A DNA stretch of 64,000 nt, taken from Kiritimatiellia bacterium (GTDB taxonomy: Bacteria > Verrucomicrobiota > Kiritimatiellia > RFP12 > UBA1067). Below the pieces are notes generated by a model. That model searched no databases and was not told where the DNA came from. It saw nothing but the letters and a program-made list of their open reading frames with translations. The stretch is from positions 32,126-96,125 of the forward strand of contig JAFWKK010000071.1 in the NCBI GenBank assembly GCA_017514235.1, read 5' to 3'. This document shows, in pieces, positions 1-64,000 of this stretch. How positions within the stretch are numbered: the stretch's first letter is position 1; each line of letters begins with the position of its first letter. The translations under genes were made by a program, and so were the position numbers.

Positions 1-160
1 CGACTCTCGCCTCGCGATGACAGCGGCGATTCGCAAGCATCTCGCTGAGAATCCCGGCCACTTCGATCCTCGCCAGTACCTGGCGCCGGCGCGTGACGCA
101 ATGAAGGAGATGTACATTCACAAGATCGTGAAGGTGCTGGGTTCCAACAACAAGCTATAA
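1..160 (+). CDS. fba: fructose-bisphosphate aldolase class II, C-terminal end (partial)
   Basis: Only the last 52 codons are present; the gene enters from the left edge in the frame starting at base 2 and stops with TAA at 158-160. The tail reads DPRQYLAPARDAMKEMY and then HKIVKVLGSNN, which matches the conserved C-terminus of class II (zinc-dependent) fructose-1,6-bisphosphate aldolases from memory of the family. The enzyme interconverts fructose-1,6-bisphosphate with dihydroxyacetone phosphate and glyceraldehyde-3-phosphate in glycolysis and gluconeogenesis. The metal-binding and catalytic residues lie outside the window. purM starts 19 bases after the stop, so the two may be co-transcribed. 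Confidence 0.88.
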   Translation, partial: DSRLAMTAAIRKHLAENPGHFDPRQYLAPARDAMKEMYIHKIVKVLGSNNKL

Positions 161-179
161 TCCGAAGGGTCGCAGGGAA

Positions 180-1223
180 ATGGCGGAGAAGGAGAAGAAA
201 TCTGCTTACGCACAGGCAGGCGTCAACATCGACGTCAAGATGAACGCGGTCAGCGCCATCAAGCAGATGGTCGCCGCCACCAAGACCCAGAACGTGATCG
301 GCGGCATCGGCGCGTTTGGCGGGCTGCATCGGGTTCCGCCCGGAAGGGACATGGTTCTCGTGGCATCGTCGGACGGCGTCGGCACGAAACTCAAGGTCGC
401 TGCGATGATGAACCGTCACGACACCGTGGGTCAGGACCTCGTGAACCACTGCGTCAACGACATCCTGGTGCAGGGCGCGAAGCCGCTGTTCTTCATGGAC
501 TACGTCGGCACGGCGAAGGTCGATCCGAACCAGTTCAAGCAGGTGGTGAGCGGGCTGTGCAAGGCGTGCAAGGAGAACAAGATGGCGCTTCTCGGCGGCG
601 AGACCGCCGAGATGCCGGGCCTTTACCCCGCCGGCGAATACGACCTCGTCGGCACGATCGTCGGTTGCGTGCCGAGGAAGAACCTCATCACCGGCAAGTC
701 GATCCGCGCGGGCGACGTGATCATCGGCTTCCCTTCCGGGGGGCTGCAGACGAACGGCTTTTCGCTGGCCAGGCGCGTGATCTTCGACCTTTCCGGCTAC
801 AGCTGGCAGGACAAGCTGCCCGGCACGAACCAGACGTTCGGCGATGCGCTGCTGGCGGTGCACCGCAGCTTCCTCAGGCCGGTCGCGAAGCTGATGGAGC
901 GCAAGGTGCGCATCACCGGCATGGCGCACATCACCGGCGGCGGCTTCCCCGACAACATTCCGCGCGTGCTGCCGAAGTGCGTGAACGCCGAGATCGACCG
1001 CGCCTCGTGGGATGTGCCGACGATCTTCAAGTTCATCGAGCGCCAGGGCAAGGTGGACCGCGAGGAGATGTACCGGGTGTTCAACATGGGCATCGGCTAC
1101 GTGGTGATCATCGCGAAGAAGGATCTAGTGAAGGCCACCAACATACTGCGTGCGCAGCATCAGCAGTATTCGATTATCGGCGTCTGCCGCAAGGGCACCG
1201 GCGTCGTGACCTACAAGAACTGA
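180..1223 (+). CDS. purM: phosphoribosylformylglycinamidine cyclo-ligase (AIR synthetase)
   Basis: 347 residues, the usual PurM length. It makes aminoimidazole ribonucleotide from FGAM with ATP in cytoplasmic purine synthesis. Visible PurM landmarks are YAQAGVNID near the N-terminus, the glycine-rich SSDGVGTKLKVA loop, NDILVQGAKPLFFMDY, GGETAEMPG and the late HITGGGFPDNIPR segment. The ATG at 180 is close behind fba with a weak purine-rich ribosome site (CAGGGAAA). It is not next to other pur genes; gatC follows after 22 bases, so this looks like a mixed housekeeping operon. Confidence 0.95.
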   Translation: MAEKEKKSAYAQAGVNIDVKMNAVSAIKQMVAATKTQNVIGGIGAFGGLHRVPPGRDMVLVASSDGVGTKLKVAAMMNRHDTVGQDLVNHCVNDILVQGAKPLFFMDYVGTAKVDPNQFKQVVSGLCKACKENKMALLGGETAEMPGLYPAGEYDLVGTIVGCVPRKNLITGKSIRAGDVIIGFPSGGLQTNGFSLARRVIFDLSGYSWQDKLPGTNQTFGDALLAVHRSFLRPVAKLMERKVRITGMAHITGGGFPDNIPRVLPKCVNAEIDRASWDVPTIFKFIERQGKVDREEMYRVFNMGIGYVVIIAKKDLVKATNILRAQHQQYSIIGVCRKGTGVVTYKN

Positions 1224-1245
1224 GGGGAGCGGCCTTTCGGTCATC

Positions 1246-1545
1246 ATGCAGGCTGGCAAGATCGACGTCGGATACGTGGCCGAACTGGCCCGGCTGGAGC
1301 TTACGGCCGAGGAGCGGGCGGTGTTCCAGCCGCAGCTCGAGAGCATCGTTGGCTACGTGGAGAAGATTTCCGAGGTGGATGTCGATGGCATTGAGCCGAT
1401 GATGCACGGCCGCACGCTCGTCAACGCGTTCCGCGAGGACGTTGTGGGCGAGTCCCTGCCTGTCGAGACTGCTCTCGGCAACGCGCCGGCGCGGGTTGGC
1501 GATGAGTTTCTGCTGCCGAAGATCGTCGAGGGTGCGGAGAGCTAG
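1246..1545 (+). CDS. gatC: Asp-tRNA(Asn)/Glu-tRNA(Gln) amidotransferase subunit C
   Basis: 99 residues, the normal size of GatC. The sequence starts with the family pattern VAELARLELTAEE, followed by a central IVGYVEKISEVD helix and a region around EPMMH. GatC is the small stabilising subunit of the GatCAB transamidosome, which converts Glu-tRNA(Gln) and/or Asp-tRNA(Asn) to the amidated form. gatA follows after 3 bases, supporting the call. gatB is not in the window. Confidence 0.93.
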   Translation: MQAGKIDVGYVAELARLELTAEERAVFQPQLESIVGYVEKISEVDVDGIEPMMHGRTLVNAFREDVVGESLPVETALGNAPARVGDEFLLPKIVEGAES

Positions 1546-1548
1546 ACG

Positions 1549-2955
1549 ATGGAACTCCACGAACTCGGGATAAAGGCGGCGCAGGAGGGACTGGCGAAGG
1601 GCGACTTCACCAGCGAGGAGCTGACGCAGGCCGTCATCGACAGGTATCATGAGGCGGACGGCAGGATCGGCGCTTACCTTACGTTCGACGAGGAAGGCGC
1701 ACTGCAGCTTGCGAGGGAGAACCCGAGGGCGGTGCCGATCGCAATCAAGGACCTCATAAACGTGAAGGGCCAGCCCTGCACGTGCGCGTCGAAGATATTG
1801 AAGGGCTACGTGTCGCCGTACGACGCGACGGTCGTCCGCAACATGAAGGCCAACGGCTTCATACCCGCCGGCCGAGTGAACATGGACGAGTTCGCGATGG
1901 GGTCCTCAACGGAGAACTCCGGGCTGGGGGTGACGCGCAATCCGCACGACCTTTCGCGCGTGCCTGGCGGCTCGTCCGGCGGGAGCGCGGCGGCCGTCGG
2001 CGGGAACCTCTGCATTGCCGCGCTCGGCACGGACACGGGCGGGTCAATACGCCAGCCTGCCAGCTTCTGCGGGTGCGTCGGCGTGAAGCCGAGCTACGGG
2101 CGCGTCAGCCGCTATGGCGTCACCGCGTTCGCAAGTTCGCTCGACCAGGTGGGACCGATGACGAAGTCCGTAGAGGACGCGGCAATCCTTCTCAAGGCCC
2201 TGGCGGGTCATGACGCGATGGACGGGACGACGCCCGACGTGCCGGTGCCGGACTACGCGGCGGCGCTTGAGGGCGCGACTTTGAAGGGCGTGCGGCTCGG
2301 GCTGCCGAAGGAATACTTCGACGTGTCCGGCCTGGACCCGGAGGTGCGGCGCATCACCGAGGCGGCTATCCGCGCCTGCGAGGCGGCGGGGGCCGAGCTG
2401 GTGGATGTCTCGCTGCCGCATACCGAGTACGCGATGGCCGTATATTACATCATAGCACCGGCGGAGGCGAGCGCGAACCTCGCACGGTTCGACGGCGTCA
2501 GGTACGGGCATCGCAGCGACAAGGCTGCGGACGTCTATTCGCTCTACACGAAGAGCCGGGCGGAGGGCTTCGGGCCAGAAGTGAAGCGTCGCATCATCAT
2601 GGGCACCTACGTGCTGTCCAGCGGCTACTACGACGCCTACTACGGGCGTGCGCAGAAAGTGCGCACGCTCGTCACCCGCGACTTCGAGAAGGCATTCGAG
2701 AAGGTCGACGCAATAGTCTCTCCGTGCGCTCCGACTCCGGCGTTCAAGTTCGGCGAGAACCAGGATCCGCTGACCATGTACCTTAACGACCTCTACACGA
2801 TACCGTCCGCCCTCGCCGGGATTTGTGCGGCATCCGTGCCTGCGGGTCTTACGGAGGGCGCGCACCTGCCGGTAGGCGTCCAGTTCATCTGCGGCGGCTT
2901 CAAGGAGGAGCGGCTGCTGAGGATATGCAAGGCTTATGAAGACAGCAACAATTGA
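1549..2955 (+). CDS. gatA: Asp-tRNA(Asn)/Glu-tRNA(Gln) amidotransferase subunit A
   Basis: 468 residues, typical GatA. It is the glutaminase subunit of GatCAB and belongs to the amidase-signature family. The catalytic Lys-Ser-Ser apparatus is visible: [12 protein letters not shown] carries the lysine, the [11 protein letters not shown] loop the bridging serine, and [14 protein letters not shown] the nucleophilic serine. The gene sits 3 bases after gatC. Its last 20 bases overlap the start of the downstream cyclophilin gene, so the two are probably translationally coupled. Confidence 0.96.
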
Positions 2956-3433
2956 GACGGACAGGGGAGCGATCGTGCTCGCCCTTGACGATGAGAAGGC
3001 GCCGGCGACGGTCGCCAACTTCGTGCGTTACGCGCAGGACGGCCACTACGACGGCACGATCTTTCACCGCGTGATCGACGGGTTCATGATCCAGGGCGGC
3101 GGCTTCACGAAGGACATGCGCCAGAAGCCGACGCGCGAGCCGGTCCGCAACGAGGCGATGAACGGCCTTAAGAACCTGCGCGGCACGGTCGCGATGGCTC
3201 GCACGATGGTAGTGGACTCGGCGACAAGCCAGTTCTTCATCAACCTCGTAGACAACGGATTCCTCGATTTCCAGAACCCGACGCCGCAGGGCTTCGGCTA
3301 TGCTGTGTTCGGAAAGGTCACTTCCGGCATGGAGGTGGTGGACGCCATCGCCAAGGTGAAGACCGGCAGCGCAGGACCCCATCAGGACGTGCCGGTGACG
3401 CCCGTGGAGATCAAGAAGGTCACTGTCGGTTGA
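2936..3433 (+). CDS. cyclophilin-type peptidyl-prolyl cis-trans isomerase
   Basis: 165 residues forming one cyclophilin domain. Diagnostic segments are [18 protein letters not shown], the [18 protein letters not shown] stretch and [16 protein letters not shown]. The enzyme accelerates cis-trans isomerisation of X-Pro bonds. No signal peptide is visible, so a cytoplasmic form (PpiB-like) is likely. In E. coli PpiB the active-site loop has an arginine in FHRVI, present here. Its start lies inside the end of gatA (20-base overlap). Confidence 0.93.
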
Positions 3434-3458
3434 TTTTCCGCCGCAGAAAGTATATAAT
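3430..3458 (+). promoter_or_regulatory. sigma70-type promoter for the LA_2272-like gene
   Basis: TTGATT at 3430-3435 and TATAAT at 3453-3458, separated by 17 bases. The -35 box overlaps the stop codon of the cyclophilin gene. The predicted transcript start near 3465 leaves a leader of about 27 bases with AGGAG at 3481-3485, six bases before the ATG at 3492. Confidence 0.7.
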
Positions 3459-3491
3459 TTACTCAACAGTCACAATCAGCAGGAGCAAGCA

Positions 3492-4055
3492 ATGAAGAAG
3501 TTGATCACTCTCGCCCTGGCCGCGGCAGCAGTCGCGCCCGTCTTTGCACAGGAGCCGGAAGCTGCGGAGGACGCAGTTCCCGTGCGCGAGGAACGCAGCC
3601 GTAGCAGCGATGTCTGGCCGGCGTTCATCGCCATCTGCGAATTCCCTGACGTCCCCGACGTCATCGGCCTTCGCCTGACGCTTCCGTTCTCGACGCGCCA
3701 GGAGAACATAACCGGCATCGACCTCGGCCTGTGGGGGCGGTCGCTCTACTTCGAGGGCATCCAGGTGAACCTGCTGCGCAACGACGTCAAAGACGATGCG
3801 GCCGGCGTGCAGGTTGGCCTCTACAACTCAGTGGGTGGCGGCGATCTGCTTGGCATTCAGGCAGGTCTCTGGAACGAGGCTAACTCCATGCGCGGTGCGC
3901 AGGTCGGCATCATTAACGTCTCTGGCGAGACCGAGGGCTTCCAGGTCGGTCTCATCAACCGGACCGAGACGATGCATGGCTACCAGGTCGGCCTTATCAA
4001 CATAATCCGCGACGCCGAGCTCCAGTTCTTCCCGATCGTCAACATCGGGTTCTGA
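3492..4055 (+). CDS. secreted LA_2272-type surface repeat protein
   Basis: 187 residues. It begins with a clear signal peptide (MKKLITLALAAAAVAPVFA, cleavage after A19). The mature part ends with a series of short repeats of the type G-x-Q-V/A-G-L-x-N: GVQVGLYNS, GIQAGLWNE, GAQVGIINV, GFQVGLINR and GYQVGLINI. This resembles the LA_2272 family surface repeat proteins seen in Leptospira and many gut bacteria, whose molecular role is unknown. The repeats suggest a beta-rich outer-membrane or surface protein. It has its own promoter and AGGAG site. The next gene begins 3 bases after its stop. Confidence 0.75.
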   Translation: MKKLITLALAAAAVAPVFAQEPEAAEDAVPVREERSRSSDVWPAFIAICEFPDVPDVIGLRLTLPFSTRQENITGIDLGLWGRSLYFEGIQVNLLRNDVKDDAAGVQVGLYNSVGGGDLLGIQAGLWNEANSMRGAQVGIINVSGETEGFQVGLINRTETMHGYQVGLINIIRDAELQFFPIVNIGF

Positions 4056-4058
4056 GCC

Positions 4059-5252
4059 ATGACGATCCGTCCGTTCGCGGCCATCCGGCCCGACGTCCGC
4101 TACGTAGCGGATGTCGCGGCCGTTCCTTATGACGTTGTCGACACGGCTGAGGCTAAGGTCCTTGCCGCCGGCAATCCAAGGAGTTTCCTCCATGTTTCGC
4201 GCCCGGAGATCGACCTGCCGGACGGGACGGACTGTGCGTCGCCGGAGGCGTATGCCCAGGCGCGCCGTGCGCTTGACCGCCTGATTGGCGATGGCACGCT
4301 TGTGCGCGACGGCGAGCCTAAGTTCTACGCCTACCGCCAGACTATGGGCTCCCACTCCCAGACTGGCATCGTGGCGACGTTTGACACGAAGGACTACCTG
4401 GCGGGCGTCCTGAAGCAGCACGAGAAGACGCGCAAGGACAAGGAAGACGACCGCACCCGCCACATCGAGACGCTTTCCGCGCACACCGGGCCCGCGTTCC
4501 TCACCTACCGCGACGACAAGGCCATCGACCTCATCGTCGCCGACGCCTGCCGCCGCGAGCCGCTCTATGACTTCGTGGCGCCGGACGGCATCGGCCACAC
4601 GGTGTGGGCGATTGCGTCCGCGAAGGACTGCGCTGCCGACGAGCTTGTCGAGCTCTTCGCGCGAATCCCCGTCGCGTACATCGCCGACGGCCACCACCGC
4701 AGCGCGGCGGCGGCCCGCTATGCGCAGGCGCATGGTTTCGAGGGCGAGAGCCGCTACTTCATGGCGGTGATTTTCCCCGCAAGCCAGCTTAAGATACTCG
4801 CCTACAACCGGTTGGTCAGGGACTTGAACGGCCTTTCCGAATATGAGTTCATGTCGAAGGTGTCCGAGAGCTTCGCCATCGGAAAGAAGGGCGAGCGCAA
4901 CTGCCGCATGTACTTCGGAGGCAGGTGGACGGACCTTTCGTGGAGCCTGCCTGCCGGAGCGGACGTTGTAGCGTCGCTCGACGTCTCCTACCTTCAGGAC
5001 AGGCTCCTGGCGCCCGTCCTTGGAATCGGCGACCCCCGCACCGACCCGCGCATATCTTTCATGGGCGGCATCCGAGGCGATGCGGAGCTTGCGGCGAAGG
5101 TTGATTCGGGCGAGAACGCGGTTGCGTTCGCGATGGAGCCGGTCACCGTTGAAGAGATGATGGCCATTGCCGACGCAGGGGCGATCATGCCGCCTAAGTC
5201 AACCTGGTTCGAGCCCAAGCTTAGAAGCGGGCTCTTCGTCCACGCCGTCTGA
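4059..5252 (+). CDS. DUF1015 family protein
   Basis: 397 residues, typical for DUF1015. The N-terminus MTIRPFAAIRPDV followed by VAAVPYDVVDTAEA and the later IADGHHRSAAAARYA block are hallmarks of the family. No signal peptide or membrane segment is seen. Some DUF1015/SbnI-type proteins are reported as free-serine kinases, so a small-molecule kinase role is possible but not shown here. The stop overlaps the start of the DUF2062 gene by one base. Confidence 0.85.
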   Translation: MTIRPFAAIRPDVRYVADVAAVPYDVVDTAEAKVLAAGNPRSFLHVSRPEIDLPDGTDCASPEAYAQARRALDRLIGDGTLVRDGEPKFYAYRQTMGSHSQTGIVATFDTKDYLAGVLKQHEKTRKDKEDDRTRHIETLSAHTGPAFLTYRDDKAIDLIVADACRREPLYDFVAPDGIGHTVWAIASAKDCAADELVELFARIPVAYIADGHHRSAAAARYAQAHGFEGESRYFMAVIFPASQLKILAYNRLVRDLNGLSEYEFMSKVSESFAIGKKGERNCRMYFGGRWTDLSWSLPAGADVVASLDVSYLQDRLLAPVLGIGDPRTDPRISFMGGIRGDAELAAKVDSGENAVAFAMEPVTVEEMMAIADAGAIMPPKSTWFEPKLRSGLFVHAV

Positions 5253-5734
5253 TGGGTTCTCCGAACTCGCTCTGGCGACGCCTTAGGGCCAAGGTCCTCA
5301 AGGATCCGTTGCCGCCGGAGGACGTTGCCGCCGGCTGGGCCTTGGGAATGTTCATCGGCTGCTCGGTGCCGTTCGGCCTGCAGCTGATAGTTGCGGTGCC
5401 GCTCGCGATGATGATGCGCGTCTCGAAGATAGGGGCGACCCTCGGAACGTTCATAACGAACCCGGTGACGATTTTCCTCATCTACCCCGCCCAGACCTAC
5501 GTGGTGAACAAGATCCTTTTCGGCGGTTCGCTCTCGTTTGCCCGTCTCATGAATGTCGAATGGACATGGGACTCGGTAAGGCGGCTTGGCGCCGAAGCGA
5601 TGGTCTCGTTCTTCCTGGGAGGTTTCCTGCTTGCCGTCGTGCTGACGCCGATCACCTACTTCATAGTTCGAAGCCTTGTCATGCGTCAGCGCAACAAAAG
5701 GTCGGCGGCCGATTCCAGGGCGATGTCCACATGA
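5252..5734 (+). CDS. DUF2062 small membrane protein
   Basis: 160 residues. It has the DUF2062 layout: a charged N-terminus, a first hydrophobic stretch around GWALGMFIGCSVPFG, a second one with GTFITNPVTIFLIYP, and a C-terminal membrane segment with GGFLLAVVLTPITYFIV before a basic tail. The N-P in the second hydrophobic part is typical of the family. Function is unknown; relatives sit in the inner membrane and often neighbour envelope genes. Its TGA overlaps the ligA ATG (ATGA at 5731-5734). Confidence 0.82.
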   Translation: MGSPNSLWRRLRAKVLKDPLPPEDVAAGWALGMFIGCSVPFGLQLIVAVPLAMMMRVSKIGATLGTFITNPVTIFLIYPAQTYVVNKILFGGSLSFARLMNVEWTWDSVRRLGAEAMVSFFLGGFLLAVVLTPITYFIVRSLVMRQRNKRSAADSRAMST

Positions 5735-7776
5735 CGAGCGAGGAAGCGCAGGAAAGGATACGGTGGCTGGTCGCGGAGATCGACCGGCACGACAGGCTTT
5801 ACTACGTGGAGGCCAGGCCGGTCATTGGCGATCGCGACTACGACCTGCTCTACGAAGAGTTGCTGCGGCTTGAGCGCGACTATCCGCAGTTTCTCGACCC
5901 GAATTCCCCGACGCAGCGCGTTTCAGGCGCGCCCGTCGCCGGATTCCGCCAGGTGAGGCACGAACTGCCGATGCAGTCGCTGGACAAGACGCATTCGAAG
6001 TCCGACCTGGCCGACTTCGACGCCATGATCAGGCGCGACTTGGCAGAGACCGTCTTTACATACGACGTGGAGCCAAAGATAGACGGCGTGTCGCTGTCTC
6101 TTCGCTACGAGGGGCGGAGGCTCGTGCAGGCTGCGACGCGAGGCAACGGCATAGTGGGCGACGACATCACGCAAAACGCGAGGACAATCCGGTCGATTCC
6201 GCTGACGTTGCCTGCTGACGCCCCTGAAGCGCTTGAAGTCCGCGGCGAGGCGTACATGACTCGTGACGGCTTCGTGAAGCTAAACGAACGCGAGGAGGAG
6301 GCGGGCCGCGAACCGTTCGCCAATCCGCGCAACGCTTGCGCCGGGAGCCTTAAGCAACTGGACCCGAAGGAGGCGGCGAGCCGTCCGCTGGACATCGTGG
6401 TCTACAACGCGGGGAGCGTCGGGTGCGACGGGTTCGCCTCCCACATGGAGATGATTGCGGCGTTCCGCCGCTGGGGCTTCCCGACGGCACCGTGGTCCAG
6501 GTCGTGCAGAAGCATGGGCGAGGTCTTCGCGGCGATAGACGAGCTGGGAGGCCTGCGCCATTCGTTCCGCTTCGAGATAGATGGGGCGGTCGTGAAGGTC
6601 GACGAGCGCCGCCTGTACGACGTTCTTGGCGCGACGGCCCACGGACCGCGCTGGGCTCGAGCCTACAAGTATGCGCCGGAACGTGCGGAGACGGTCGTCG
6701 AGTCGATCACCGTGCAGGTCGGGCGCACCGGGATACTGACCCCGGTGGCGGAGCTGCGCCCAACTGAACTTGCCGGTTCGGTCATCTCTCGCGCGACGCT
6801 GCATAACGCCGACCAGATCGCCCGGCAGGACATCCGCATAGGCGACCACGTCTGGCTCGTGAAGGCCGGAGACGTGATACCTGCCGTCGAGGCGCCGATA
6901 CCTGAAAAGCGCACGGGGACGGAGCGCGTCTTTGAGATGCCGTCGGCCTGTCCGGTATGCGGCGGTGCGACCGTGCGCGAGGAGGGCGAGGTGGCGATCC
7001 GCTGTGCGAACCCGGCGTGCCCGGCGCAGCTTAGCCGGCGCATCGAGCATTTCGCTTCTCGAAATGCGTTGGACGTACGTGCGCTTGGCGAGACGGTGGT
7101 TGACGCGCTTGTGGACAAGGGCATGGTGTCCGACCCTCTAGATCTCTTTTCGCTTGGCACGGACGCTCTCGCCGCGCTTGACGTCTCAGGGCATCGCTTC
7201 GGCAAGAACGCGATTACCGTTACGGAGGCCCTGATGTCTGCCAGGTCGCTGCCGCTGCACCGTTGGCTGTTCGCCGTCGGCATACCCAACGTCGGCGCTA
7301 CGGTGGCCCGTGACATAGCGGCGGAGCATGCGAAGTTCAGCGACCTTGCCGGAAGCGAAGTGTTGAGGAACGTGATTGAGAATGACGCGAAGAAGGGGAA
7401 GGACCGCAAGATTCTCAAGATCAAGGTCGAGGCGGCGAAGGCTGTGCTGGCGTTCTTCGCGAGCGACTACGGGCGGCGTTTCCTTGAACGCATGGCCGAG
7501 CTGGGGATAGATCCGGTGCGCGAGGAGGCCGCGTCCGTCGCTGCGTCCGGGCCGCTAGCTGGCGTCGGATGCGTTCTGACGGGAACGCTTTCGCGTCCTC
7601 GGGAGGAGTACGCGGAGATGATCCGCCGAGCCGGCGGGGTCGTGCAAAGCTCCGTGACCTCGAAGACGCGATTCCTTATTGCGGGCGCGAACGTCGGCGC
7701 GACGAAGACCGAGAAGGCCCGCAAGCTAGGCACCGAGGTCATCGACGAGGCTCGCCTTCTGGAGCTTCTGGGCTGA
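5731..7776 (+). CDS. ligA: NAD-dependent DNA ligase
   Basis: 681 residues from the ATG at 5731. I prefer this start over an in-frame one at 5560 because it forms an ATGA overlap with the previous stop and gives the normal LigA length with the N-terminal Ia domain (LYYVEARPVIGDRDYDLLY). The adenylation motif is EPKIDG (lysine near residue 116). The OB fold, a four-cysteine zinc finger (CPVCGG and CANPAC), helix-hairpin-helix region (VGIPNVGATVA) and C-terminal BRCT domain (about 607-681, GVGCVLTGTLSRPREE) follow in order. It seals nicks in replication and repair using NAD+. Confidence 0.96.
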   Translation: MTSEEAQERIRWLVAEIDRHDRLYYVEARPVIGDRDYDLLYEELLRLERDYPQFLDPNSPTQRVSGAPVAGFRQVRHELPMQSLDKTHSKSDLADFDAMIRRDLAETVFTYDVEPKIDGVSLSLRYEGRRLVQAATRGNGIVGDDITQNARTIRSIPLTLPADAPEALEVRGEAYMTRDGFVKLNEREEEAGREPFANPRNACAGSLKQLDPKEAASRPLDIVVYNAGSVGCDGFASHMEMIAAFRRWGFPTAPWSRSCRSMGEVFAAIDELGGLRHSFRFEIDGAVVKVDERRLYDVLGATAHGPRWARAYKYAPERAETVVESITVQVGRTGILTPVAELRPTELAGSVISRATLHNADQIARQDIRIGDHVWLVKAGDVIPAVEAPIPEKRTGTERVFEMPSACPVCGGATVREEGEVAIRCANPACPAQLSRRIEHFASRNALDVRALGETVVDALVDKGMVSDPLDLFSLGTDALAALDVSGHRFGKNAITVTEALMSARSLPLHRWLFAVGIPNVGATVARDIAAEHAKFSDLAGSEVLRNVIENDAKKGKDRKILKIKVEAAKAVLAFFASDYGRRFLERMAELGIDPVREEAASVAASGPLAGVGCVLTGTLSRPREEYAEMIRRAGGVVQSSVTSKTRFLIAGANVGATKTEKARKLGTEVIDEARLLELLG

Positions 7777-7791
7777 TTTCTCAAGGCCGCC

Positions 7792-7820
7792 TTGCGCATG
7801 ACGCGCGGATAGGATATAAT
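7792..7820 (+). promoter_or_regulatory. sigma70-type promoter, predicted leaderless
   Basis: TTGCGC at 7792-7797, a 17-base spacer, TATAAT at 7815-7820. Only six bases separate the -10 box from the ATG at 7827, so the expected transcript start coincides with the start codon. There is no room for a ribosome binding site in the mRNA. Confidence 0.7.
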
Positions 7821-7826
7821 TCAGTC

Positions 7827-8969
7827 ATGAAGAAGACTGCGTTTTCACTGTGTTTTGTGGCGGCAATGGCGGCGATGGCCGCATGCGGCGAGGTGCAGGT
7901 AATCAACGGACGTGCGTACGAATGCGCCGACGGCGTATGCAGGCTGGTCGGCGCGGATGCCGGCGACGAAGCCCCGAAGCCGTCCGCCGAAACGCCGCGA
8001 ATCGCTCAGGGCTACATGTCCGCCGAGCGGTTCGTGGCGTTCCTAGAGAACCGCACCGACAGCGACGGGCGTCCGTTCGGCGACGCCGGGGCTCTCCTGA
8101 CCTTGCTGCTGGTGCTGCTTGGCGGTCTTGCCCTAAACCTCACGCCATGCGTGCTGCCGATGATTCCCGTCAATCTGCTGGTCATAGGCAAGTCGGCGAC
8201 GCGCGGCCTGCTCTACGGGCTCGGCATAGCGATTGCCTATGGAGCGCTTGGGGTCGCCGCGGCGGTTGGCGGCCTCGCATTCGGTACGATCCAGTCGAGT
8301 CCCTGGTTCAACGCGGCGGTCTCCGTCGTGTTCGCCGCGCTTGCATTGGCGTTGCTCGGCGTGTTCCGCATCGATTTCTCGGCGCGACGCTTCCGGGCCG
8401 GCGCGTTCCTTATGGGAATGCTCAGCGCCGTGCTGGCCGGGGCGTGTGTTGCGCCGATCCTTGTTTCGGTGCTTCTGCTCACGGCGGACGGCTTTGTGCG
8501 CGGCAACAGGCTTGCGCTAGCCCTGCCGTTCGTTCTTGGGCTGGGCATGGCGCTCCCCTGGCCGTTCCTCGGCGCCGGAATGAGCGTGCTGCCTAAGCCG
8601 GGGGCCTGGATGAGATGGGTTAACCGCGTTTTCGCGGTGGTTGTCTTCGGCTTGGCCGCCTGGTACGGGCGCATGGCCATGCGCGGCTTCCGGGCCTCTG
8701 AGGATGGTGCGGCGCAGGCAGCCTCCGTGACGCCGGCGACGTTCCCTGCGGCGCTGGCGGCGGCAGAGAGGCCCGTGCTGGTAGACTGCTGGGCGAGCTG
8801 GTGCAAGAACTGTACGGCGATGGAGCGCGTTCTGGCGGAGCCCGCCGTGCGCGACGCATGCGCCCGCTACACCGTGATACGCCTGCAGGCGGAGGACATT
8901 CGGGAGCTGCGGCGGCTGGACGGCTTCGGGCAGGTAAAGGGGCTGCCGGCCTTCGCCGTTTTCGAGTGA
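7827..8969 (+). CDS. DsbD/CcdA-like thiol-disulfide transporter with C-terminal thioredoxin domain
   Basis: 380 residues from the ATG at 7827; in-frame codons further upstream lie before the promoter. An N-terminal signal ends near Cys20 (a lipobox-like AMAAC). A short periplasmic linker carries a C-x4-C pair (C33, C38). The membrane core holds the two DsbD cysteines in LTPCVLPMIP (C108) and GACVAPI (C207). The C-terminal thioredoxin-like domain has the WCKNC motif (C326, C329). The protein would carry electrons from cytoplasmic thioredoxin across the inner membrane. Compared with E. coli DsbD it lacks the immunoglobulin-like N-terminal alpha domain, and its thioredoxin domain ends early. Confidence 0.88.
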   Translation: MKKTAFSLCFVAAMAAMAACGEVQVINGRAYECADGVCRLVGADAGDEAPKPSAETPRIAQGYMSAERFVAFLENRTDSDGRPFGDAGALLTLLLVLLGGLALNLTPCVLPMIPVNLLVIGKSATRGLLYGLGIAIAYGALGVAAAVGGLAFGTIQSSPWFNAAVSVVFAALALALLGVFRIDFSARRFRAGAFLMGMLSAVLAGACVAPILVSVLLLTADGFVRGNRLALALPFVLGLGMALPWPFLGAGMSVLPKPGAWMRWVNRVFAVVVFGLAAWYGRMAMRGFRASEDGAAQAASVTPATFPAALAAAERPVLVDCWASWCKNCTAMERVLAEPAVRDACARYTVIRLQAEDIRELRRLDGFGQVKGLPAFAVFE

Positions 8970-9015
8970 CCGCAACGGCGGGACGTGCGCGGGAACGTTT
9001 CGGGAGGAGATTCAC

Positions 9016-9615
9016 ATGGCACGGAAGGTGGACCACGATGAACGGCGGCGAGAGATCGCCGAGAAGGCGATGCGGCTCTTCTCCCAGGTCGGCTACGAGA
9101 ACGTTTCGCTCATCATGATAGCTGCGGCGGCCGGCGTGTCGCGCACCGTCCTCTACCGTTACTTCTGCTCGAAGCGCGAGGTGATGGACGCGGCGATACG
9201 CACCGTCACCACCGCCATCGAGCGCGAATGCTCCGAGTTGGTCGCCACGAGGGAGCCGGCGGTGGTCCGGCTTGAGAAGGTGTGCCACGCGGTCGTGGAG
9301 ACGATGTTCCGCAACCGCGAGTTCGTGATAGCCGTCTTCGACTATGTGCTGGGACTGGTGCGCACGGGAGCCGACATGACGGGAGTCATCGCCGCCAGGA
9401 CGTCCGGCACGCGCACGCTCATACGCATGCTGCTGGAACACGCCAAGAGGCGAGGCGAGCTGCCCAGGGACATCATCGTCGACCGCATCTCCGACGCCAT
9501 CTACGCCGAGTTCGAGTCGTGCGCGATGCGCATCGTGCTCGCGACGGAGAAGGACGCGCGGTCGGCCAAGGTGCGCTTCTCCGACGTCATACGCGCCATT
9601 TCTATCTGGAAGTAG
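9016..9615 (+). CDS. TetR/AcrR family transcriptional regulator
   Basis: 199 residues. The N-terminal helix-turn-helix is clear: AEKAMRLFSQVGYENVSL, then AAAAGVSRTVLYRYFCSKR. The C-terminal ligand domain is not recognisable. A strong ribosome site (GGGAGGAG at 9001-9008) precedes the ATG. It sits 46 bases after the DsbD-like gene and just before the promoter of the secreted GH2 gene, so either neighbour could be its target; no operator palindrome was identified. Confidence 0.93.
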   Translation: MARKVDHDERRREIAEKAMRLFSQVGYENVSLIMIAAAAGVSRTVLYRYFCSKREVMDAAIRTVTTAIERECSELVATREPAVVRLEKVCHAVVETMFRNREFVIAVFDYVLGLVRTGADMTGVIAARTSGTRTLIRMLLEHAKRRGELPRDIIVDRISDAIYAEFESCAMRIVLATEKDARSAKVRFSDVIRAISIWK

Positions 9616-9638
9616 CCGCAGGCGGCACTCTTCCGCCG

Positions 9639-9667
9639 TTGACAAACGCCGGACACATGAATATAAT
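9639..9667 (+). promoter_or_regulatory. perfect-consensus sigma70 promoter for the GH2 gene
   Basis: TTGACA at 9639-9644, a 17-base spacer, TATAAT at 9662-9667: both hexamers match consensus exactly. The leader holds GAGGAG at 9685-9690 before the ATG at 9701. Confidence 0.85.
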
Positions 9668-9700
9668 GCAATGCAAAAACCAAAGAGGAGAATACGAGAC

Positions 9701-11560
9701 ATGAGGAGCATCCTGATCGCATGCATCGCAGCGGCGTCCGTCGCCGCATTCGCCGACGAGGCCGTCCGCAAGCCGCTTATGACCGCTTGGGGCGAGAAGG
9801 TGACGGCGGCAAACGCCTGGCGGGAATACCCGCGGCCCCAGATGGTCCGCGCGAACTGGAAGAACCTCAACGGCGAATGGGACTACGCCGTCACGAGCGT
9901 CACCAACACGCCTGGCCGTCCGGAGAAGTGGGACGGCAAGATACTCGTTCCGTTCTGCCTGGAGAGCGCGCTTTCGGGCGTGGGCCGTCTTCTGGAGCCG
10001 GACCAGTTCCTCTGGTATACGCGTACGATCGAATGCGCCCCGAAGCCGGGCGAGCGCATCCTTCTTCACTTCGGCGGCGTTGACTTCCGCACGATGGTGT
10101 TCATCGGCCACGACGAGGTGACGGACGTTCCGCACGAGGGCGGGCAAAACCCGTTCACCGTCGACATCACCGACTACGTGAAGCCGGGCGCGAACGAGCT
10201 GACCGTCTGCGTGTGGGATCCGACCGAGGACTTCGTCAACTCCCGCGGCAAGCAGAGCTTCAATCCGAAGGGCTGCTTCTATACGCGTGTCTCCGGCATC
10301 TGGCAGACGGTGTGGATGGAGACCGTGCCCGAGCGCCACATCGAGCGCTACGAGGCCGTTACCGACATAGACGCTGGCACGGCGACGCTGGATTTCCGCC
10401 TTGCCGGGCTCGGCGATTCGCTGGTCAAGGTGTCTGTCGACGGCGTGGGCGAGTTTTCCGGCAACGGCAAGGTCACGGTGAAGATGCCCGCCGGCTTCAA
10501 GCTGTGGAGTCCGGAGTCGCCGTTCCTGTACACGTTCACGGCGACGTGCGGTGGTGACTCGGTGAAGGGCTACTTCGGAATGCGCAAGTTCGAGAAGCGC
10601 AAGGACGCGAAGGGCGTACTGCGGTTCTTCCTCAACAACGAGCCGTGTTTCGTGATGGGCACGCTGGATCAGGGCTGGTGGCCTGACGGACTGCTCACGC
10701 CGCCTTCCGAGGAGGCTATGGCCTACGACATCAAGGTGCTTAAGGACTGCGGTTTCAACACGCTCCGCAAGCACATAAAGGTGGAGCCGCTCAGGTACTA
10801 TTACCTCTGCGACACGATGGGCATTCTCGTGATCCAGGACCTGCCTAGCGGGGACGGCAATGCTTCCGACCCGATGCGCGTCGAAGTTGTGAAGCGCTAT
10901 GGCCTGCAGCGTCTGGAGCAGAAGGAGATGATGGACGTGTTGCAGTCGGTGCCGTCCATAGTGATGTGGAACCCGTACAACGAGGGCTGGACGCAGCCTG
11001 GCGAGTTCCTGACCCACTCGATGCTCGACTTCACGCGCCGCTATGACCGCACGCGCCTCGTGAACGGCCCGAGCGGCTGCTGGGACTGGGAGGGCGGCCA
11101 TCTCCTGCCGAAGGGCTGGAAGTGGGAGAACCGCGTGTGGACCCAGCACAAGCCGGCCGGCGTATGCGAGGCGGCTGACACGGTGGATCTGCACCTCTAC
11201 CGCGGCCCCGACATGTTCGCCGTCAACGACCGCCGCATCAGCTTCCTCGGGGAATTCGGCGGGCTCGGCCACGCCGTCCCGGGCCACCTCTGGAACGAGA
11301 CGAAGGACGGCAAGGGCAACTGGGGCTACGGCGGCACCGACGACACGAAGACCCGCGAGGGGCTGGAGAAGACGTACCTCGGGCTGATGGACAAGGTTGG
11401 CGACCTTGCCGAGAAGGGCCTCGGCGGCGCGATCTACACGCAGACGACAGACGTGGAGATTGAGATCAACGGACTCCTTACCTACGACCGCAAGGTTCTG
11501 AAGTACAATCCTGCGGTGCTAAAGGCCGCGCACGAGCGTATCGCCGCGAAGGTCCGGTAG
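9701..11560 (+). CDS. secreted glycoside hydrolase family 2 enzyme
   Basis: 619 residues. The start at 9701 is chosen over 9671 because 9671 lies almost on the -10 box and because 9701 gives a clean signal peptide (MRSILIACIAAASVAAFA). The N-terminal sugar-binding jelly roll (WKNLNGEWDYAV, FGGVDFRTMVFIG) precedes a beta-sandwich and the TIM barrel. In the barrel NPYNEGW carries the acid/base glutamate and FLGEFGG the nucleophile glutamate. GH2 enzymes are beta-galactosidases, beta-glucuronidases or beta-mannosidases; substrate cannot be assigned. The gene converges with the MFS transporter, with one base between the stops. Confidence 0.9.
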   Translation: MRSILIACIAAASVAAFADEAVRKPLMTAWGEKVTAANAWREYPRPQMVRANWKNLNGEWDYAVTSVTNTPGRPEKWDGKILVPFCLESALSGVGRLLEPDQFLWYTRTIECAPKPGERILLHFGGVDFRTMVFIGHDEVTDVPHEGGQNPFTVDITDYVKPGANELTVCVWDPTEDFVNSRGKQSFNPKGCFYTRVSGIWQTVWMETVPERHIERYEAVTDIDAGTATLDFRLAGLGDSLVKVSVDGVGEFSGNGKVTVKMPAGFKLWSPESPFLYTFTATCGGDSVKGYFGMRKFEKRKDAKGVLRFFLNNEPCFVMGTLDQGWWPDGLLTPPSEEAMAYDIKVLKDCGFNTLRKHIKVEPLRYYYLCDTMGILVIQDLPSGDGNASDPMRVEVVKRYGLQRLEQKEMMDVLQSVPSIVMWNPYNEGWTQPGEFLTHSMLDFTRRYDRTRLVNGPSGCWDWEGGHLLPKGWKWENRVWTQHKPAGVCEAADTVDLHLYRGPDMFAVNDRRISFLGEFGGLGHAVPGHLWNETKDGKGNWGYGGTDDTKTREGLEKTYLGLMDKVGDLAEKGLGGAIYTQTTDVEIEINGLLTYDRKVLKYNPAVLKAAHERIAAKVR

Positions 11561-11561
11561 C

Positions 11562-12824
11562 TCATTCCGCGATGCGGTCGCGGCCGAAAGTGAAGAAGAA
11601 GGCTATCGCCATGATCGTCGCGCCGAGCGCATAGGCGCCGCCCATCAGCATGAAGCCGATCTCGAAGCCGCGCACGCCGAAGCGCTGAGAGAGAGCTCCC
11701 ATCACTACGCCTGAAAGCCCGCCGAAGAGGAACGCGACGAGCGTGAAGATGCCGACGGACGTGGACCTGTGGCGCGACGGGATCACGTCGAAGAGCGTCG
11801 CGTGCGTGTTCACCTCGAAGAACCCGCGGCAGACGCCGTAGAGCGCCGTCATCGCGACGGTGGCGGCGAGCGCCCCGCAGCGCCCTATCATCACCAGGCA
11901 CGGTGCGCCTGCAAGCATGGCGCAGATCTGGAAGCCGAGCCTGAAGCGTGGCATCCGACGCACGAACCGGTCCGAGAGGCATCCGCCGGCAAGGATCGCT
12001 AGGAGTGCGAACAGGTGGTGGGAGAACATCGTCTGAGTCCCGGCTTCGCCGACGGACGTGCCGAACTTCGCGGCAACGAACTTCGGCGCCCAGAAGAGAT
12101 ATGCGTTGTTCACGAACACGATCGCCACGAACCCCGCCATGGCACAGACCGCCGACGGCTTTGAGAAGAAGTACCTGACGCCGGCGAACGGACTTTCGCG
12201 CAGGGGCGCGGCGGCGTCCGCCCCGGCCTCGGACTTGTCCTTCAGCGCGAAGACGAAGAATACGCTGAGGCAGAACCCTGCGCCGCCGAACACCATGAAG
12301 ACGTGCCGCCAGGAGCCGAAGAAGCCTAGCGCCCACGCGACCAGCACGCCCGACGTCATGAGGCCGATGTAGAGCGAGGCCTGGTGTATCGACAGGGCAA
12401 TCGAGCGCGTTTCCTTGTGGTGAGAGGCAAGGAGCGCCATTGCGCTCGGGCCGTAGAAGCTTTCGCCGCCGCCAGTCGCGATGGAGCGGAAGAACATCAC
12501 GACGAAGAACGCTGGGACGGTCACGCCGAGTATGCGCCAGTCGCCGACGAAGCCCATGCAGATCGTCATCAGCGACCAGAAGGCCAGCGACCCCGTGATG
12601 AGCCACTTGCGCGAAAGGCGGTCTCCTATCGGGCCGGCGATTGTTGCCATCGCCGCGAGCGTCCAGCTGAGCGCGGTGTTGATCCACCCGATCTGCACGT
12701 CGGAAAGCCCGAGATCCTCCTGGATCGGGATCGTCAGCAGCCCAAAGAGCGCACGGTCAGCCTGGTGGAAGAAGAATGCACAGCTCAGGAGAGCCAGCGC
12801 CAGCCACTTGTAGTTCTTGCCCAT
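11562..12824 (-). CDS. major facilitator superfamily transporter
   Basis: 420 residues from the ATG at 12824-12822 (MGKNYKWLALALLSCAFFF). A longer in-frame start at 12875 is rejected because it lies upstream of the -10 box. The protein is strongly hydrophobic with about 12 membrane segments and an MFS loop 2-3 motif (GPIGDRLSRKW), plus the repeat-like DRFVRRMPRFRLG in the second half. It resembles organic-anion or sugar-acid MFS carriers. Next to the GH2 enzyme and the Tat-exported oxidoreductase it may import a sugar or sugar acid; the substrate is unknown. Predicted leaderless. Confidence 0.9.
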   Translation of the reverse strand: MGKNYKWLALALLSCAFFFHQADRALFGLLTIPIQEDLGLSDVQIGWINTALSWTLAAMATIAGPIGDRLSRKWLITGSLAFWSLMTICMGFVGDWRILGVTVPAFFVVMFFRSIATGGGESFYGPSAMALLASHHKETRSIALSIHQASLYIGLMTSGVLVAWALGFFGSWRHVFMVFGGAGFCLSVFFVFALKDKSEAGADAAAPLRESPFAGVRYFFSKPSAVCAMAGFVAIVFVNNAYLFWAPKFVAAKFGTSVGEAGTQTMFSHHLFALLAILAGGCLSDRFVRRMPRFRLGFQICAMLAGAPCLVMIGRCGALAATVAMTALYGVCRGFFEVNTHATLFDVIPSRHRSTSVGIFTLVAFLFGGLSGVVMGALSQRFGVRGFEIGFMLMGGAYALGATIMAIAFFFTFGRDRIAE

Positions 12825-12831
12825 GTCGCCT

Positions 12832-12840
12832 ATTATAACA
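12832..12840 (-). promoter_or_regulatory. extended -10 promoter for the MFS gene, predicted leaderless
   Basis: Read on the minus strand, TGTTATAAT spans 12840-12832 (TGn plus TATAAT at 12837-12832). No good -35 box is visible, as is common for extended -10 promoters. The start codon lies seven bases after the box. Confidence 0.65.
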
Positions 12841-12882
12841 CATCGCGGCCGCATCGGGCTCATGTTCCGTCGCAAGTTCCAA

Positions 12883-12912
12883 TGGACGGATGGTGCCGGA
12901 ATGTTGTATAAT
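12883..12912 (+). promoter_or_regulatory. sigma70-type promoter for the Tat-exported oxidoreductase gene
   Basis: TATAAT at 12907-12912 with a weaker TGGACG at 12883-12888 (18-base spacer). It is divergent from the MFS promoter about 45 bases away. The leader has AAGGAAAGAGG at 12948-12958 before the ATG at 12965. Confidence 0.6.
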
Positions 12913-12964
12913 TCAAGTCAGATTGCCGATGGTCGGCATGATTCACAAGGAAAGAGGTATTGAG

Positions 12965-14392
12965 ATGTCCATGACGAGAAGAGGTTTTCTTGGCGGCGCG
13001 GTCTGGGCCGGTGCGGCTGCGGTGGCAGGCGGGTGCGCGACGCGCACGGGTTGTCTCGGCTGTTCCGCAGGTTCGCCGATGCACGGCTATGCCGCGCCGA
13101 AAATCCCGTGCATCAGGCTCGGCGTCGTCGGCATGGGCAGCCGGGGCTGCGGCGTCGTGGGCCGCATGTGCAACCTGCCAGGCGTCGTCGTCACTGCCGT
13201 CTGCGACAACGTTAAGGAGAAGATCGACAAGTCGCAGAAGATGCTTGCCGGCAAGGGGAAGCCCGCCGCGAAGGAGTACTTTGGCGAGGAGGCATGGCGC
13301 GCGCTATGCGACGACCCGAACGTAGATGTCGTCTACAACACCACCCCCTGGGCGCTCCACGTGCCGGTGCAGCTGGCGGCCATGAAGGGCGGCAAGCACG
13401 TCTTCACCGAGGTGCCCAGCGCATTCACCGTGGACGAGTGCTGGGATCTCGTCGAGACAAGCGAACGTACGAAACGTCACTGCATGCAGCTTGAGAACTG
13501 CTGCTATGGCGAGATCGAGATGCTCACGTTCAACCTCGCAAAGCTGGGCATGCTAGGCGAGCTGGTCCATGCCGAGGGCGCCTACATACACGACCTGCGC
13601 CACATGTGCGCCACCGAGGTTCCTGCTTGCGAGGGGTGGCGGTTCGACGAGAACCGCGTCCACGGCGGCAACCGGTATCCGACGCACGGGCTGGTGCCGC
13701 TTTGCCTTACGTTCGACGTCAACCGCGGCGACAGGCTCGACTACCTTGTGTCGCTCGAGTCCAACCAGGTCAACTTCAAGGCATACATGGATGCGAACCT
13801 GAAGCCCGACAACCCTCGCCGCGCTGCCAAAGTCAGGATGGCCGACATGAACAGCACGCTGATAAAGACGGCGAAGGGAAAGTCGATGCTGATACAGCAC
13901 GATGTCTCGTCGCCGCGTCCGTATTCGCGCATCCAGCTCGTGACGGGCACGAAGGGCTCGATCTGCGACTATCCGTATCGCGTGGTGTTCGAGAACAAGC
14001 CCGGGTCCGGCGCCCACAGCTGGTATGACGAGGCCAAGGCCAAGGAGATCCGCGAGAAGTACCGTCACCCGCTCTGGAAGACCGTTGGCGAGCTTGCCAA
14101 GCGCGTCGGAGGGCACGGCGGCATGGACTTCATCATGGATGCGCGCTGGGTCTATTGCCTGCAGCAGGGTTTGCCGCTCGACATGGACGTATACGACCTG
14201 GCGGTGACGAGTTGCCTCTGCGAGCTGACCGAGAAGTCCGTAGACGCCAGGTCCCGCGCGGAGTCAATACCAGACTTTACGCGCGGCGCATGGAGGACGA
14301 ACAAGCCGCTGGGCGTCGTCGACATCGACCTTGGCAAGATGGGCGTAGATGCGAAGAAGGTCGGCGCCGCAGAAGGGCAGATCACGGTCTGA
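12965..14392 (+). CDS. Tat-exported lipoprotein-type Gfo/Idh/MocA oxidoreductase
   Basis: 475 residues from the ATG at 12965, the first start after a good ribosome site. The N-terminus TRRGFLGGAVWAGAAAVAGGC combines a twin-arginine signal with a lipobox-like AGGC, so export as a folded NAD(P)-bound protein and lipid attachment are likely. The Rossmann motif is GVVGMGSRGCGVVG, and KHVFTEVPSAF is the Gfo/Idh/MocA segment that usually reads EKP. The C-terminal half is the family's alpha/beta dimerisation domain. Such proteins oxidise or rearrange sugars or glycosidic linkages. A close paralogue begins at 63416. A citrate synthase gene follows after 31 bases. Confidence 0.9.
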   Translation: MSMTRRGFLGGAVWAGAAAVAGGCATRTGCLGCSAGSPMHGYAAPKIPCIRLGVVGMGSRGCGVVGRMCNLPGVVVTAVCDNVKEKIDKSQKMLAGKGKPAAKEYFGEEAWRALCDDPNVDVVYNTTPWALHVPVQLAAMKGGKHVFTEVPSAFTVDECWDLVETSERTKRHCMQLENCCYGEIEMLTFNLAKLGMLGELVHAEGAYIHDLRHMCATEVPACEGWRFDENRVHGGNRYPTHGLVPLCLTFDVNRGDRLDYLVSLESNQVNFKAYMDANLKPDNPRRAAKVRMADMNSTLIKTAKGKSMLIQHDVSSPRPYSRIQLVTGTKGSICDYPYRVVFENKPGSGAHSWYDEAKAKEIREKYRHPLWKTVGELAKRVGGHGGMDFIMDARWVYCLQQGLPLDMDVYDLAVTSCLCELTEKSVDARSRAESIPDFTRGAWRTNKPLGVVDIDLGKMGVDAKKVGAAEGQITV

Positions 14393-14423
14393 GGAGGATC
14401 GGGGCGCATTGTTGGGGAATGGC

Positions 14424-15779
14424 ATGACATTAGAGAAGAAGTGGCTCCGCAAGCAAGCCGAGAAGGTGCGGAAAGCCGACTGGATCGACCCTGCGCTGTA
14501 TCGGAAGTACGGGGTTAAGCGCGGGTTGCGCAACGACAACGGCACAGGCGTGCTGGTCGGGCTGACGACCATCGGCAACGTCCACGGCTATGTGATGGAC
14601 GAAGGCGAGAGGCGCCCCGTTCCCGGCGAGCTGTACTACCGCGGCATAAACGTGCGTGACATCGTCGCCGCAGACAAGCGCGAGCACCGCTTCGGCTATG
14701 AGGAGACGGCGTACCTGCTGCTCTTCGGCGACCTGCCCACGTCGCGCGAGCTGGTCGACTGGAAAAACCGCATCGGCGTCTGCCGCAAGCTGTCCGACGG
14801 CTTCAAGGAGAACGCGATCATGCGCAATCCGCCAAAGGACCTGATGAACGCGCTCGCCCGTACCGTGCTTTTCGCCTACGCCTTCGATCCGGACGGCAAT
14901 CCCGACGACCTTTCGCTGGAGAAGTGCCTGGAGCAGTCGATCGACCTGATCGGCTCCATTCCGACCATTGCCGCGTACGCCTACCAGGCCAAGGCCCACT
15001 ACCATGACGGGGCCTCGCTGATGATCCGCAACCCCGACCAGCGCCGTTCTACGGCCGAGAACCTTCTAATGCTGATAAGGGAGGACGGACGCTACACGAA
15101 GCTGGAGGCCGAGACGCTCGACCTCGCCCTCATACTTCACGCCGAGCACGGCGGCGGCAACAACTCGTCGTTCACCACGCACGTCGTCACGTCGTCGCAT
15201 TCCGACATATACTCGTCGGTTGCCGCGTCGATCCTGGCGCTGAAGGGCGGGCGCCACGGCGGGGCCAACCTGCGCGTGATGCGCCAGATGGATGAGATCA
15301 AGGCCAACGTGCGCGACTGGGAGCGCGAGTCCAGCGTCGCCGCTTACCTTGAGCGCATAGCCGACCGCAAGGCAGGCGACCGCACGGGGCTGATCTACGG
15401 CCTCGGCCACGCCGTCTACACCATTTCCGATCCGCGCGCGCAGATGCTGCGGGCCAAGGCCGAGGCATTGGCGAAGGAGAAGGGCCGCGAGGCCGAGATG
15501 CGCCTGTTCGAGTGCGTCGAAGCCCTCGGACCGGCCATAGTCAAGTCGCGCCATCCGCGTGCCGAGGACGTCTGCGCGAACGTCGACCTCTACTCAGGCT
15601 TCGTCTACGACATGCTGGCCATCCCGAAGGAGCTCTACACGCCGCTCTTTGCGGTCGCGCGTTGCGTCAGCTGGTGCGCCCACCGCATGGAGGAGCTGGT
15701 GAACGAAGGGCCGATCATTCGTCCGGCCTACAAGCCCATTTTCCATCCGCGCGAATACGTTCGGCTCGATGACCGCTGA
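14424..15779 (+). CDS. citrate synthase (citrate/2-methylcitrate synthase family)
   Basis: 451 residues from the ATG at 14424. Family blocks are HAEHGGGNNSSFTTHV (catalytic histidine region), LKGGRHGGANLRVM and LIYGLGHAVYTISDPRA (second catalytic histidine). It condenses oxaloacetate with acetyl-CoA, or a related acyl-CoA, at the entry of the TCA cycle. The length and the GNVHGYVMDEG start fit the bacterial citrate/methylcitrate synthase group rather than the hexameric GltA; substrate preference cannot be settled. No promoter is visible directly upstream. Confidence 0.92.
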   Translation: MTLEKKWLRKQAEKVRKADWIDPALYRKYGVKRGLRNDNGTGVLVGLTTIGNVHGYVMDEGERRPVPGELYYRGINVRDIVAADKREHRFGYEETAYLLLFGDLPTSRELVDWKNRIGVCRKLSDGFKENAIMRNPPKDLMNALARTVLFAYAFDPDGNPDDLSLEKCLEQSIDLIGSIPTIAAYAYQAKAHYHDGASLMIRNPDQRRSTAENLLMLIREDGRYTKLEAETLDLALILHAEHGGGNNSSFTTHVVTSSHSDIYSSVAASILALKGGRHGGANLRVMRQMDEIKANVRDWERESSVAAYLERIADRKAGDRTGLIYGLGHAVYTISDPRAQMLRAKAEALAKEKGREAEMRLFECVEALGPAIVKSRHPRAEDVCANVDLYSGFVYDMLAIPKELYTPLFAVARCVSWCAHRMEELVNEGPIIRPAYKPIFHPREYVRLDDR

Positions 15780-15802
15780 AGCGGTTGCACAAGAAGGGAG
15801 GC

Positions 15803-16084
15803 ATGACGGTGATCAAGAAGATTCGTCTGATTGCGTTTTGCGTGCTGTTGCTGCTTCTCCTTCTGTTGCTCGGCTTCGAGGCATTCCGCTTCTTTGCCGA
15901 AGGTGCCGTGTCGCATCGCGACCTTAAGGAGTCCGTCGCAAGCGAGTCGGCTGCGATTCAGGTGCGCTTAGACGCGCGTTGTGATGCGCTTGAGCGCAAG
16001 CTGGACAGGATTGAGTCCAAGCTTGACAGGCTGATCGACCTTGCGACTCCCAAGCTGCCCGACGGGATGAGGGCGGTGGAGTAG
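15803..16084 (+). CDS. small single-pass membrane protein with coiled coil
   Basis: 93 residues from the ATG at 15803. A GGGAGG site ends two bases before this ATG; a GTG at 15809 would be better spaced, so the start is uncertain by two codons. One hydrophobic helix contains nine leucines in a row, followed by a predicted coiled coil (RCDALERKLDRIESKLDRL). No family is recognised. It lies between citrate synthase and ybeY on the same strand. The leucine run comes from CTG/CTT/CTC codons, not a simple repeat. Confidence 0.6.
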   Translation: MTVIKKIRLIAFCVLLLLLLLLLGFEAFRFFAEGAVSHRDLKESVASESAAIQVRLDARCDALERKLDRIESKLDRLIDLATPKLPDGMRAVE

Positions 16085-16090
16085 TTCCAC

Positions 16091-16561
16091 GTGAGCTGCC
16101 AGGTGACGATAGACGGCGCATTGCCCCGGAGTCTCGGGCTCTGGCGCACGGAACTTCGCGCCGCCGCCGCGTTTTTCGCGGAGAGAAGCGCGTCGCGCGT
16201 AGGGGTTCCGTTCCGCGAGGTTGCGGTAGTCTTGCAGCGCGATGCGTCTTCAGCCGAGGTGCATGCGGCGATCAGCGGCGTCGAGGGTCCTACGGACGTA
16301 GTGACACAACGCTACGATGCGATGCCAGGAGAGGAGCCGGGCGTCTACGGCGAACTGTACGTCAACTGCGACCAGGCCGTTCGTGCCGCCCCGAGGCGGA
16401 AAGGCTGGAGCGCAGCCAAGGAGCTGCTTCTATACGTCGCGCACGGCATGGACCATCTTTCCGGAGCTGACGACCTGACGCCTGCGGACGGTTTGCGCAT
16501 GCGCCGCCGCGAGCTGGCCTGGCTGCGGCGGGTTGTAGTTGGCGGCAGAATAATGCTATAA
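16091..16561 (+). CDS. ybeY: endoribonuclease YbeY
   Basis: 156 residues with a GTG start at 16091. The YbeY metal site is recognisable as AHGMDHLSGADDLTP, with two histidines; the third ligand position of the usual H-x3-H-x5-H has Asp instead of His. The upstream PTDVVTQRYD block corresponds to TDVLSFP in other YbeYs, and the RMRRREL tail is typical. YbeY acts in 16S rRNA 3'-end maturation and ribosome quality control. Its last bases contain the -10 box of the proA promoter. Confidence 0.85.
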   Translation: MSCQVTIDGALPRSLGLWRTELRAAAAFFAERSASRVGVPFREVAVVLQRDASSAEVHAAISGVEGPTDVVTQRYDAMPGEEPGVYGELYVNCDQAVRAAPRRKGWSAAKELLLYVAHGMDHLSGADDLTPADGLRMRRRELAWLRRVVVGGRIML

Positions 16562-16562
16562 T
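16533..16562 (+). promoter_or_regulatory. extended -10 promoter for proA
   Basis: TTGTAG at 16533-16538, an 18-base spacer and TGCTATAAT ending at 16562 (TATAAT at 16557-16562 with an extended TGC). The promoter sits inside the end of ybeY. Confidence 0.65.
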
Positions 16563-16565
16563 GCC

Positions 16566-16593
16566 GCCCGACGGAGGGAAGAGCCTTCCGGGC
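16566..16593 (+). promoter_or_regulatory. hairpin in the proA leader
   Basis: GCCC at 16566-16569 can pair with GGGC at 16590-16593, and GGAAG at 16577-16581 with CTTCC at 16585-16589 around a 3-base loop, with a 7-base bulge on the 5' side. It lies between the promoter and the ribosome site (AAGGAGAGGG). No known riboswitch was recognised. Confidence 0.35.
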
Positions 16594-16607
16594 AAAGGAG
16601 AGGGAAA

Positions 16608-17819
16608 ATGACTGTTGCTGAGACTATACACGACTTGGCGGTGAAGGCCCGCGCGGCGGCGGCGGACTTGGCCAGGCGCACGACGGACGAGAAGAATGCG
16701 ATGCTCGTTGCTGCCGCAAGCGCGCTGGAGGCGCGACGCAGCGACATTGCGGCGGCGAACGCCCGTGATGTGGCGAACGCGCGGACGGCGGGAATCAGCG
16801 CGGTGATGATCGACAGGCTGACGCTCACGGACGCTCGTTTCGACGCGATGGTCGCCGGCGTCCGCCACGTGGTGTCGCTGCCCGATCCGGTCGGCGAGAT
16901 CATCTGGAAGAGGGAGCGTCCGAGCGGCATAACGATTCGGAAGGTGCGCGTGCCGTTCGGGGTCGTAGCAGTCGTCTTCGAGAGCCGCCCCAACGTCTTC
17001 ATCGACACGGCTGCGCTCTGCCTTAAGACCGGCAACGCCGTGATCCTGCGCGGCGGCAAGGAGGCCATCGAGACGAACAAGGCGCTGATGGATTGCATGA
17101 GGGGTGTCGAGGGCCTGGGGCGCGCGGTGCAGCTCGTTGACATCCTTGACCATGCCGCGGTCACGGAACTCGTGCGCGCGGCGGGACTGGTGGACGTCGC
17201 AATCCCGCGCGGCGGCGAACGGCTGATCCGCGCCATGTGCGAGGCGGCGCTCGTGCCGGTGCTGAAGCACTACAAGGGCGTCTGCCACGTCTACGTGGAC
17301 GAGTCGGCCGACCTCGACATGGCGCTGCGCATCCTCGACAACGCCAAGACGCAGCGCCCTGGCGTATGCAACGCGGCGGAATGCCTGCTGGTCTGCGAGA
17401 AGGTCGCAGCCTCCTTTATGCCGAAGGTGCTCGCATGGGCGAAGGAGAAGGGCGTCGTGCTGCATGACGGCGCGAAGGAGGATGTCGACTGGGAACGCGA
17501 GTTCCTTGCGCTGGAGATGAACGTTGGCGTGGTGCGCGACTGCCGCGAGGCCATCGCCCACATCAACGCATACGGCTCGCACCACAGCGACTGCATCGTC
17601 ACTTCCGACGCGGCGCGTGCCGCCGAGTTCCTGCGCGACGTCGATTCGGCGGCCGTCTATCACAACGCATCGACGCGTTTCACCGACGGCGCGGAGTTCG
17701 GCATGGGGGCGGAAATCGGAATCTCGACCGACAAGCTGCACGCCCGCGGGCCGATGGGGCTTGAGGAGCTTACTACCTACAAGTACCAAGTCACCGGCAA
17801 CGGAACGATTCGCCAATGA
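16608..17819 (+). CDS. proA: glutamate-5-semialdehyde dehydrogenase (gamma-glutamyl phosphate reductase)
   Basis: 403 residues, normal ProA length. It reduces gamma-glutamyl phosphate to glutamate-5-semialdehyde in proline synthesis. Key segments are VVFESRPNVFIDTAALC, LRGGKEAIETNKALM, the catalytic cysteine in RPGVCNAAECLL, and the end HARGPMGLEELTTYKY. A strong ribosome site AAGGAGAGGG precedes the ATG. proB is not in the window. Its stop overlaps the next gene (ATGA at 17816-17819). Confidence 0.96.
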   Translation: MTVAETIHDLAVKARAAAADLARRTTDEKNAMLVAAASALEARRSDIAAANARDVANARTAGISAVMIDRLTLTDARFDAMVAGVRHVVSLPDPVGEIIWKRERPSGITIRKVRVPFGVVAVVFESRPNVFIDTAALCLKTGNAVILRGGKEAIETNKALMDCMRGVEGLGRAVQLVDILDHAAVTELVRAAGLVDVAIPRGGERLIRAMCEAALVPVLKHYKGVCHVYVDESADLDMALRILDNAKTQRPGVCNAAECLLVCEKVAASFMPKVLAWAKEKGVVLHDGAKEDVDWEREFLALEMNVGVVRDCREAIAHINAYGSHHSDCIVTSDAARAAEFLRDVDSAAVYHNASTRFTDGAEFGMGAEIGISTDKLHARGPMGLEELTTYKYQVTGNGTIRQ

Positions 17820-18325
17820 AGCGTTTGGCGATTCTTCTCTTGTCCTTCGCGACCGTTTCGTCTCTCGCGTCCGAGAGAGCGGAGGAGTCTTCCGGTTCGG
17901 CAGGCGGTTATGTAGGCGCGGGAGCTTCGCTTACGCTCCCGCAGGGCGGCTCTTCGATGCGGCGGCTGGGAGGCGGCTCGCTCCGCGTCGGCTGGTATCT
18001 CGGCGAGTTCTGGGCGGTTGAAGGCGAGGCCGCGTGGCTTGAGGATTCTGCAGGACTGGGCGTGGATGCGCTTCTTCACCTTCAGGCTTGGTCGCTCTAT
18101 GGAGACCTCTTTGGGTATTCGCGCTTCGACCCGTTCGTCACGGCCGGTGCCCGTGGCTGGATAGGCGGCGCTGCCGGGCAGGTCGGCCCCGCTGCCGGCG
18201 TCGGCGCGTTCTGGCACCTGACGGAGGACTGGTCGCTTAGGTTTGATGCCGGCGCGACTCTAGGCGTTGATTCGCGCGTGGAAACCGTCTATACCCTTGC
18301 CGCCGGCGTACAGCGCACGTTCTGA
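17816..18325 (+). CDS. secreted small protein, possible outer-membrane beta-barrel
   Basis: 169 residues with a signal peptide (MKRLAILLLSFATVSSLAS). The mature part alternates short glycine- and aromatic-rich segments such as GGYVGAGASLTLP, GWYLGEFWAVEGEAAWL and GARGWIGGAAGQVGP and ends in a typical barrel-like VETVYTLAAGVQRTF with C-terminal phenylalanine. This fits a small OmpA/OmpW-like barrel, but no family is assigned. It overlaps proA by four bases and converges with the leftward gene ending at 18366. Confidence 0.6.
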   Translation: MKRLAILLLSFATVSSLASERAEESSGSAGGYVGAGASLTLPQGGSSMRRLGGGSLRVGWYLGEFWAVEGEAAWLEDSAGLGVDALLHLQAWSLYGDLFGYSRFDPFVTAGARGWIGGAAGQVGPAAGVGAFWHLTEDWSLRFDAGATLGVDSRVETVYTLAAGVQRTF

Positions 18326-18365
18326 CTGTTTGCGACATAGCCTGACGGGCGTCCTGCCGGGAACG

Positions 18366-19868
18366 TTACCGCCCGCTAGGCATGTTTCGCCCGTTCGCAA
18401 CCTTCACGTAAACTGACAGCGTTGCCGATTCGCGCAGCTGCTGCAGCTTGTTCTCCACGGCCTTGTTCCGCAGGCGTTCGTTCTCCGCCTCGTTTTGGAC
18501 TTCCTCCGATTCCTGTCGCTTGGCCTCGGATGCCAGCCTTGACCATGATTGGGTGCGGTTGCGGGGATTCTTTGGCACAAGCGTCGGCCTGTTCAGCTGT
18601 TTCCTGGTGACAGAGCCATCGTACATCTTGACAGTCTGCCGTTGCGGCTTCTTTGACGCAACGGTTCCGACAGATGCGGCCGCAGCTTGCCGCAATGCGT
18701 CGTCAATGACGTCCGCTCTTATCAGTTCGTCGAACCCTACGGTCTTTACAAGCAGCGGCGCCTTTCTCCCCGGAACGTTAAGTTGGGTCTCGAACGCCAG
18801 CTGTTCCGTCGACATTTTGCCGGATCGAAGCAGGTTGTACAGGTCGCCCATGCGCAGCTTCGACGGGTTTGCCGCAGACGGCGGAACGGGCTGGGGCTGT
18901 GCGTTTTCCTTCGGGCAGAAGACGTAGGCGAATCCGCCGTCGTGTACGATCCCTCCGCCCGCGTTCATCTTTTGTTCGAGATCGGCGAGACTTAGCTCCT
19001 GGGAGTCACCCGTCGGCGACAGCAGCGTGACAGTGCACTCGCCGGCGGCTTTCGACACCACCTCGTGAAGCTCTGGCCGCCTGCCGTTCTCACCCGGCGT
19101 AAGGCACATGAATACCGCATCTATGGCGCCGGGGCGCTTCTCCTTCGCAAGCTGCCGCCACGGCAGGACGACGGCGCCGTCAAACATGCTCATGGCGTCG
19201 TTGAACTTTTCCCTGGCTGCCTTGACGGCCGCGGCTTTCTCTGCAGCGGCCTTCCGCTCGGCTTCTCTCGCTTTCTCCCGTGCCTCTTTTTCCTGCTCGC
19301 GGCGCAATCTTTCCTGTTCGCGGGCCTTTTCCCGCTCTGCCCTTCTGGCTTCATCCCGTGCACGCGCCGCTTCCCGTTCCGCCTTGCGCTTTGCCGCTCT
19401 AGCCTCTTCTTCGGAATGCCGTTGTTGCGCGAGATTCTCTTCCTGCGCCCGTTTCGATCTTCGCCACCATTCGCCGCCGGCGACACAGGCTGCAACGACG
19501 AGGATCATGAGGGCCGTCTTCATTATGGATCCAAGCCGAGGAGGCCCTTGCCTGGCGGCGGTAGCCTGTCTTTCCGTCGGGACTTCCTCCGTATTCTCGA
19601 TTTCCAACCGCCGCATGATGGCCTGCGCGTCGAGATTGACGGCGGCATCGGACGATACGCTCGGACGTTGCAGCTTGAGACGCGGTCGCTTCTCCTCCGT
19701 TTGCTCCTGTCGGCTATGCTGAACGGCCTTTCTTTCTGGAACCTCGATTCGCGTAGGCTTGCGGCAAGTCGTCTTCTCGCCGCAGGAGGGGCATTTTACG
19801 TGCTGGCCGTCCGCTACTTCGGACGGAATGTCCATCTCCTCCCCGCAAGCCCTGCACCTTATGATCAT
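18366..19868 (-). CDS. zinc-ribbon, single-pass membrane, coiled-coil protein of unknown function
   Basis: 500 residues. The N-terminus holds a zinc-ribbon-like four-cysteine motif (CRACG and CPSCG). One transmembrane helix follows at about 117-133 (TALMILVVAACVAGG). A long Arg/Glu/Lys/Ala-rich coiled coil spans about 140-225, then a globular region containing GAIDAVFMCLTPGENG and two further helical stretches. The cytosolic ribbon, membrane helix and extended rod suggest an envelope-spanning adaptor, but no function can be given. The upstream gene (19887-21047) is 18 bases away and also coiled-coil-rich, so they likely form a two-gene operon. Confidence 0.6.
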   Translation of the reverse strand: MIIRCRACGEEMDIPSEVADGQHVKCPSCGEKTTCRKPTRIEVPERKAVQHSRQEQTEEKRPRLKLQRPSVSSDAAVNLDAQAIMRRLEIENTEEVPTERQATAARQGPPRLGSIMKTALMILVVAACVAGGEWWRRSKRAQEENLAQQRHSEEEARAAKRKAEREAARARDEARRAEREKAREQERLRREQEKEAREKAREAERKAAAEKAAAVKAAREKFNDAMSMFDGAVVLPWRQLAKEKRPGAIDAVFMCLTPGENGRRPELHEVVSKAAGECTVTLLSPTGDSQELSLADLEQKMNAGGGIVHDGGFAYVFCPKENAQPQPVPPSAANPSKLRMGDLYNLLRSGKMSTEQLAFETQLNVPGRKAPLLVKTVGFDELIRADVIDDALRQAAAASVGTVASKKPQRQTVKMYDGSVTRKQLNRPTLVPKNPRNRTQSWSRLASEAKRQESEEVQNEAENERLRNKAVENKLQQLRESATLSVYVKVANGRNMPSGR

Positions 19869-19886
19869 CGTCGAGGTTCCGGCTGC

Positions 19887-21047
19887 TTACCTCACCGCAA
19901 TGCCTTCTAGCTTCTGTCGCTGGCGCTTGATCTCTCCCTGATCGTAAAGCGGGATGGCAAGGAGAATCTCGTCTGCGAGGGCGATCTTTTCCTTCAATGA
20001 ATTCGTTTCGCCGTCAATCGCGTTAATCTTGTCAGAAATGGTCTTGCGAAGATTGCCTATCGTTTTCTCCTCAAACTCAGCGATCGTGTCGGTGAGCGAC
20101 TTCTTTGGCTTCAACTGCCTGTTAATGTCCGCTAGTGCGGAACGTCGGGTGTTGACAGCCTCCATCTGACGCCTCTGTGCAGTACTCAACGCCTCATTGG
20201 CCTGACGATTTATCTGTCTGGGACTCCTCAAGCTGTCTATCTGATTGCGCTTGACCATAATCTGGTCCTCATAGTCCGACACTTTACGTTCCAAAACCAT
20301 CACTGTGTCTCCTCGCTGCCGGTCTTTGTCGGTGGTGTCACCCGTTATTGTATATCTATTAGCACTGCTGCGCATAGTTGTAGTTGCGCGACTGTTTTGG
20401 TTTCTCGTCACATTCTTATATTCATTCAAGACTCGCTCGCGGGCGGACTCAAGCTCTCTGATTTCTTTCTGCAGCCGTGTAATCTCCTCGTCGCGCTGCT
20501 TCTGGGACATTTCGCTCCAATTCATCGTCTCTTTGATACCAGCCTTGTACATGGATTCCGTGCTGTCCAACGCGGCTGCATACCTCGCATCAGCGGCACG
20601 TGCATCACGGACGCGCTCTATGTATATCGCGACAATCCCCGAGAAGTCGGAGGCGAGGTATTTTGACGCAAGCGCATTCACCTCGGCGTTCTTGAGAATC
20701 CGCAGGACCTTTGTCTCATATTTTCTGTCTTTCCCGTCGGCATCCTTGTCCGACATGGAGTTGTCGATTATTGTTGTCAACGTGTTGAGATCGGAACGGA
20801 GGGATTTTTCCGTCTGCATGATTTCGGAAAGTCGAGACTGGAGCAATTGGCGCTTGCCGGTCGTGTATTTCGTCATCGCTGTTCGCTGCGACTCAAGCTC
20901 TTGGCGAGCCCGTTCCTCTTGGGCGCGTTCCTCGGCCGCGCGTTTGCGTTCTTCGTGCTTTTCGCCCATAGGGTCTATATCGCATCCGGCGAAGAGAATT
21001 GCAGACGATGCGAGTGCAATCGTTGACTTGATTATGTTTATGTTCAT
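19887..21047 (-). CDS. coiled-coil lipoprotein of unknown function
   Basis: 386 residues. It starts with a signal peptide and lipobox (SSAILFAGC, Cys22), so it is probably a lipoprotein. Nearly all the rest is predicted helix and coiled coil rich in Glu, Arg, Lys and Gln, for example RAAEERAQEERARQELES. Base composition is visibly richer in A and T than in neighbouring genes, and the promoter region is AT-rich, hinting at a different origin. No family is recognised. It is followed on the same strand by the zinc-ribbon coiled-coil protein. Confidence 0.6.
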   Translation of the reverse strand: MNINIIKSTIALASSAILFAGCDIDPMGEKHEERKRAAEERAQEERARQELESQRTAMTKYTTGKRQLLQSRLSEIMQTEKSLRSDLNTLTTIIDNSMSDKDADGKDRKYETKVLRILKNAEVNALASKYLASDFSGIVAIYIERVRDARAADARYAAALDSTESMYKAGIKETMNWSEMSQKQRDEEITRLQKEIRELESARERVLNEYKNVTRNQNSRATTTMRSSANRYTITGDTTDKDRQRGDTVMVLERKVSDYEDQIMVKRNQIDSLRSPRQINRQANEALSTAQRRQMEAVNTRRSALADINRQLKPKKSLTDTIAEFEEKTIGNLRKTISDKINAIDGETNSLKEKIALADEILLAIPLYDQGEIKRQRQKLEGIAVR

Positions 21048-21079
21048 TCCCCATTCCCCTGTCTGGTAAGAATATTAAA

Positions 21080-21085
21080 ATTATA
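21080..21085 (-). promoter_or_regulatory. -10 box for the leftward coiled-coil gene pair
   Basis: TATAAT on the minus strand at 21085-21080, in an unusually AT-rich stretch (about 21068-21095), 33 bases before the start codon at 21047. The -35 region (TCAACC) is weak. Confidence 0.5.
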
Positions 21086-21104
21086 TCATATTTTTGCCTG
21101 GAGG

Positions 21105-21134
21105 TTGATTTCGCGGGCGGGTTTCGTGTATAAT
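21105..21134 (+). promoter_or_regulatory. sigma70-type promoter for fumarate hydratase, predicted leaderless
   Basis: TTGATT at 21105-21110, an 18-base spacer and TATAAT at 21129-21134. The ATG at 21143 lies eight bases after the box (an in-frame GTG at 21140 five bases after), so the transcript should start at or within a few bases of the start codon. Confidence 0.7.
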
Positions 21135-21142
21135 TCGGAGTG

Positions 21143-21973
21143 ATGTCACTAATTGAGAGAATTGTCGAACTGATTCGCGAGACGAGTTCGTCACTGCCGG
21201 AGGACGTGTTGCGAGCATTGCGTGGCGCGTTGCGCCGCGAACGCGCCGGATCGTCCGCCTCGGTCGTCCTCGGGACGATCCTCGACAACTGCGCCCTGGC
21301 GGCGAAGCGTGGCGTTCCCCTCTGCCAGGACACTGGCATGCTGGTCTTTTTCGTGCACGAGTCCCTGCGGCGGCGCGTTACGCCGGTCTTGCTGGGACGC
21401 GCCGTGGCACTTGCCACGGAACGCGGTTACCTGCGCCGCAACACCATCGATCCGGTGTCGGGCAAGTCATTCGACGACAACTGCGCCGAAGGCGTTCCCG
21501 CAGTCCGCTATTGCGACCGACCCGGGGTGACGCTGATAATGAAGGGCGGCGGAAGCGAGAACATGTCGCGGCAGTATTCGCTGCCCGACTCGTCTCTCGG
21601 CGCAGGGCGCGACCTCGAAGGCGTGAGGCGTTGTCTTCTGGATGCGGTGGTGCGGGCGCAGGGATACGGTTGCGCGCCTGGCGTGCTGGGCGTCTGCATC
21701 GGCGGTGACCGTGCTGCCGGCTACGAGGTCGCCAAGGAGCAGCTGCTGCGTCCGCTGGACGCCGCGGGCGCCTCGGAAGACCCGAGGCTCCGTGCGTTGG
21801 AGCGGCGCGTGCTGCGCGAGGCGAATTCGCTTGGCATAGGCCCGATGGGGCTCGGCGGCGGCACCACGCTGCTCGGCGTGCGCGTCGCGGCGCGTCCGCG
21901 CGTGCCGGCAAGCTTCTTCGTTACCGTCGCCTACATGTGCTGGGCGGCCCGCCGTAGGACCATGATGCCATGA
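21143..21973 (+). CDS. class I (iron-sulfur) fumarate hydratase, alpha subunit
   Basis: 276 residues from ATG 21143 (277 from GTG 21140). The three cysteines expected to bind the [4Fe-4S] cluster are seen in LCQDTGMLVFF, DDNCAEGVPAVRY and GVLGVCIGGDRAAG. GGGSENMSRQYSLPDSS is another family block. With the next gene it forms the two-subunit type of FumA/tartrate dehydratase, hydrating fumarate to malate in the TCA cycle; tartrate dehydratase activity cannot be excluded. ATGA overlap with the beta subunit at 21970-21973 implies coupled translation. Confidence 0.92.
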   Translation: MSLIERIVELIRETSSSLPEDVLRALRGALRRERAGSSASVVLGTILDNCALAAKRGVPLCQDTGMLVFFVHESLRRRVTPVLLGRAVALATERGYLRRNTIDPVSGKSFDDNCAEGVPAVRYCDRPGVTLIMKGGGSENMSRQYSLPDSSLGAGRDLEGVRRCLLDAVVRAQGYGCAPGVLGVCIGGDRAAGYEVAKEQLLRPLDAAGASEDPRLRALERRVLREANSLGIGPMGLGGGTTLLGVRVAARPRVPASFFVTVAYMCWAARRRTMMP

Positions 21974-22587
21974 AGCGGTTGACTTTTCCTTTTGACGAGC
22001 AAACGGTACGCGGCCTTCGGGCCGGCGATGCCGTGTCCATCACGGGGCGCATCTACACCGGACGCGACAGGTTCCACAAGTGGTTCGCCGACGGGAGGCC
22101 GATTCCGGTATGCTTCCGCGACGGCGCCCTCTACCACTGCGGCCCGGTAGTCGTGCGCGACGAGGCTGCGGCCGGCGGCTGGCGCGTTGTGGCGGCGGGA
22201 CCCACGACGAGCGTGAGGGAGAACCCATACGAACCGGACTTCATTGCCGCGACCGGCGTTCGCATAATCATCGGCAAGGGCGGCATGGACGAGCGGACGC
22301 TTGCGGCGATGCGCGAGCACGGTTGCGTCTATGTCCAGGCGGTCGGCGGCGCCGGAGCCCTCTATGCCGCGTCGGTAGCGCGCGTGGCAGGCGTTTCGCT
22401 CGTCTCCGAGTTCGGAGCGGCCGAGGCCGTATGGCATTTCGACGTCGCGGACTTCCGTGGAGTCGTTGCGATGGACGCGCACGGACGTTCGCTCTTTGCG
22501 GACGTGGCCGCCGTTTCCGAGCGCCGTCTTGCGTCGTCCCGCCGGAAATGCTATACTGACGGCATCAGGTCATCTGCGGGGAGGTAA
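21970..22587 (+). CDS. class I fumarate hydratase, beta subunit
   Basis: 205 residues. It matches the C-terminal swivelling domain of class I fumarases: LRAGDAVSITGRIYTGRDRFH, ATGVRIIIGKGGMDERT and a late VWHFDVADFRGVVAMDAHG. It completes the active site formed by the alpha subunit. The last 60 bases of the gene contain the promoter of the downstream YGGP-repeat/radical SAM operon. Confidence 0.92.
   Translation: MKRLTFPFDEQTVRGLRAGDAVSITGRIYTGRDRFHKWFADGRPIPVCFRDGALYHCGPVVVRDEAAAGGWRVVAAGPTTSVRENPYEPDFIAATGVRIIIGKGGMDERTLAAMREHGCVYVQAVGGAGALYAASVARVAGVSLVSEFGAAEAVWHFDVADFRGVVAMDAHGRSLFADVAAVSERRLASSRRKCYTDGIRSSAGR
22529..22557 (+). promoter_or_regulatory. extended -10 promoter of the YGGP-repeat/radical SAM/surface-polymer operon
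   Basis: TTGCGT at 22529-22534, a 17-base spacer and TGCTATACT ending at 22557 (TATACT at 22552-22557). It lies within the 3' end of the fumarate hydratase beta gene. The leader holds GGGGAGG at 22578-22584 before the ATG at 22595. No further strong promoter is seen on this strand until 33 kb. Confidence 0.7.
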
Positions 22588-22594
22588 TGCGCTG

Positions 22595-23617
22595 ATGAAG
22601 AAGATAAAGGATCTCATGAACGCCGGCGACTTCCGGGCGGCGGCTGAGCGTTTACGGGCGCGGCTCACGCTTTCGCCGGGCGACGACGAGGCCAAGCTGA
22701 TGCTTGGCACCTGTCTCCATCTGCTTGGCGACGACGAGGCATTCATGCGCATCGACGACGAGCTTTCGCAGTCGCCGACGGCGAGGACGCTTCCGGCGTG
22801 GCCGAAGTTCCATGCGCTCCGGGCCGCCGCTTGCGGAGGTGCGCTGCTGCTTGCCGGGGTGTTGTGCGACATACAGGCCGAGCCGATCCTTGTACATGAC
22901 TACGGCGGGCCGTTTTTCGACAAGTCGCAGCTGGTCGTGCCGGTTCCTGCCGCTTCCGACGGAAAGTATTCCGGGTATGTGCGCCTGACGTGGCAGCCTG
23001 TCGCGGGCGCCGCGTTCTACAGGGTGCGCCGCGCGACGTCGAACTGCTACGCGAAGTCGAAGGTTGTCGCCAAGGTGACCGGCACGACATACAAGGACAA
23101 GAGTCCGGCGGTCCGGCCGCGCAAGAAGTACTGGTACTGGATCGTTCCGTACTCGAAGCCGGGGCAGGGCAAGAAGGACGCGTCCAAGTCAGACAGCGGC
23201 TACGCCAAGCAACTCTTCAAGGTGAAAGCGCCCGACGTAATGGAGGTCGGAAGCGTATGGAAGTTCCGCGTTAGCGGAAACAAGGGCCAGAAGCTGAAGG
23301 CGTCCGACTGCAAGTGGAGCATAGTGTCCGGCGCCGACTGCGCCTCTGTCTCTCGCGGCGGGAAGCTGACGGCCAAGAATGGCGGCACCGTTGTCGTTTC
23401 CGCCACCTACAACGGCGTTACGGTGCGGTCGACGATACAGATATCCCCGATGGTAGCTCCGCTGTATGGCGGTCCGTCGTATCCGATATTCGTCAAGTAC
23501 GCAGGCCCGTTGTTTCCGATACTGATGAAGTACGGCGGCCCGCCTGCGGCGTCGCTTCAGAAGGTTTCGTCGGACAACGTGGAGATGACGGTCATTTCGC
23601 CGACGGCGGACGAGTGA
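22595..23617 (+). CDS. membrane-anchored multi-domain protein with YGGP repeats, candidate radical SAM substrate
   Basis: 340 residues from ATG 22595, ten bases after GGGGAGG. Layout: a TPR-like helical N-terminus (1-60), one transmembrane helix (about 74-92), a first YGGP motif at 97-108, a fibronectin III-like domain (about 115-195, with VRLTWQPVAGAAFYRVRRAT), a BIG2-like domain (about 214-284) and three more YGGP motifs in tandem at 285-318, then an acidic tail. Motif copies are PILVHDYGGPFF, PMVAPLYGGPSY, PIFVKYAGPLF and PILMKYGGPPA. The radical SAM/SPASM gene starts inside its stop codon (TGATG). I infer that the motif is the modification site; this is not shown. No named family is assigned. 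Confidence 0.7.
   Translation: MKKIKDLMNAGDFRAAAERLRARLTLSPGDDEAKLMLGTCLHLLGDDEAFMRIDDELSQSPTARTLPAWPKFHALRAAACGGALLLAGVLCDIQAEPILVHDYGGPFFDKSQLVVPVPAASDGKYSGYVRLTWQPVAGAAFYRVRRATSNCYAKSKVVAKVTGTTYKDKSPAVRPRKKYWYWIVPYSKPGQGKKDASKSDSGYAKQLFKVKAPDVMEVGSVWKFRVSGNKGQKLKASDCKWSIVSGADCASVSRGGKLTAKNGGTVVVSATYNGVTVRSTIQISPMVAPLYGGPSYPIFVKYAGPLFPILMKYGGPPAASLQKVSSDNVEMTVISPTADE
22883..22918 (+). repeat. YGGP motif copy 1 (coding)
   Basis: Encodes PILVHDYGGPFF, residues 97-108 of the membrane-anchored protein. It lies directly after the transmembrane helix and is separated from the other three copies by the two Ig-like domains. Confidence 0.6.
23447..23548 (+). repeat. YGGP motif copies 2-4 in tandem (coding)
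   Basis: Encodes residues 285-318: PMVAPLYGGPSY, PIFVKYAGPLF and PILMKYGGPPA, with a period of 12 then 11 residues. The shared core is P-[IM]-x-x-(x)-x-Y-[GA]-G-P. The array is near the C-terminus, as is usual for core peptides of modified precursors. Confidence 0.65.
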
Positions 23618-24663
23618 TGACGTGTCCGCCAGAGCTGCGCGCGGCGGTGGTGGAGGTTACGAACCGCTGCAACCTCCGATGTCCGTGCTGCGCGTCGGCT
23701 TCTGGGAAGGCCAGACCCGACGAGATGGGCCTTGACGAGGTGAAGGGCGTCGTGCGGGACCTGGCAGCGCTGGGGTGCCGCGATTTCACGATGCTGGGCG
23801 GAGAGTTCCTTCTGCGTCCCGACTGGTACGACATAGCTTTCGAGGCGAAGGCCTCCGGAATGGAGCTTCAGCTGATTACGAACGGGCTTCTCGTTACGCC
23901 TGAAGTCCGGCGGCAGTTCAGGTCGCTTGATCCTCAGACCGTCTGCGTCAGCATCGACGGCGCTACGCCCGAAAGCTACCTGGCCGCACGTGGCGTTGAC
24001 GGCTTCGGAAAGTGCAGAAAGCTGCTCGACGAACTGGTGGATGACGGCTTTCGCCAGGTCAGCGCGATCACGACGTTCAACGCCAAGAACATTGGCGACT
24101 TCGACGCCTTCGCTGAGATGTTCCGCGGCACTGACATCGTCTGGCAGGTGCAGATGGCGCACAAGGGCGGCGAACGCTTCCCTGACGAGTTGCTGATGAC
24201 CCGCGAGCAGTACGCCGTGTTCGTGGAGAAGGCCACCCATTGGCTTTACGACCGCCATGGAGAGCTGAAGATCCTTGTGATGGACGATTTCGGATACTTT
24301 CCGCTCACGCCAAAGCTGCGGTTCCTGTGCCAGCGGTGGAACGGGTGTCCCGCCGGCCGGTATGTCATAGGCATTCGCGCGAACGGGGACGTGCTGCCGT
24401 GCCTGTCGCTCGGAAGCGAATACGTGGAGGCAAACCTGAGGAAACGGCCGCTGGCCGAGATATGGAACGACCCGGATTCTTTTCCTCGTTTCCGGCGCAA
24501 GTCCGGTAAGCTTACAGGGCGGTGCGCGAAGTGCCCGATGGCCGAGCGATGCAAGGCGGGTTGCACGGCGATGGCGGTCTCCCAGACCGGCACGATGACC
24601 GAGACTCCGTTCTGCATACGCCAGCTGGAGACCGAACGGATCGTCAGGGAGGTGATCGGGTGA
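23617..24663 (+). CDS. radical SAM/SPASM protein, probable peptide or protein maturase
   Basis: 348 residues. The radical SAM motif C-x3-C-x2-C is TNRCNLRCPCC (Cys18, 22, 25), followed by the glycine-rich MLGGEFLLRP and SIDGATPESY blocks. The C-terminus is a full seven-cysteine SPASM domain: NGCPAG, VLPCLS, then GRCAKCPMAERCKAGC (exact C-x2-C-x5-C-x3-C) and TPFCIRQ. Seven-cysteine SPASM domains hold two auxiliary [4Fe-4S] clusters and occur in maturases of ribosomal peptides and in anaerobic sulfatase-type enzymes. No PqqD/RRE-like domain is evident. Its ATG overlaps the stop of the YGGP-repeat gene, which strongly suggests that protein as substrate. A glycosyltransferase gene starts at the GTGA overlap. 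Confidence 0.9.
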   Translation: MTCPPELRAAVVEVTNRCNLRCPCCASASGKARPDEMGLDEVKGVVRDLAALGCRDFTMLGGEFLLRPDWYDIAFEAKASGMELQLITNGLLVTPEVRRQFRSLDPQTVCVSIDGATPESYLAARGVDGFGKCRKLLDELVDDGFRQVSAITTFNAKNIGDFDAFAEMFRGTDIVWQVQMAHKGGERFPDELLMTREQYAVFVEKATHWLYDRHGELKILVMDDFGYFPLTPKLRFLCQRWNGCPAGRYVIGIRANGDVLPCLSLGSEYVEANLRKRPLAEIWNDPDSFPRFRRKSGKLTGRCAKCPMAERCKAGCTAMAVSQTGTMTETPFCIRQLETERIVREVIG

Positions 24664-25586
24664 AGCCGGTTTCCGTCGTCATTCCGGTCTACGGACGGGA
24701 CGATGCGCTCGAGACCGTGCCGTTCCTGATGCGCCAGCCGTATGCTGACGCGCTGAGGATTGTCGTTGTCGACAACGGGAACGCCGCGGAACGTTCGGCG
24801 CGGCTGAAGGAGCTGGCGTCCGCCATAGTCGAGGTGGTCTCGTTCCCGGAGAACCGCGGCGGCTCGGCGGCGTACATTGCGGGAATGGAGACGGCTAGGC
24901 GAAGGTTCTCCGAATGCCGTTGCGTCTGGCTGCTTGACGACGATGCGAAGCCTAACGGGGACACGCTTCCGGCGCTCGTGGAGGCGATGGATCGGCTTGT
25001 CTCAGGGAATCCGCGCACGGCGAGCGTCGGGTCGGCGGTCGTGAGCGCAAGCGATCCGGAACGCATCGTCGAATGCGGGGCGTCGTTCTGTCCGCTGCTG
25101 GGCCATGCGTTTTCCAAGCTCGCCGGGCGGCGGCTGGCGGACGTAGGAAGCCGCATCCTTCGCGTTGACTATGCTGCGGCGTGTTCGCTTCTTGTCAATG
25201 TCGCGGCGGTGGAGGCTTGCGGCTTCTGGGAGGACGTGTTCATTCACTTCGACGACATCGAGTGGGGGGTTCGCGCTACGAAGGCCGGCTGGAGCAACTA
25301 CGCCACTACGGCATCGACCGTGATTCACCCCGAATTCGACCAGGGGAAGGCGGGCGCGTGGATATGCTACTTTGACGCGCGCAACATGTACTGGCTGGCG
25401 GCGAAGTACGGTGGAGCGGCAGCCGTTGCCTGCGTCAGGGCGAAGAACGCGCTCAAGAGCCTGAACGATCGCCGTTCGGGAAGACTGGCGCGCGCCGCAG
25501 CCCGCAGCCTCGCATGGCGCGACTTCCGCGCCGGCAGCCGCCGGACGCGCAAGGAGGTGGAGGAGGCGTTGGAGAGGCATGGATAG
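24660..25586 (+). CDS. GT2 family glycosyltransferase
   Basis: 308 residues from a GTG at 24660 that overlaps the radical SAM stop (GTGA). The protein starts KPVSVVIPVYGRDD, the usual GT-A opening. LLDDDAKPNGDTL is the metal/nucleotide-sugar site, and FIHFDDIEWGVRATKAGW resembles the catalytic region of GlfT/rhamnosyltransferase-like GT2 enzymes. The end is basic and possibly membrane-associated. It would add a sugar to a polymer or to a protein; acceptor and donor are unknown. The last 8 bases overlap the next gene. Confidence 0.9.
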   Translation: MKPVSVVIPVYGRDDALETVPFLMRQPYADALRIVVVDNGNAAERSARLKELASAIVEVVSFPENRGGSAAYIAGMETARRRFSECRCVWLLDDDAKPNGDTLPALVEAMDRLVSGNPRTASVGSAVVSASDPERIVECGASFCPLLGHAFSKLAGRRLADVGSRILRVDYAAACSLLVNVAAVEACGFWEDVFIHFDDIEWGVRATKAGWSNYATTASTVIHPEFDQGKAGAWICYFDARNMYWLAAKYGGAAAVACVRAKNALKSLNDRRSGRLARAAARSLAWRDFRAGSRRTRKEVEEALERHG

Positions 25587-26607
25587 CGGCCCCATAGATT
25601 TCGTCGTTCCGTGGGTTGACGGGAGCGATCCAGCTTGGCGCGCCGAGCGCGAGCGCTGGGCAGCAAAGGAGCCGTGCGCCCCGCATCTCGCCAAGTGGAA
25701 CGACGGCGAGCAGCGCTATCGGGACTGGGGGCTTCTCAAGTACTGGTTCCGCGGCGTCGAAAAGTTCGCGCCATGGGTGAACAGGATACATTTCATCACC
25801 TGGGGGCATCTGCCCCCGTGGCTTGACGTCGGCAATCCGAAGCTCCATGTCGTCAGGCACGAAGACTACATTCCGCACGAGTACCTGCCGACGTTCAGCT
25901 CGCGCTGCATCGAACTTAACGTTCATCGCATCAATGGGCTTTCTGAGCGGTTCGTCTATTTCAACGATGACATGTTCCTGACAGCACCGGTCGGGCCATC
26001 GGACTTCTTTCGCAAGGGGTTGCCTTGCGATGCCGCGATAATAAGCCCGATTTACCTGAAGCAGAACGGGGTGCGGGCCGAAATCAACGCGATGTACGCG
26101 ATCAATGCGCATTTCAGGAAGGCGGAGGTCATAAGGAGGAATCCCCTCAAATGGTTTTCGCCTCGCTACGGAACGGCGCTTGTCAGGACCTTCACCCAGC
26201 TTCCATACGGGCTTTTCACGGGCTTCTACGTCCACCACGGACCGGTGTCGTACCTGAAGTCGACGTTCAGCGAGGTGTGGAGCGCCGAGCCCGAGACGCT
26301 GGCGCGGGCGTGCGCTCACCGCTTCCGCAACGATGCTGACGTCAACCAGTGGATCATGCAGTACTGGCAGTACTGCTCGGGGACGTTCTCGCCGCGAAGT
26401 CCGAAGTTCGGCTCCGTCTACGAAGGATCCTGCGAATTGGAGGGCGCCGTCGCGGACATCTCCGGCGGCAGGCGCCGTGCCGTGTGCTGGAACGACGCGG
26501 TCGACGTGGGAAACTTTGAAGCGTGCCGGGAGCAGGTTGACATGGCGTTCAACCGGCTGTTGCCGAATCCCTCAAGCTTTGAAAGGAAAGACAGTGAAAA
26601 GATTTGA
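25579..26607 (+). CDS. Stealth family sugar-phosphate transferase
   Basis: 342 residues. Conserved Stealth regions are visible: CR1 as IDFVVPWVDGSDPAW, CR2 as RDWGLLKYWFRGVEKFAPWV followed by IHFITWGHLPPWL, and the CR3/CR4 part with FVYFNDDMFL. Stealth proteins transfer hexose-1-phosphate from nucleotide sugars, building phosphodiester-linked capsules in bacteria; the human GlcNAc-1-phosphotransferase is a relative. The product is probably a phosphate-linked sugar on a cell-surface polymer. It overlaps the GT2 gene by 8 bases and the TagF-like gene by 14 bases. Confidence 0.9.
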   Translation: MDSGPIDFVVPWVDGSDPAWRAERERWAAKEPCAPHLAKWNDGEQRYRDWGLLKYWFRGVEKFAPWVNRIHFITWGHLPPWLDVGNPKLHVVRHEDYIPHEYLPTFSSRCIELNVHRINGLSERFVYFNDDMFLTAPVGPSDFFRKGLPCDAAIISPIYLKQNGVRAEINAMYAINAHFRKAEVIRRNPLKWFSPRYGTALVRTFTQLPYGLFTGFYVHHGPVSYLKSTFSEVWSAEPETLARACAHRFRNDADVNQWIMQYWQYCSGTFSPRSPKFGSVYEGSCELEGAVADISGGRRRAVCWNDAVDVGNFEACREQVDMAFNRLLPNPSSFERKDSEKI

Positions 26608-28273
26608 TGGCGCAACATGCATCAGAATCGATTTCATCGACATTGCCGACGGCAAGGTTTCGGTGACGGGCGAATTTTTCGCGCCCACGGACGATGCCGC
26701 GTCGCAGTCAGTGTTCTCGCAGCTTGTGCTGACAGACGGGGACTCTGCCGAATATACGCTTAAGGCGTTGTTCCACCGTGAGAAGAATGCGCATATCGGC
26801 GCCTTGAAGCAGCCGTGCAAATTGACTGAATTTGCGTGCGAAGTTCCGCTCAACGGGCGTCTTTTGCTTCGTTGGAAGATAAACGGACGAATCATTCCAT
26901 GGCGCAGGTGCATACATGGGACGTTCTCCCCTTTGACCGAACGCTTGCGGTCCTCGTATGCCTGTTCCGGGCAATGGATTCTGCGGTGGCGCGGAGATGC
27001 GCTTGAGATAACGCCGTATTCGTTCGCAAGACACGTGTTTTGCGAACTGGCGCATGACTTGAATCTGCTTTTAAAGATGTCCTTCCCGGCGTGGCGCGCC
27101 CTGGCGTTCAGGGCGATTTGCGCCGTGGACCGCATGTTCTCCTCCAGGCCGCTGTGGCTGTTCTCCGACAGGGTTAACAAGGCCGATGACAACGCAAGGG
27201 CCATGTTCGAGTACGCATGCGGACTCCCGGAAGGCGGCAGACATGCCGACTTCGCCTTTGCCCTTGAAAAGGGATGCGAGGATTGGGATGAAATGCGGAA
27301 GGTGGGGCCTGTCGTAAACCTTCTGGGGCTTAAGTACAAGATTATGTTCGTTCGGGCGGACTTTGTGATTTCTGCCTATCGGACCAAGGCGCAGCGAATG
27401 CCGTTTTCCGATTCGTCCGCCGCATATTGCAAGAGCCTGGTCAACCATCCCAAGTTCATTTTCCTCAGGCATGGTATCAGCAAGGATGACATGTCGCACG
27501 ACGTCGGCCGCCCGCAAGTCAACGCAAGGATCATGGTTTCCGCTGCGCCGCGCGAACGCGATTCAATATTGGACGGCTGCTACATGTACACGGCACGCGA
27601 GGTCAAGCTGCTCGGCATGCCGCGCTACGACAAGCTGTATGACGCCGGCCAGAAGACCGTGACGTTCATGCCCACATGGCGCCGGTATCTTGTCGAGAAG
27701 ACGGATGCGTACAATCATGAACTGCTTGAGGAATTCAAGCAGTCCTCATATCTCAGGAACTACAAGGCCATATTCAACGACCGCAGGCTCATCGAGGCGT
27801 GCGAAAGGCTTGGATTCCGGCTGCGGCTGATGATGCACCCCAACATGACGTTCGCGATCAACGAGTTTTCCATCCCGTCGTGCTGGGAGATAATGCCGCC
27901 CGAGACGCGCTACCGGGACGTGTTCGCGACGTCTGGAATCGTAGTCACCGACTATTCGTCGGTATTCTTTGACGTGGCGTACCTGAAGAAGCCAATAGTG
28001 TTCTTCCATGCGGACAGGGACGAGTTCTTCGCGTTGCAGTACGACAAGGGCTATTTCAGCTACGAACGCGACGGATTCGGTGAGGTTGAGACGACCATCG
28101 AGGCAACCGTCTCCCGCATCATCGAGTACATGGAGAGCGGCTGCACTATGAAGCCCGAGTACCAGAAGCGCGTTGACGATTTCTTCGCCTTTACCGACAG
28201 GGACAACTGCAAGAGAGTCTACGAGGCGATCCTTGAGGCGGCGCGCGAAGACGGCATCGGCGTGACGGCGTAA
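26594..28273 (+). CDS. TagF-like CDP-glycerol glycerophosphotransferase domain protein
   Basis: 559 residues from a GTG at 26594 behind GAAAGGAAAG; an in-frame ATG at 26333 is deep inside the Stealth gene and is rejected. The first 170 residues are not recognised. The C-terminal half has the CDP-glycerol:polyglycerophosphate transferase pattern: HGISKDDMSH, LGMPRYDKL, FMPTWRRY, MMHPNM and VVTDYSSVFFDVAYLKKPIV. Family members polymerise or prime glycerol- or ribitol-phosphate chains on teichoic acids, and some act on capsules in Gram-negatives. Its codon use seems less GC-rich than its neighbours. Which polyol phosphate it uses is unknown. Confidence 0.87.
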   Translation: MKRFDGATCIRIDFIDIADGKVSVTGEFFAPTDDAASQSVFSQLVLTDGDSAEYTLKALFHREKNAHIGALKQPCKLTEFACEVPLNGRLLLRWKINGRIIPWRRCIHGTFSPLTERLRSSYACSGQWILRWRGDALEITPYSFARHVFCELAHDLNLLLKMSFPAWRALAFRAICAVDRMFSSRPLWLFSDRVNKADDNARAMFEYACGLPEGGRHADFAFALEKGCEDWDEMRKVGPVVNLLGLKYKIMFVRADFVISAYRTKAQRMPFSDSSAAYCKSLVNHPKFIFLRHGISKDDMSHDVGRPQVNARIMVSAAPRERDSILDGCYMYTAREVKLLGMPRYDKLYDAGQKTVTFMPTWRRYLVEKTDAYNHELLEEFKQSSYLRNYKAIFNDRRLIEACERLGFRLRLMMHPNMTFAINEFSIPSCWEIMPPETRYRDVFATSGIVVTDYSSVFFDVAYLKKPIVFFHADRDEFFALQYDKGYFSYERDGFGEVETTIEATVSRIIEYMESGCTMKPEYQKRVDDFFAFTDRDNCKRVYEAILEAAREDGIGVTA

Positions 28274-28296
28274 GAGATGGCGAACAGGCGCTTTGC

Positions 28297-29712
28297 ATGC
28301 TTTTCACGTCGATAGAGTTCCTGTTCCTGTTCCTGCCGGTGGCGCTGGCGGGGTATTTTCTGCTGCCGTTCCGCTATGGGCTGAAGAACCTGTGGCTGCT
28401 TGCCGCCAGCCTGCTGTTCTACGCCTGGGGAGAGCCGACGTTCGTCTTCGTCATGCTCGGCTCCATTGCGTTCAACTACCTGATGGCTCTCTTGATCGGT
28501 GCCGTCAGGGAGCGCAGGGGCGCAGTCAGGGCGGTGCTGACCGCAGCGATTGCCGGCAACCTGGCGGTGATCGGTCTCTGGAAGTACGCGAACTTCGTCA
28601 CGGCAACGCTGCGAGGATGGTTCCCGTCGCTGCATGGAGCGATACCACAGACCTCGTTCGTCCTGCCGATCGGCATATCGTTCTTCACGTTCCAGGCGAT
28701 GAGCTATGTGGTGGACGTCTTCCGGGGCTCCGTGAGGGTTCAGCGCAATCCGCTGAAACTCGCGCTTTACATCGCGCTCTTCCCGCAGCTGATTGCAGGC
28801 CCTATCGTGCGTTATTCGACCGTATGCGAGCAGATCGAGAGCCGCCATACGACGCTCGACATGTTCGCGCGCGGCGTTTTGCGTTTCCTGTACGGATTCA
28901 ACAAGAAGATGCTGCTCGCGAACCTGTTTGCCGCAGTGGCCGACAAGGCGTTCGGGATGTCCGATCCCGGCTGCGGCATGGCATGGCTGGGGGCGGCGTG
29001 CTACACGCTTCAGATATTCTTCGACTTCAGCGGCTATTCCGACATGGCGATCGGCCTCGGGCTTGTCTTTGGGTTTCGCTTCCTTGAAAACTTCGACTAT
29101 CCGTATGTCTCGAAGACGGTGACGGAGTTCTGGCGGCGCTGGCACATGTCGCTCGGCAGCTGGTTCCGCGACTACGTCTACTTTCCGCTCGGGGGCTCTC
29201 GCGTAGGCAAGTCGCGTCTCGTCCTGAACCTGGCGGTCGTCTGGACGCTGACGGGCGTTTGGCACGGGGCGAACTGGACGTTCATCCTCTGGGGTGCTCT
29301 ATACGGAGCGCTTATCACGGTCGAGAAGCTTGCGGACCTGCCGCGGCGTGTCGAGGCGAAGCCAGTTCTGCGTGCGATCTGCCAGCCGTTCACACTTTTG
29401 GCAGTTGTTCTCGGCTGGGTGCTTTTTCGCGCGACGGACCTGCCGGCGGCAGCCGCCTACCTGAAGGCCATGTTCAGCTTTGGCGCTGGAGCCGTTCCCG
29501 GCCTTGCAGCGCATCAGTTCGGCGAGATCGCGACCGTCATGTGCTTCGGGCTGCTGCTGTCCACGCCGCTAGTACGCGACCTGCGTCGGCGTCTTGACGG
29601 TTCGGCCGTTGCAGTTGCGGTCGACGGGATCGTTCAGCTGGCGCTTTTCGCATGCGGTGTCTCGTACCTTGTGATCTCCGCATACAATCCGTTCATCTAT
29701 TTCAATTTCTGA
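28297..29712 (+). CDS. MBOAT family O-acyltransferase (AlgI-like)
   Basis: 471 residues, many membrane helices. The N-terminus MLFTSIEFLFLFLPVALAGY and NLWLLAASLLFYAWGEP are typical of AlgI/DltB-type proteins. The MBOAT core is present: FWRRWHMSLGSWFRDYVYFP and the catalytic histidine in LTGVWHGANWTFILWG. AlgI-like proteins pass acetyl groups across the inner membrane for polysaccharide O-acetylation. The next gene supplies the AlgJ/AlgX partner, two bases downstream. Confidence 0.93.
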   Translation: MLFTSIEFLFLFLPVALAGYFLLPFRYGLKNLWLLAASLLFYAWGEPTFVFVMLGSIAFNYLMALLIGAVRERRGAVRAVLTAAIAGNLAVIGLWKYANFVTATLRGWFPSLHGAIPQTSFVLPIGISFFTFQAMSYVVDVFRGSVRVQRNPLKLALYIALFPQLIAGPIVRYSTVCEQIESRHTTLDMFARGVLRFLYGFNKKMLLANLFAAVADKAFGMSDPGCGMAWLGAACYTLQIFFDFSGYSDMAIGLGLVFGFRFLENFDYPYVSKTVTEFWRRWHMSLGSWFRDYVYFPLGGSRVGKSRLVLNLAVVWTLTGVWHGANWTFILWGALYGALITVEKLADLPRRVEAKPVLRAICQPFTLLAVVLGWVLFRATDLPAAAAYLKAMFSFGAGAVPGLAAHQFGEIATVMCFGLLLSTPLVRDLRRRLDGSAVAVAVDGIVQLALFACGVSYLVISAYNPFIYFNF

Positions 29713-29714
29713 CG

Positions 29715-30935
29715 ATGGGAAAGGCAGGTTTCGCAAGGCTGGTCGTTTCGGGCGCTTTCCTCGCGCTCTCAGCGTCTTTTGCCGTGCCGACGGCAGGGAC
29801 GTTTGCAACGGCCTTCAGGAAGAAAGGCAAGGCTTCGGTCCAGCGCCGCATCGCTTCCGCGCGCAAGGCCGCCGAGTCGAGGTTTCCGCAGCGCCTGACC
29901 TTCGTGACGTTGAACGGGCTGTTCGTACGGCTTGTCGGGCAGCATTCCTGCAACGGTGTCGTGAAGACGAAGCCTCACGGGATCCTCCTGCAGCCACATG
30001 CCAATTTGGTCAAGACCGAGAAGGCTGCCGGGCGGATGCGTAGGTTCTCCGACTTTTGCGAGCGGCATGGCGCGAAATTCCTCTACGTGCAGTTGCCGAG
30101 GAAGCTCGACGTCTCTAACCGCATCCTGCCTGCCGGAGTTGTCGAGCGTGCCAATGACAATGTCCGCCGGATGCTAGGGTCGATTGCGGAGGCAGGGGTT
30201 GCGCATGTCGACGTGCGTGCAGACTTCGCGGCCACGCCTGACGACGTGGCGCGAAACTTCTACCGCACCGACCACCATTGGCGCAACGACGCGGCGTTCC
30301 GCATGGCCGGGCGGCTGGCGGCGGAGATCGCCGTGCGCTGCGCCGCGCCAGAAGCCGACGCGCACCGTGCGGCCGAGCTGCTTTCGCCGGACGCCTGGAC
30401 GCGCGAGGTGCACCCCTGCTGTTTTCTCGGCAGCCTCGGACGCCGCACGGGTCCGCTCTTCGCCGGGCTGGACGACCTCGCTGTACTGCGCCCGCGTTTT
30501 GCGACGCGGATGTCAATTAGCATTCCGTCGAAGCGCATATCCCTGTCCGGAACGTTCGAAGACACTAACATGCGCCGCGCCGACGAGGCGCTGGCAGGGT
30601 CGAAGTCGTTCGTTACGGATGCCTATTCGGCCCTTTACGTAGGCGGAATATACCCGCTTGTCGTGCATGAGAACCGGAACGCACCGCTTCGCAAGCGCGT
30701 GCTTCTCATAGGCGACAGCTTTGCGCGCCCGGTGGAGGCGTTTTTGTCGGTGGCAGTGCGTAGGCTTGACGTCGTCGACCCGCGGCGGACGGCACGGAAC
30801 TTCAGCATTGCAGGATACGTGCGGCAGACGAAGCCGGACATCGTGATTCAGATGATCAATCCGAGTTCGCTGGGCGTTGACAAGATGAAAGGTCCGAAGA
30901 CCGGTCGCGCCGCCATGTTCGAATACGGCCTGTAG
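29715..30935 (+). CDS. AlgJ/AlgX-like acetyltransferase-associated protein (SGNH fold)
   Basis: 406 residues from ATG 29715, two bases after the MBOAT stop. An N-terminal signal or signal-anchor (ARLVVSGAFLALSASFAV) targets it to the periplasm. The signature RTDHHWRNDAAF is the D-x-H-H-W block of AlgX/AlgJ proteins, and LLIGDSFARPVEAFLS is the catalytic serine region (G-D-S). It likely takes acetyl from the MBOAT partner and attaches it to the exported polymer. This is the last rightward gene of the operon and converges with the GT2-TupA fusion gene. Confidence 0.88.
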   Translation: MGKAGFARLVVSGAFLALSASFAVPTAGTFATAFRKKGKASVQRRIASARKAAESRFPQRLTFVTLNGLFVRLVGQHSCNGVVKTKPHGILLQPHANLVKTEKAAGRMRRFSDFCERHGAKFLYVQLPRKLDVSNRILPAGVVERANDNVRRMLGSIAEAGVAHVDVRADFAATPDDVARNFYRTDHHWRNDAAFRMAGRLAAEIAVRCAAPEADAHRAAELLSPDAWTREVHPCCFLGSLGRRTGPLFAGLDDLAVLRPRFATRMSISIPSKRISLSGTFEDTNMRRADEALAGSKSFVTDAYSALYVGGIYPLVVHENRNAPLRKRVLLIGDSFARPVEAFLSVAVRRLDVVDPRRTARNFSIAGYVRQTKPDIVIQMINPSSLGVDKMKGPKTGRAAMFEYGL

Positions 30936-30937
30936 CC

Positions 30938-32974
30938 TTATTCCTCAGGTGCGCCGGGCATGCGGTTGTCAGGCGTGTAGTCGAAGAGCTCCCCTATCTT
31001 CGCGTTATACTCCGGCGGGTCGAACTGCGCGTTCCCGCCTGACGGCGAGAAGGTCATTTCGCCGAACCGGTAGGAGCCGTCGTCAAGCCGGTAGAAGTCG
31101 ACCCGCACGAACTCAAAGCCGTCCGCCAGCGTTTCGGCGAGGCTGAGCAGCTCGTCCAGGTTGTCTGGCCGAGGCGGCGGCTCCAGTGGCTCCATGCCAG
31201 GAAGGTTGTACCTGAACGGAGTCGGTTTCCAGTCTCGGTCCATGAAGACGAAGCGCAACCGCTCGTCTTTCCTCGACATGAACTCGACATGATGCGCCCT
31301 GCCCTTGTAGCACCACACCTTCCAGTCGTGCAACTCTCCGTCGGAGTTCTCGACGTATTCTTCTGCGATGATCTTGCGCGGGATGTTGGCGTACTGCAGT
31401 TGCGGCGACATCATGAAGGCATAGTTCGTAGCCAGCCAGCCGGACATTTCGGCGCGGAGCTGGGGAATGTCGAGGGATGCCTTGTCTTCGACTATGCGGA
31501 TCATGTGTGACCCGTGGTTTGCCTTGAGGACGAAGCGCTGCGGCAGCGCGGCGAAGTCAACGTCTTCCGCACGGTCCCAGACGCCGAGCAGGGGGATGAG
31601 GTACTGCGCCCCTATCTTGCCCGCGACCCATTCGCGGACGGCGTACTTGTCGGCAAGTCTTGTGAGGAGCGGTGTGTCGGCGGTGAGCTTCAGGCACTGT
31701 ATCTTGTCGCAGAACGTCTGCGGTGCGTCAAGGTTCAGCATGACGTCTGGGTTCTTGGCGTACCACCAGCGGATGACCGATTCGCGCAGTTTTTCGCGCG
31801 GGAGAGCGAGATTCGCGAGATACCTGTTGTCGGCGCTTCGCACCTGCGCGGTCCGGAGGTTCGCCATCATCTTCTCTTTTGTCCTTGCCTTCAACTCGCC
31901 GAGGCGTTCGGAAAGTCGGCGGATTGCCTCCGACTGCTTTTCAGCCTTTTCCGATTGCCGCCTGACCTTTTTCTTGAGCAGGCTGTTCTTTTCGGCAAGC
32001 TTGCTTATCTTTTTCTTGAATTTTTCGTTCTGCCTGTCGAGGTCGCGCTTGAGGCACGGACGGAAGCCGGCGACGAACCGGACGAGGCGGGAGAGGGGGC
32101 TCTTCATTGTCTTGTTCTCCTTTGGCAGTAGTGCGCCTGGCGTCATGCCTGCCTGGCGCAGGGCTTCGCATATGCGTGCCCTGGCGGCGATGAAGGCCGG
32201 CATGTCACGGCACTTGGTCCTTGGGGCGTCGGGATGGAGCCGACGGATTATTCGCCGGTGTTCGGCAATCATGCGGCGGGTCTCTTCGGCGTCGAAGGAG
32301 CCGTTGTGCCAGTGCCCCACTAGCAGGTTCGGCACGAGCCGGTTCACGAAGCCCCGTTCGTGCGCTCGAAGGCACCAGTCGGTCTCCTCCCCGTAGCCTC
32401 GCCCGAACAGCTCCTCGTTGAAGGGACCGACGGCATTCCAGGCTTTCCGCGAGATCGCCATGCAGAAGCCGTGGCCGCGGACGATGGCGTTTTCCTTCGG
32501 ATCGGCGGGGAGTGGCGCCAGCACGCGGTCTAGGGCCTCGATTCCGTAGCGTTCGCACAGGGCTCGGCCGACGGCGGGATCCGCCATGAACCCGTGAGAC
32601 TTGCTCCAGCTGGCGAAGGGCGTGGCGCTTGCGGTGTCGTCGGCGCTCCAGACGGGGTGGAAGAGGCGGGGAATCCAGTCCGGCGGCACTTCCGTGTCCG
32701 AGTTGAGAATCACGAAGTCGCGGTCCGACAGCGCGGCGCCCAGGTTGACGTTGTGCGGAAAGCCGCAGTTGCGCTCGTTCCGCACGATGCGTACGTTTGG
32801 GTTCGCCTTGGCGAGGTCCGCCAGCAGCGGAGCGATGCGCGGGTCGTCGCTGGCATCGTCAACGAACACGATCTCGTTCCGTCGGTCGGTGCGGGCGAAA
32901 AGCGTCGCAGTCAGGCGGCGCACGGCTTCATAGCCGTTGAATACGGGAATGACTACGGAGACCGGCGGCATCAT
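30938..32974 (-). CDS. GT2 glycosyltransferase fused through a coiled coil to a TupA-like ATP-grasp domain
   Basis: 678 residues. Residues 1-280 form a GT2 domain (MPPVSVVIPVFNGYEAV, FVDDASDD, NSDTEVPPDW, GYGEETDWCLRAHERGF). Residues about 305-380 are a Lys/Arg/Glu coiled coil (KFKKKISKLAEKNSLLKKK). Residues about 410-660 match TupA-like ATP-grasp proteins (AKNPDVMLNLDAPQTFCDKI, TRLADKYAVREWVAGKIG, YLIPLLGVWD, RFVLKANHGS). TupA is a ligase in teichuronopeptide synthesis, by family knowledge. A good ribosome site, AAGGAG at 32122-32117, lies nine bases before an in-frame ATG at 32107 (residue 290), so a second shorter product of 389 residues may be made. It opposes the operon ending at 30935. 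Confidence 0.87.
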   Translation of the reverse strand: MMPPVSVVIPVFNGYEAVRRLTATLFARTDRRNEIVFVDDASDDPRIAPLLADLAKANPNVRIVRNERNCGFPHNVNLGAALSDRDFVILNSDTEVPPDWIPRLFHPVWSADDTASATPFASWSKSHGFMADPAVGRALCERYGIEALDRVLAPLPADPKENAIVRGHGFCMAISRKAWNAVGPFNEELFGRGYGEETDWCLRAHERGFVNRLVPNLLVGHWHNGSFDAEETRRMIAEHRRIIRRLHPDAPRTKCRDMPAFIAARARICEALRQAGMTPGALLPKENKTMKSPLSRLVRFVAGFRPCLKRDLDRQNEKFKKKISKLAEKNSLLKKKVRRQSEKAEKQSEAIRRLSERLGELKARTKEKMMANLRTAQVRSADNRYLANLALPREKLRESVIRWWYAKNPDVMLNLDAPQTFCDKIQCLKLTADTPLLTRLADKYAVREWVAGKIGAQYLIPLLGVWDRAEDVDFAALPQRFVLKANHGSHMIRIVEDKASLDIPQLRAEMSGWLATNYAFMMSPQLQYANIPRKIIAEEYVENSDGELHDWKVWCYKGRAHHVEFMSRKDERLRFVFMDRDWKPTPFRYNLPGMEPLEPPPRPDNLDELLSLAETLADGFEFVRVDFYRLDDGSYRFGEMTFSPSGGNAQFDPPEYNAKIGELFDYTPDNRMPGAPEE

Positions 32975-33065
32975 GACGCGACGGAACGCCCTGCCGGCAC
33001 GCCGGAATGCGCTGGCGGCGGGTTGTTAAGGTTGAATGCGACGGTTATCTTCAGCATACGATGGT

Positions 33066-33074
33066 ATTATACCA
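33066..33074 (-). promoter_or_regulatory. extended -10 promoter for the GT2-TupA fusion gene
   Basis: On the minus strand TGGTATAAT spans 33074-33066. The start codon is at 32974, so the leader is about 85 bases and contains a GC-rich inverted repeat (around 32993-33003). No strong -35 box. Confidence 0.55.
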
Positions 33075-33104
33075 CAAAGCCGACTCCCAAAGCGGCGCGA
33101 TTTT

Positions 33105-33113
33105 TGGTATAAT
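33105..33113 (+). promoter_or_regulatory. extended -10 promoter for secA
   Basis: TGGTATAAT at 33105-33113, mirror image of the minus-strand box 34 bases to the left. The secA ATG at 33125 lies 11 bases after the box, leaving a leader of about five bases and no ribosome site. Confidence 0.6.
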
Positions 33114-33124
33114 ACGCACTAAGT

Positions 33125-36144
<3,020 letters not shown>

Positions 36145-36148
<4 letters not shown>

Positions 36149-36813
36149 CGACTGCTATCTTGCTGGCCGCAGGGAAGTCCGCGCGAATGGGCGCGAACGT
36201 GGACAAGGCGTTCCTGAGCCTCGTCGACAAGCCTGTCGTGGCGTGGAGCCTGCTGGCGCTAGAGCGCTGCCCTGACATCGACGGCATCGTGCTGGTAGTC
36301 CGCAAGGACCAGCTGCTCGCCTCTAAGGCCGTAGTGAAGATGTTCGGCATATCGAAGATTTCCAAGATCGTTGCGGGCGGGGCGAAGCGCCAGGAGTCTG
36401 TCGCGGCCGGCCTTGCCGCGTGCGACCTCGACACTCGCTATGTGGTGGTGCACGACGCGGCTCGGCCGCTTGTTACGCCTGAAACGGTCTCAGAGGTCGT
36501 GAAGAACGTCAAGCGCTTCCCGGCCGTGACCGTAGGCTACCCGATGTCGGACACGGTGAAGGTCTGCGACAAGGGCTCTACGGTGACGGAGACGCTGCCC
36601 CGCGACAAGCTGTGGGCGGTTCAGACGCCGCAGGCGTTCCAGATACGCGACCTTCGTGCGGCGCACAAGGCGCTCGGCAAGCGCGAGGTGACTGACGACT
36701 GCATGGCCGTGGAGCTCAACGGCGGCACGGTCAAGATAGTGACGAACATGCGGCCGAACTTCAAGATAACCACGGTCGAAGACCTTCAGGCGGCGGGGGC
36801 CCTGCTAAAGTAG
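36145..36813 (+). CDS. ispD: 2-C-methyl-D-erythritol 4-phosphate cytidylyltransferase
   Basis: 222 residues from ATG 36145, which overlaps the secA stop and follows GGGAGG. It makes CDP-methylerythritol in the MEP isoprenoid pathway. The nucleotidyltransferase motif is ILLAAGKSARMGANVDKAF, later VVVHDAARPLVTPETV and the terminal NFKITTVEDLQAA. Because IspD is related to TarI/TagD-type cytidylyltransferases, a role in making CDP-ribitol was considered, but the sequence fits ispD best. The next gene starts directly after its stop. Confidence 0.9.
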
Positions 36814-37545
36814 ATGGGAAAGCTTTTTGCAGTTCTTGGCGACATCCACGCCAACCTCGACGCTCTGGAGACCGTCCTTGCAGACTGTCGCGAGCAGGGG
36901 GTAACCGACTATCTTTGCACTGGCGACGTGGTCGGCTACAACGCCCGTCCGCACGAATGCCTTGAGATCGTCCGCAGCCTGGGCTGCCCGATCGTGATGG
37001 GCAACCACGACCACTACGTCTCCTCGCTCCAGAACCTTGACGATTTCAATCCTCACGCGGCGGCGGTCATCGAGTGGACGCGCGAGCAGCTCTCGCAGGA
37101 AGAGATGACTTTCCTTAGCGAGCTTCCGTTCGTATCGACTCGCATGGGCATTACCCTTGTTCACGCGACGATGGACGACCCCGAGTCCTTCGGCTATGTT
37201 TTCGACCATCTGCAGGCCGAAGCCCATTTCACCCACCAGGTGACGCCGCTGTGCTTCCACGGCCACACCCACTGCCCGATGATATACGAGAAGCAGATCG
37301 GAGCCGTCTACCGCATCGACGCGCAGGACTTCCGGCTGCCGGTCGGGCGCAAGTATTTCGTGAACGTCGGCTCGGTGGGGCAGCCCCGCGACGGCGACCC
37401 TCGGGCCGCCTACGTGCTCTACGACCCGATTGCGCGCACGATACGCTTCCGCCGCGTGGAGTATGACGTAGCCGCCGCCCAGGCGAAGGTCCGCGAAGCA
37501 GGCCTGCCGGAGCAGCTGGCCGAGCGGCTCGCGATGGGGCAGTAG
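36814..37545 (+). CDS. metallophosphoesterase (YfcE/MJ0936-like)
   Basis: 243 residues. The calcineurin-type metal motifs are complete: GDIHANLDALE, CTGDVVGYNARPHEC, MGNHDHYV and FHGHTHCPMIYE. No signal peptide is seen, so it acts in the cytoplasm, probably on phosphodiesters or phosphomonoesters of unknown identity. It starts at the base after the ispD stop and is followed by polA after 32 bases. Confidence 0.9.
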   Translation: MGKLFAVLGDIHANLDALETVLADCREQGVTDYLCTGDVVGYNARPHECLEIVRSLGCPIVMGNHDHYVSSLQNLDDFNPHAAAVIEWTREQLSQEEMTFLSELPFVSTRMGITLVHATMDDPESFGYVFDHLQAEAHFTHQVTPLCFHGHTHCPMIYEKQIGAVYRIDAQDFRLPVGRKYFVNVGSVGQPRDGDPRAAYVLYDPIARTIRFRRVEYDVAAAQAKVREAGLPEQLAERLAMGQ

Positions 37546-37577
37546 GGCTGCCGGCGGCGCACGGGGGAACACGGCAT

Positions 37578-40343
37578 ATGTACAAGCTTTTCGTCATCGA
37601 CATGATGCCCTTCCTCTACAAGGGCCATTTCGTATTCCTGCGCAACCCGCGCGTGACGGCGAGCGGAATCAACACGTCGGCTCTCCTTGGCCTGGCGAAC
37701 GGGCTCCAGGCGATTCTCCGGAAGGAACAGCCCTCCCATGCCGTGCTGGCGATGGATCCGCAGGGCCCTACGTTCCGTCACGAGGCGTATCCGGCCTACA
37801 AGGCCCAGCGTCAGAAGATGCCCGAGGATCTCGCGGCATCGATACCGTTTGCGTTCGAGCTGGCGGAGGCGCTGCGCATTCCTGTCGCGCGCGCGGAAGG
37901 GTTTGAGGCCGATGACGTAATGGGGACCCTGGCCGTAAAGGGTGCGGAGGCCGGCTTCGACGTCTATATGGCTACGCCGGACAAGGACGCCGCTCAGCTG
38001 GTGCGCCATGGCGTTCGCCTTTACCGTCCCGCACATGCCGGCGACGCCGCCGAGATATACGACGAGGCGAAGGTCTGCGAACACTGGCACCTGCGCGATC
38101 CCCGGCAGATGATCGACTATCTCGCTCTCGCCGGCGACACGGCGGACAACATACCCGGCATCCGCGGCGTAGGCGAGAAGACCGCCGCGGAACTGCTGGC
38201 GGCTTACGGCGATGTGGAGGGCATCATCGCCAACCAGTCCGCTCTCAAGGGCAAGCTGTCCGAAAAGGTGCGTGACGGGGCTGAGGACGCCAGGATGTCC
38301 AAGTTTCTCGCGACCATCCGCACTGACGTGCCGATAGAGCCTGACTGGGACGCTTACCGCCTTGACGGTGTCGACCGTGAGCGCCTGGCCGCCGTCTGCG
38401 CGAAGTTCGAGCTTAACCGCCTGGCGCGGGACCTGCTGGGAGAGGGCGTCTTTCCGGTGCGCACGTCCGGCGGCTCTGCCGCGCAAGGCGCGGAGCAGGC
38501 GAAGGTCTTGCATTCGCTTGCCGACACGCCGCACGATTACCGCTATGTCTCTACCGAGGACGAGGCCCAGGAGCTTCTGCGCGTCCTCATGGCGGCGCCG
38601 CGCGTCGCGTTCGACTCCGAGACAACGTCCGGAGGCCCCGGCCTTTCCGCAACCGACGCGCGCACTTGCCGCCTGCTTGGCATGTCGTTCGCCACTGAGC
38701 CTGGCCGGGCATGGTATGTGGACGCCGGGCTTGTGGACATCTTCCGCCCGGTCTTCGCCGACGCAGGCAAGGTCCTCGTCGGCTTCAACGTGAAGTTCGA
38801 CTGTACCGTGCTTAATCGCTACGGCATTGGCTTCGCCCGTCCTCCGCATGACGTGATGCTTGCGCACTATTGCCTCGACGCCGCTGCGCGCCATGGCATG
38901 GACATGCTCGCCGAGCGCTGCCTGGGCTATCGCACGATACGCTTTTCGGAAGTCGCCGGCGAACCGGAGCGCGGCAAGCCGGAGCCGACGCTGGATGGCA
39001 AGGACATCGCGAAAGTCGTCGACTATGCCGCCGAAGATGCCGACGTGACGTTGCGCCTCGAGGACGCATTGCGCCAGCAGGCGCTGGCGCTGAGGGGAAG
39101 CTGCCCCGGCGCGGACTCCGCTCCCGGTGCGCTAGCCGACGTGGAGGAGCCGCTCGTCAAGGTCCTCATTGACATGGAGCGCACCGGCGTTCGCATAGAC
39201 ACCGAGGCGCTTAGGGAATATGGACGCGAGCTTGACCGTGAGATTCTTGCCCGTACGCAAGAGATTCTCGGCTTCGCCGGGCCAGGCTTCAATCCCGACA
39301 GCCCCAAACAGCTTGGCGAGCTGCTCTTCGACCGTCTTGGGCTGTCAGGGGGCAAGCGGACTTCGAGCGGCCAGTGGTCGACGGACGAGAAGACGCTCTC
39401 CAGGCTTGTCGGCGACCACCCGATCGTGCCGGCCATACTCGAGTACAGGGCATGTGCGAAACTGAAGTCGACTTACGTGGACAAGCTCCCGCATCTCATT
39501 GACGGCGAGTCGCGCGTGCATACGACCTACTCGCAGTCGTTCGCCGAGACGGGTCGTCTCTCCTCGTCCGACCCGAACCTGCAGAACATCCCGGTGCGAA
39601 CCGAGCGCGGCAAGATGATCAGGCGGGCGTTCGTGGCGCGCGACGACGGTCACGTGCTGGTCTCCGCCGACTATTCGCAGATCGAGCTGCGGCTGATGGC
39701 GGCGATGTCGGGCGACGAGGCGATGCTGGAAGCCTTCCGCCGTGGCGAGGACATCCACCGCGATACGGCAAGCCGCGTCTTTGGTGTCATGCCGGCGCTC
39801 GTATCGCCAGAACAGCGCTCGCAGTGCAAGATGGTGAACTTCGGCATCATCTACGGAATCAGCGCGTTTGGCCTCGCTCAGAGGCTGAAGGTTTCGCGCA
39901 AGGCGGCTTCAGACCTGATAGAGACTTACTTCAGGCTGTACCCGAAGGTGCGCTTGTTCATGGACGATGCGATTGCAAAGGCGAGGGAACGGGGCTATGC
40001 CGAGACCGTGCTCGGCCGACGCCGTACCTTGCGCGACATCGCATCGCGCAACGCCTCCGCCAGGCAGGCCGCCGAGCGCGATGCGATCAACACCCCGATT
40101 CAGGGCAGTGCCGCGGACCTCATCAAGGTCGCGATGGTGCGCGTGGCCGACGCCCTGCGCGCGCGGGCCCTCCGCGCCAAGATGGTACTGCAGATACACG
40201 ACGAACTGGTCTTTGACGTCCCGCGCGAGGAAGTAGAGGCTGTCAAGGAGATCGCTCGGCATGAGATGACGCGCGCGCTCGACTTCGGGGTACCGCTGGA
40301 GGTTGGAATCGGAACGGGCCCCAACTGGCTTGATGCGCATTGA
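37578..40343 (+). CDS. polA: DNA polymerase I
   Basis: 921 residues with all three activities present by motif. The 5' nuclease domain is N-terminal (FVIDMMPFLYKGHF, EGFEADDVMGTLA, GDTADNIPGIRGVGEKTA). The 3'-5' proofreading domain keeps its acidic residues: VAFDSETTS, GFNVKFDCTVLNRYG and VDYAAEDADVTL. The polymerase domain shows VSADYSQIELRLMA, CKMVNFGIIYGISAFG and LQIHDELVFDVP. It fills gaps and removes RNA primers. A GGGGGAA site precedes the ATG. Confidence 0.97.
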   Translation: MYKLFVIDMMPFLYKGHFVFLRNPRVTASGINTSALLGLANGLQAILRKEQPSHAVLAMDPQGPTFRHEAYPAYKAQRQKMPEDLAASIPFAFELAEALRIPVARAEGFEADDVMGTLAVKGAEAGFDVYMATPDKDAAQLVRHGVRLYRPAHAGDAAEIYDEAKVCEHWHLRDPRQMIDYLALAGDTADNIPGIRGVGEKTAAELLAAYGDVEGIIANQSALKGKLSEKVRDGAEDARMSKFLATIRTDVPIEPDWDAYRLDGVDRERLAAVCAKFELNRLARDLLGEGVFPVRTSGGSAAQGAEQAKVLHSLADTPHDYRYVSTEDEAQELLRVLMAAPRVAFDSETTSGGPGLSATDARTCRLLGMSFATEPGRAWYVDAGLVDIFRPVFADAGKVLVGFNVKFDCTVLNRYGIGFARPPHDVMLAHYCLDAAARHGMDMLAERCLGYRTIRFSEVAGEPERGKPEPTLDGKDIAKVVDYAAEDADVTLRLEDALRQQALALRGSCPGADSAPGALADVEEPLVKVLIDMERTGVRIDTEALREYGRELDREILARTQEILGFAGPGFNPDSPKQLGELLFDRLGLSGGKRTSSGQWSTDEKTLSRLVGDHPIVPAILEYRACAKLKSTYVDKLPHLIDGESRVHTTYSQSFAETGRLSSSDPNLQNIPVRTERGKMIRRAFVARDDGHVLVSADYSQIELRLMAAMSGDEAMLEAFRRGEDIHRDTASRVFGVMPALVSPEQRSQCKMVNFGIIYGISAFGLAQRLKVSRKAASDLIETYFRLYPKVRLFMDDAIAKARERGYAETVLGRRRTLRDIASRNASARQAAERDAINTPIQGSAADLIKVAMVRVADALRARALRAKMVLQIHDELVFDVPREEVEAVKEIARHEMTRALDFGVPLEVGIGTGPNWLDAH

Positions 40344-40380
40344 AATACAGTTGCATTGACATAATGCAGGAAGAAGGCAA

Positions 40381-42213
40381 ATGAAAAAGATGATGATGGC
40401 TTTGGCCTGTTCGGCCGTGTCTGTGGTTGTGGCCGACGGCCCGGTGCAGTTCGTCGATTGCCCGAAGTGCGACAAGCGCATGCGTATTTCGGAGAACGGC
40501 CGCGAGGCGTTCGTCAACCTGAGCCGCATAGACCCGGAGCGAAAGGCGGAAATGGCCGAGCGCGCGAAGCGGCTCCTTGCGCTCGGCGCGCCTGTTTCGC
40601 CGGCAAACCCAAAGACGCCGCTCATGGGCTGGTCGAGCTGGAACACGTTCGGCGTAGACATATCGGAGGAGGTCATTCTTGGCATCGCTCGCGCGATGGC
40701 CACGAACGGCCTGAAGGACGCCGGGTATGTGTATGTGAACATCGACGATGGCTTTTTCTGGGGCCACGGCCCGGACGGCAGGCTCAGGTTTCACCCCGAG
40801 CGCTTCCCGAACGGCATGAAGGGCACCGTTGACGGAATCCACGCTCTTGGGCTCAAGGCCGGCACCTACTCTGACGCCGGTGCCGACACATGCGGCAGCA
40901 TGTGGAGCGGCAGCGGCTCCGGAGGCAAGGACACGGGCGGCGTGGGGGCCGGACTCTACGGACACGACGCGGCGGACTGTGCGCTTCACTTCAACGAGCT
41001 CGGCTTCGACTTCATCAAGGTCGATTATTGCGGCGGCAAGAAGCTGAAGCTAGACGAGCGCATGCGCTACACCGAGATAGCCGATGCGATAAAGGCGACG
41101 GGGCGCAGCGACGTACGCTTCAACATTTGCCGGTGGGCATTTCCTGGGACGTGGGTGGCCGATGTGGCCGGGTCGTGGCGCACGACCGGCGACATACGCG
41201 CCAACTGGAAGTCGGTGCGCAGAATCATCGCCGAGAACCTTTACCTGAGCGCTTACGCTTCCCCAGGGCATTTCAACGACCTCGACATGCTTGAGGTCGG
41301 GCAGATCGAGGGTGCGGTCAAGTCAGTGTTCGGCAAGCACGGCGACACGGGCCTTACGCTTGACGAGGAGACGACCCACTTCGGAATGTGGTGCATCATG
41401 TCGTCGCCGCTTCTCCTGGGTTGCGACGTGAGGACCATGCCGCCAGCCACCAAGAAGCTCGTCACCAACCCGTATCTCGTGCGCATGAACCAGGATCCCC
41501 TCGGCCTCCAGGCGTATGTGGCCGTGCGCGAAGGCGATGCCTACGTGCTGGTCAAGGATGCTGACGAGCGCTTCGGCCGGTCGAGATACGTAGCCCTCTA
41601 CAACGCCGGCGATTCGGAACACGAGTTTACGGTCACTGCCAAGTCTCTTGACCTCGGCGGCAAGATCGCCGCGTTTGACCTCGTTGAACGGGCTGACGTC
41701 GGTGAATTTGAGGGTAATGTTGCAGTTAAGGTGCGTCCGCACGCGGCGAAATTCTACCGCTTCGACGCCGAGAGGCGCATCGACCGCGGCGCATACGAGG
41801 CCGAGACGGCGTATCTTACCGACTACAGCGAGATAGGGGAGGGCTCGGCCGCGCCGGAGGGCAGCGGACGGAAGCGGGCGCGTTGGACCGAGACGGCTGG
41901 CGCGTCCGGCGGCGTGGCGGTGACGGACCTTGGAGGGCGTGCGTCCAACGACATTGTCTGGAAGGACGTTCATGTGTCGGAGGGCGGTCCGTACCGTCTC
42001 GTGTTCCGGTGCGCGTCTCCCGAAAGGCGTTTCTTCTCCATGCAGGTCGACGGGGGGGCGGCGACGCCGCTTGTTTCGGAGCCCTCTCCCGGCGGGTTCG
42101 CCGATGTCTCTACGGAGGTCGTGCTTTCGGCGGGAACGCATTCCGTGCGCCTGTCGAACGCCGATGCGTCCATGCCGGACGTTGATGTCATGTACCTCGC
42201 GCGGAAGGAGTGA
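40381..42213 (+). CDS. secreted glycoside hydrolase family 27 enzyme (alpha-galactosidase type)
   Basis: 610 residues with an N-terminal signal peptide (MKKMMMALACSAVSVVVADG). A 60-residue extension includes a CPKC pair before the GH27 barrel starts at TPLMGWSSWNTFG. The nucleophile aspartate is in FIKVDYCGGKK and the acid/base aspartate in GHFNDLDMLEVGQ. A beta-sandwich and a further C-terminal carbohydrate-binding-like domain (VHVSEGGPYRLVF) follow. It likely removes terminal alpha-galactose from plant or host glycans outside the cytoplasm. A possible CATAAT box at 40360-40365 lies 15 bases before the ATG but has no convincing -35. Confidence 0.9.
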   Translation: MKKMMMALACSAVSVVVADGPVQFVDCPKCDKRMRISENGREAFVNLSRIDPERKAEMAERAKRLLALGAPVSPANPKTPLMGWSSWNTFGVDISEEVILGIARAMATNGLKDAGYVYVNIDDGFFWGHGPDGRLRFHPERFPNGMKGTVDGIHALGLKAGTYSDAGADTCGSMWSGSGSGGKDTGGVGAGLYGHDAADCALHFNELGFDFIKVDYCGGKKLKLDERMRYTEIADAIKATGRSDVRFNICRWAFPGTWVADVAGSWRTTGDIRANWKSVRRIIAENLYLSAYASPGHFNDLDMLEVGQIEGAVKSVFGKHGDTGLTLDEETTHFGMWCIMSSPLLLGCDVRTMPPATKKLVTNPYLVRMNQDPLGLQAYVAVREGDAYVLVKDADERFGRSRYVALYNAGDSEHEFTVTAKSLDLGGKIAAFDLVERADVGEFEGNVAVKVRPHAAKFYRFDAERRIDRGAYEAETAYLTDYSEIGEGSAAPEGSGRKRARWTETAGASGGVAVTDLGGRASNDIVWKDVHVSEGGPYRLVFRCASPERRFFSMQVDGGAATPLVSEPSPGGFADVSTEVVLSAGTHSVRLSNADASMPDVDVMYLARKE

Positions 42214-42216
42214 ACA

Positions 42217-42245
42217 TTGCGCCCGGAACTGCAATTTGCTATACT
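42217..42245 (+). promoter_or_regulatory. extended -10 promoter for the C10 protease gene
   Basis: TTGCGC at 42217-42222, a 17-base spacer and TGCTATACT ending at 42245 (TATACT at 42240-42245). Nearly identical in design to the promoter at 22529. The leader to the ATG at 42319 is about 65 bases. Confidence 0.7.
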
Positions 42246-42318
42246 GGCCTCAGCCGTCTGGCGGGAGGGATGACGGCGATTCCTTCTGAACATGCACGTC
42301 ACAACGGGGACTAAGCGG

Positions 42319-44589
42319 ATGAAAGCCATCTTCAGACCTGTTTTCGCCCTCGCGGCGATGGTTGTGGCGACCACGCCGTGGGCTGCCGAAGTTTCGCCGG
42401 AGCAGGCGCAGGCCGCTGTCAGGAAATGGATAAGCCTTGGTCCGAAGAGGATGGATGCGGAGTTTCGGTCGAGTGACGCAGAAACTCCGAAGACCGTGCG
42501 GAACAGGTCAGGACGAGCTGTCTACCATGCGGTCAATCTCAAGGGCGGCGGATTCGTCGTGACGTCGGGTGACACGCGCCTGCCGGCGATCATCGCGTTT
42601 TCCGCCACCGGGCGGTTCAGTTGCGACGAGTCCGGCCCGTTCCATGCGCTTCTCCAGAAAGACTTGGCGGGCGCCGTGTCTGCCCTAGAGCGCACCGACA
42701 GCAAGGTTGTGGCGGCGTCCGCAGGTGCGGAAGGCGACACGGGCGGCGCGAACCCTTATGCCGCCGCCATGGCGGAATGGAACGAGCTTCTGCCTGTGAA
42801 AGCCGCGGCCGTGGCGGAAGGCGACCGCCGCGTCAGCGCAGGGGGAAGCCGAAAGAGCTCCGTCTCCGACGTTCGAGTCGACAAGCTGCTCAAGACAGAG
42901 TGGGGTCAGGCCGGGGACTATTCATGGAACGACAGCATTCAGGACTATAAATACTGCAACGTGTTCAACTACTATACACCAAATAACTATCCGTGCGGAT
43001 GCGTCGCAACGGCGGGTGCGCAGATAATGAAGCGGTGGCAGAGACCGAAGAATGCAATTTCCCAGTTCTCCAACAAGTGCATTGTCGATGGCAAGATGAC
43101 TACACTGAAATCAATTGCCGGTGCATTCGACTGGAGCAATATGTTCCTGACATGGAACCAGGAAGTGCCTGCTCCCCCCACGGCCCAAATCAAGGCGGTC
43201 GGCATGCTGACCTACAACATCGCCGTTGCACTGGGGATGGAATGGGGCCCGGGGTTCGGCAGCTCGTCTCCTGCGGACTTGGTCGATGTGCTGAAGACCA
43301 GGTTCGGTTACAAGTCGGGAACGCATGTATTCTACGACATTGACGCGCTTGATGCGACTGATGCGGACAGGCCGGCCGGTTTTGCCGAAAGGGTGGCTGA
43401 TTTCAACAATGCGCTTTATGCCAGCCTGGATGCGAAAATGCCGGTGATTCTTTCGATCATCGACAAGAGTGACCCGGGAGTATGGCTTGGCCATGCGGTT
43501 GTCGCCGATGGGTATGGCTATACGTCTGGCAAGCGGTATACTCACTTGAACTTCGGATGGTATGGCAATGACGACGCCTGGTACTATCTGGTGACCAAAT
43601 CGTTGCTGACCGGGGATGGCGCTGAGACTTATTCGGAGTTCGAGGGCATCGGATTCAATATTCATCCCACGGTTTCAGGCGATGTGATTTCCGGCAGGGT
43701 GCTCGACGCCACTGGTTATGCGGTGTCCGGCGCCACGGTAAGGCTATATGATTCCTCGAACAGGGTGAAAGGGACTGCGACCTCCAATTCGAAGGGAATA
43801 TATTCGTTTAGGATAACAGCGAGGGGGAGTTATGATGTTCGTGTTTCGCACGCAAATACGGACGAGTCGCCATCACGCGCCGTCAGCATATCAGTTCTCA
43901 GCGCGGACGGATCGTATGGCTTCGGCGGCAAGACAGGGAACAAGTGGGGCGTGGACGTGAAGTTCGCCGAGTGGTCAATCTCGGACAGCAAAAACCTCAT
44001 CCTCAAGCCTAACAGCACGTCGCGCGGAACTGTTTCGGGCGGCGGAAAGTACATGGCTGGGAAGAAGGTGACCATAAAGGCGAAGAAGAAAACCGGCTAT
44101 GTGTTCGCCGGTTGGTTTGCTGACAAGGCCTGCAAGAACAAGCTGAACCCGGAAGGCTACGACAACCGCAAGCCGACGGTGAAGGTGGCGATGCCGGCCA
44201 AGAACACGATCATCTACGCGAAGTTCATCTCGAAGTCGTCGGACAAGAAGTCGCTCAAGTTCTCGTCCTCAACGAAGAGTCTAGCGACGACCGCCGCGAG
44301 GGCGATGGCGGGCGAGGAGTTCTCGCTTAAGCTTGGGATATCGTCCGTGTCGCTCCCGACGGTGACGGCGAAGGGCCTGCCGGAGGGGCTTTCCGTTGTC
44401 AAGACGGTCAAGAGCGGCAAGACGACTTGGAATATATCTGGCACGCCCACGAAGCCCGGCTCCTACACGGCGACGGTGACGGTGAAGAGCGCGGCCGGCA
44501 ACAAGATTACGCAGAAGGTGAAGTTCAAGGTTTCCACGCAGACATGGGCGAAAGGCTACGCGCTGGCAGACGCGGGTGCCGCAGAGTAG
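42319..44589 (+). CDS. secreted C10 (streptopain-like) cysteine protease with InlB-like and Ig-like repeats
   Basis: 756 residues from ATG 42319, chosen over 42292 because it begins with a clean signal peptide (MKAIFRPVFALAAMVVATTPWAA). A C10 prodomain follows (YHAVNLKGGGFVVTSGDTRLP). The catalytic cysteine is Cys228 in PCGCVATAGAQIMKRW and the histidine His392 in GHAVVADGYG, followed by the aromatic HLNFGWYGNDDAWYYL. C-terminal modules: a carboxypeptidase regulatory-like domain (455-525), an InlB B-type repeat (568-637) and a putative Ig domain (668-738). The last 18 residues (TWAKGYALADAG) look like the first part of the domain found complete in the next protein. Exported, probably surface-attached, protease. 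Confidence 0.87.
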   Translation: MKAIFRPVFALAAMVVATTPWAAEVSPEQAQAAVRKWISLGPKRMDAEFRSSDAETPKTVRNRSGRAVYHAVNLKGGGFVVTSGDTRLPAIIAFSATGRFSCDESGPFHALLQKDLAGAVSALERTDSKVVAASAGAEGDTGGANPYAAAMAEWNELLPVKAAAVAEGDRRVSAGGSRKSSVSDVRVDKLLKTEWGQAGDYSWNDSIQDYKYCNVFNYYTPNNYPCGCVATAGAQIMKRWQRPKNAISQFSNKCIVDGKMTTLKSIAGAFDWSNMFLTWNQEVPAPPTAQIKAVGMLTYNIAVALGMEWGPGFGSSSPADLVDVLKTRFGYKSGTHVFYDIDALDATDADRPAGFAERVADFNNALYASLDAKMPVILSIIDKSDPGVWLGHAVVADGYGYTSGKRYTHLNFGWYGNDDAWYYLVTKSLLTGDGAETYSEFEGIGFNIHPTVSGDVISGRVLDATGYAVSGATVRLYDSSNRVKGTATSNSKGIYSFRITARGSYDVRVSHANTDESPSRAVSISVLSADGSYGFGGKTGNKWGVDVKFAEWSISDSKNLILKPNSTSRGTVSGGGKYMAGKKVTIKAKKKTGYVFAGWFADKACKNKLNPEGYDNRKPTVKVAMPAKNTIIYAKFISKSSDKKSLKFSSSTKSLATTAARAMAGEEFSLKLGISSVSLPTVTAKGLPEGLSVVKTVKSGKTTWNISGTPTKPGSYTATVTVKSAAGNKITQKVKFKVSTQTWAKGYALADAGAAE

Positions 44590-44648
44590 GTAATCAGCTC
44601 CAGTCAAACATGCAACAAACAGCGAAGGAGCGGGGCGCTAATTTGCCG

Positions 44649-44678
44649 TAGACTTGCAGGGGAGGGATGTGATATAAT
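44649..44678 (+). promoter_or_regulatory. sigma70-type promoter for the InlB-repeat gene
   Basis: TATAAT at 44673-44678 with a weaker TAGACT at 44649-44654 (18-base spacer). Confidence 0.55.
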
Positions 44679-44690
44679 TGCGGCAAAATT

Positions 44691-44709
44691 GGGGGTAGGG
44701 GCTACTCCC
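44691..44709 (+). promoter_or_regulatory. hairpin in the leader of the InlB-repeat gene
   Basis: An 8-base stem (44691-44698 with 44702-44709, one G-U pair) closed by a GGG loop, between the -10 box and the ribosome site GGAGGA at 44727-44732. It could be a 5' stabiliser or a regulatory element; no U-run follows, so it is not a terminator. Confidence 0.4.
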
Positions 44710-44739
44710 GGCGGCATAATATAAGCGGAGGAACGGTAC

Positions 44740-45984
44740 ATGAAACAGATCGGCAAAATAGCATTCGCCCTCGCGGCGACAGTCATTGCGTCAACGACGT
44801 GGGCTAAGACCTACACCTTGACGGTCAAATCGACCGACACCTCTCGCGGGACTGTGAGTGGCGGCGGGAAGTACAAGACGGGCACGAAGCTGACCGTGTC
44901 GGCGAAGGCCAAGAGCGGATACGTGTTCGGCGGGTGGTTCGCCGACAAGGCGTGTACTCAAGAATCCCCCAATGTCATATACAAGGGCAACTACCTTGAT
45001 CCGAAGGTGAAGGTGCTGGTTGACAGAAACGCCAAGATGTACGCAAAGTTCATCAGCAAGGCCGCAGACAAGAAGGCTCTCAAGCTGTCCGGCCTCAAGA
45101 AATACGCGAGCACCGCGTATGAAGCGACAATTGGCAATGGCTTTGTCACCCTGCCTATCGGGGCTTCGTATCTGTCGCGTTCGACATTGACATTCAAAAA
45201 CCTGCCGAAGGGTCTTGAAGCCCTGGGCAACGGGGCGATAGAAGGCAGTCCGACCGTGCCAGGCAAGTACACGGTCACGGCTACCCTGACGAGCGCGGGG
45301 GGGTATAAGGTCACGCAGAAGTTCAAGATAAACATAAAGGCCCCGGCCTGGGCGAGAGGCAACTTCTATGGTGCAGCGGACATAGGCGGCGTGATGTATG
45401 ACGCCCGCGCGAGTTACTATGTGAACGCGTATGGCAATATAGAGGGCAAGTTCATGTACAAGGGCAAAGAGTATCCGTTCTACACGGCATACACCTCGTG
45501 CACCGGCGAGAAGGCGAAGTTCAAGGTTGAGACCAAGGTTGGCTCCAAGACGTTCAAATCCGGCACCATGACGGTTTTGCCGTATGAAGAGTTTAACATC
45601 ACTACGGCAGACGGCAAGTTTTTCTGGGCGCAGAATAGTCCGAAACTGCTGAAGAGTGGAAACCCGCTCGCCGACCTGAACTACAAGAGCCTGACGTTTA
45701 CAAGGGATACGCCGAATTCCGGGCTCGTCAAGGCCGACGACGAGTTGACCGTGTATTTCATGTATGCGGACGACGATTTTGTGCAAGTGACTGGCACGGT
45801 AAATGGGAAGAAGCTCGAAATCTCGCGGCTGATTCCGTTGTCGTTCAGGTATAAAAGCTACTACGGCGAGTACTTGTTCGCGGTGTACATCATTGATGAC
45901 GCATCCAGGTACAGCAAGATTCTTTCGATTTGGGTAAAGGGCGACAGTGTCGAGGCCGAATTCATCCCCGATGATGCTGAGTAG
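44740..45984 (+). CDS. secreted InlB-repeat protein
   Basis: 414 residues with a signal peptide (MKQIGKIAFALAATVIASTTWA). One InlB B-type repeat follows (about 23-105: SRGTVSGGGKYKTGTKL, GYVFGGWFADKAC), then a putative Ig domain (about 135-203) and a C-terminal beta-rich domain starting AWARGNFYGAADIGG with GNIEGKFMYKGKEYP. The order repeat-Ig mirrors the C-terminal end of the upstream protease and the sequence similarity is high, so they share an ancestor by duplication. Likely a surface adhesin or scaffold; function unknown. The next gene begins 6 bases after the stop. Confidence 0.72.
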   Translation: MKQIGKIAFALAATVIASTTWAKTYTLTVKSTDTSRGTVSGGGKYKTGTKLTVSAKAKSGYVFGGWFADKACTQESPNVIYKGNYLDPKVKVLVDRNAKMYAKFISKAADKKALKLSGLKKYASTAYEATIGNGFVTLPIGASYLSRSTLTFKNLPKGLEALGNGAIEGSPTVPGKYTVTATLTSAGGYKVTQKFKINIKAPAWARGNFYGAADIGGVMYDARASYYVNAYGNIEGKFMYKGKEYPFYTAYTSCTGEKAKFKVETKVGSKTFKSGTMTVLPYEEFNITTADGKFFWAQNSPKLLKSGNPLADLNYKSLTFTRDTPNSGLVKADDELTVYFMYADDDFVQVTGTVNGKKLEISRLIPLSFRYKSYYGEYLFAVYIIDDASRYSKILSIWVKGDSVEAEFIPDDAE

Positions 45985-45990
45985 GCGGAA

Positions 45991-48414
45991 ATGAAGATGA
46001 GAAGCAATGAAAAACTCTGGGGTCTCATGGCAGGCGCAGCGGCGAAGGCATCCGTCGCCCTTGCGGCGGTCGCGCTTGCGTGCACTGTGCGGGCAGACAC
46101 TTATTTCGACGGCAAGTACGTCTGGAACTACAAGCTTTCGGAATCCGGGCAGTTTGTTGAAATCTGCAGCGACGATGACCACTACGTGGCCGTATATCCG
46201 AAGCCTTTTGGCGCTTTGGCGATACCGCCCACGATTTGCGGGAAGCCTGTAGTCAGGATAGGGGAGTGGGCGTTCTACAACTGCGAAGACCTGAGTCGCG
46301 TTGCGATTCCGGGTACCGTCAAGTCCATTGGCGAGAGTGCGTTCTACGAATGCCGTAATCTTGTTGGCATAACGCTCGCGCATGGCGTGGGGAGAATCGA
46401 GCGTGCCGCGTTCAGCAACTGCAACTCTCTGAAAGACGTGACGATTCCCGACAGCGTGGTTGAAATCGAGACGGACGCGTTCTGCAACGACTCTGCCTTG
46501 ACCAGCGCCACGCTCTCCGCCAACCTGAAGAACATACCGGAGGCCTTGTTCTACAATACAAAGATTGGGAGCGCCATAATCCCGCCTGGCGTGACGAGCA
46601 TTGAAACTGCCGCGTTCTCCATGGACAAAAATCCGCTGGCTGTCAGGAGGACTTTGAAGACCGTGGCGATTCCGAGGACTGTGGAGAGCATTGCGGAGCG
46701 TTCCTTCCCCGGCTACGCGCCAGACGTGGTCTACGTCGCGAACGGAGACACCGAGCGCATAAGGGGCCTGCTCCGCGACTCGGAGGGCAGCATAGCCGAG
46801 ACCTTCAACATCGTGGAGGACTCCGAATACGGAACCTGGGAGGATGATGAAGGCCACTACTGGACCTATCGCATAACCTGCGGCGAGGCCGAGATCGGCA
46901 ACGGCGTCAAGTCCGCGATCTGGAACGGCACTGAGGGCGAAGTCGAAATCCCCCCGTACATTGACGGCTATCAGGTCACACGCATCGCGGCAAATGCGTT
47001 CTTCGGCTGCAGCAAGCTTACTGCCGTGCATATACCTGACAGCGTGAAGAGCATTGGCGAGGATGCGTTCTGCCGCTGCAACGGGCTGGCAAACTCCAAG
47101 GGCTTGGTCATCGTTCGCGACGTTCTCTACGGATACTTCGGAACCGCTTCCAGCGTCAAGGTTCCGTCTTCGGTGAAGCGCATCGTCGGCTCTGCGTTCT
47201 CCGGCGCCAAGGACCTGACGGACGTGACGATCGGAGACAGCGTGGCGGAGATCGGCGACAACGTGTTCGCCGGCTGCAACGCGTTGGAGAAGATACACGT
47301 AGGATACGGCATGTCGTACTATTTTACAGCTTTGATTACTCGTCCTGGAACGTCGGCGCCGTTCAAGTTCGTCGAGCCTTCCAACCCGTCGGTCTGTACG
47401 GTGAGTTTCGACGTGAATGGCGGCAAGGAATGCGACTACGATGCGGCGGGCGTGGCCTTCGGCGATGCCATCGGCAGGCTTCCGGAAGCTACGCGGAAGG
47501 GCTACTCGCTGGTTGGCTGGTACACGAAGAAAGGAGCGAAGCTCAAGACCACCGACATTATCGAGAAGAACGCCAAGTACTTTGCGCGGTGGACTCCGAA
47601 CACCTACACCATAAAGTACGATGCCAACGGCGGAAGCGGGACGATGTCGAAGACAAAGGCAACCTACGACAAGACCGTAGTGCTCAAAGCCAATGCCTTC
47701 ACGCGCAAGAACTGCAAGTTCATCGGTTGGTCGAAGCAGAAAGACGCGACTGCGGCGACATATGCAAACAGAGAGGTTGTCAAGAATCTCTCCAGCAAGG
47801 CCGGCGGAACCGTAACCCTCTACGCCGTCTGGGAGCGCTACACCTACACCGTGAAGTTCAACGCGAACGGCGGCAATGGCAAGACTCAAAAGCAGAAGAT
47901 CGGCTGCGGCTTGACGACCGCGCTAGCCAAGAACGAATACACTCTCGACTGCTATCGGTTCGCGGGATGGTCCACGAAGAAGGGCGGCCCCATCGTCTAC
48001 AAGAACAAGGCGAAGGTGAAAGACCTTGCCAAGAAGGGCGAAACCGTTACGCTGTATGCCGTCTGGTATCCGGCGAAGTGGGCGACCGGAACGTTCACAG
48101 GAAAGGGCATGCTTAATGACAAGGCGATGACGGTTACGCTTACAGTGTCGTCCGAAGGCAAGATATCCGGCAAGTTCGTGCGAAACAAGGACAAGAAGTC
48201 GGGCACATTCAAGGCAAACGGCTATGACTACGTCTCCGATGACAAGGAGCTGGTGGCGATTGCGTCCATGAAGTTCGGCGGCAAGAAGTATAAGATTGAC
48301 ATTGGCGTGAGGGAGTCCGACACAGAAAGCGATGCAGAAGACAGAGTGGACATAACCGTTTTCTCCACGGGCAATGGGCATAAGAAATGCGGCTGGGCGA
48401 ATTTGTCCAATTAA
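45991..48414 (+). CDS. secreted BspA-type leucine-rich repeat protein with InlB B-type repeats
   Basis: 807 residues. A signal peptide (SVALAAVALACTVRA) is followed by two blocks of BspA/LRR_5 repeats, about 60-235 and 310-430, for example IPGTVKSIGESAFYECRNL and IPDSVKSIGEDAFCRCNGL. Next come three Listeria-Bacteroides (InlB B-type) repeats at about 469-690, for example YTIKYDANGGSGTMSKTKA. The C-terminal domain begins KWATGTFTGKGM and contains EGKISGKFVRNKDKKSG, similar to the end of the previous protein. Such proteins are usually surface-exposed and can bind host or partner-cell proteins. It is the last gene of the three-gene group. Confidence 0.85.
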   Translation: MKMRSNEKLWGLMAGAAAKASVALAAVALACTVRADTYFDGKYVWNYKLSESGQFVEICSDDDHYVAVYPKPFGALAIPPTICGKPVVRIGEWAFYNCEDLSRVAIPGTVKSIGESAFYECRNLVGITLAHGVGRIERAAFSNCNSLKDVTIPDSVVEIETDAFCNDSALTSATLSANLKNIPEALFYNTKIGSAIIPPGVTSIETAAFSMDKNPLAVRRTLKTVAIPRTVESIAERSFPGYAPDVVYVANGDTERIRGLLRDSEGSIAETFNIVEDSEYGTWEDDEGHYWTYRITCGEAEIGNGVKSAIWNGTEGEVEIPPYIDGYQVTRIAANAFFGCSKLTAVHIPDSVKSIGEDAFCRCNGLANSKGLVIVRDVLYGYFGTASSVKVPSSVKRIVGSAFSGAKDLTDVTIGDSVAEIGDNVFAGCNALEKIHVGYGMSYYFTALITRPGTSAPFKFVEPSNPSVCTVSFDVNGGKECDYDAAGVAFGDAIGRLPEATRKGYSLVGWYTKKGAKLKTTDIIEKNAKYFARWTPNTYTIKYDANGGSGTMSKTKATYDKTVVLKANAFTRKNCKFIGWSKQKDATAATYANREVVKNLSSKAGGTVTLYAVWERYTYTVKFNANGGNGKTQKQKIGCGLTTALAKNEYTLDCYRFAGWSTKKGGPIVYKNKAKVKDLAKKGETVTLYAVWYPAKWATGTFTGKGMLNDKAMTVTLTVSSEGKISGKFVRNKDKKSGTFKANGYDYVSDDKELVAIASMKFGGKKYKIDIGVRESDTESDAEDRVDITVFSTGNGHKKCGWANLSN

Positions 48415-48442
48415 GTTCGCAGCAGACTTGGGAGCTATGGCC

Positions 48443-48544
48443 ATGAAGTGCGTTGAAAGGCATGCAGAACGTCGTGCGCACAAGCGTTTCGGCAATGTCG
48501 CAAAGGTAGTTGTCGCGGGCGAGTTTCTCGACGAATCGCCATGA
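48443..48544 (+). CDS. possible small basic protein (33 residues)
   Basis: ATG at 48443 follows GGGAG with 8 bases spacing, and the stop overlaps the ATG of the lactonase gene (ATGA at 48541-48544). The peptide is Arg/His/Lys-rich with no recognised similarity. It could be a leader-type coupled ORF or chance in the 126-base gap, which otherwise shows no clear promoter. Confidence 0.25.
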   Translation: MKCVERHAERRAHKRFGNVAKVVVAGEFLDESP

Positions 48545-49596
48545 TTGCCATGATTGCTTCGATCGCCTACTGCGTCGTCGGTTGCCATCCCGGGTCCGAC
48601 GACTTGCAGGCTTTGCACGTTCTCGAGTGCGACACCGAGACCGGAGCGGCGCGGCTTGTGCAGTCCGTGAAAGGGTTCGCAGGCACCACGTACTTCGCCC
48701 TCGACCCCGAGAAGCGCTGGCTCTACTCGATGGTCGGGAACGAACGCGATCCGAAGCTGAACGGCAAGGCTGTGCGCTTTCGGCTTGACGGGCATGTCGT
48801 CGGCGAGATGGAGACGCTCGCCGAGCTGCCGTGTCCGGCACCTTGCCATGTGGCGCTTCTTCCGGGCGGGCGCCGCCTCGCCTTTGCCGCCTACGGCGCC
48901 GGAATGGCGGCGACCGTGGACATCGCGAGCCGCAATGTGAAGAGCCTGACGCTCCCGGACGAGGGTGTCGGGCCGAACAAGGCGCGCCAGAAGAAGGCCT
49001 ATGCGCATTTTGCATTCGCCACGCCGGACGCCTCGCGGCTCGGAGTGGTGAATCTTGGCTGCGACCGCATACATTTCCTTGACCCGGACACGCTGGCCGA
49101 AGACGAGGCGATGCGCATCCTCTTCGATCCCGGCGACGGACCGCGCCACGCGGTCTGGTCGAACGACGGGCGCTTCCTGTTCGTCGTGAACGAGCTGGGC
49201 AGCTCCGTCTCGTCGTTCGCTCGCGAAGGGCGCGGCTGGAAGAGGACATGCAAGGTGTCTATGCTGCCGGATGGCTTTGCCGGAGAATCGAAGGCTGCCG
49301 CGATACGGCTTACCGCCGACGGAAAGATGCTTGCCGCTTCCAATCGCGGACATGATTCGATCGCGTTCTTCGACGTGGACGTCGCAACCGGATGGCTGAC
49401 GCGCCGGAACATCGTGCCCCTCACGGGGCGCTTCCCCCGCGACTTCGCGTTTTTCCCCGGCGAGAAGTTCATGATCGTCGGGCACAAGCTCTCCGACGAG
49501 GTGCGTGTCTACCGTTTCGACAGGAAGAATGCCGCGCTCGAGCCAGTCGGCGAACCGGTTCCGGCATATCACCCGCTTGCCTTCACGTTCCTGTAA
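48541..49596 (+). CDS. lactonase-family (beta-propeller) protein, probable lipoprotein
   Basis: 351 residues. A short signal ends in the lipobox-like VVGC (Cys15). The rest has the seven-bladed propeller pattern of the 6-phosphogluconolactonase/YbhE family: YFALDPEKRWLYSM, CHVALLPGGRRLAFAAYGAG, GPRHAVWSNDGRFLFVVNELG, and a late PRDFAFFPGEKFMIVGHKLSDEV. Family members hydrolyse sugar lactones, and many secreted ones have unknown substrates. It heads a one-strand series with a KAS III-like gene, an AraC regulator and three carbohydrate-active genes. Confidence 0.83.
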   Translation: MIAMIASIAYCVVGCHPGSDDLQALHVLECDTETGAARLVQSVKGFAGTTYFALDPEKRWLYSMVGNERDPKLNGKAVRFRLDGHVVGEMETLAELPCPAPCHVALLPGGRRLAFAAYGAGMAATVDIASRNVKSLTLPDEGVGPNKARQKKAYAHFAFATPDASRLGVVNLGCDRIHFLDPDTLAEDEAMRILFDPGDGPRHAVWSNDGRFLFVVNELGSSVSSFAREGRGWKRTCKVSMLPDGFAGESKAAAIRLTADGKMLAASNRGHDSIAFFDVDVATGWLTRRNIVPLTGRFPRDFAFFPGEKFMIVGHKLSDEVRVYRFDRKNAALEPVGEPVPAYHPLAFTFL

Positions 49597-49603
49597 CTTG
49601 GCG

Positions 49604-50407
49604 ATGGTCAAGCTGCCAGAGGTCGTGATCGAGCGTGTCGCCGCGGTGCGCGGCGACGGAAAGCCCCTTGCCGAGCTGACCGCAGAGGCGGTCGGACGCC
49701 TTGCCATCGACACGTCCAAGACGCCCATCGGCGGAGTGATTGCCGCGACGTTCTCCAATCCCGACCGTTTTCCTTCGCTTGCGGTGCGCGTTGCGTCGCA
49801 GCTCGGACTCCCGAAGGAGACGCCGGCGTTCGACATTCAGATGGCGTGCAGCGCCTATCCGTATGCCGTATATCTCGCGGGACGGCTTGCGGCGGACTTC
49901 GGTGCGCCTGTGCTGGTTGTGGACGGCGACGTGCAGTCGCGACTGGTGGATAGTGCCGATCATGCGACGGGCGGAATTTTCTCCGACGCGGCCACTGCCA
50001 GCGTAGTGTCCGTCGGCGACGGTTCCGACAGCCGGTTCGGATTCCTTTCGCGGCTTGATGGGGCACTGACATGCACTGAGTCGGGGCCGATTCGCATGGA
50101 CGGCATGCGCGTGTTCACGTTCGTGGCAACCGAAGTCGTCGGTTTCCTTCGGGAGTTCGGTTGCGATTTCGACCACTTCGCTCCGCATCAAGCCAATCCC
50201 TACATGATACGCCAGCTGGCGAAGTCGCTGGGGCTTGAGGGGCGACTGCTGACGCTTGACGCTGCGGAGAAGAACCCCGGCAGCTGTTCCGTGCCGATGG
50301 CGCTTGCGGCGAGCGGAGCATCCGGGCGGGTGCTGATAGCCGGTTTCGGAGCTGGCTTCTCTGCGGCCGCCGGCGTGGTGAGCGTCCGTAGCGGGGCCGC
50401 CGCCTAG
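49604..50407 (+). CDS. compact 3-oxoacyl-ACP synthase III-like protein
   Basis: 267 residues from ATG 49604; about 50 residues shorter than FabH at the N-terminus. The catalytic Cys-His-Asn set is present: the cysteine in DIQMACSAYPYAVYLA, the histidine in FAPHQANPYMIRQ and the asparagine in AAEKNPGSCSVPMAL, then a glycine-rich AGFGAGFSAAAG end. It should fold as a thiolase-like condensing enzyme, but the missing part contains FabH residues that help bind CoA and shape the tunnel. No other fatty-acid genes are nearby. A longer in-frame start at 49505 gives a tail with no similarity and lies within the lactonase gene, so it is rejected. Confidence 0.8.
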   Translation: MVKLPEVVIERVAAVRGDGKPLAELTAEAVGRLAIDTSKTPIGGVIAATFSNPDRFPSLAVRVASQLGLPKETPAFDIQMACSAYPYAVYLAGRLAADFGAPVLVVDGDVQSRLVDSADHATGGIFSDAATASVVSVGDGSDSRFGFLSRLDGALTCTESGPIRMDGMRVFTFVATEVVGFLREFGCDFDHFAPHQANPYMIRQLAKSLGLEGRLLTLDAAEKNPGSCSVPMALAASGASGRVLIAGFGAGFSAAAGVVSVRSGAAA

Positions 50408-50417
50408 TGGTTGCGAA

Positions 50418-51359
50418 ATGAGCGGTGTCATGCGAAACGTGCGGCGTTGCGGCTGCGGTCCGTCCGATTCCGGTGTCAGGGCCGACCCGATCCTCTATGA
50501 GGATGGCAGGGAGCGCAGGACCCTCGATCTGCGCCCGGACGGCGTAGAGTGCATACCGCTTCTTGGACTGAGCAACTTTCAGTCCATGCGCATGGGCCCG
50601 GAGGACCATGTACATCCAGGCTGCGTGGAGATATCGCTGTGTTTGCGCGGAAACCTCATGTTCGAGTCGCTCGGCGTCGCATATCCTTTCCTGCCGGGAA
50701 CGGTGTTCGTGTCGCAGCCGGATGAACCGCATCGGATGCGGCACAACCCGAAGGGGCTGATGCTGAACAGGATCCTTTTCTCAATCCCGCGCGAAGGAGA
50801 GACCGTGCTTGGACTTTCGCCAGAGGAAAGCGGCTGGCTCGTGAGTCAGTTGACGCATTTCCCCGTAAGGCTGTTCCCTGCTACTGAACGGGTGAAGTCT
50901 GCCTTCGCGAGGCTGTTCGAGGTCTATGACATGGGCGAACGCCGGTCGACTTCGCGCTGCCTGAAGATGAAGGCGGCGACACTTGATCTTCTCATCGCAA
51001 TTGTCGAGGCGCCGCATTCGCCGGCCTCTCCGAAGGGAAAGCACAACCCCAAGGTGAATGTTGTCGTGGAAAAGATGCGGCGGCATCCGGAGGCGAACTA
51101 TCCGCTTGAGGTCATAGCAAGGAGCGCGGCCCTCTCTGTCGTTGCTTTCAACGATGCCTTCAAGCGCGCGACGGGGCTTCCGCCACATGCGTTCCTGCTA
51201 GATCTCCGCGTGAAGGCCGCCGCTCGTGATCTTGAGAACCCCGGCGTCTTGGTCGCTGACGTGGCGAAACGCTACGGCTTTTCGTCCTCGCAGCATTTTG
51301 CAACGGCGTTCAAGCGCATCACCGGAGTCTCGCCACGCCGCCGGTCGCCGGCAGGTTAG
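50418..51359 (+). CDS. AraC family transcriptional regulator
   Basis: 313 residues. The N-terminal half looks like a cupin ligand domain (HVHPGCVEISLCLRGNLMF, PGTVFVSQPDEPHRMR). The C-terminal half has two helix-turn-helix units: LEVIARSAALSVVAFNDAFKRATG and VLVADVAKRYGFSSSQHFATAFKRITG. It starts 10 bases after the KAS III-like gene and ends 14 bases before the GH31 gene, so it probably controls this carbohydrate block in response to a sugar. Confidence 0.93.
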   Translation: MSGVMRNVRRCGCGPSDSGVRADPILYEDGRERRTLDLRPDGVECIPLLGLSNFQSMRMGPEDHVHPGCVEISLCLRGNLMFESLGVAYPFLPGTVFVSQPDEPHRMRHNPKGLMLNRILFSIPREGETVLGLSPEESGWLVSQLTHFPVRLFPATERVKSAFARLFEVYDMGERRSTSRCLKMKAATLDLLIAIVEAPHSPASPKGKHNPKVNVVVEKMRRHPEANYPLEVIARSAALSVVAFNDAFKRATGLPPHAFLLDLRVKAAARDLENPGVLVADVAKRYGFSSSQHFATAFKRITGVSPRRRSPAG

Positions 51360-51373
51360 CCAGAAAGGATAAG

Positions 51374-53560
51374 ATGAAGGCTGTTCTCGTATCGCTTGCC
51401 GCAACACTGGCGCTCCTTGCGCCGGCGGTGGAGTTCCGCACGCCGGATGGCGTCGCAGGCCGTGCCGACGACATCGGCGGCGGCGTATGGCGAGTGCGCC
51501 TGGCCGACGCGGAAGGCCGGTTTTCCGAACGCGGCGCCGTGCAGGCGCTCGCGGCGTTCATGGGCGAGAGTGTTCCGACCTTCGGTGCGCCGGACGGATC
51601 GCGCGTCGAGGTTTCGCAGAATCCCTTTGCGCTCCGGTTCTATTCCAAGAAAGGTCGTATTGTTCGTGAGATAACGTCGCTGGCCGTCGGATCGGACGGT
51701 TTTGCCGTGAAGGGGACGCTTCCGTCCGGCGAGGGCGCATATGGCTTCGGCGAACGACTGGACTGCCTGAACCAGCGCGGACAGAAGGTCCTGCTCTGCT
51801 CTTCCGACGGATGGAACGAGAGCGGCACGACATACGCGCCTGTTCCTTTCTTCGTCACGACTTCCGGTGCGGGCGTGCTCGTGAACGACTACGGAACGAT
51901 GACCGCCGACATGGGCGCGACGCGGCCTGACGAGTGGTCTGTTACGGGGCTCGGGCGGCGCGTGGACCTCTATGTGTGGGCGACGGACCGGATGCTGGAT
52001 GCGGTCAAGGGCGTGCATCGCCTTCAGGGCGGTTCGCTGCTCCCGCCGGACTGGGCGACAGGCCCCGTCGTTTGCCGCTACGCACCAGACCTTTCCGTGC
52101 TGGACGGATTCACATTCAAGAAATACGCGAAGCAAGGCTACTGGGAAGGCAAGGCGCTCCTCGGCGTTGGCGTGAAGGAGATGCTCGCCCGCTACGAAGC
52201 GATGGGAGCGAAGCCGAAGGCGTTCATAATGGAAGACTGGAACATTGAGATGTTCGGCGATTCCGACTTGGCGCGAATGCGGCGCGAGTCACTGAAGGCG
52301 TGCGGCGAGTTCCTGCGGAGCAAGGACGTGAAGATGCTTGTCTACATGCGCGTCGGCTCGCCGATCGACCGCAGATGCCCTGGATTCAAGAACGAGTTCT
52401 TGGCTCACGTCGATATTTTCAAGGATGGCGAGCTGCTCCAGCCAGGCACGGAGATGATACCCGACGTATATCTTACAGGCGTCAACGTCAATCCCGATTC
52501 TGGCAAGATCGCCAGAAGCAACGTTGCGCTCGACATCACTAACCCGGCCATGTGGGACTGGTACGTGAACGTCGTTTGGAAGGAGCTTGTCGATCTGGGC
52601 GTGGCGGGCGTGAAGATCGACTTCTGCGAAGAGCTTCCGGACGATGGGCGCGACTACGGCGCCATTCGCGTGGACTACAAGTGGCACGCCCCCGGCGTGT
52701 TCGACGGCGCTGCAGTCCATCATGCCTATCCGGCGTTCTTCGTCTCGCGCTTCACGCGCGAGATGTTCCGGCTGACGGCGGAGAAGGGCGGCTTCATGGT
52801 GCTGACGCGCGGTGGCGGCATCGGGTCCGGGCGCAACCCGTACATGTGGGCCGGCGACCAGATGCGCACGTGGAACAAGCTGGACGATCAGCTTCTGGCC
52901 GTCCTCAATTCAGGCATGAGCGGCATCCCGTTCATGAGCTACGACTACGGCGGCTACCAGTATGACGGCGGATCGCGCATGGAGCCTGCGGGCGTGATGA
53001 ATCTCAAGACGGGCGCGTTTGACCTCTCGCGGACGGAAGCGAAGCCCGGCGAGGAGACGGTCTACGTGCGGCGCGGCAAGTTGCTGTCCGCAGAAGAGGA
53101 AGAGCGCATCTTCGCTCGCGCCTTGGCGTTTGCTGCGTTCATGCCCTGCATGCAGAGCCACGGGTACGTGCGCAACGTCTATGATTTCAGCGAGGCGACG
53201 CAACGGCAGTATGTAACTGCAGTCGCGAAGCGCGAAAGCATGGCGAAGTACATCCGGCAGGCGGTCCGGGTTGCGGCGGAGCAGGGCGTGCCGGTCGTGC
53301 GTCCTCTCGTTTTGGAATGGCAGGATGATCCGAACACGTATTCCATCGCCGACGAATTCATGCTTGGAGACGAAATCCTTGTTGCGCCTGCCCTCGGACC
53401 GGAAGTGACCCGCGAAGTCTATCTGCCGTGCGGTGAATGGAAGGAGCGCGCGACCGGGAAGATCCATCGGGCTGGGCGCGAGGGCCTGCGGCTCACGGTC
53501 CCTGTTCCGATGGGAGACATCCCGCTTTTTCGCATGAGGAACAACAGCGGAGCGGAATGA
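51374..53560 (+). CDS. secreted glycoside hydrolase family 31 enzyme
   Basis: 728 residues with an N-terminal signal peptide (MKAVLVSLAATLALLAPAV). The GH31 catalytic nucleophile is in GVAGVKIDFCEELP and the acid/base in MWAGDQMRTW; GEGAYGFGERLD is the family's N-terminal block. GH31 includes alpha-glucosidases and alpha-xylosidases; the PKAFIMEDWNIEMFGD segment does not decide between them. Ribosome site AGAAAGGA precedes the ATG. Its stop overlaps the start of the beta-helix gene (ATGA). Confidence 0.9.
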   Translation: MKAVLVSLAATLALLAPAVEFRTPDGVAGRADDIGGGVWRVRLADAEGRFSERGAVQALAAFMGESVPTFGAPDGSRVEVSQNPFALRFYSKKGRIVREITSLAVGSDGFAVKGTLPSGEGAYGFGERLDCLNQRGQKVLLCSSDGWNESGTTYAPVPFFVTTSGAGVLVNDYGTMTADMGATRPDEWSVTGLGRRVDLYVWATDRMLDAVKGVHRLQGGSLLPPDWATGPVVCRYAPDLSVLDGFTFKKYAKQGYWEGKALLGVGVKEMLARYEAMGAKPKAFIMEDWNIEMFGDSDLARMRRESLKACGEFLRSKDVKMLVYMRVGSPIDRRCPGFKNEFLAHVDIFKDGELLQPGTEMIPDVYLTGVNVNPDSGKIARSNVALDITNPAMWDWYVNVVWKELVDLGVAGVKIDFCEELPDDGRDYGAIRVDYKWHAPGVFDGAAVHHAYPAFFVSRFTREMFRLTAEKGGFMVLTRGGGIGSGRNPYMWAGDQMRTWNKLDDQLLAVLNSGMSGIPFMSYDYGGYQYDGGSRMEPAGVMNLKTGAFDLSRTEAKPGEETVYVRRGKLLSAEEEERIFARALAFAAFMPCMQSHGYVRNVYDFSEATQRQYVTAVAKRESMAKYIRQAVRVAAEQGVPVVRPLVLEWQDDPNTYSIADEFMLGDEILVAPALGPEVTREVYLPCGEWKERATGKIHRAGREGLRLTVPVPMGDIPLFRMRNNSGAE

Positions 53561-54654
53561 AGAGTGAAATGAAGCGACTGTTCATAATCGGTGCGGCGAG
53601 TGCGCTTGGCGCGGTTGCGGCGCCTGCAGGGAGTCCGGCGGCGGACGGATCGGACGTTGCACGTTGTGCGATTGTGTCGGCGCGGGGCATTGCGGGCGAC
53701 GGCACCGTCCCGTGTTCGGACGCCATACAGCGGCTGATCGACGCAAACCCCAACCGTGAGATATTCTTTCCCGACGGAACCTACCTCCTCGACAAGCCGG
53801 TATGCACGCCCGCGCACCCGAATAAGAGCGTGTCGCTGCGACTTTCGGCTTACGCCAAGTTCAAGGCTGTCCCCGGCTGGACCAACACGGAGGCGATGGT
53901 GCGGCTCGGCGGCATCCACCCCGCCAACAACATCATGCTCCCGGGCAGCTGGTACTGGCTTAAGGGCGGCATCATCGACGGAAGCGGCGTGGCGAACGGC
54001 ATCTCCATCGACAGCGGACGAGAGACGCTCGTCGCGGATTGTTCCATGAAGGGCGTGCGCATCGGCCTGCACATAAAGCACGGCGCGAACAGCGGATCGT
54101 CCGACTCGGACATCCGCAACGTCAACATCGTCGGCAACAACGCGCCGGACTCGATCGGCGTCCTGGTGGACGGCTACGACAACACCCTCGCGAACATGCG
54201 CATCTACGCCGTGGCGAAGGGAGTGGTGATCAACAGCGGCGGCAATTGCCTGCGCGACATACATCCGCTTCTAGCCATGAAGAAGGAGCATGATTTCTAT
54301 TCCAGGAGCGTCGGGTTCGAGATCAACTCTGCCAACAACTGGATGGACTTCTGCTACAGCGACCAGTTCGCCACCGGCTTCAAGTTCGGCAAAAACGGCG
54401 GCGGCGTTCTCGACAAGTGCTTCTGCTACTGGTATTTGTCGAAGCCTTGGATGCGTCACGTGGGGTTCTCGAGCGTCGGGCAGTTCCGCGCAAGGGTGCA
54501 GAGTCCGACGGTGGTGTTCCGGAACGGCGATGCGACGAACTGCCTGGTCGAAGTTGGCGCGCCTGGCGGAGGAGGCAGTCTGCGCGACGTCAACTTCAAT
54601 CCGAAGCGCGTGAACGATCCGCGCGATGCGCGCGCGTTGTATCTTCGCGATTGA
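53557..54654 (+). CDS. secreted right-handed beta-helix (pectate lyase superfamily-like) protein
   Basis: 365 residues from ATG 53557, which overlaps the GH31 stop; an ATG at 53569 is an alternative. A signal peptide (LFIIGAASALGAVAAPAG) is followed by a Pectate_lyase_3-type start, ARGIAGDGTVPCSDAIQRLI and FFPDGTYLLDKPV, and parallel beta-helix coils such as SDIRNVNIVGNNAPDSIGV. No catalytic motif could be assigned, so it may be a polysaccharide lyase, a GH28-like enzyme or a binding protein. Sits between the GH31 and the GH106-like gene. Confidence 0.72.
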   Translation: MKSEMKRLFIIGAASALGAVAAPAGSPAADGSDVARCAIVSARGIAGDGTVPCSDAIQRLIDANPNREIFFPDGTYLLDKPVCTPAHPNKSVSLRLSAYAKFKAVPGWTNTEAMVRLGGIHPANNIMLPGSWYWLKGGIIDGSGVANGISIDSGRETLVADCSMKGVRIGLHIKHGANSGSSDSDIRNVNIVGNNAPDSIGVLVDGYDNTLANMRIYAVAKGVVINSGGNCLRDIHPLLAMKKEHDFYSRSVGFEINSANNWMDFCYSDQFATGFKFGKNGGGVLDKCFCYWYLSKPWMRHVGFSSVGQFRARVQSPTVVFRNGDATNCLVEVGAPGGGGSLRDVNFNPKRVNDPRDARALYLRD

Positions 54655-54708
54655 GGCAAAAGCCTGGTGCGACGCTGTGTTGCTGGACAAGGGAGGAAAG
54701 GCGGTTTT

Positions 54709-57708
54709 ATGACTGGTTGTAAAAAACGGCAGCGCCTGCTGGCGGTGATTTCTGCGGCGCTTCTTTTCCCTGCGATATGCGGGCATGCAGGCGCAGAGGA
54801 CCTGCGTGGCCCCGAGGCTTGGCTTGAGTTCATGGGCGGCAATGTCCGCACGGACGGGCTCCGTTGCGATTTGGAGGCCATCAAGGGCGCGGGATTTTCA
54901 GGCGTCCATTTCTTCCACATCAATCACGGAAAGAAGGGCGCATGGCCCGACTGCCCGGTGCAGATTCCATGCATGAGCGAGAAGTGGGACGGCGTCATGC
55001 GCTGTCTTGGCAACGAGTGTGCGCGGCTGAAGCTCAAGCTCACCGTGCAGAACTGCCCGGGTTGGTCGCAGTCTGGCGGGCCGTGGATCGACCTTGACCA
55101 CTGCCAGCGCGACATCGAATGTGCACGGCGCGATCTTGACGGAGGCGAGTCGCTGCGCCTGCCGGAGGTGCCTGAAAAACTGAGAGATGCCGACTCCGAC
55201 TGGCGCGACATATGCGCACTTGCGTTTCCCACGCCGCTCGGAGACGATGGCGGCATGGTGCCTTGCGGACGCGGCGAGGAGCGTCCCGCCATAAGGCCGG
55301 TCTCCGTCACCACGAACGGCGACGAGCGCATCTATACGTTCGCCTCGCCCGTGACCATACGCTCCATGACGCTGCCGGGGCTTCATGCGTGGAACAGCGC
55401 ATACGGCTATCATGCGCCGTGGCGGCGCGTCAGTCTTGAGGCGAAGGCGGCGGACGGATGGAGGGATGCGGTGCGGACGCCGCTGCCGGCATCGAGCTGG
55501 CGCGACTACGTCTATACCATTACGCTGGCATGCGACGAGCTGACGGCAACGGTATGGCGCTATCGTCTCGAGCACGACTTTCCGGTGAAGAAATGGGGCG
55601 AGCCGGAGTTCTTTGCGGCTGCGAGGCAGACGAACTGGGAGGCGAAGTCCGCAAGGGTGCTGCGCTCGCTCCTGAACGAGCGGCCGCCGGCGCAGGATCC
55701 GCGTGCGTGGGTGGACGGATCGAAGATCGTCGACCTGACGGGCGTTTCGGAGTGGAGGGCTCCGTCCGGAAGGTGGACGGTTCTGCGGTTCGGCCACGTG
55801 AATTCGAAGCGTGTCAATTCCCCTGCGCCGAAAGAGGCGACCGGCTGGGAGTGCGACAAGCTCGACCCTAAGGGCATCGAGGCTAACTTCAAGGGTTACA
55901 TCGGGCGTCTCCTTGAAGGTCCGCTAAAGGGACGCATGTACGGAATGCTTGTTGACAGCTGGGAGTGTTTCGGTCAGACCTGGACGACGCGGATGGAGGA
56001 GTACTTCGAAAGAGCCAACGGTTACGGGCTGCGTCGGCATCTGCCGTCGCTCTTCGGCTACGTTATCGACTCTCCGGAAGCGACCGAGCGGTTCCTCACA
56101 GACTGGCGGCGCACGAACGGCGACCTCATCACGAAGAACTACTTCGGACGCATGGCAGAGCTTGCGCATGAGGCTGGGCTGGCGGCGTACTACGAGACGG
56201 CGTTCGGCGACATCGTATTCGGCGACCTGCTCGAATACTGGAAATACGCCGATGCGCCGATGTGCGAGTTCTGGTATCCTCACGCCACGAGGGCCGAAGG
56301 CGGCGTAGGATCGTACGTGTTCAAGTCCATCCGACCCTGTGCGTCCGCAGCCCACGTCTACGGCAAGCGGCGCGTAGTGGCCGAAGCGTTCACCGGAGGC
56401 AATGGCATCAGCTGGGACGAGGACTTTAGGAAGCTTCAGGATGTCGCGAACCGTCATTTTGCGCGCGGTGTTACGCACCTCGCCTACCAAAGCTGCACTC
56501 ATGCCCCGGCGCCGGACGCGACTCCTCCGGGCGGCTGCATGGGTGGCTTCAACGGAACGCCGTTCACCCGTCTCCAGACGTGGTGGAGCTACATGCCGGA
56601 GTTCAACGGCTACATTACGCGCTGCGAAGATTTCCTTGAGGCTGGGTTCCCTGTGCAGGACGTGCTGTGGTATCTTGGCGACGCCGTCGATCACAAGCCG
56701 GACGAGGATTATCCGTTCCCTGAAGGTTTCCGCGCCGATTACCTGAACCACGACGTTCTCACCAATCGCCTCGCGGTGAAGGACGGGCTGTTCACCGTGC
56801 CGGAAGGGACTTCATGGAAGGTTCTGTGGGTGCCTGACGAGCGCTTCATGCTGCCTGCAACGCGCAAGAGCCTTGCAAAGCTTGCGGCAGCTGGAGGCAA
56901 TGTGGTTTTCGGCGGCAAGGACGCGCTTGTCGCGGCGTTGAAGGGCCTTGCGAAAGACGTTGCGACCGATCCCTCTCTCGGCGACGAGCCGAGCGAGGAC
57001 TTCATGTGGATTCACCGCAGGGCGAATGGCCTCGACCGTTATTTCGTCGCCGCCGGAACTAACGGCTGGCGCGGCAAGGTGACTTTCCGGGCGGCTGGGG
57101 ACGTTTCGGTCCTCGACCCGGTGTCACTTGAGCGCCGCGCATGGCGAAACGGCGACGTGCTGGAGATTCCGCCGTCGCGTAGCGTGTTTGTGGAGTTCGG
57201 AGTGCCCGGCAATCAGTCGTCTCCGATGCCGCGACGGCGCACCGATCTGACTGGCTGGACGCTTTCGTTCCCTGCAGGGTGGGGTGCGCCGGCGAAGGTC
57301 GCGCTTGACCGCCCAGTCTCATGGACTGAGATTTCCGGCTTCACGCGCGAGGCGCAGGCGTTCTCTGGCACGGTGACGTATGAGACGGAATTTGACTGCG
57401 ATGCGGACGGCGGCGAGGAACTTGACCTTGGGCGCGTGGAGTCCGTCGCAAAGGTATATGTGAACGACAAGCCGGTACGGGCGCTCTGGTGCGAGCCTTA
57501 CAGGTGTCACATCGGCGGATTCGTCAAGAAGGGTCGCAATCGTCTGCGCATAGAGGTCACGAACACCTGGCGCAACCGCGTAATCTATGACCTTGGGCAG
57601 CCGGAGAGCGAGCGCAAGACCTGGATGCTATATGATCCGCGCTTCAGCCCAAGCCCGAAAGATCCGTTTGTCCCGTCCGGCATCCTGGGCCCGGTGTGCC
57701 TGGACTAG
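54709..57708 (+). CDS. secreted GH106-like (alpha-L-rhamnosidase type) glycoside hydrolase
   Basis: 999 residues from ATG 54709, 9 bases after AAGGGAGGAAAGG; an in-frame start at 54667 lacks this site. A signal peptide (LLAVISAALLFPAICGHAGA) precedes the family start LEFMGGNVRTDGLRCDLEAI. The CMSEKWDG and VQNCPGWSQSGGPWID blocks are characteristic of GH106 rhamnosidases. The last part (LDLGRVESVAKVYVNDKPVR) is a GH2-like galactose-binding beta-sandwich. It would release rhamnose from rhamnogalacturonan or similar glycans. It is the last gene of the block and is followed by a 43-base gap before the leftward regulator. Confidence 0.85.
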   Translation: MTGCKKRQRLLAVISAALLFPAICGHAGAEDLRGPEAWLEFMGGNVRTDGLRCDLEAIKGAGFSGVHFFHINHGKKGAWPDCPVQIPCMSEKWDGVMRCLGNECARLKLKLTVQNCPGWSQSGGPWIDLDHCQRDIECARRDLDGGESLRLPEVPEKLRDADSDWRDICALAFPTPLGDDGGMVPCGRGEERPAIRPVSVTTNGDERIYTFASPVTIRSMTLPGLHAWNSAYGYHAPWRRVSLEAKAADGWRDAVRTPLPASSWRDYVYTITLACDELTATVWRYRLEHDFPVKKWGEPEFFAAARQTNWEAKSARVLRSLLNERPPAQDPRAWVDGSKIVDLTGVSEWRAPSGRWTVLRFGHVNSKRVNSPAPKEATGWECDKLDPKGIEANFKGYIGRLLEGPLKGRMYGMLVDSWECFGQTWTTRMEEYFERANGYGLRRHLPSLFGYVIDSPEATERFLTDWRRTNGDLITKNYFGRMAELAHEAGLAAYYETAFGDIVFGDLLEYWKYADAPMCEFWYPHATRAEGGVGSYVFKSIRPCASAAHVYGKRRVVAEAFTGGNGISWDEDFRKLQDVANRHFARGVTHLAYQSCTHAPAPDATPPGGCMGGFNGTPFTRLQTWWSYMPEFNGYITRCEDFLEAGFPVQDVLWYLGDAVDHKPDEDYPFPEGFRADYLNHDVLTNRLAVKDGLFTVPEGTSWKVLWVPDERFMLPATRKSLAKLAAAGGNVVFGGKDALVAALKGLAKDVATDPSLGDEPSEDFMWIHRRANGLDRYFVAAGTNGWRGKVTFRAAGDVSVLDPVSLERRAWRNGDVLEIPPSRSVFVEFGVPGNQSSPMPRRRTDLTGWTLSFPAGWGAPAKVALDRPVSWTEISGFTREAQAFSGTVTYETEFDCDADGGEELDLGRVESVAKVYVNDKPVRALWCEPYRCHIGGFVKKGRNRLRIEVTNTWRNRVIYDLGQPESERKTWMLYDPRFSPSPKDPFVPSGILGPVCLD

Positions 57709-57751
57709 AGCAGATGCTTTCGCAGTGCGATGGGGACAGCCTAGGATCGGT

Positions 57752-58960
57752 TCAATGCGCCAGGCTTCGCGAGGATGGCGGTGAGATGATCTTTTTGCGC
57801 CATTCGCGCATGGACATGCCGAAGCGGCGGCGAAAGAGGATCTTTAGGTAGTTCGCATCGGGATAGCCGCAACGAACCGCGACGTCGGAGATTGCAAGCG
57901 ACGTGTCGGCGAGCAGACGGCAGACCTCCCCTAGCCTGCTTTCTATTATCGCCTTTTGCATTGATGTGCCGGTAGCGTCCCTGAAACGAAGGTCGGCGAG
58001 ACGCCGGGAGACATGCAGATGCTGGGCAACGTCCCTTGCGCTTATGCCCTTGAGCGCATTGCGCGATATGAACGACATGGCGTCATGCGCCAGCATTCCG
58101 GCATTGGCAGTGTGGTGTGTCGTGCCTCTTTCCAATACGGTCGATCCTCCGCAGAAGAACCGTCGCCTTGGCGGATTGCCCTTGAAGAGCATCATCGACT
58201 GGAGCTCTCGTGCCGCTCGGTAGCCTTCTTCCTCGAAATTCGGCTGCACGCTGGAAAGCCTGGGAACCGTGTGCATGCAGATGTCTTCGTCGTTGCCGAT
58301 TCCGAGGATGGCGACGTCCGCCGGAATTTTCAGTCCGGTGCGCCTGCATGCGGAGAGGACGGTCCTTGCGGTGTCATCATAGGCTGCGAAGATTGCCGCA
58401 GGCTTCTCGCAGCCGAGAATGGCTGCCGACAGGCTTTCCGGGTCGGCGACACATTCCGACGGCATTCGCACGACCCTGACTCCTCGCTTCGCCATTTCGG
58501 CGGAGAATGCGTTGCCACGTTCCCGGCTCCAGCGCGATCCGGCGGCGTTCTCGGCGTACAGGTATGACTTGTAGAGGCCGCTTGACAGGATTGCGTTTGC
58601 GGCGCTGCGACATATGTCGCGCACGTCGTCCATGACAAATACGCATCTCTTGAATTCGCTCATCGTCCGTTCGTTCGGGAAGTCGGTGAACACCGTTGGA
58701 ATGTTGAGAGAGGCGTGCAGGCGATGCAGCTCCTGCGTTTCCGGTATCGCGGCGAAGAATCCGTCAACGCCGTTTCTCGCCGCCGCCTCAAGCCTTTCGT
58801 ACGTCACTTCACTTTCAGTGCGTATAAGTTCGATGTCCCAATCGTATCCCTCCGAAAGAAATCGATGCAGTCCGGCCAGCTTTTTCCTGCCGGCGACTTC
58901 GGAAAGGAGAGCTGTCGCCAGCACCTTGAATGTGCGATACTGTCGCTTGGCATGTCTCAT
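57752..58960 (-). CDS. XylR-type AraC family regulator with LacI-like sensor domain
   Basis: 402 residues. The N-terminal two thirds resemble periplasmic-binding-protein-like sensor domains of XylR (NGVDGFFAAIPE, NIPTVFTDFPNERT, ADVAILGIGNDEDIC). The C-terminus has two AraC helix-turn-helix units (GISARDVAQHLHVSRRLADLRFRDATG, AISDVAVRCGYPDANYLKILFRRRFG). It probably senses a sugar and controls the adjacent carbohydrate genes or the divergent SIS-domain gene. Predicted leaderless: its start codon is eight bases after a TATAAT box. Confidence 0.9.
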   Translation of the reverse strand: MRHAKRQYRTFKVLATALLSEVAGRKKLAGLHRFLSEGYDWDIELIRTESEVTYERLEAAARNGVDGFFAAIPETQELHRLHASLNIPTVFTDFPNERTMSEFKRCVFVMDDVRDICRSAANAILSSGLYKSYLYAENAAGSRWSRERGNAFSAEMAKRGVRVVRMPSECVADPESLSAAILGCEKPAAIFAAYDDTARTVLSACRRTGLKIPADVAILGIGNDEDICMHTVPRLSSVQPNFEEEGYRAARELQSMMLFKGNPPRRRFFCGGSTVLERGTTHHTANAGMLAHDAMSFISRNALKGISARDVAQHLHVSRRLADLRFRDATGTSMQKAIIESRLGEVCRLLADTSLAISDVAVRCGYPDANYLKILFRRRFGMSMREWRKKIISPPSSRSLAH

Positions 58961-58968
58961 TGTCTGAT

Positions 58969-58977
58969 ATTATATCA
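58969..58977 (-). promoter_or_regulatory. extended -10 promoter for the XylR-type regulator, predicted leaderless
   Basis: Minus-strand TGATATAAT at 58977-58969. The start codon begins at 58960, eight bases after the box. The -35 region is not convincing. Confidence 0.65.
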
Positions 58978-59042
58978 TAATGGTTGCCGAAATGATACGG
59001 TTTTGATGCCGGAAAGATACTCTATGCAATGCGCCTATTTAA

Positions 59043-59048
59043 TATAAT
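59043..59048 (+). promoter_or_regulatory. -10 box for the SIS-domain gene
   Basis: TATAAT at 59043-59048, ten bases before the ATG at 59059; divergent from the regulator's promoter 65 bases away. No clear -35. A predicted leader is only a few bases. The position also argues against a start at 59029. Confidence 0.55.
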
Positions 59049-59058
59049 GTCATGTGTT

Positions 59059-60804
59059 ATGGATACCACAGAAACTATGTCTGGCAAAGGTGCAAATCTA
59101 ACGGCTGCGTTTGGGTGTTCGGACACTGCGAAAGCGAAGGCGCGAGACTTCATCGACAACGAGAAGCAGTTCCAGCTGGGATTCCTGCCGACGGAACAGT
59201 CGAATCCGATAACTGCGACATTGGAGGAGGATTTCAGGCGCTCCACGCTAGCGGGAGTGCAGTGCCTGCAGCGCGGCGACAGGCAGATGCCGATCACGAT
59301 GCGGCATGTTTTTGCCGGGAAGCGTTTTGCAAAGCTCGTGGATTCGATTGTCGAATCGGTGACCGGTCTCAGGGGGCGCATCATTTTTTCCGGATGCGGC
59401 GCAACGGGGCGTCTCTCGATTCTCCTTGAGTCCATGTGGCGCGACTTCTTCCACCGCCGCGCAGCAGAACTGACGGCTGAGGAACGTGCGCTTGCCGACC
59501 GCTCGGCGTCCATCATGACGGGCGGGGACTTCGCGCTCATACGCTCGGTGGAGTTCTTCGAGGACTTTGCGGAGGGCGGGCGGCGCCAGGCCGCTGCGCT
59601 TGAAGTGAGTGACGGCGACACGTTTGTCGCCATCACCGAGGGCGGCGAGACGTCTTCCGTGCTTGGCACGCTCAAGTATGCGGCAGAACACGGTGCCAAG
59701 TGCTTCCTCGTGTTCAACAATCCGGCGGACATCCTTCGCGCGCGGCTCGACCGCTGCCGCGAGGCGATCGACAATCCGAAGGTCACCGTAATCGACCTCT
59801 ACTGCGGGTCGATGTCCGTCGCCGGCTCCACGCGCATGCAGGCCACCAGTTCCGAACAGGTGCTGTGCTCGTGCGCTCTTGAGGCTGCGCTGTGCCGCAT
59901 CCTGCCGCGTTTTGCGAAGGAGACTGCGGAGGATTACACGGCCGCGTTCGAGAACCTGCTTGCGGGTCTGGAGTCGCCTGAAGGCCGTGCCGCGCTAGTC
60001 AAGGCCATCGAGTTCGAGAAGGGCGTATATGAGAAGCGCGGGCGCATCACGTATCTCGCCGACAAGTGCATGCTCGACCTCTTTACGGACACCACTGAGC
60101 GTGCGCCGACTTTCATGATTCCGCCGATCCGCTCCAGCCGCGAGAAGGGCCTTGCGCAGTCGTGGGCGTTCGTCAAGAATCCCCTCCATTCGACGGAAGA
60201 ATGCTGGAGCGAGATGATGCGCCGCCGTCCGCGCTGCCTGAACTTCACGGGCGAAGACGCCCGCTCGCTCGGAATGCCGCAGGGATTCATCGACAATCCG
60301 CCGCTCATCAAGTACAGCGATCTCATAACCTACATGATCGGCAACGAACCGGCGCCGGAGCGCATCGATGGATTTGCCCGCGCCGCGGCGGTGATCCTGC
60401 GCGTGCCGGGCGAGACGCCGGAGTTCGTCTCTGCCGCGAACGGCCTCGCCGCCGCCTGGCCGGAAAAGACTGAATTCAGTTTCCCGTTCCCGATTGCCGA
60501 CTCTCCGCTGGAGATATGGAAGCACCTCGCCGTGAAACTCGCCTTCAACTGCCTCTCCACCGGCACGATGGCGGCAATGGGGCGTGTCGCGGGCAACTGG
60601 ATGAGCTGGGTGTCGATGAGCAACAAGAAACTGATCGACCGCAACATCCGGCTCGTCGAGGAGCTCGGCCGCGTCGATTACGAGACGGCGGCGGAAACGG
60701 TTTTCGCCGCAGAGGAGTGGATCGCCTCGCAGGACTGGTCGCAGACCGAGGAACCGTCGCCCGTCCAGGTCGCGCTGGCGCGGCTCAGGGGGAGCGGGAA
60801 ATAG
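59059..60804 (+). CDS. double-SIS protein of the MurQ/glucokinase-regulatory-protein type
   Basis: 581 residues from ATG 59059; an ATG at 59029 lies before the -10 box. The N-terminus LPTEQSNPITATLEED matches the MurQ opening. The first SIS domain has IIFSGCGATGRLSILLES, FVAITEGGETSSVLGTLKYA and SMSVAGSTRMQATSSEQ. The second SIS domain is C-terminal, ending KLAFNCLSTGTMAAMGRVAG like MurQ's terminal helix region. About 200 extra residues between them give the two-domain layout of GKRP rather than the 300-residue MurQ. The catalytic MurQ Glu in DAAECPP is not at the same position (ILLESMW here). It may be a sugar-phosphate-binding regulator or a divergent etherase. Confidence 0.78.
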   Translation: MDTTETMSGKGANLTAAFGCSDTAKAKARDFIDNEKQFQLGFLPTEQSNPITATLEEDFRRSTLAGVQCLQRGDRQMPITMRHVFAGKRFAKLVDSIVESVTGLRGRIIFSGCGATGRLSILLESMWRDFFHRRAAELTAEERALADRSASIMTGGDFALIRSVEFFEDFAEGGRRQAAALEVSDGDTFVAITEGGETSSVLGTLKYAAEHGAKCFLVFNNPADILRARLDRCREAIDNPKVTVIDLYCGSMSVAGSTRMQATSSEQVLCSCALEAALCRILPRFAKETAEDYTAAFENLLAGLESPEGRAALVKAIEFEKGVYEKRGRITYLADKCMLDLFTDTTERAPTFMIPPIRSSREKGLAQSWAFVKNPLHSTEECWSEMMRRRPRCLNFTGEDARSLGMPQGFIDNPPLIKYSDLITYMIGNEPAPERIDGFARAAAVILRVPGETPEFVSAANGLAAAWPEKTEFSFPFPIADSPLEIWKHLAVKLAFNCLSTGTMAAMGRVAGNWMSWVSMSNKKLIDRNIRLVEELGRVDYETAAETVFAAEEWIASQDWSQTEEPSPVQVALARLRGSGK

Positions 60805-60875
60805 CAGGCATCTGTTCGCGTCAGGCCTGATAGCATGACAGACTTTCAACCAGTAAAGACCACGGAGGAAAAGCA

Positions 60876-63401
60876 ATGAAGTTCCTGAAGACTATGATGA
60901 CAGTTGCGGTTGCCGCGATTCTGCCGAACGCATCGCTGGCTGAGACGCATGCCCTGATGCCCTACGCCTACGTACAGGCTTATGGCTCCAACAGGATTAA
61001 CACGGGGTACCATGCGAACGGCCTTTCCCGCTATTTCGTGGATTACCAGCTCGTAAACCCATCAACTCGCAGCCAGGCCATATTCGGCGACACAAAGGGT
61101 ATCCAATTTATATGCGCGTTTTATGTTCCCAATAGCGACAACAATCAGCTCACTTGGTACTATAGGACGACGGAAAAACCCGTTACGAACTACACGATGG
61201 CTGTAATCAGGGACGCAAGTCGCAGGGTCATGACCGCGATCCATCCGACGACCTACAGCGGAGCGGTGGACGTAAGCCTTTATGACCGTACCGATTCAGT
61301 CGCGACAAATACAACCTCGAAGCACAGCGGCCAAAATTCGACATACGTCTATCTGTTCGCATTGAATGCCACCGATGGCACGTACATCGCGGGTGAAAAA
61401 CGAATCTACTGCTTCGAGGCGGCGGATGATAGCTCGGCCGTGATGCCTTCCGTATTCCTTGCGCCGATGACAAACGCCGTAGGCGAGGCGGGCTTCATGG
61501 ACATTATGACCGGAACCTTCCGCGGCGAGGCGAACGCCAACCCGTCCAATGCAATGACGTTCAGCGACGGAGTTGGCAGTGCGGACGACTACAGATACGA
61601 GAACGGCACGTTCTCCGCAAAGTTCCGCGCATACGCTGAGGACACTACGACGGGCGGCGTAAAGTTCGGCAATGGAGAGGCATCGGGGTCGGCAGAGGCT
61701 TGGGTGGAGCGCGGCGGAGGCGTGACGCTGACCGCAGTTCCCGCTGCGGGATACGATTTCGCGGGATGGATCGGCGACACGTGGGCGATAACGTCCGGCT
61801 CCGCGAAAAGCGCCACGGTCACCGTTCAGAGCGGCACGGCGGTTCAGCTGCTGGCGATGTTTTCCGAGGCGTCGTGGCACTGGACGGGTGCCGCAGGGGA
61901 TTCCAACTGGTTCACCGCCGGCAACTGGGCGGACGGAAGCGGCAACGCCGCCGTTTCGCTTGCGAGCGGCGACAAGTTCACGTTCGAGCAGGATGGCGAC
62001 ATCACCGTGAACTACAATCCCAGCGATCCTGGCTTTGTGGTGGGGAGTCTGCTTTTTGCAGCCCCCGCCGGGGCGGTGACTGTGACCGGCGGTGAAATCG
62101 CCTCCCTGACAAACATCGTATGCATGAACGGAAGGGAGAACGTGATGTCCAACGCTGTAAACTTCTCCGGAGACGTGGATGTGACGGCAGCGAGCGGACA
62201 CGTGCTTTTCGCCGGTGGCGCTACGGGGTATAAGGTTGCGAACCATATTGAGCTTTACGGGAACTACACTCTGACCGTGAACGGCGACTACGTTATGGAT
62301 CCTGACACGATCCTGAAGAGCGGTTCCACGCTCAGGATGCCAAACGGGACGTTCTACAAGCACCTTGGCGACTACTCTTTGGAGAGTTGTGCGACCACGA
62401 TCGTCAAGTGCGCGAAGATCAACATTGACAGGGCCGATCCAAGGCTTATGCTCACCAATAACGGCGTGTTTGTCGTCACTGACCATGCGCTCGTCAGCGC
62501 CAGAAATACCATTAATAACTATACGCAGTATCTTGCACCCAACAACGCCGGCGTGTTTATCGCTAACGAGGTGAACGTCAGGGCGGCGGCTCATTGCTTT
62601 ATGGGCGTTCATGCCGTGCTCGGTCCGGGAGGGGTCAATCTTGATACCAACTGCTTTGTTCGCCTGGTCAACCTCGGAACGAGCCGCTTCGGCGCTTATG
62701 CCGACTGGGAGATTGGCTGTGACTCCGTCGGTGTCGCCGCCAGTGGCCCCGCGATGTACAGACAAGGCGGCAACAAGCCATCTAATCTTACGTTCGATAC
62801 GTCGGACTACTACGATCCGTCCGTCGGGCGCACAATCACGTTAAAGGGGCCGATCGGCGATTACAATTACGATGGTCATGTTTCGAACGCGCCGCTTAAC
62901 ATAACCGTGGCGGGCGTGGGTACTCTTGCCTTCAACTATGCGAACAACAATTACGACGAGCTGTTCTCCAGCGGATTGACGGTGAAGGATTCGGCGACGG
63001 TGTCGGTCGTGCCAGGGATTAGTCCAGGTGCGGGCACGGTGACGTTGATGGACAATGCGACGCTGAAGGTCGCCGGGTCGGGCACGGTTGCGCTTGGCGG
63101 AAACCTGACGCTTGGAGAGAACGCGGCCCTTGCGTTCAACTTCACGGAGAAGGATGCCGCCCCGGTGCTGTCCATTCCGGCGGGATCGACTCTCCCGGCG
63201 ACGGTTAACGTAAAGGTCTCGGCAGCAGACGGCCTGCGTCTGCGGGCGGGATCTTACGCGCTTACGAGCGGCTATGACTTCACCGGCAAGACCGTCAATC
63301 TCGTGGATCCTTCGGGCTTGGTTTCATCCATCGCTGTTGACGGGAGCGGCAACATCGTACTTGCGCCGAGAGTGAAGGGTGTTATCATATCCATTAGGTG
63401 A
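60876..63401 (+). CDS. large secreted autotransporter-like surface protein
   Basis: 841 residues with a signal peptide (MKFLKTMMTVAVAAILPNASLA). The N-terminal domain (about 25-230, opening YAYVQAYGSNRINTGYH) resembles a lectin-like beta-sandwich common in large proteins of Kiritimatiellota and Lentisphaerota, from memory. An InlB-like segment (GGGVTLTAVPAAGYDFAGW) at about 280-300 is followed by WHWTGAAGDSNWFTAGNWADG and beta-helix-like repeats of autotransporter passenger type (NITVAGVGTLAFNY, DSATVSVVPGISPGAGTV, LKVAGSGTVALGG). No translocator barrel or PEP-CTERM-like sorting tail is seen. GGAGGA precedes the ATG. Function unknown. Confidence 0.72.
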   Translation: MKFLKTMMTVAVAAILPNASLAETHALMPYAYVQAYGSNRINTGYHANGLSRYFVDYQLVNPSTRSQAIFGDTKGIQFICAFYVPNSDNNQLTWYYRTTEKPVTNYTMAVIRDASRRVMTAIHPTTYSGAVDVSLYDRTDSVATNTTSKHSGQNSTYVYLFALNATDGTYIAGEKRIYCFEAADDSSAVMPSVFLAPMTNAVGEAGFMDIMTGTFRGEANANPSNAMTFSDGVGSADDYRYENGTFSAKFRAYAEDTTTGGVKFGNGEASGSAEAWVERGGGVTLTAVPAAGYDFAGWIGDTWAITSGSAKSATVTVQSGTAVQLLAMFSEASWHWTGAAGDSNWFTAGNWADGSGNAAVSLASGDKFTFEQDGDITVNYNPSDPGFVVGSLLFAAPAGAVTVTGGEIASLTNIVCMNGRENVMSNAVNFSGDVDVTAASGHVLFAGGATGYKVANHIELYGNYTLTVNGDYVMDPDTILKSGSTLRMPNGTFYKHLGDYSLESCATTIVKCAKINIDRADPRLMLTNNGVFVVTDHALVSARNTINNYTQYLAPNNAGVFIANEVNVRAAAHCFMGVHAVLGPGGVNLDTNCFVRLVNLGTSRFGAYADWEIGCDSVGVAASGPAMYRQGGNKPSNLTFDTSDYYDPSVGRTITLKGPIGDYNYDGHVSNAPLNITVAGVGTLAFNYANNNYDELFSSGLTVKDSATVSVVPGISPGAGTVTLMDNATLKVAGSGTVALGGNLTLGENAALAFNFTEKDAAPVLSIPAGSTLPATVNVKVSAADGLRLRAGSYALTSGYDFTGKTVNLVDPSGLVSSIAVDGSGNIVLAPRVKGVIISIR

Positions 63402-63415
63402 AAGGAAAACAAAAA

Positions 63416-64000
63416 ATGAATCAGAACAGACGTGAATTCTTGACCGGCGCCGCCTGGATGGGCGCGGCGGCGATGGCGGCCGGCTGCATGAGCCGAGCCT
63501 CCGCTGTGAGCGGGATAGGCGGCGGCGCAGGCGCGCCGATGCATGGCTTTCGCGTGGCGCCCATGAAGAAGGTGCGCGTGGGCGTGATCGGCGTGGGGGC
63601 GCGCGGCACGCATGCCGTGCACCGCATTGCGCAGATTCCCGGCTGCGAGGTGACTGCGATGTCGGACATCAACCCGGTGCGGCTCGATGCCGCCCAGGCG
63701 TGGCTGAAGGAGCACGGCTTCCCGGCGCCGAAGGAATGGAGCCGCAATGGCGACGAGGACGCCTGGAAGGGGCTGTGCGACTCCGATGTGTGCGATGTCG
63801 TGTATTCGGTCACGCCGCGTCCGTTGCACTGCCCGATAAACGTGTATGCGATGGATCATGGCAAGCACGTCCTGCAGGAGGTTCCGGGCGCATTCAGCCT
63901 TGACGAGTGCTGGGCAACCGTCGAGGCGGCGGAGCGCAACCGGCGCCACTGCATGATGCTCGAGAACTGCGTCTATGGCGAGGAGGAGATGCTGGCGTTC
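63416..64000 (+). CDS. Tat-exported lipoprotein-type Gfo/Idh/MocA oxidoreductase (partial, continues right)
   Basis: 195 codons are present before the window ends. The N-terminus NRREFLTGAAWMGAAAMAAGC has a twin-arginine signal and a lipobox-like AAGC. VGVIGVGARGTHAVHRIAQ is the Rossmann NAD(P)-binding motif, and KHVLQEVPGAFSLDECW aligns with the Gfo/Idh/MocA central block. It is a paralogue of the gene at 12965: both have the short APMHG linker between signal and Rossmann fold and both end this part with the HCM-x-LEN-C-x-YGE block. AAAGGAAA serves as ribosome site 6 bases before the ATG. Likely acts on sugars outside the cytoplasm. Confidence 0.9.
   Translation, partial: MNQNRREFLTGAAWMGAAAMAAGCMSRASAVSGIGGGAGAPMHGFRVAPMKKVRVGVIGVGARGTHAVHRIAQIPGCEVTAMSDINPVRLDAAQAWLKEHGFPAPKEWSRNGDEDAWKGLCDSDVCDVVYSVTPRPLHCPINVYAMDHGKHVLQEVPGAFSLDECWATVEAAERNRRHCMMLENCVYGEEEMLAF

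Follow-up and report, generated by a model that had tools for sequence, protein, structure and literature searches.

A two-gene cassette in the window (the whole stretch of DNA that was analyzed, 64,000 nucleotides long) couples a radical SAM/SPASM maturase to a protein with a repeated tyrosine motif. The cassette and its conserved tyrosine motif are real, and the repeat protein is very probably modified in some way at the motif. Judged from sequence patterns, the best reading of the system, which is advanced here tentatively, is that the enzyme works like a splicease.

The repeat protein, P0001, is the putative substrate (340 amino acids; 22595..23617; all features described here are on the + strand). 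Residues 1 to 76 (22595..22822) form a TPR-like domain and putative leader that is conserved in an alignment of 15 partner sequences; within it, residues 3 to 50 have a weak match to TPR_16 (E 4.2e-5; 24.3 bits, under the cut-off of 32.7). A hydrophobic segment follows (22823..22867), a probable export signal or anchor, which in the alignment, read by eye, stops at C91, close to where the relatives have their lipobox Cys. From this stretch (A77 to C91), as read by eye, the protein is predicted to be membrane-anchored. Directly after it comes motif copy 1, PILVHDYGGP (Y103, starting at P97; 22883..22912). Copy 2, PMVAPLYGGP (Y291, starting at P285; 23447..23476), copy 3, PIFVKYAGP (Y302, starting at P297; 23483..23509), and copy 4, PILMKYGGP (Y313, starting at P308; 23516..23542), are located at the C terminus. 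Three of the four copies are thus XYG and one is XYA. The four P-[IM]..Y-[GA]-G-P copies of the preliminary description are therefore present, and they are not due to chance: in 20,000 shuffled versions of the sequence, Y[GA]GP occurred 0.018 times on average (maximum, 3). Residues 237 to 274 have a weak match to Big_2 that is under its cut-off (E 0.021). Elsewhere in the genome of the window, a MAG of 3.96 Mb in 82 contigs that is 92% complete, there were five further matches to the repeat protein at E 10, all weak and confined to parts of the tail.

The maturase gene (348 amino acids; 23617..24663) begins at the A of TGATG at 23617, so that its start overlaps the stop codon of the substrate gene, as first described. 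Pfam identified Radical_SAM (E 1.9e-21) and SPASM (E 3.5e-11) domains. The CxxxCxxC motif (C18, C22, and C25; 23668..23691) and the seven cysteines of the SPASM region from C244 to C333 (C244, C262, C303, C306, C312, C316, and C333; 24346..24615) were likewise confirmed, and none of them varies among the 19 aligned sequences. The profile search proposed in the preliminary description placed the enzyme among radical SAM/SPASM proteins by Pfam, and its score was under the cut-off of every NCBIfam model among the best 25 of 75 matches; no anaerobic sulfatase-maturase model was among those 25. The top model was mycofactocin MftC (TIGR03962; 136.3 bits versus a cut-off of 265), and the scores for nif11-3 (TIGR04103) and rSAM_w_lipo (TIGR04133) were 123.6 bits versus 725 and 71.9 bits versus 425, respectively. 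The maturase was its own single match in the genome at E 1e-3. A search of the genome (92% complete) for a PqqD-type helper (PF05402) gave no match at E 1; this model might miss an RRE that is truncated.

The pairing of the maturase with the repeat protein is real. Matches to the maturase at E 1e-20 were found in 25 of 115 family genomes: the genome of the window and five others (61 to 98% identity) have the full-length enzyme, G026 has a fragment cut off by the end of its contig, and the remaining 18 have other enzymes (∼27 to 31% identity). Residues 1 to 106 of the repeat protein, which include motif copy 1, matched the same seven genomes of 112. The two genes adjoin in all six family genomes in which the contigs allow this to be seen, with the partner upstream of the maturase in G000, G059, G077, and G091 and downstream in G034 and G039; in G026, both genes are at contig ends. 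Across the phylum, the maturase was present in 4 of 387 genomes and the N-terminal profile in 5, including all 4 with the maturase. The partner in G692 is unlinked to the maturase, and G540, a MAG that is 92% complete, has the N-terminal domain together with YAGP and YGGP, but no maturase was found in it.

In a wider scan of genome contigs, from which the best 80 loci were kept, 19 loci (L046 to L064) encoded enzymes 43 to 98% identical to the window maturase, and the next was 31% identical. The 19 close loci are from Kiritimatiellae, other rumen MAGs, Myxococcota/Deltaproteobacteria, and Desulfuromonadaceae, the 98% identical maturase being that of L046, from goat ileum. With such near relatives, the window is probably from a member of the gut Kiritimatiellae. 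The N-terminal profile detected a partner near or adjacent to the maturase at 15 of the 19 close loci and at none of the other 61 among the best 80, which encode more distant radical SAM enzymes. Sequences from 7 of the 15 partner loci had been used to build the profile, and the other 8 (L051 to L058) were found with it. Close loci with no partner were L059 and L060, which are near contig ends, and L063 and L064, which are away from contig ends. When the 13 genomes of L051 to L064 were searched in their entirety, the profile matched in 12 at E 1e-3; weaker places (35 bits and below) resemble ordinary TPR proteins, and the motif was read in the stronger matches. G127 (L064) encodes two partner lipoproteins, both unlinked to the maturase; G121 has a second partner protein; G123 (L059) has one partner, cut by a contig end; and L063 is in the same genome as L054. 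The profile detected no partner anywhere in G124, the genome of L060. The identical set of seven family genomes and the partner at 15 of the 19 close loci among the best 80 bear out the original suggestion that enzyme and repeat protein belong together. The preliminary description named, as evidence that would count against the system, homologous maturases that mostly lack a YGGP-repeat neighbor. For the partner protein this was not observed, as it is kept at most of the close loci, but most of these partners carry YG, YA, or YS, not YGGP.

In the order that contains the Desulfuromonadaceae, the maturase was present in 3 of 136 genomes, all of them already known. In the phylum of G115, 11 of 282 genomes had a match at E 1e-70, comprising 3 known family genomes, 3 with a tandem sister cassette, and 5 others. 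Viral contigs gave 23 pattern matches and no relative, and the plasmid collection gave 18 records, all with <60% identity, of which seven regions were inspected. Inspection by eye of 10 loci revealed no other conserved genes around the cassette. Also by eye, glycosyltransferase genes were seen after the window maturase and near the maturase in G039, and dTDP-sugar genes were seen near the cassette in G091. Such a surface-polysaccharide gene neighborhood is compatible with a surface role and is no proof of it.

The partner proteins share a plan in which a TPR-like N-terminal domain of ∼75 to 95 residues is followed by a hydrophobic or lipobox segment and a variable tail. The hydrophobic segment ends in a lipobox-like Cys in 10 of the 15 aligned rows (by eye), and a single residue, a Gly, is invariant in the N-terminal alignment. 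Whole partners range from ∼180 to 2,100 residues and their C-terminal domains differ widely, the longest tails containing Listeria-Bacteroides repeats and Ig-like domains. In the 17 short tails, Cys is limited to the first residue (the lipobox or segment-end position, in 15 of 17) and to one Cys three residues later in L053. Several N-terminal domains from Kiritimatiellae have LYGTC (..LLYGTC..) where the window has LGTC, and this LYG probably represents a TPR position. Its presence there shows that XYG, taken by itself, is not a strong indicator.

The N-terminal profiles stop before the tail. The window tail has DYGGP, LYGGP, KYAGP, and KYGGP, and G059 has the same four; G077 has KYGGP and LYGGP, G508 and G623 have LYAGP, and G540 has AYAGP and VYGGP. 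The strict form, Y[GA]GP, was found only in the phylum of the window (G000, G059, G077, G508, G623, and G540). Other tails have LYGG, LYGA, LYGV, and KYGA (G039), LYGA (G091), LYGI (G034), KYAAP and KYGAP repeats with LYGV (L061), KYGV and also KYRV (L062), LKYAAP, PKYGVG, and AKYAVG (G692), or, in the two partners of G127, MKYGARP (KYGA) and MKYGIRR (KYGI). The tails of L051 to L056 and L058 have H[RK]YS[GA]G, with VKYSGG also present in L058, and the second partner of G121 has HRYSGG. The tail of L057 has RYVV, and the motif is absent. The residue that follows Tyr is therefore Ala in one copy of the window and in LYAGP (G508 and G623); in L051 to L056 and L058, it is Ser. With residue classes chosen after the tails had been viewed, [KRLHD]Y[GAS][GA] occurred in 17 of 21 tails (mean of 1.3 and maximum of 5 in 2,000 shuffles) and [KRLD]Y[GAS] occurred in 20 of 21 (mean of 5.1 and maximum of 12 after shuffling). 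Tyr-[G/A/S] was present in the tails of 12 of the 13 untruncated partners that were found by the N-terminal profile alone (L051 to L058, the second partner of G121, both partners of G127, and those of G692 and G540), the miss being L057. The Tyr, or the Gly/Pro, of each YGGP repeat had been proposed as the modification site. Conservation of the Tyr agrees with this proposal, but YGGP is not general, and the motif read from the relatives as a whole is [K/R/L/D]-Y-[G/A/S]. In a literature search with the exact motif strings, no title among the 10 listed was on radical SAM enzymes.

In order to place the maturase among its relatives, 79 radical SAM sequences were collected; 63 entered a first tree, and 48 plus 8 references (56 rows) entered a second, from which distant and long-branch rows had been dropped. 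The trees include 20 of the 23 family maturases (L046, L056, and L058 were left out). In the second tree (midpoint root), the family forms one group (100/99), which is joined at 100/96 with a sister group (94/91) that holds nif11-3 enzymes, GDL enzymes, and a Myxococcota tandem pair. MftC and other enzymes are outside the joint group, and the first tree was similar. The nif11-3 rows of the sister group are Nostoc C057 and G775 (677 bits versus a cut-off of 725). One loop reads MDDFGYFP in the family versus NNIGYYGP or NNVGYYGP in nif11-3/GDL sequences.

X-Y-G or X-Y-A sequences also occur in the precursors of several sister enzymes. The Nostoc precursor has a Nif11 leader and ends in IALYGLPPELF, the G775 precursor has ten tandem P[ML]YGV units, and short Myxococcota peptides have ..DYGLVRRANL, ..KYGLVSRANL, and ..LYGLACRANL. 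Four of five DUF1843 peptides (Azospirillum and Aureibacter) have PYG, LYA, or MYA near the start, and an unannotated Agathobacter open reading frame beside a relative has MYGTG. No convincing X-Y-G peptide was found near the sister members L162, L163, L164, L166, L065, and L066, the candidates being an acidic low-complexity open reading frame with RYG at L163 and a distant 42-amino-acid open reading frame with RYG at L065, neither of them convincing. None was found near L205 of Rhizobium either. Because the family is bracketed in the tree with enzymes that have X-Y-G precursors, the window enzyme most likely catalyzes the splicease reaction or a close variant of it.

At 7 of the 19 close loci among the best 80 (L051 to L055, L058, and L059), the gene immediately upstream of the maturase encodes a second SPASM enzyme. 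In six of the seven, it lies between the maturase and the partner, and the tails of those six have H[RK]YS[GA]G. The second enzymes cluster together in the tree (100/100). Loci in which the maturase was seen alone have YG or YA tails or are motif-less (L057). L056 has HKYSGG and a stretch of the size of a second enzyme, in which an intact frame was not confirmed.

Splicease-like excision has one substantial competitor, in which the same enzyme and substrate carry out another Tyr-centered reaction, such as oxidation, alteration of the backbone by decarboxylation or in another way, or a link of Tyr to the preceding residue (Lys, Arg, Leu, or Asp). This is plausible but appreciably less so. Tyr with a small residue after it is the sole element seen to be common to the tails, Ala and Ser at this +1 position deviate from XYG, and the top NCBIfam model, although under its cut-off, is MftC, a Tyr-decarboxylating enzyme. 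However, MftC is outside the joint tree group, and it is splicease-type enzymes that the sister group holds. Furthermore, the residue before Tyr varies, and therefore no one fixed cross-link fits all sites.

The preliminary description favored a cross-linked or epimerized motif. Thioether formation, as in sactipeptides and ranthipeptides, three-residue cyclophane formation, and epimerization are among the radical SAM RiPP reactions in the available portions of one review (PMC8326336). For this motif they are unlikely, and less likely than splicease-type chemistry, because Gly, which is usual at +1 and +2 in the window copies, has no side chain, the tails are poor in Cys, and the sister enzymes have X-Y-G precursors. 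The near absence of Cys beyond the lipobox or segment-end position in the 17 short tails argues against a thioether, and a sactipeptide or ranthipeptide identity was rejected on the same observation. Cyclophane formation needs a beta carbon on the partner residue, and in Y-G-G the partner would be Gly, which lacks one. Gly is also not epimerizable, and the neighboring residues vary.

It is more improbable still that the pair is real but the enzyme has its target elsewhere, in the N-terminal domain or in a different protein, and that the motif serves only for surface anchoring or folding. The partner is downstream of the maturase in G034 and G039 and unlinked to it in G127 and G692, the C-terminal domains are diverse, and G540 keeps the motif with no maturase found. 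Against this, nothing in the tails other than the Tyr motif was seen to be conserved, and the only invariant N-terminal residue is a Gly. That the genes are chance neighbors and the repeat protein an unrelated surface protein has nothing beyond the usual prior in its favor and is highly improbable, given the identical seven-genome sets, the partner at 15 of the 19 loci among the best 80, and the coupled start and stop codons.

In the splicease-like explanation, which we prefer with confidence just short of even, the cassette would modify an exported protein at its Tyr sites before export. The SPASM radical SAM enzyme would act in the cytoplasm on the repeat protein, probably guided by the TPR-like N-terminal domain, and each [L/K/D]-Y-[G/A] site would be modified at its Tyr before the chain crosses the inner membrane. 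The probable reaction is excision of tyramine (C8H9NO), as in spliceases. On export through the hydrophobic or lipobox segment, the N-terminal domain would be separated or anchored, and the tail with its modifications would be displayed. The modification itself, the atoms removed, the order of export, and a role at the cell surface are what we infer from the gene pair and its relatives. A broader possibility, held somewhat more loosely, is a natural system of protein splicing that serves the cell surface. Its leader, made up of the TPR-like domain and a lipobox or signal segment, would be portable and coupled to export, and it would bring the Tyr-[G/A/S] sites of otherwise unrelated extracytoplasmic proteins, which are ∼180 to 2,100 residues long, to a single radical SAM enzyme. 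In Myxococcota/Desulfuromonadaceae, a second enzyme goes with H-[R/K]-Y-S-[G/A]-G and possibly with undescribed chemistry. The surface would display covalently reactive alpha-ketoamides or another new Tyr-derived group.

The cassette may thus represent a sister family of spliceases, seemingly without a detectable helper, that acts on large, probably exported proteins. Its hosts are uncultured gut bacteria and Myxococcota, and its modular leader also carries an export segment. If the explanation is true, ribosomal beta-amino acids would extend to cell-surface proteins, simple two-gene tools for introducing ketoamides into proteins would become available, and the +1 residues (Gly, Ala, and Ser) that the reaction tolerates could be tested directly. 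The recurring X-Y-[G/A] in neighboring groups also offers a concrete way into several precursor families that have no assigned function.

Several known systems resemble the cassette in part. MftC, as far as described in the available text of PMC8326336, decarboxylates Tyr and joins it to Val. It provides the top NCBIfam score and is Tyr directed, but it differs in its tree position and in acting on a short peptide, whereas the sites of the window protein are internal. The target of MftC is the C-terminal Val-Tyr of that peptide. A mycofactocin identity was rejected on the TIGR03962 score and the lack of a PqqD-type match in the genome. TIGR04133, which we take to have a lipoprotein partner, is similar in the pairing of a radical SAM gene with a lipoprotein; this identity was also rejected, the score being far under the cut-off. 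GDL maturases (TIGR03913) with DUF1843 peptides belong to the sister group and share the PYG, LYA, or MYA sites. They differ in having short peptides with no export segment by eye and an enzyme of another group, and no paper on their chemistry was evident among those listed in the literature search. TvgB, in the portions available of PMC9062424, converts Val to cyclopropylglycine in a TVGG-repeat precursor. Here too a repeat motif provides multiple sites for one radical SAM enzyme, but Val is modified and no Tyr is involved.

The closest counterpart is PlpXY of Pleurocapsa, which, in the available sections of PMC10533398 and PMC11002830, excises a tyramine unit at XYG sites, which in nature are MYG and LYG. 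The accessible text of PMC10373908 allows several splicing sites per precursor, and there and in PMC11117315 spliceotide products are termed protease inhibitors. In the available portions of the published accounts, spliceases have precursors with dedicated leaders, a helper protein, and XYG sites. The window enzyme is also a SPASM radical SAM protein with CxxxCxxC and a full SPASM domain, X-Y-G is present in three of the four motif copies (the other being XYA), there are several sites per substrate, and the family is sister to a group with nif11-3 (PlpX-type) enzymes. The differences are the score for TIGR04103, a TPR-like leader with no Nif11/nitrile-hydratase family match, Ala or Ser after Tyr at some of the family sites, large, probably exported substrates, and the absence of a PqqD domain from the matches in the window genome, whereas PlpX works with PlpY (a truncated RRE). 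IPR026482, the entry linked to PlpX in the available text of PMC11002830, is the bridge between these scores and the published enzyme. On the nif11-3 cut-off and the leader, the window enzyme falls outside the named splicease family. We take TIGR04103 (nif11-class peptide radical SAM maturase 3) to be the equivalent of that InterPro entry, and PlpX presumably belongs to it. The statement that the system is not a described RiPP class was too strong, because spliceotides, with their X-Y-G sites, have already been described as a class in the available parts of PMC10533398 and PMC11002830. Scott et al. (2022; Chem 8, 2659), whose title refers to splicing in "peptides and proteins," may overlap in part with the cassette. 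Where the system departs from the published spliceases, in Ala and Ser at +1, in a helper that was not found, and in a new leader, a new reaction may be possible.

In the window, the cassette is directly preceded by a gene pair (21140-22587) that by eye resembles the genes for the two subunits, alpha and beta, of a fumarate hydratase. The genes downstream (24660-30935) include glycosyltransferase, Stealth-like, CDP-glycerol-transferase-like, MBOAT-like and SGNH-like genes, and this region, with gene types read by eye, is a predicted surface polysaccharide region.

No partner domain was found near the close family maturases of L060 and L063, the former of which starts near a contig end. Gene context was similar between these two loci, and the maturase family may have another substrate there. 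A search for a maturase in G540, a 92% complete metagenome-assembled genome, found none, despite the presence of a protein (L193, 5801-6610) that has the N-terminal domain of the partner and carries both YAGP and YGGP. At L178 (G623), the intact maturase is followed by a second, internally shortened copy (2039-2470), accompanied by a duplicated neighboring gene.

Outside the close family, Myxococcota cassettes (L170 in G196, L171 in G236 and L172 in G240) contain tandem SPASM radical SAM genes together with short peptides, some present in two copies, that carry (D/K/L)YGL..NL close to the C terminus; an NCBIfam scan of one such peptide returned no match. On an Agathobacter rectalis plasmid (L206), a small unannotated open reading frame with ..FGPVMYGTGVRM (about 3698-3910) lies immediately upstream of a radical SAM gene.

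The radical SAM gene of L180 (G775; 1426-3746 with its adjoining frame) scored 677 bits, slightly under the nif11-3 cutoff of 725, and the adjoining 334-amino-acid frame has 10 tandem P[ML]YGV units. DUF1843 peptides at L204 (3281-3736) and L208 (3150-3863) lie next to maturases that are GDL type or unnamed. Four of the five carry PYG, LYA or MYA near the start, as if an X-Y-[G/A] theme were common to these peptides.
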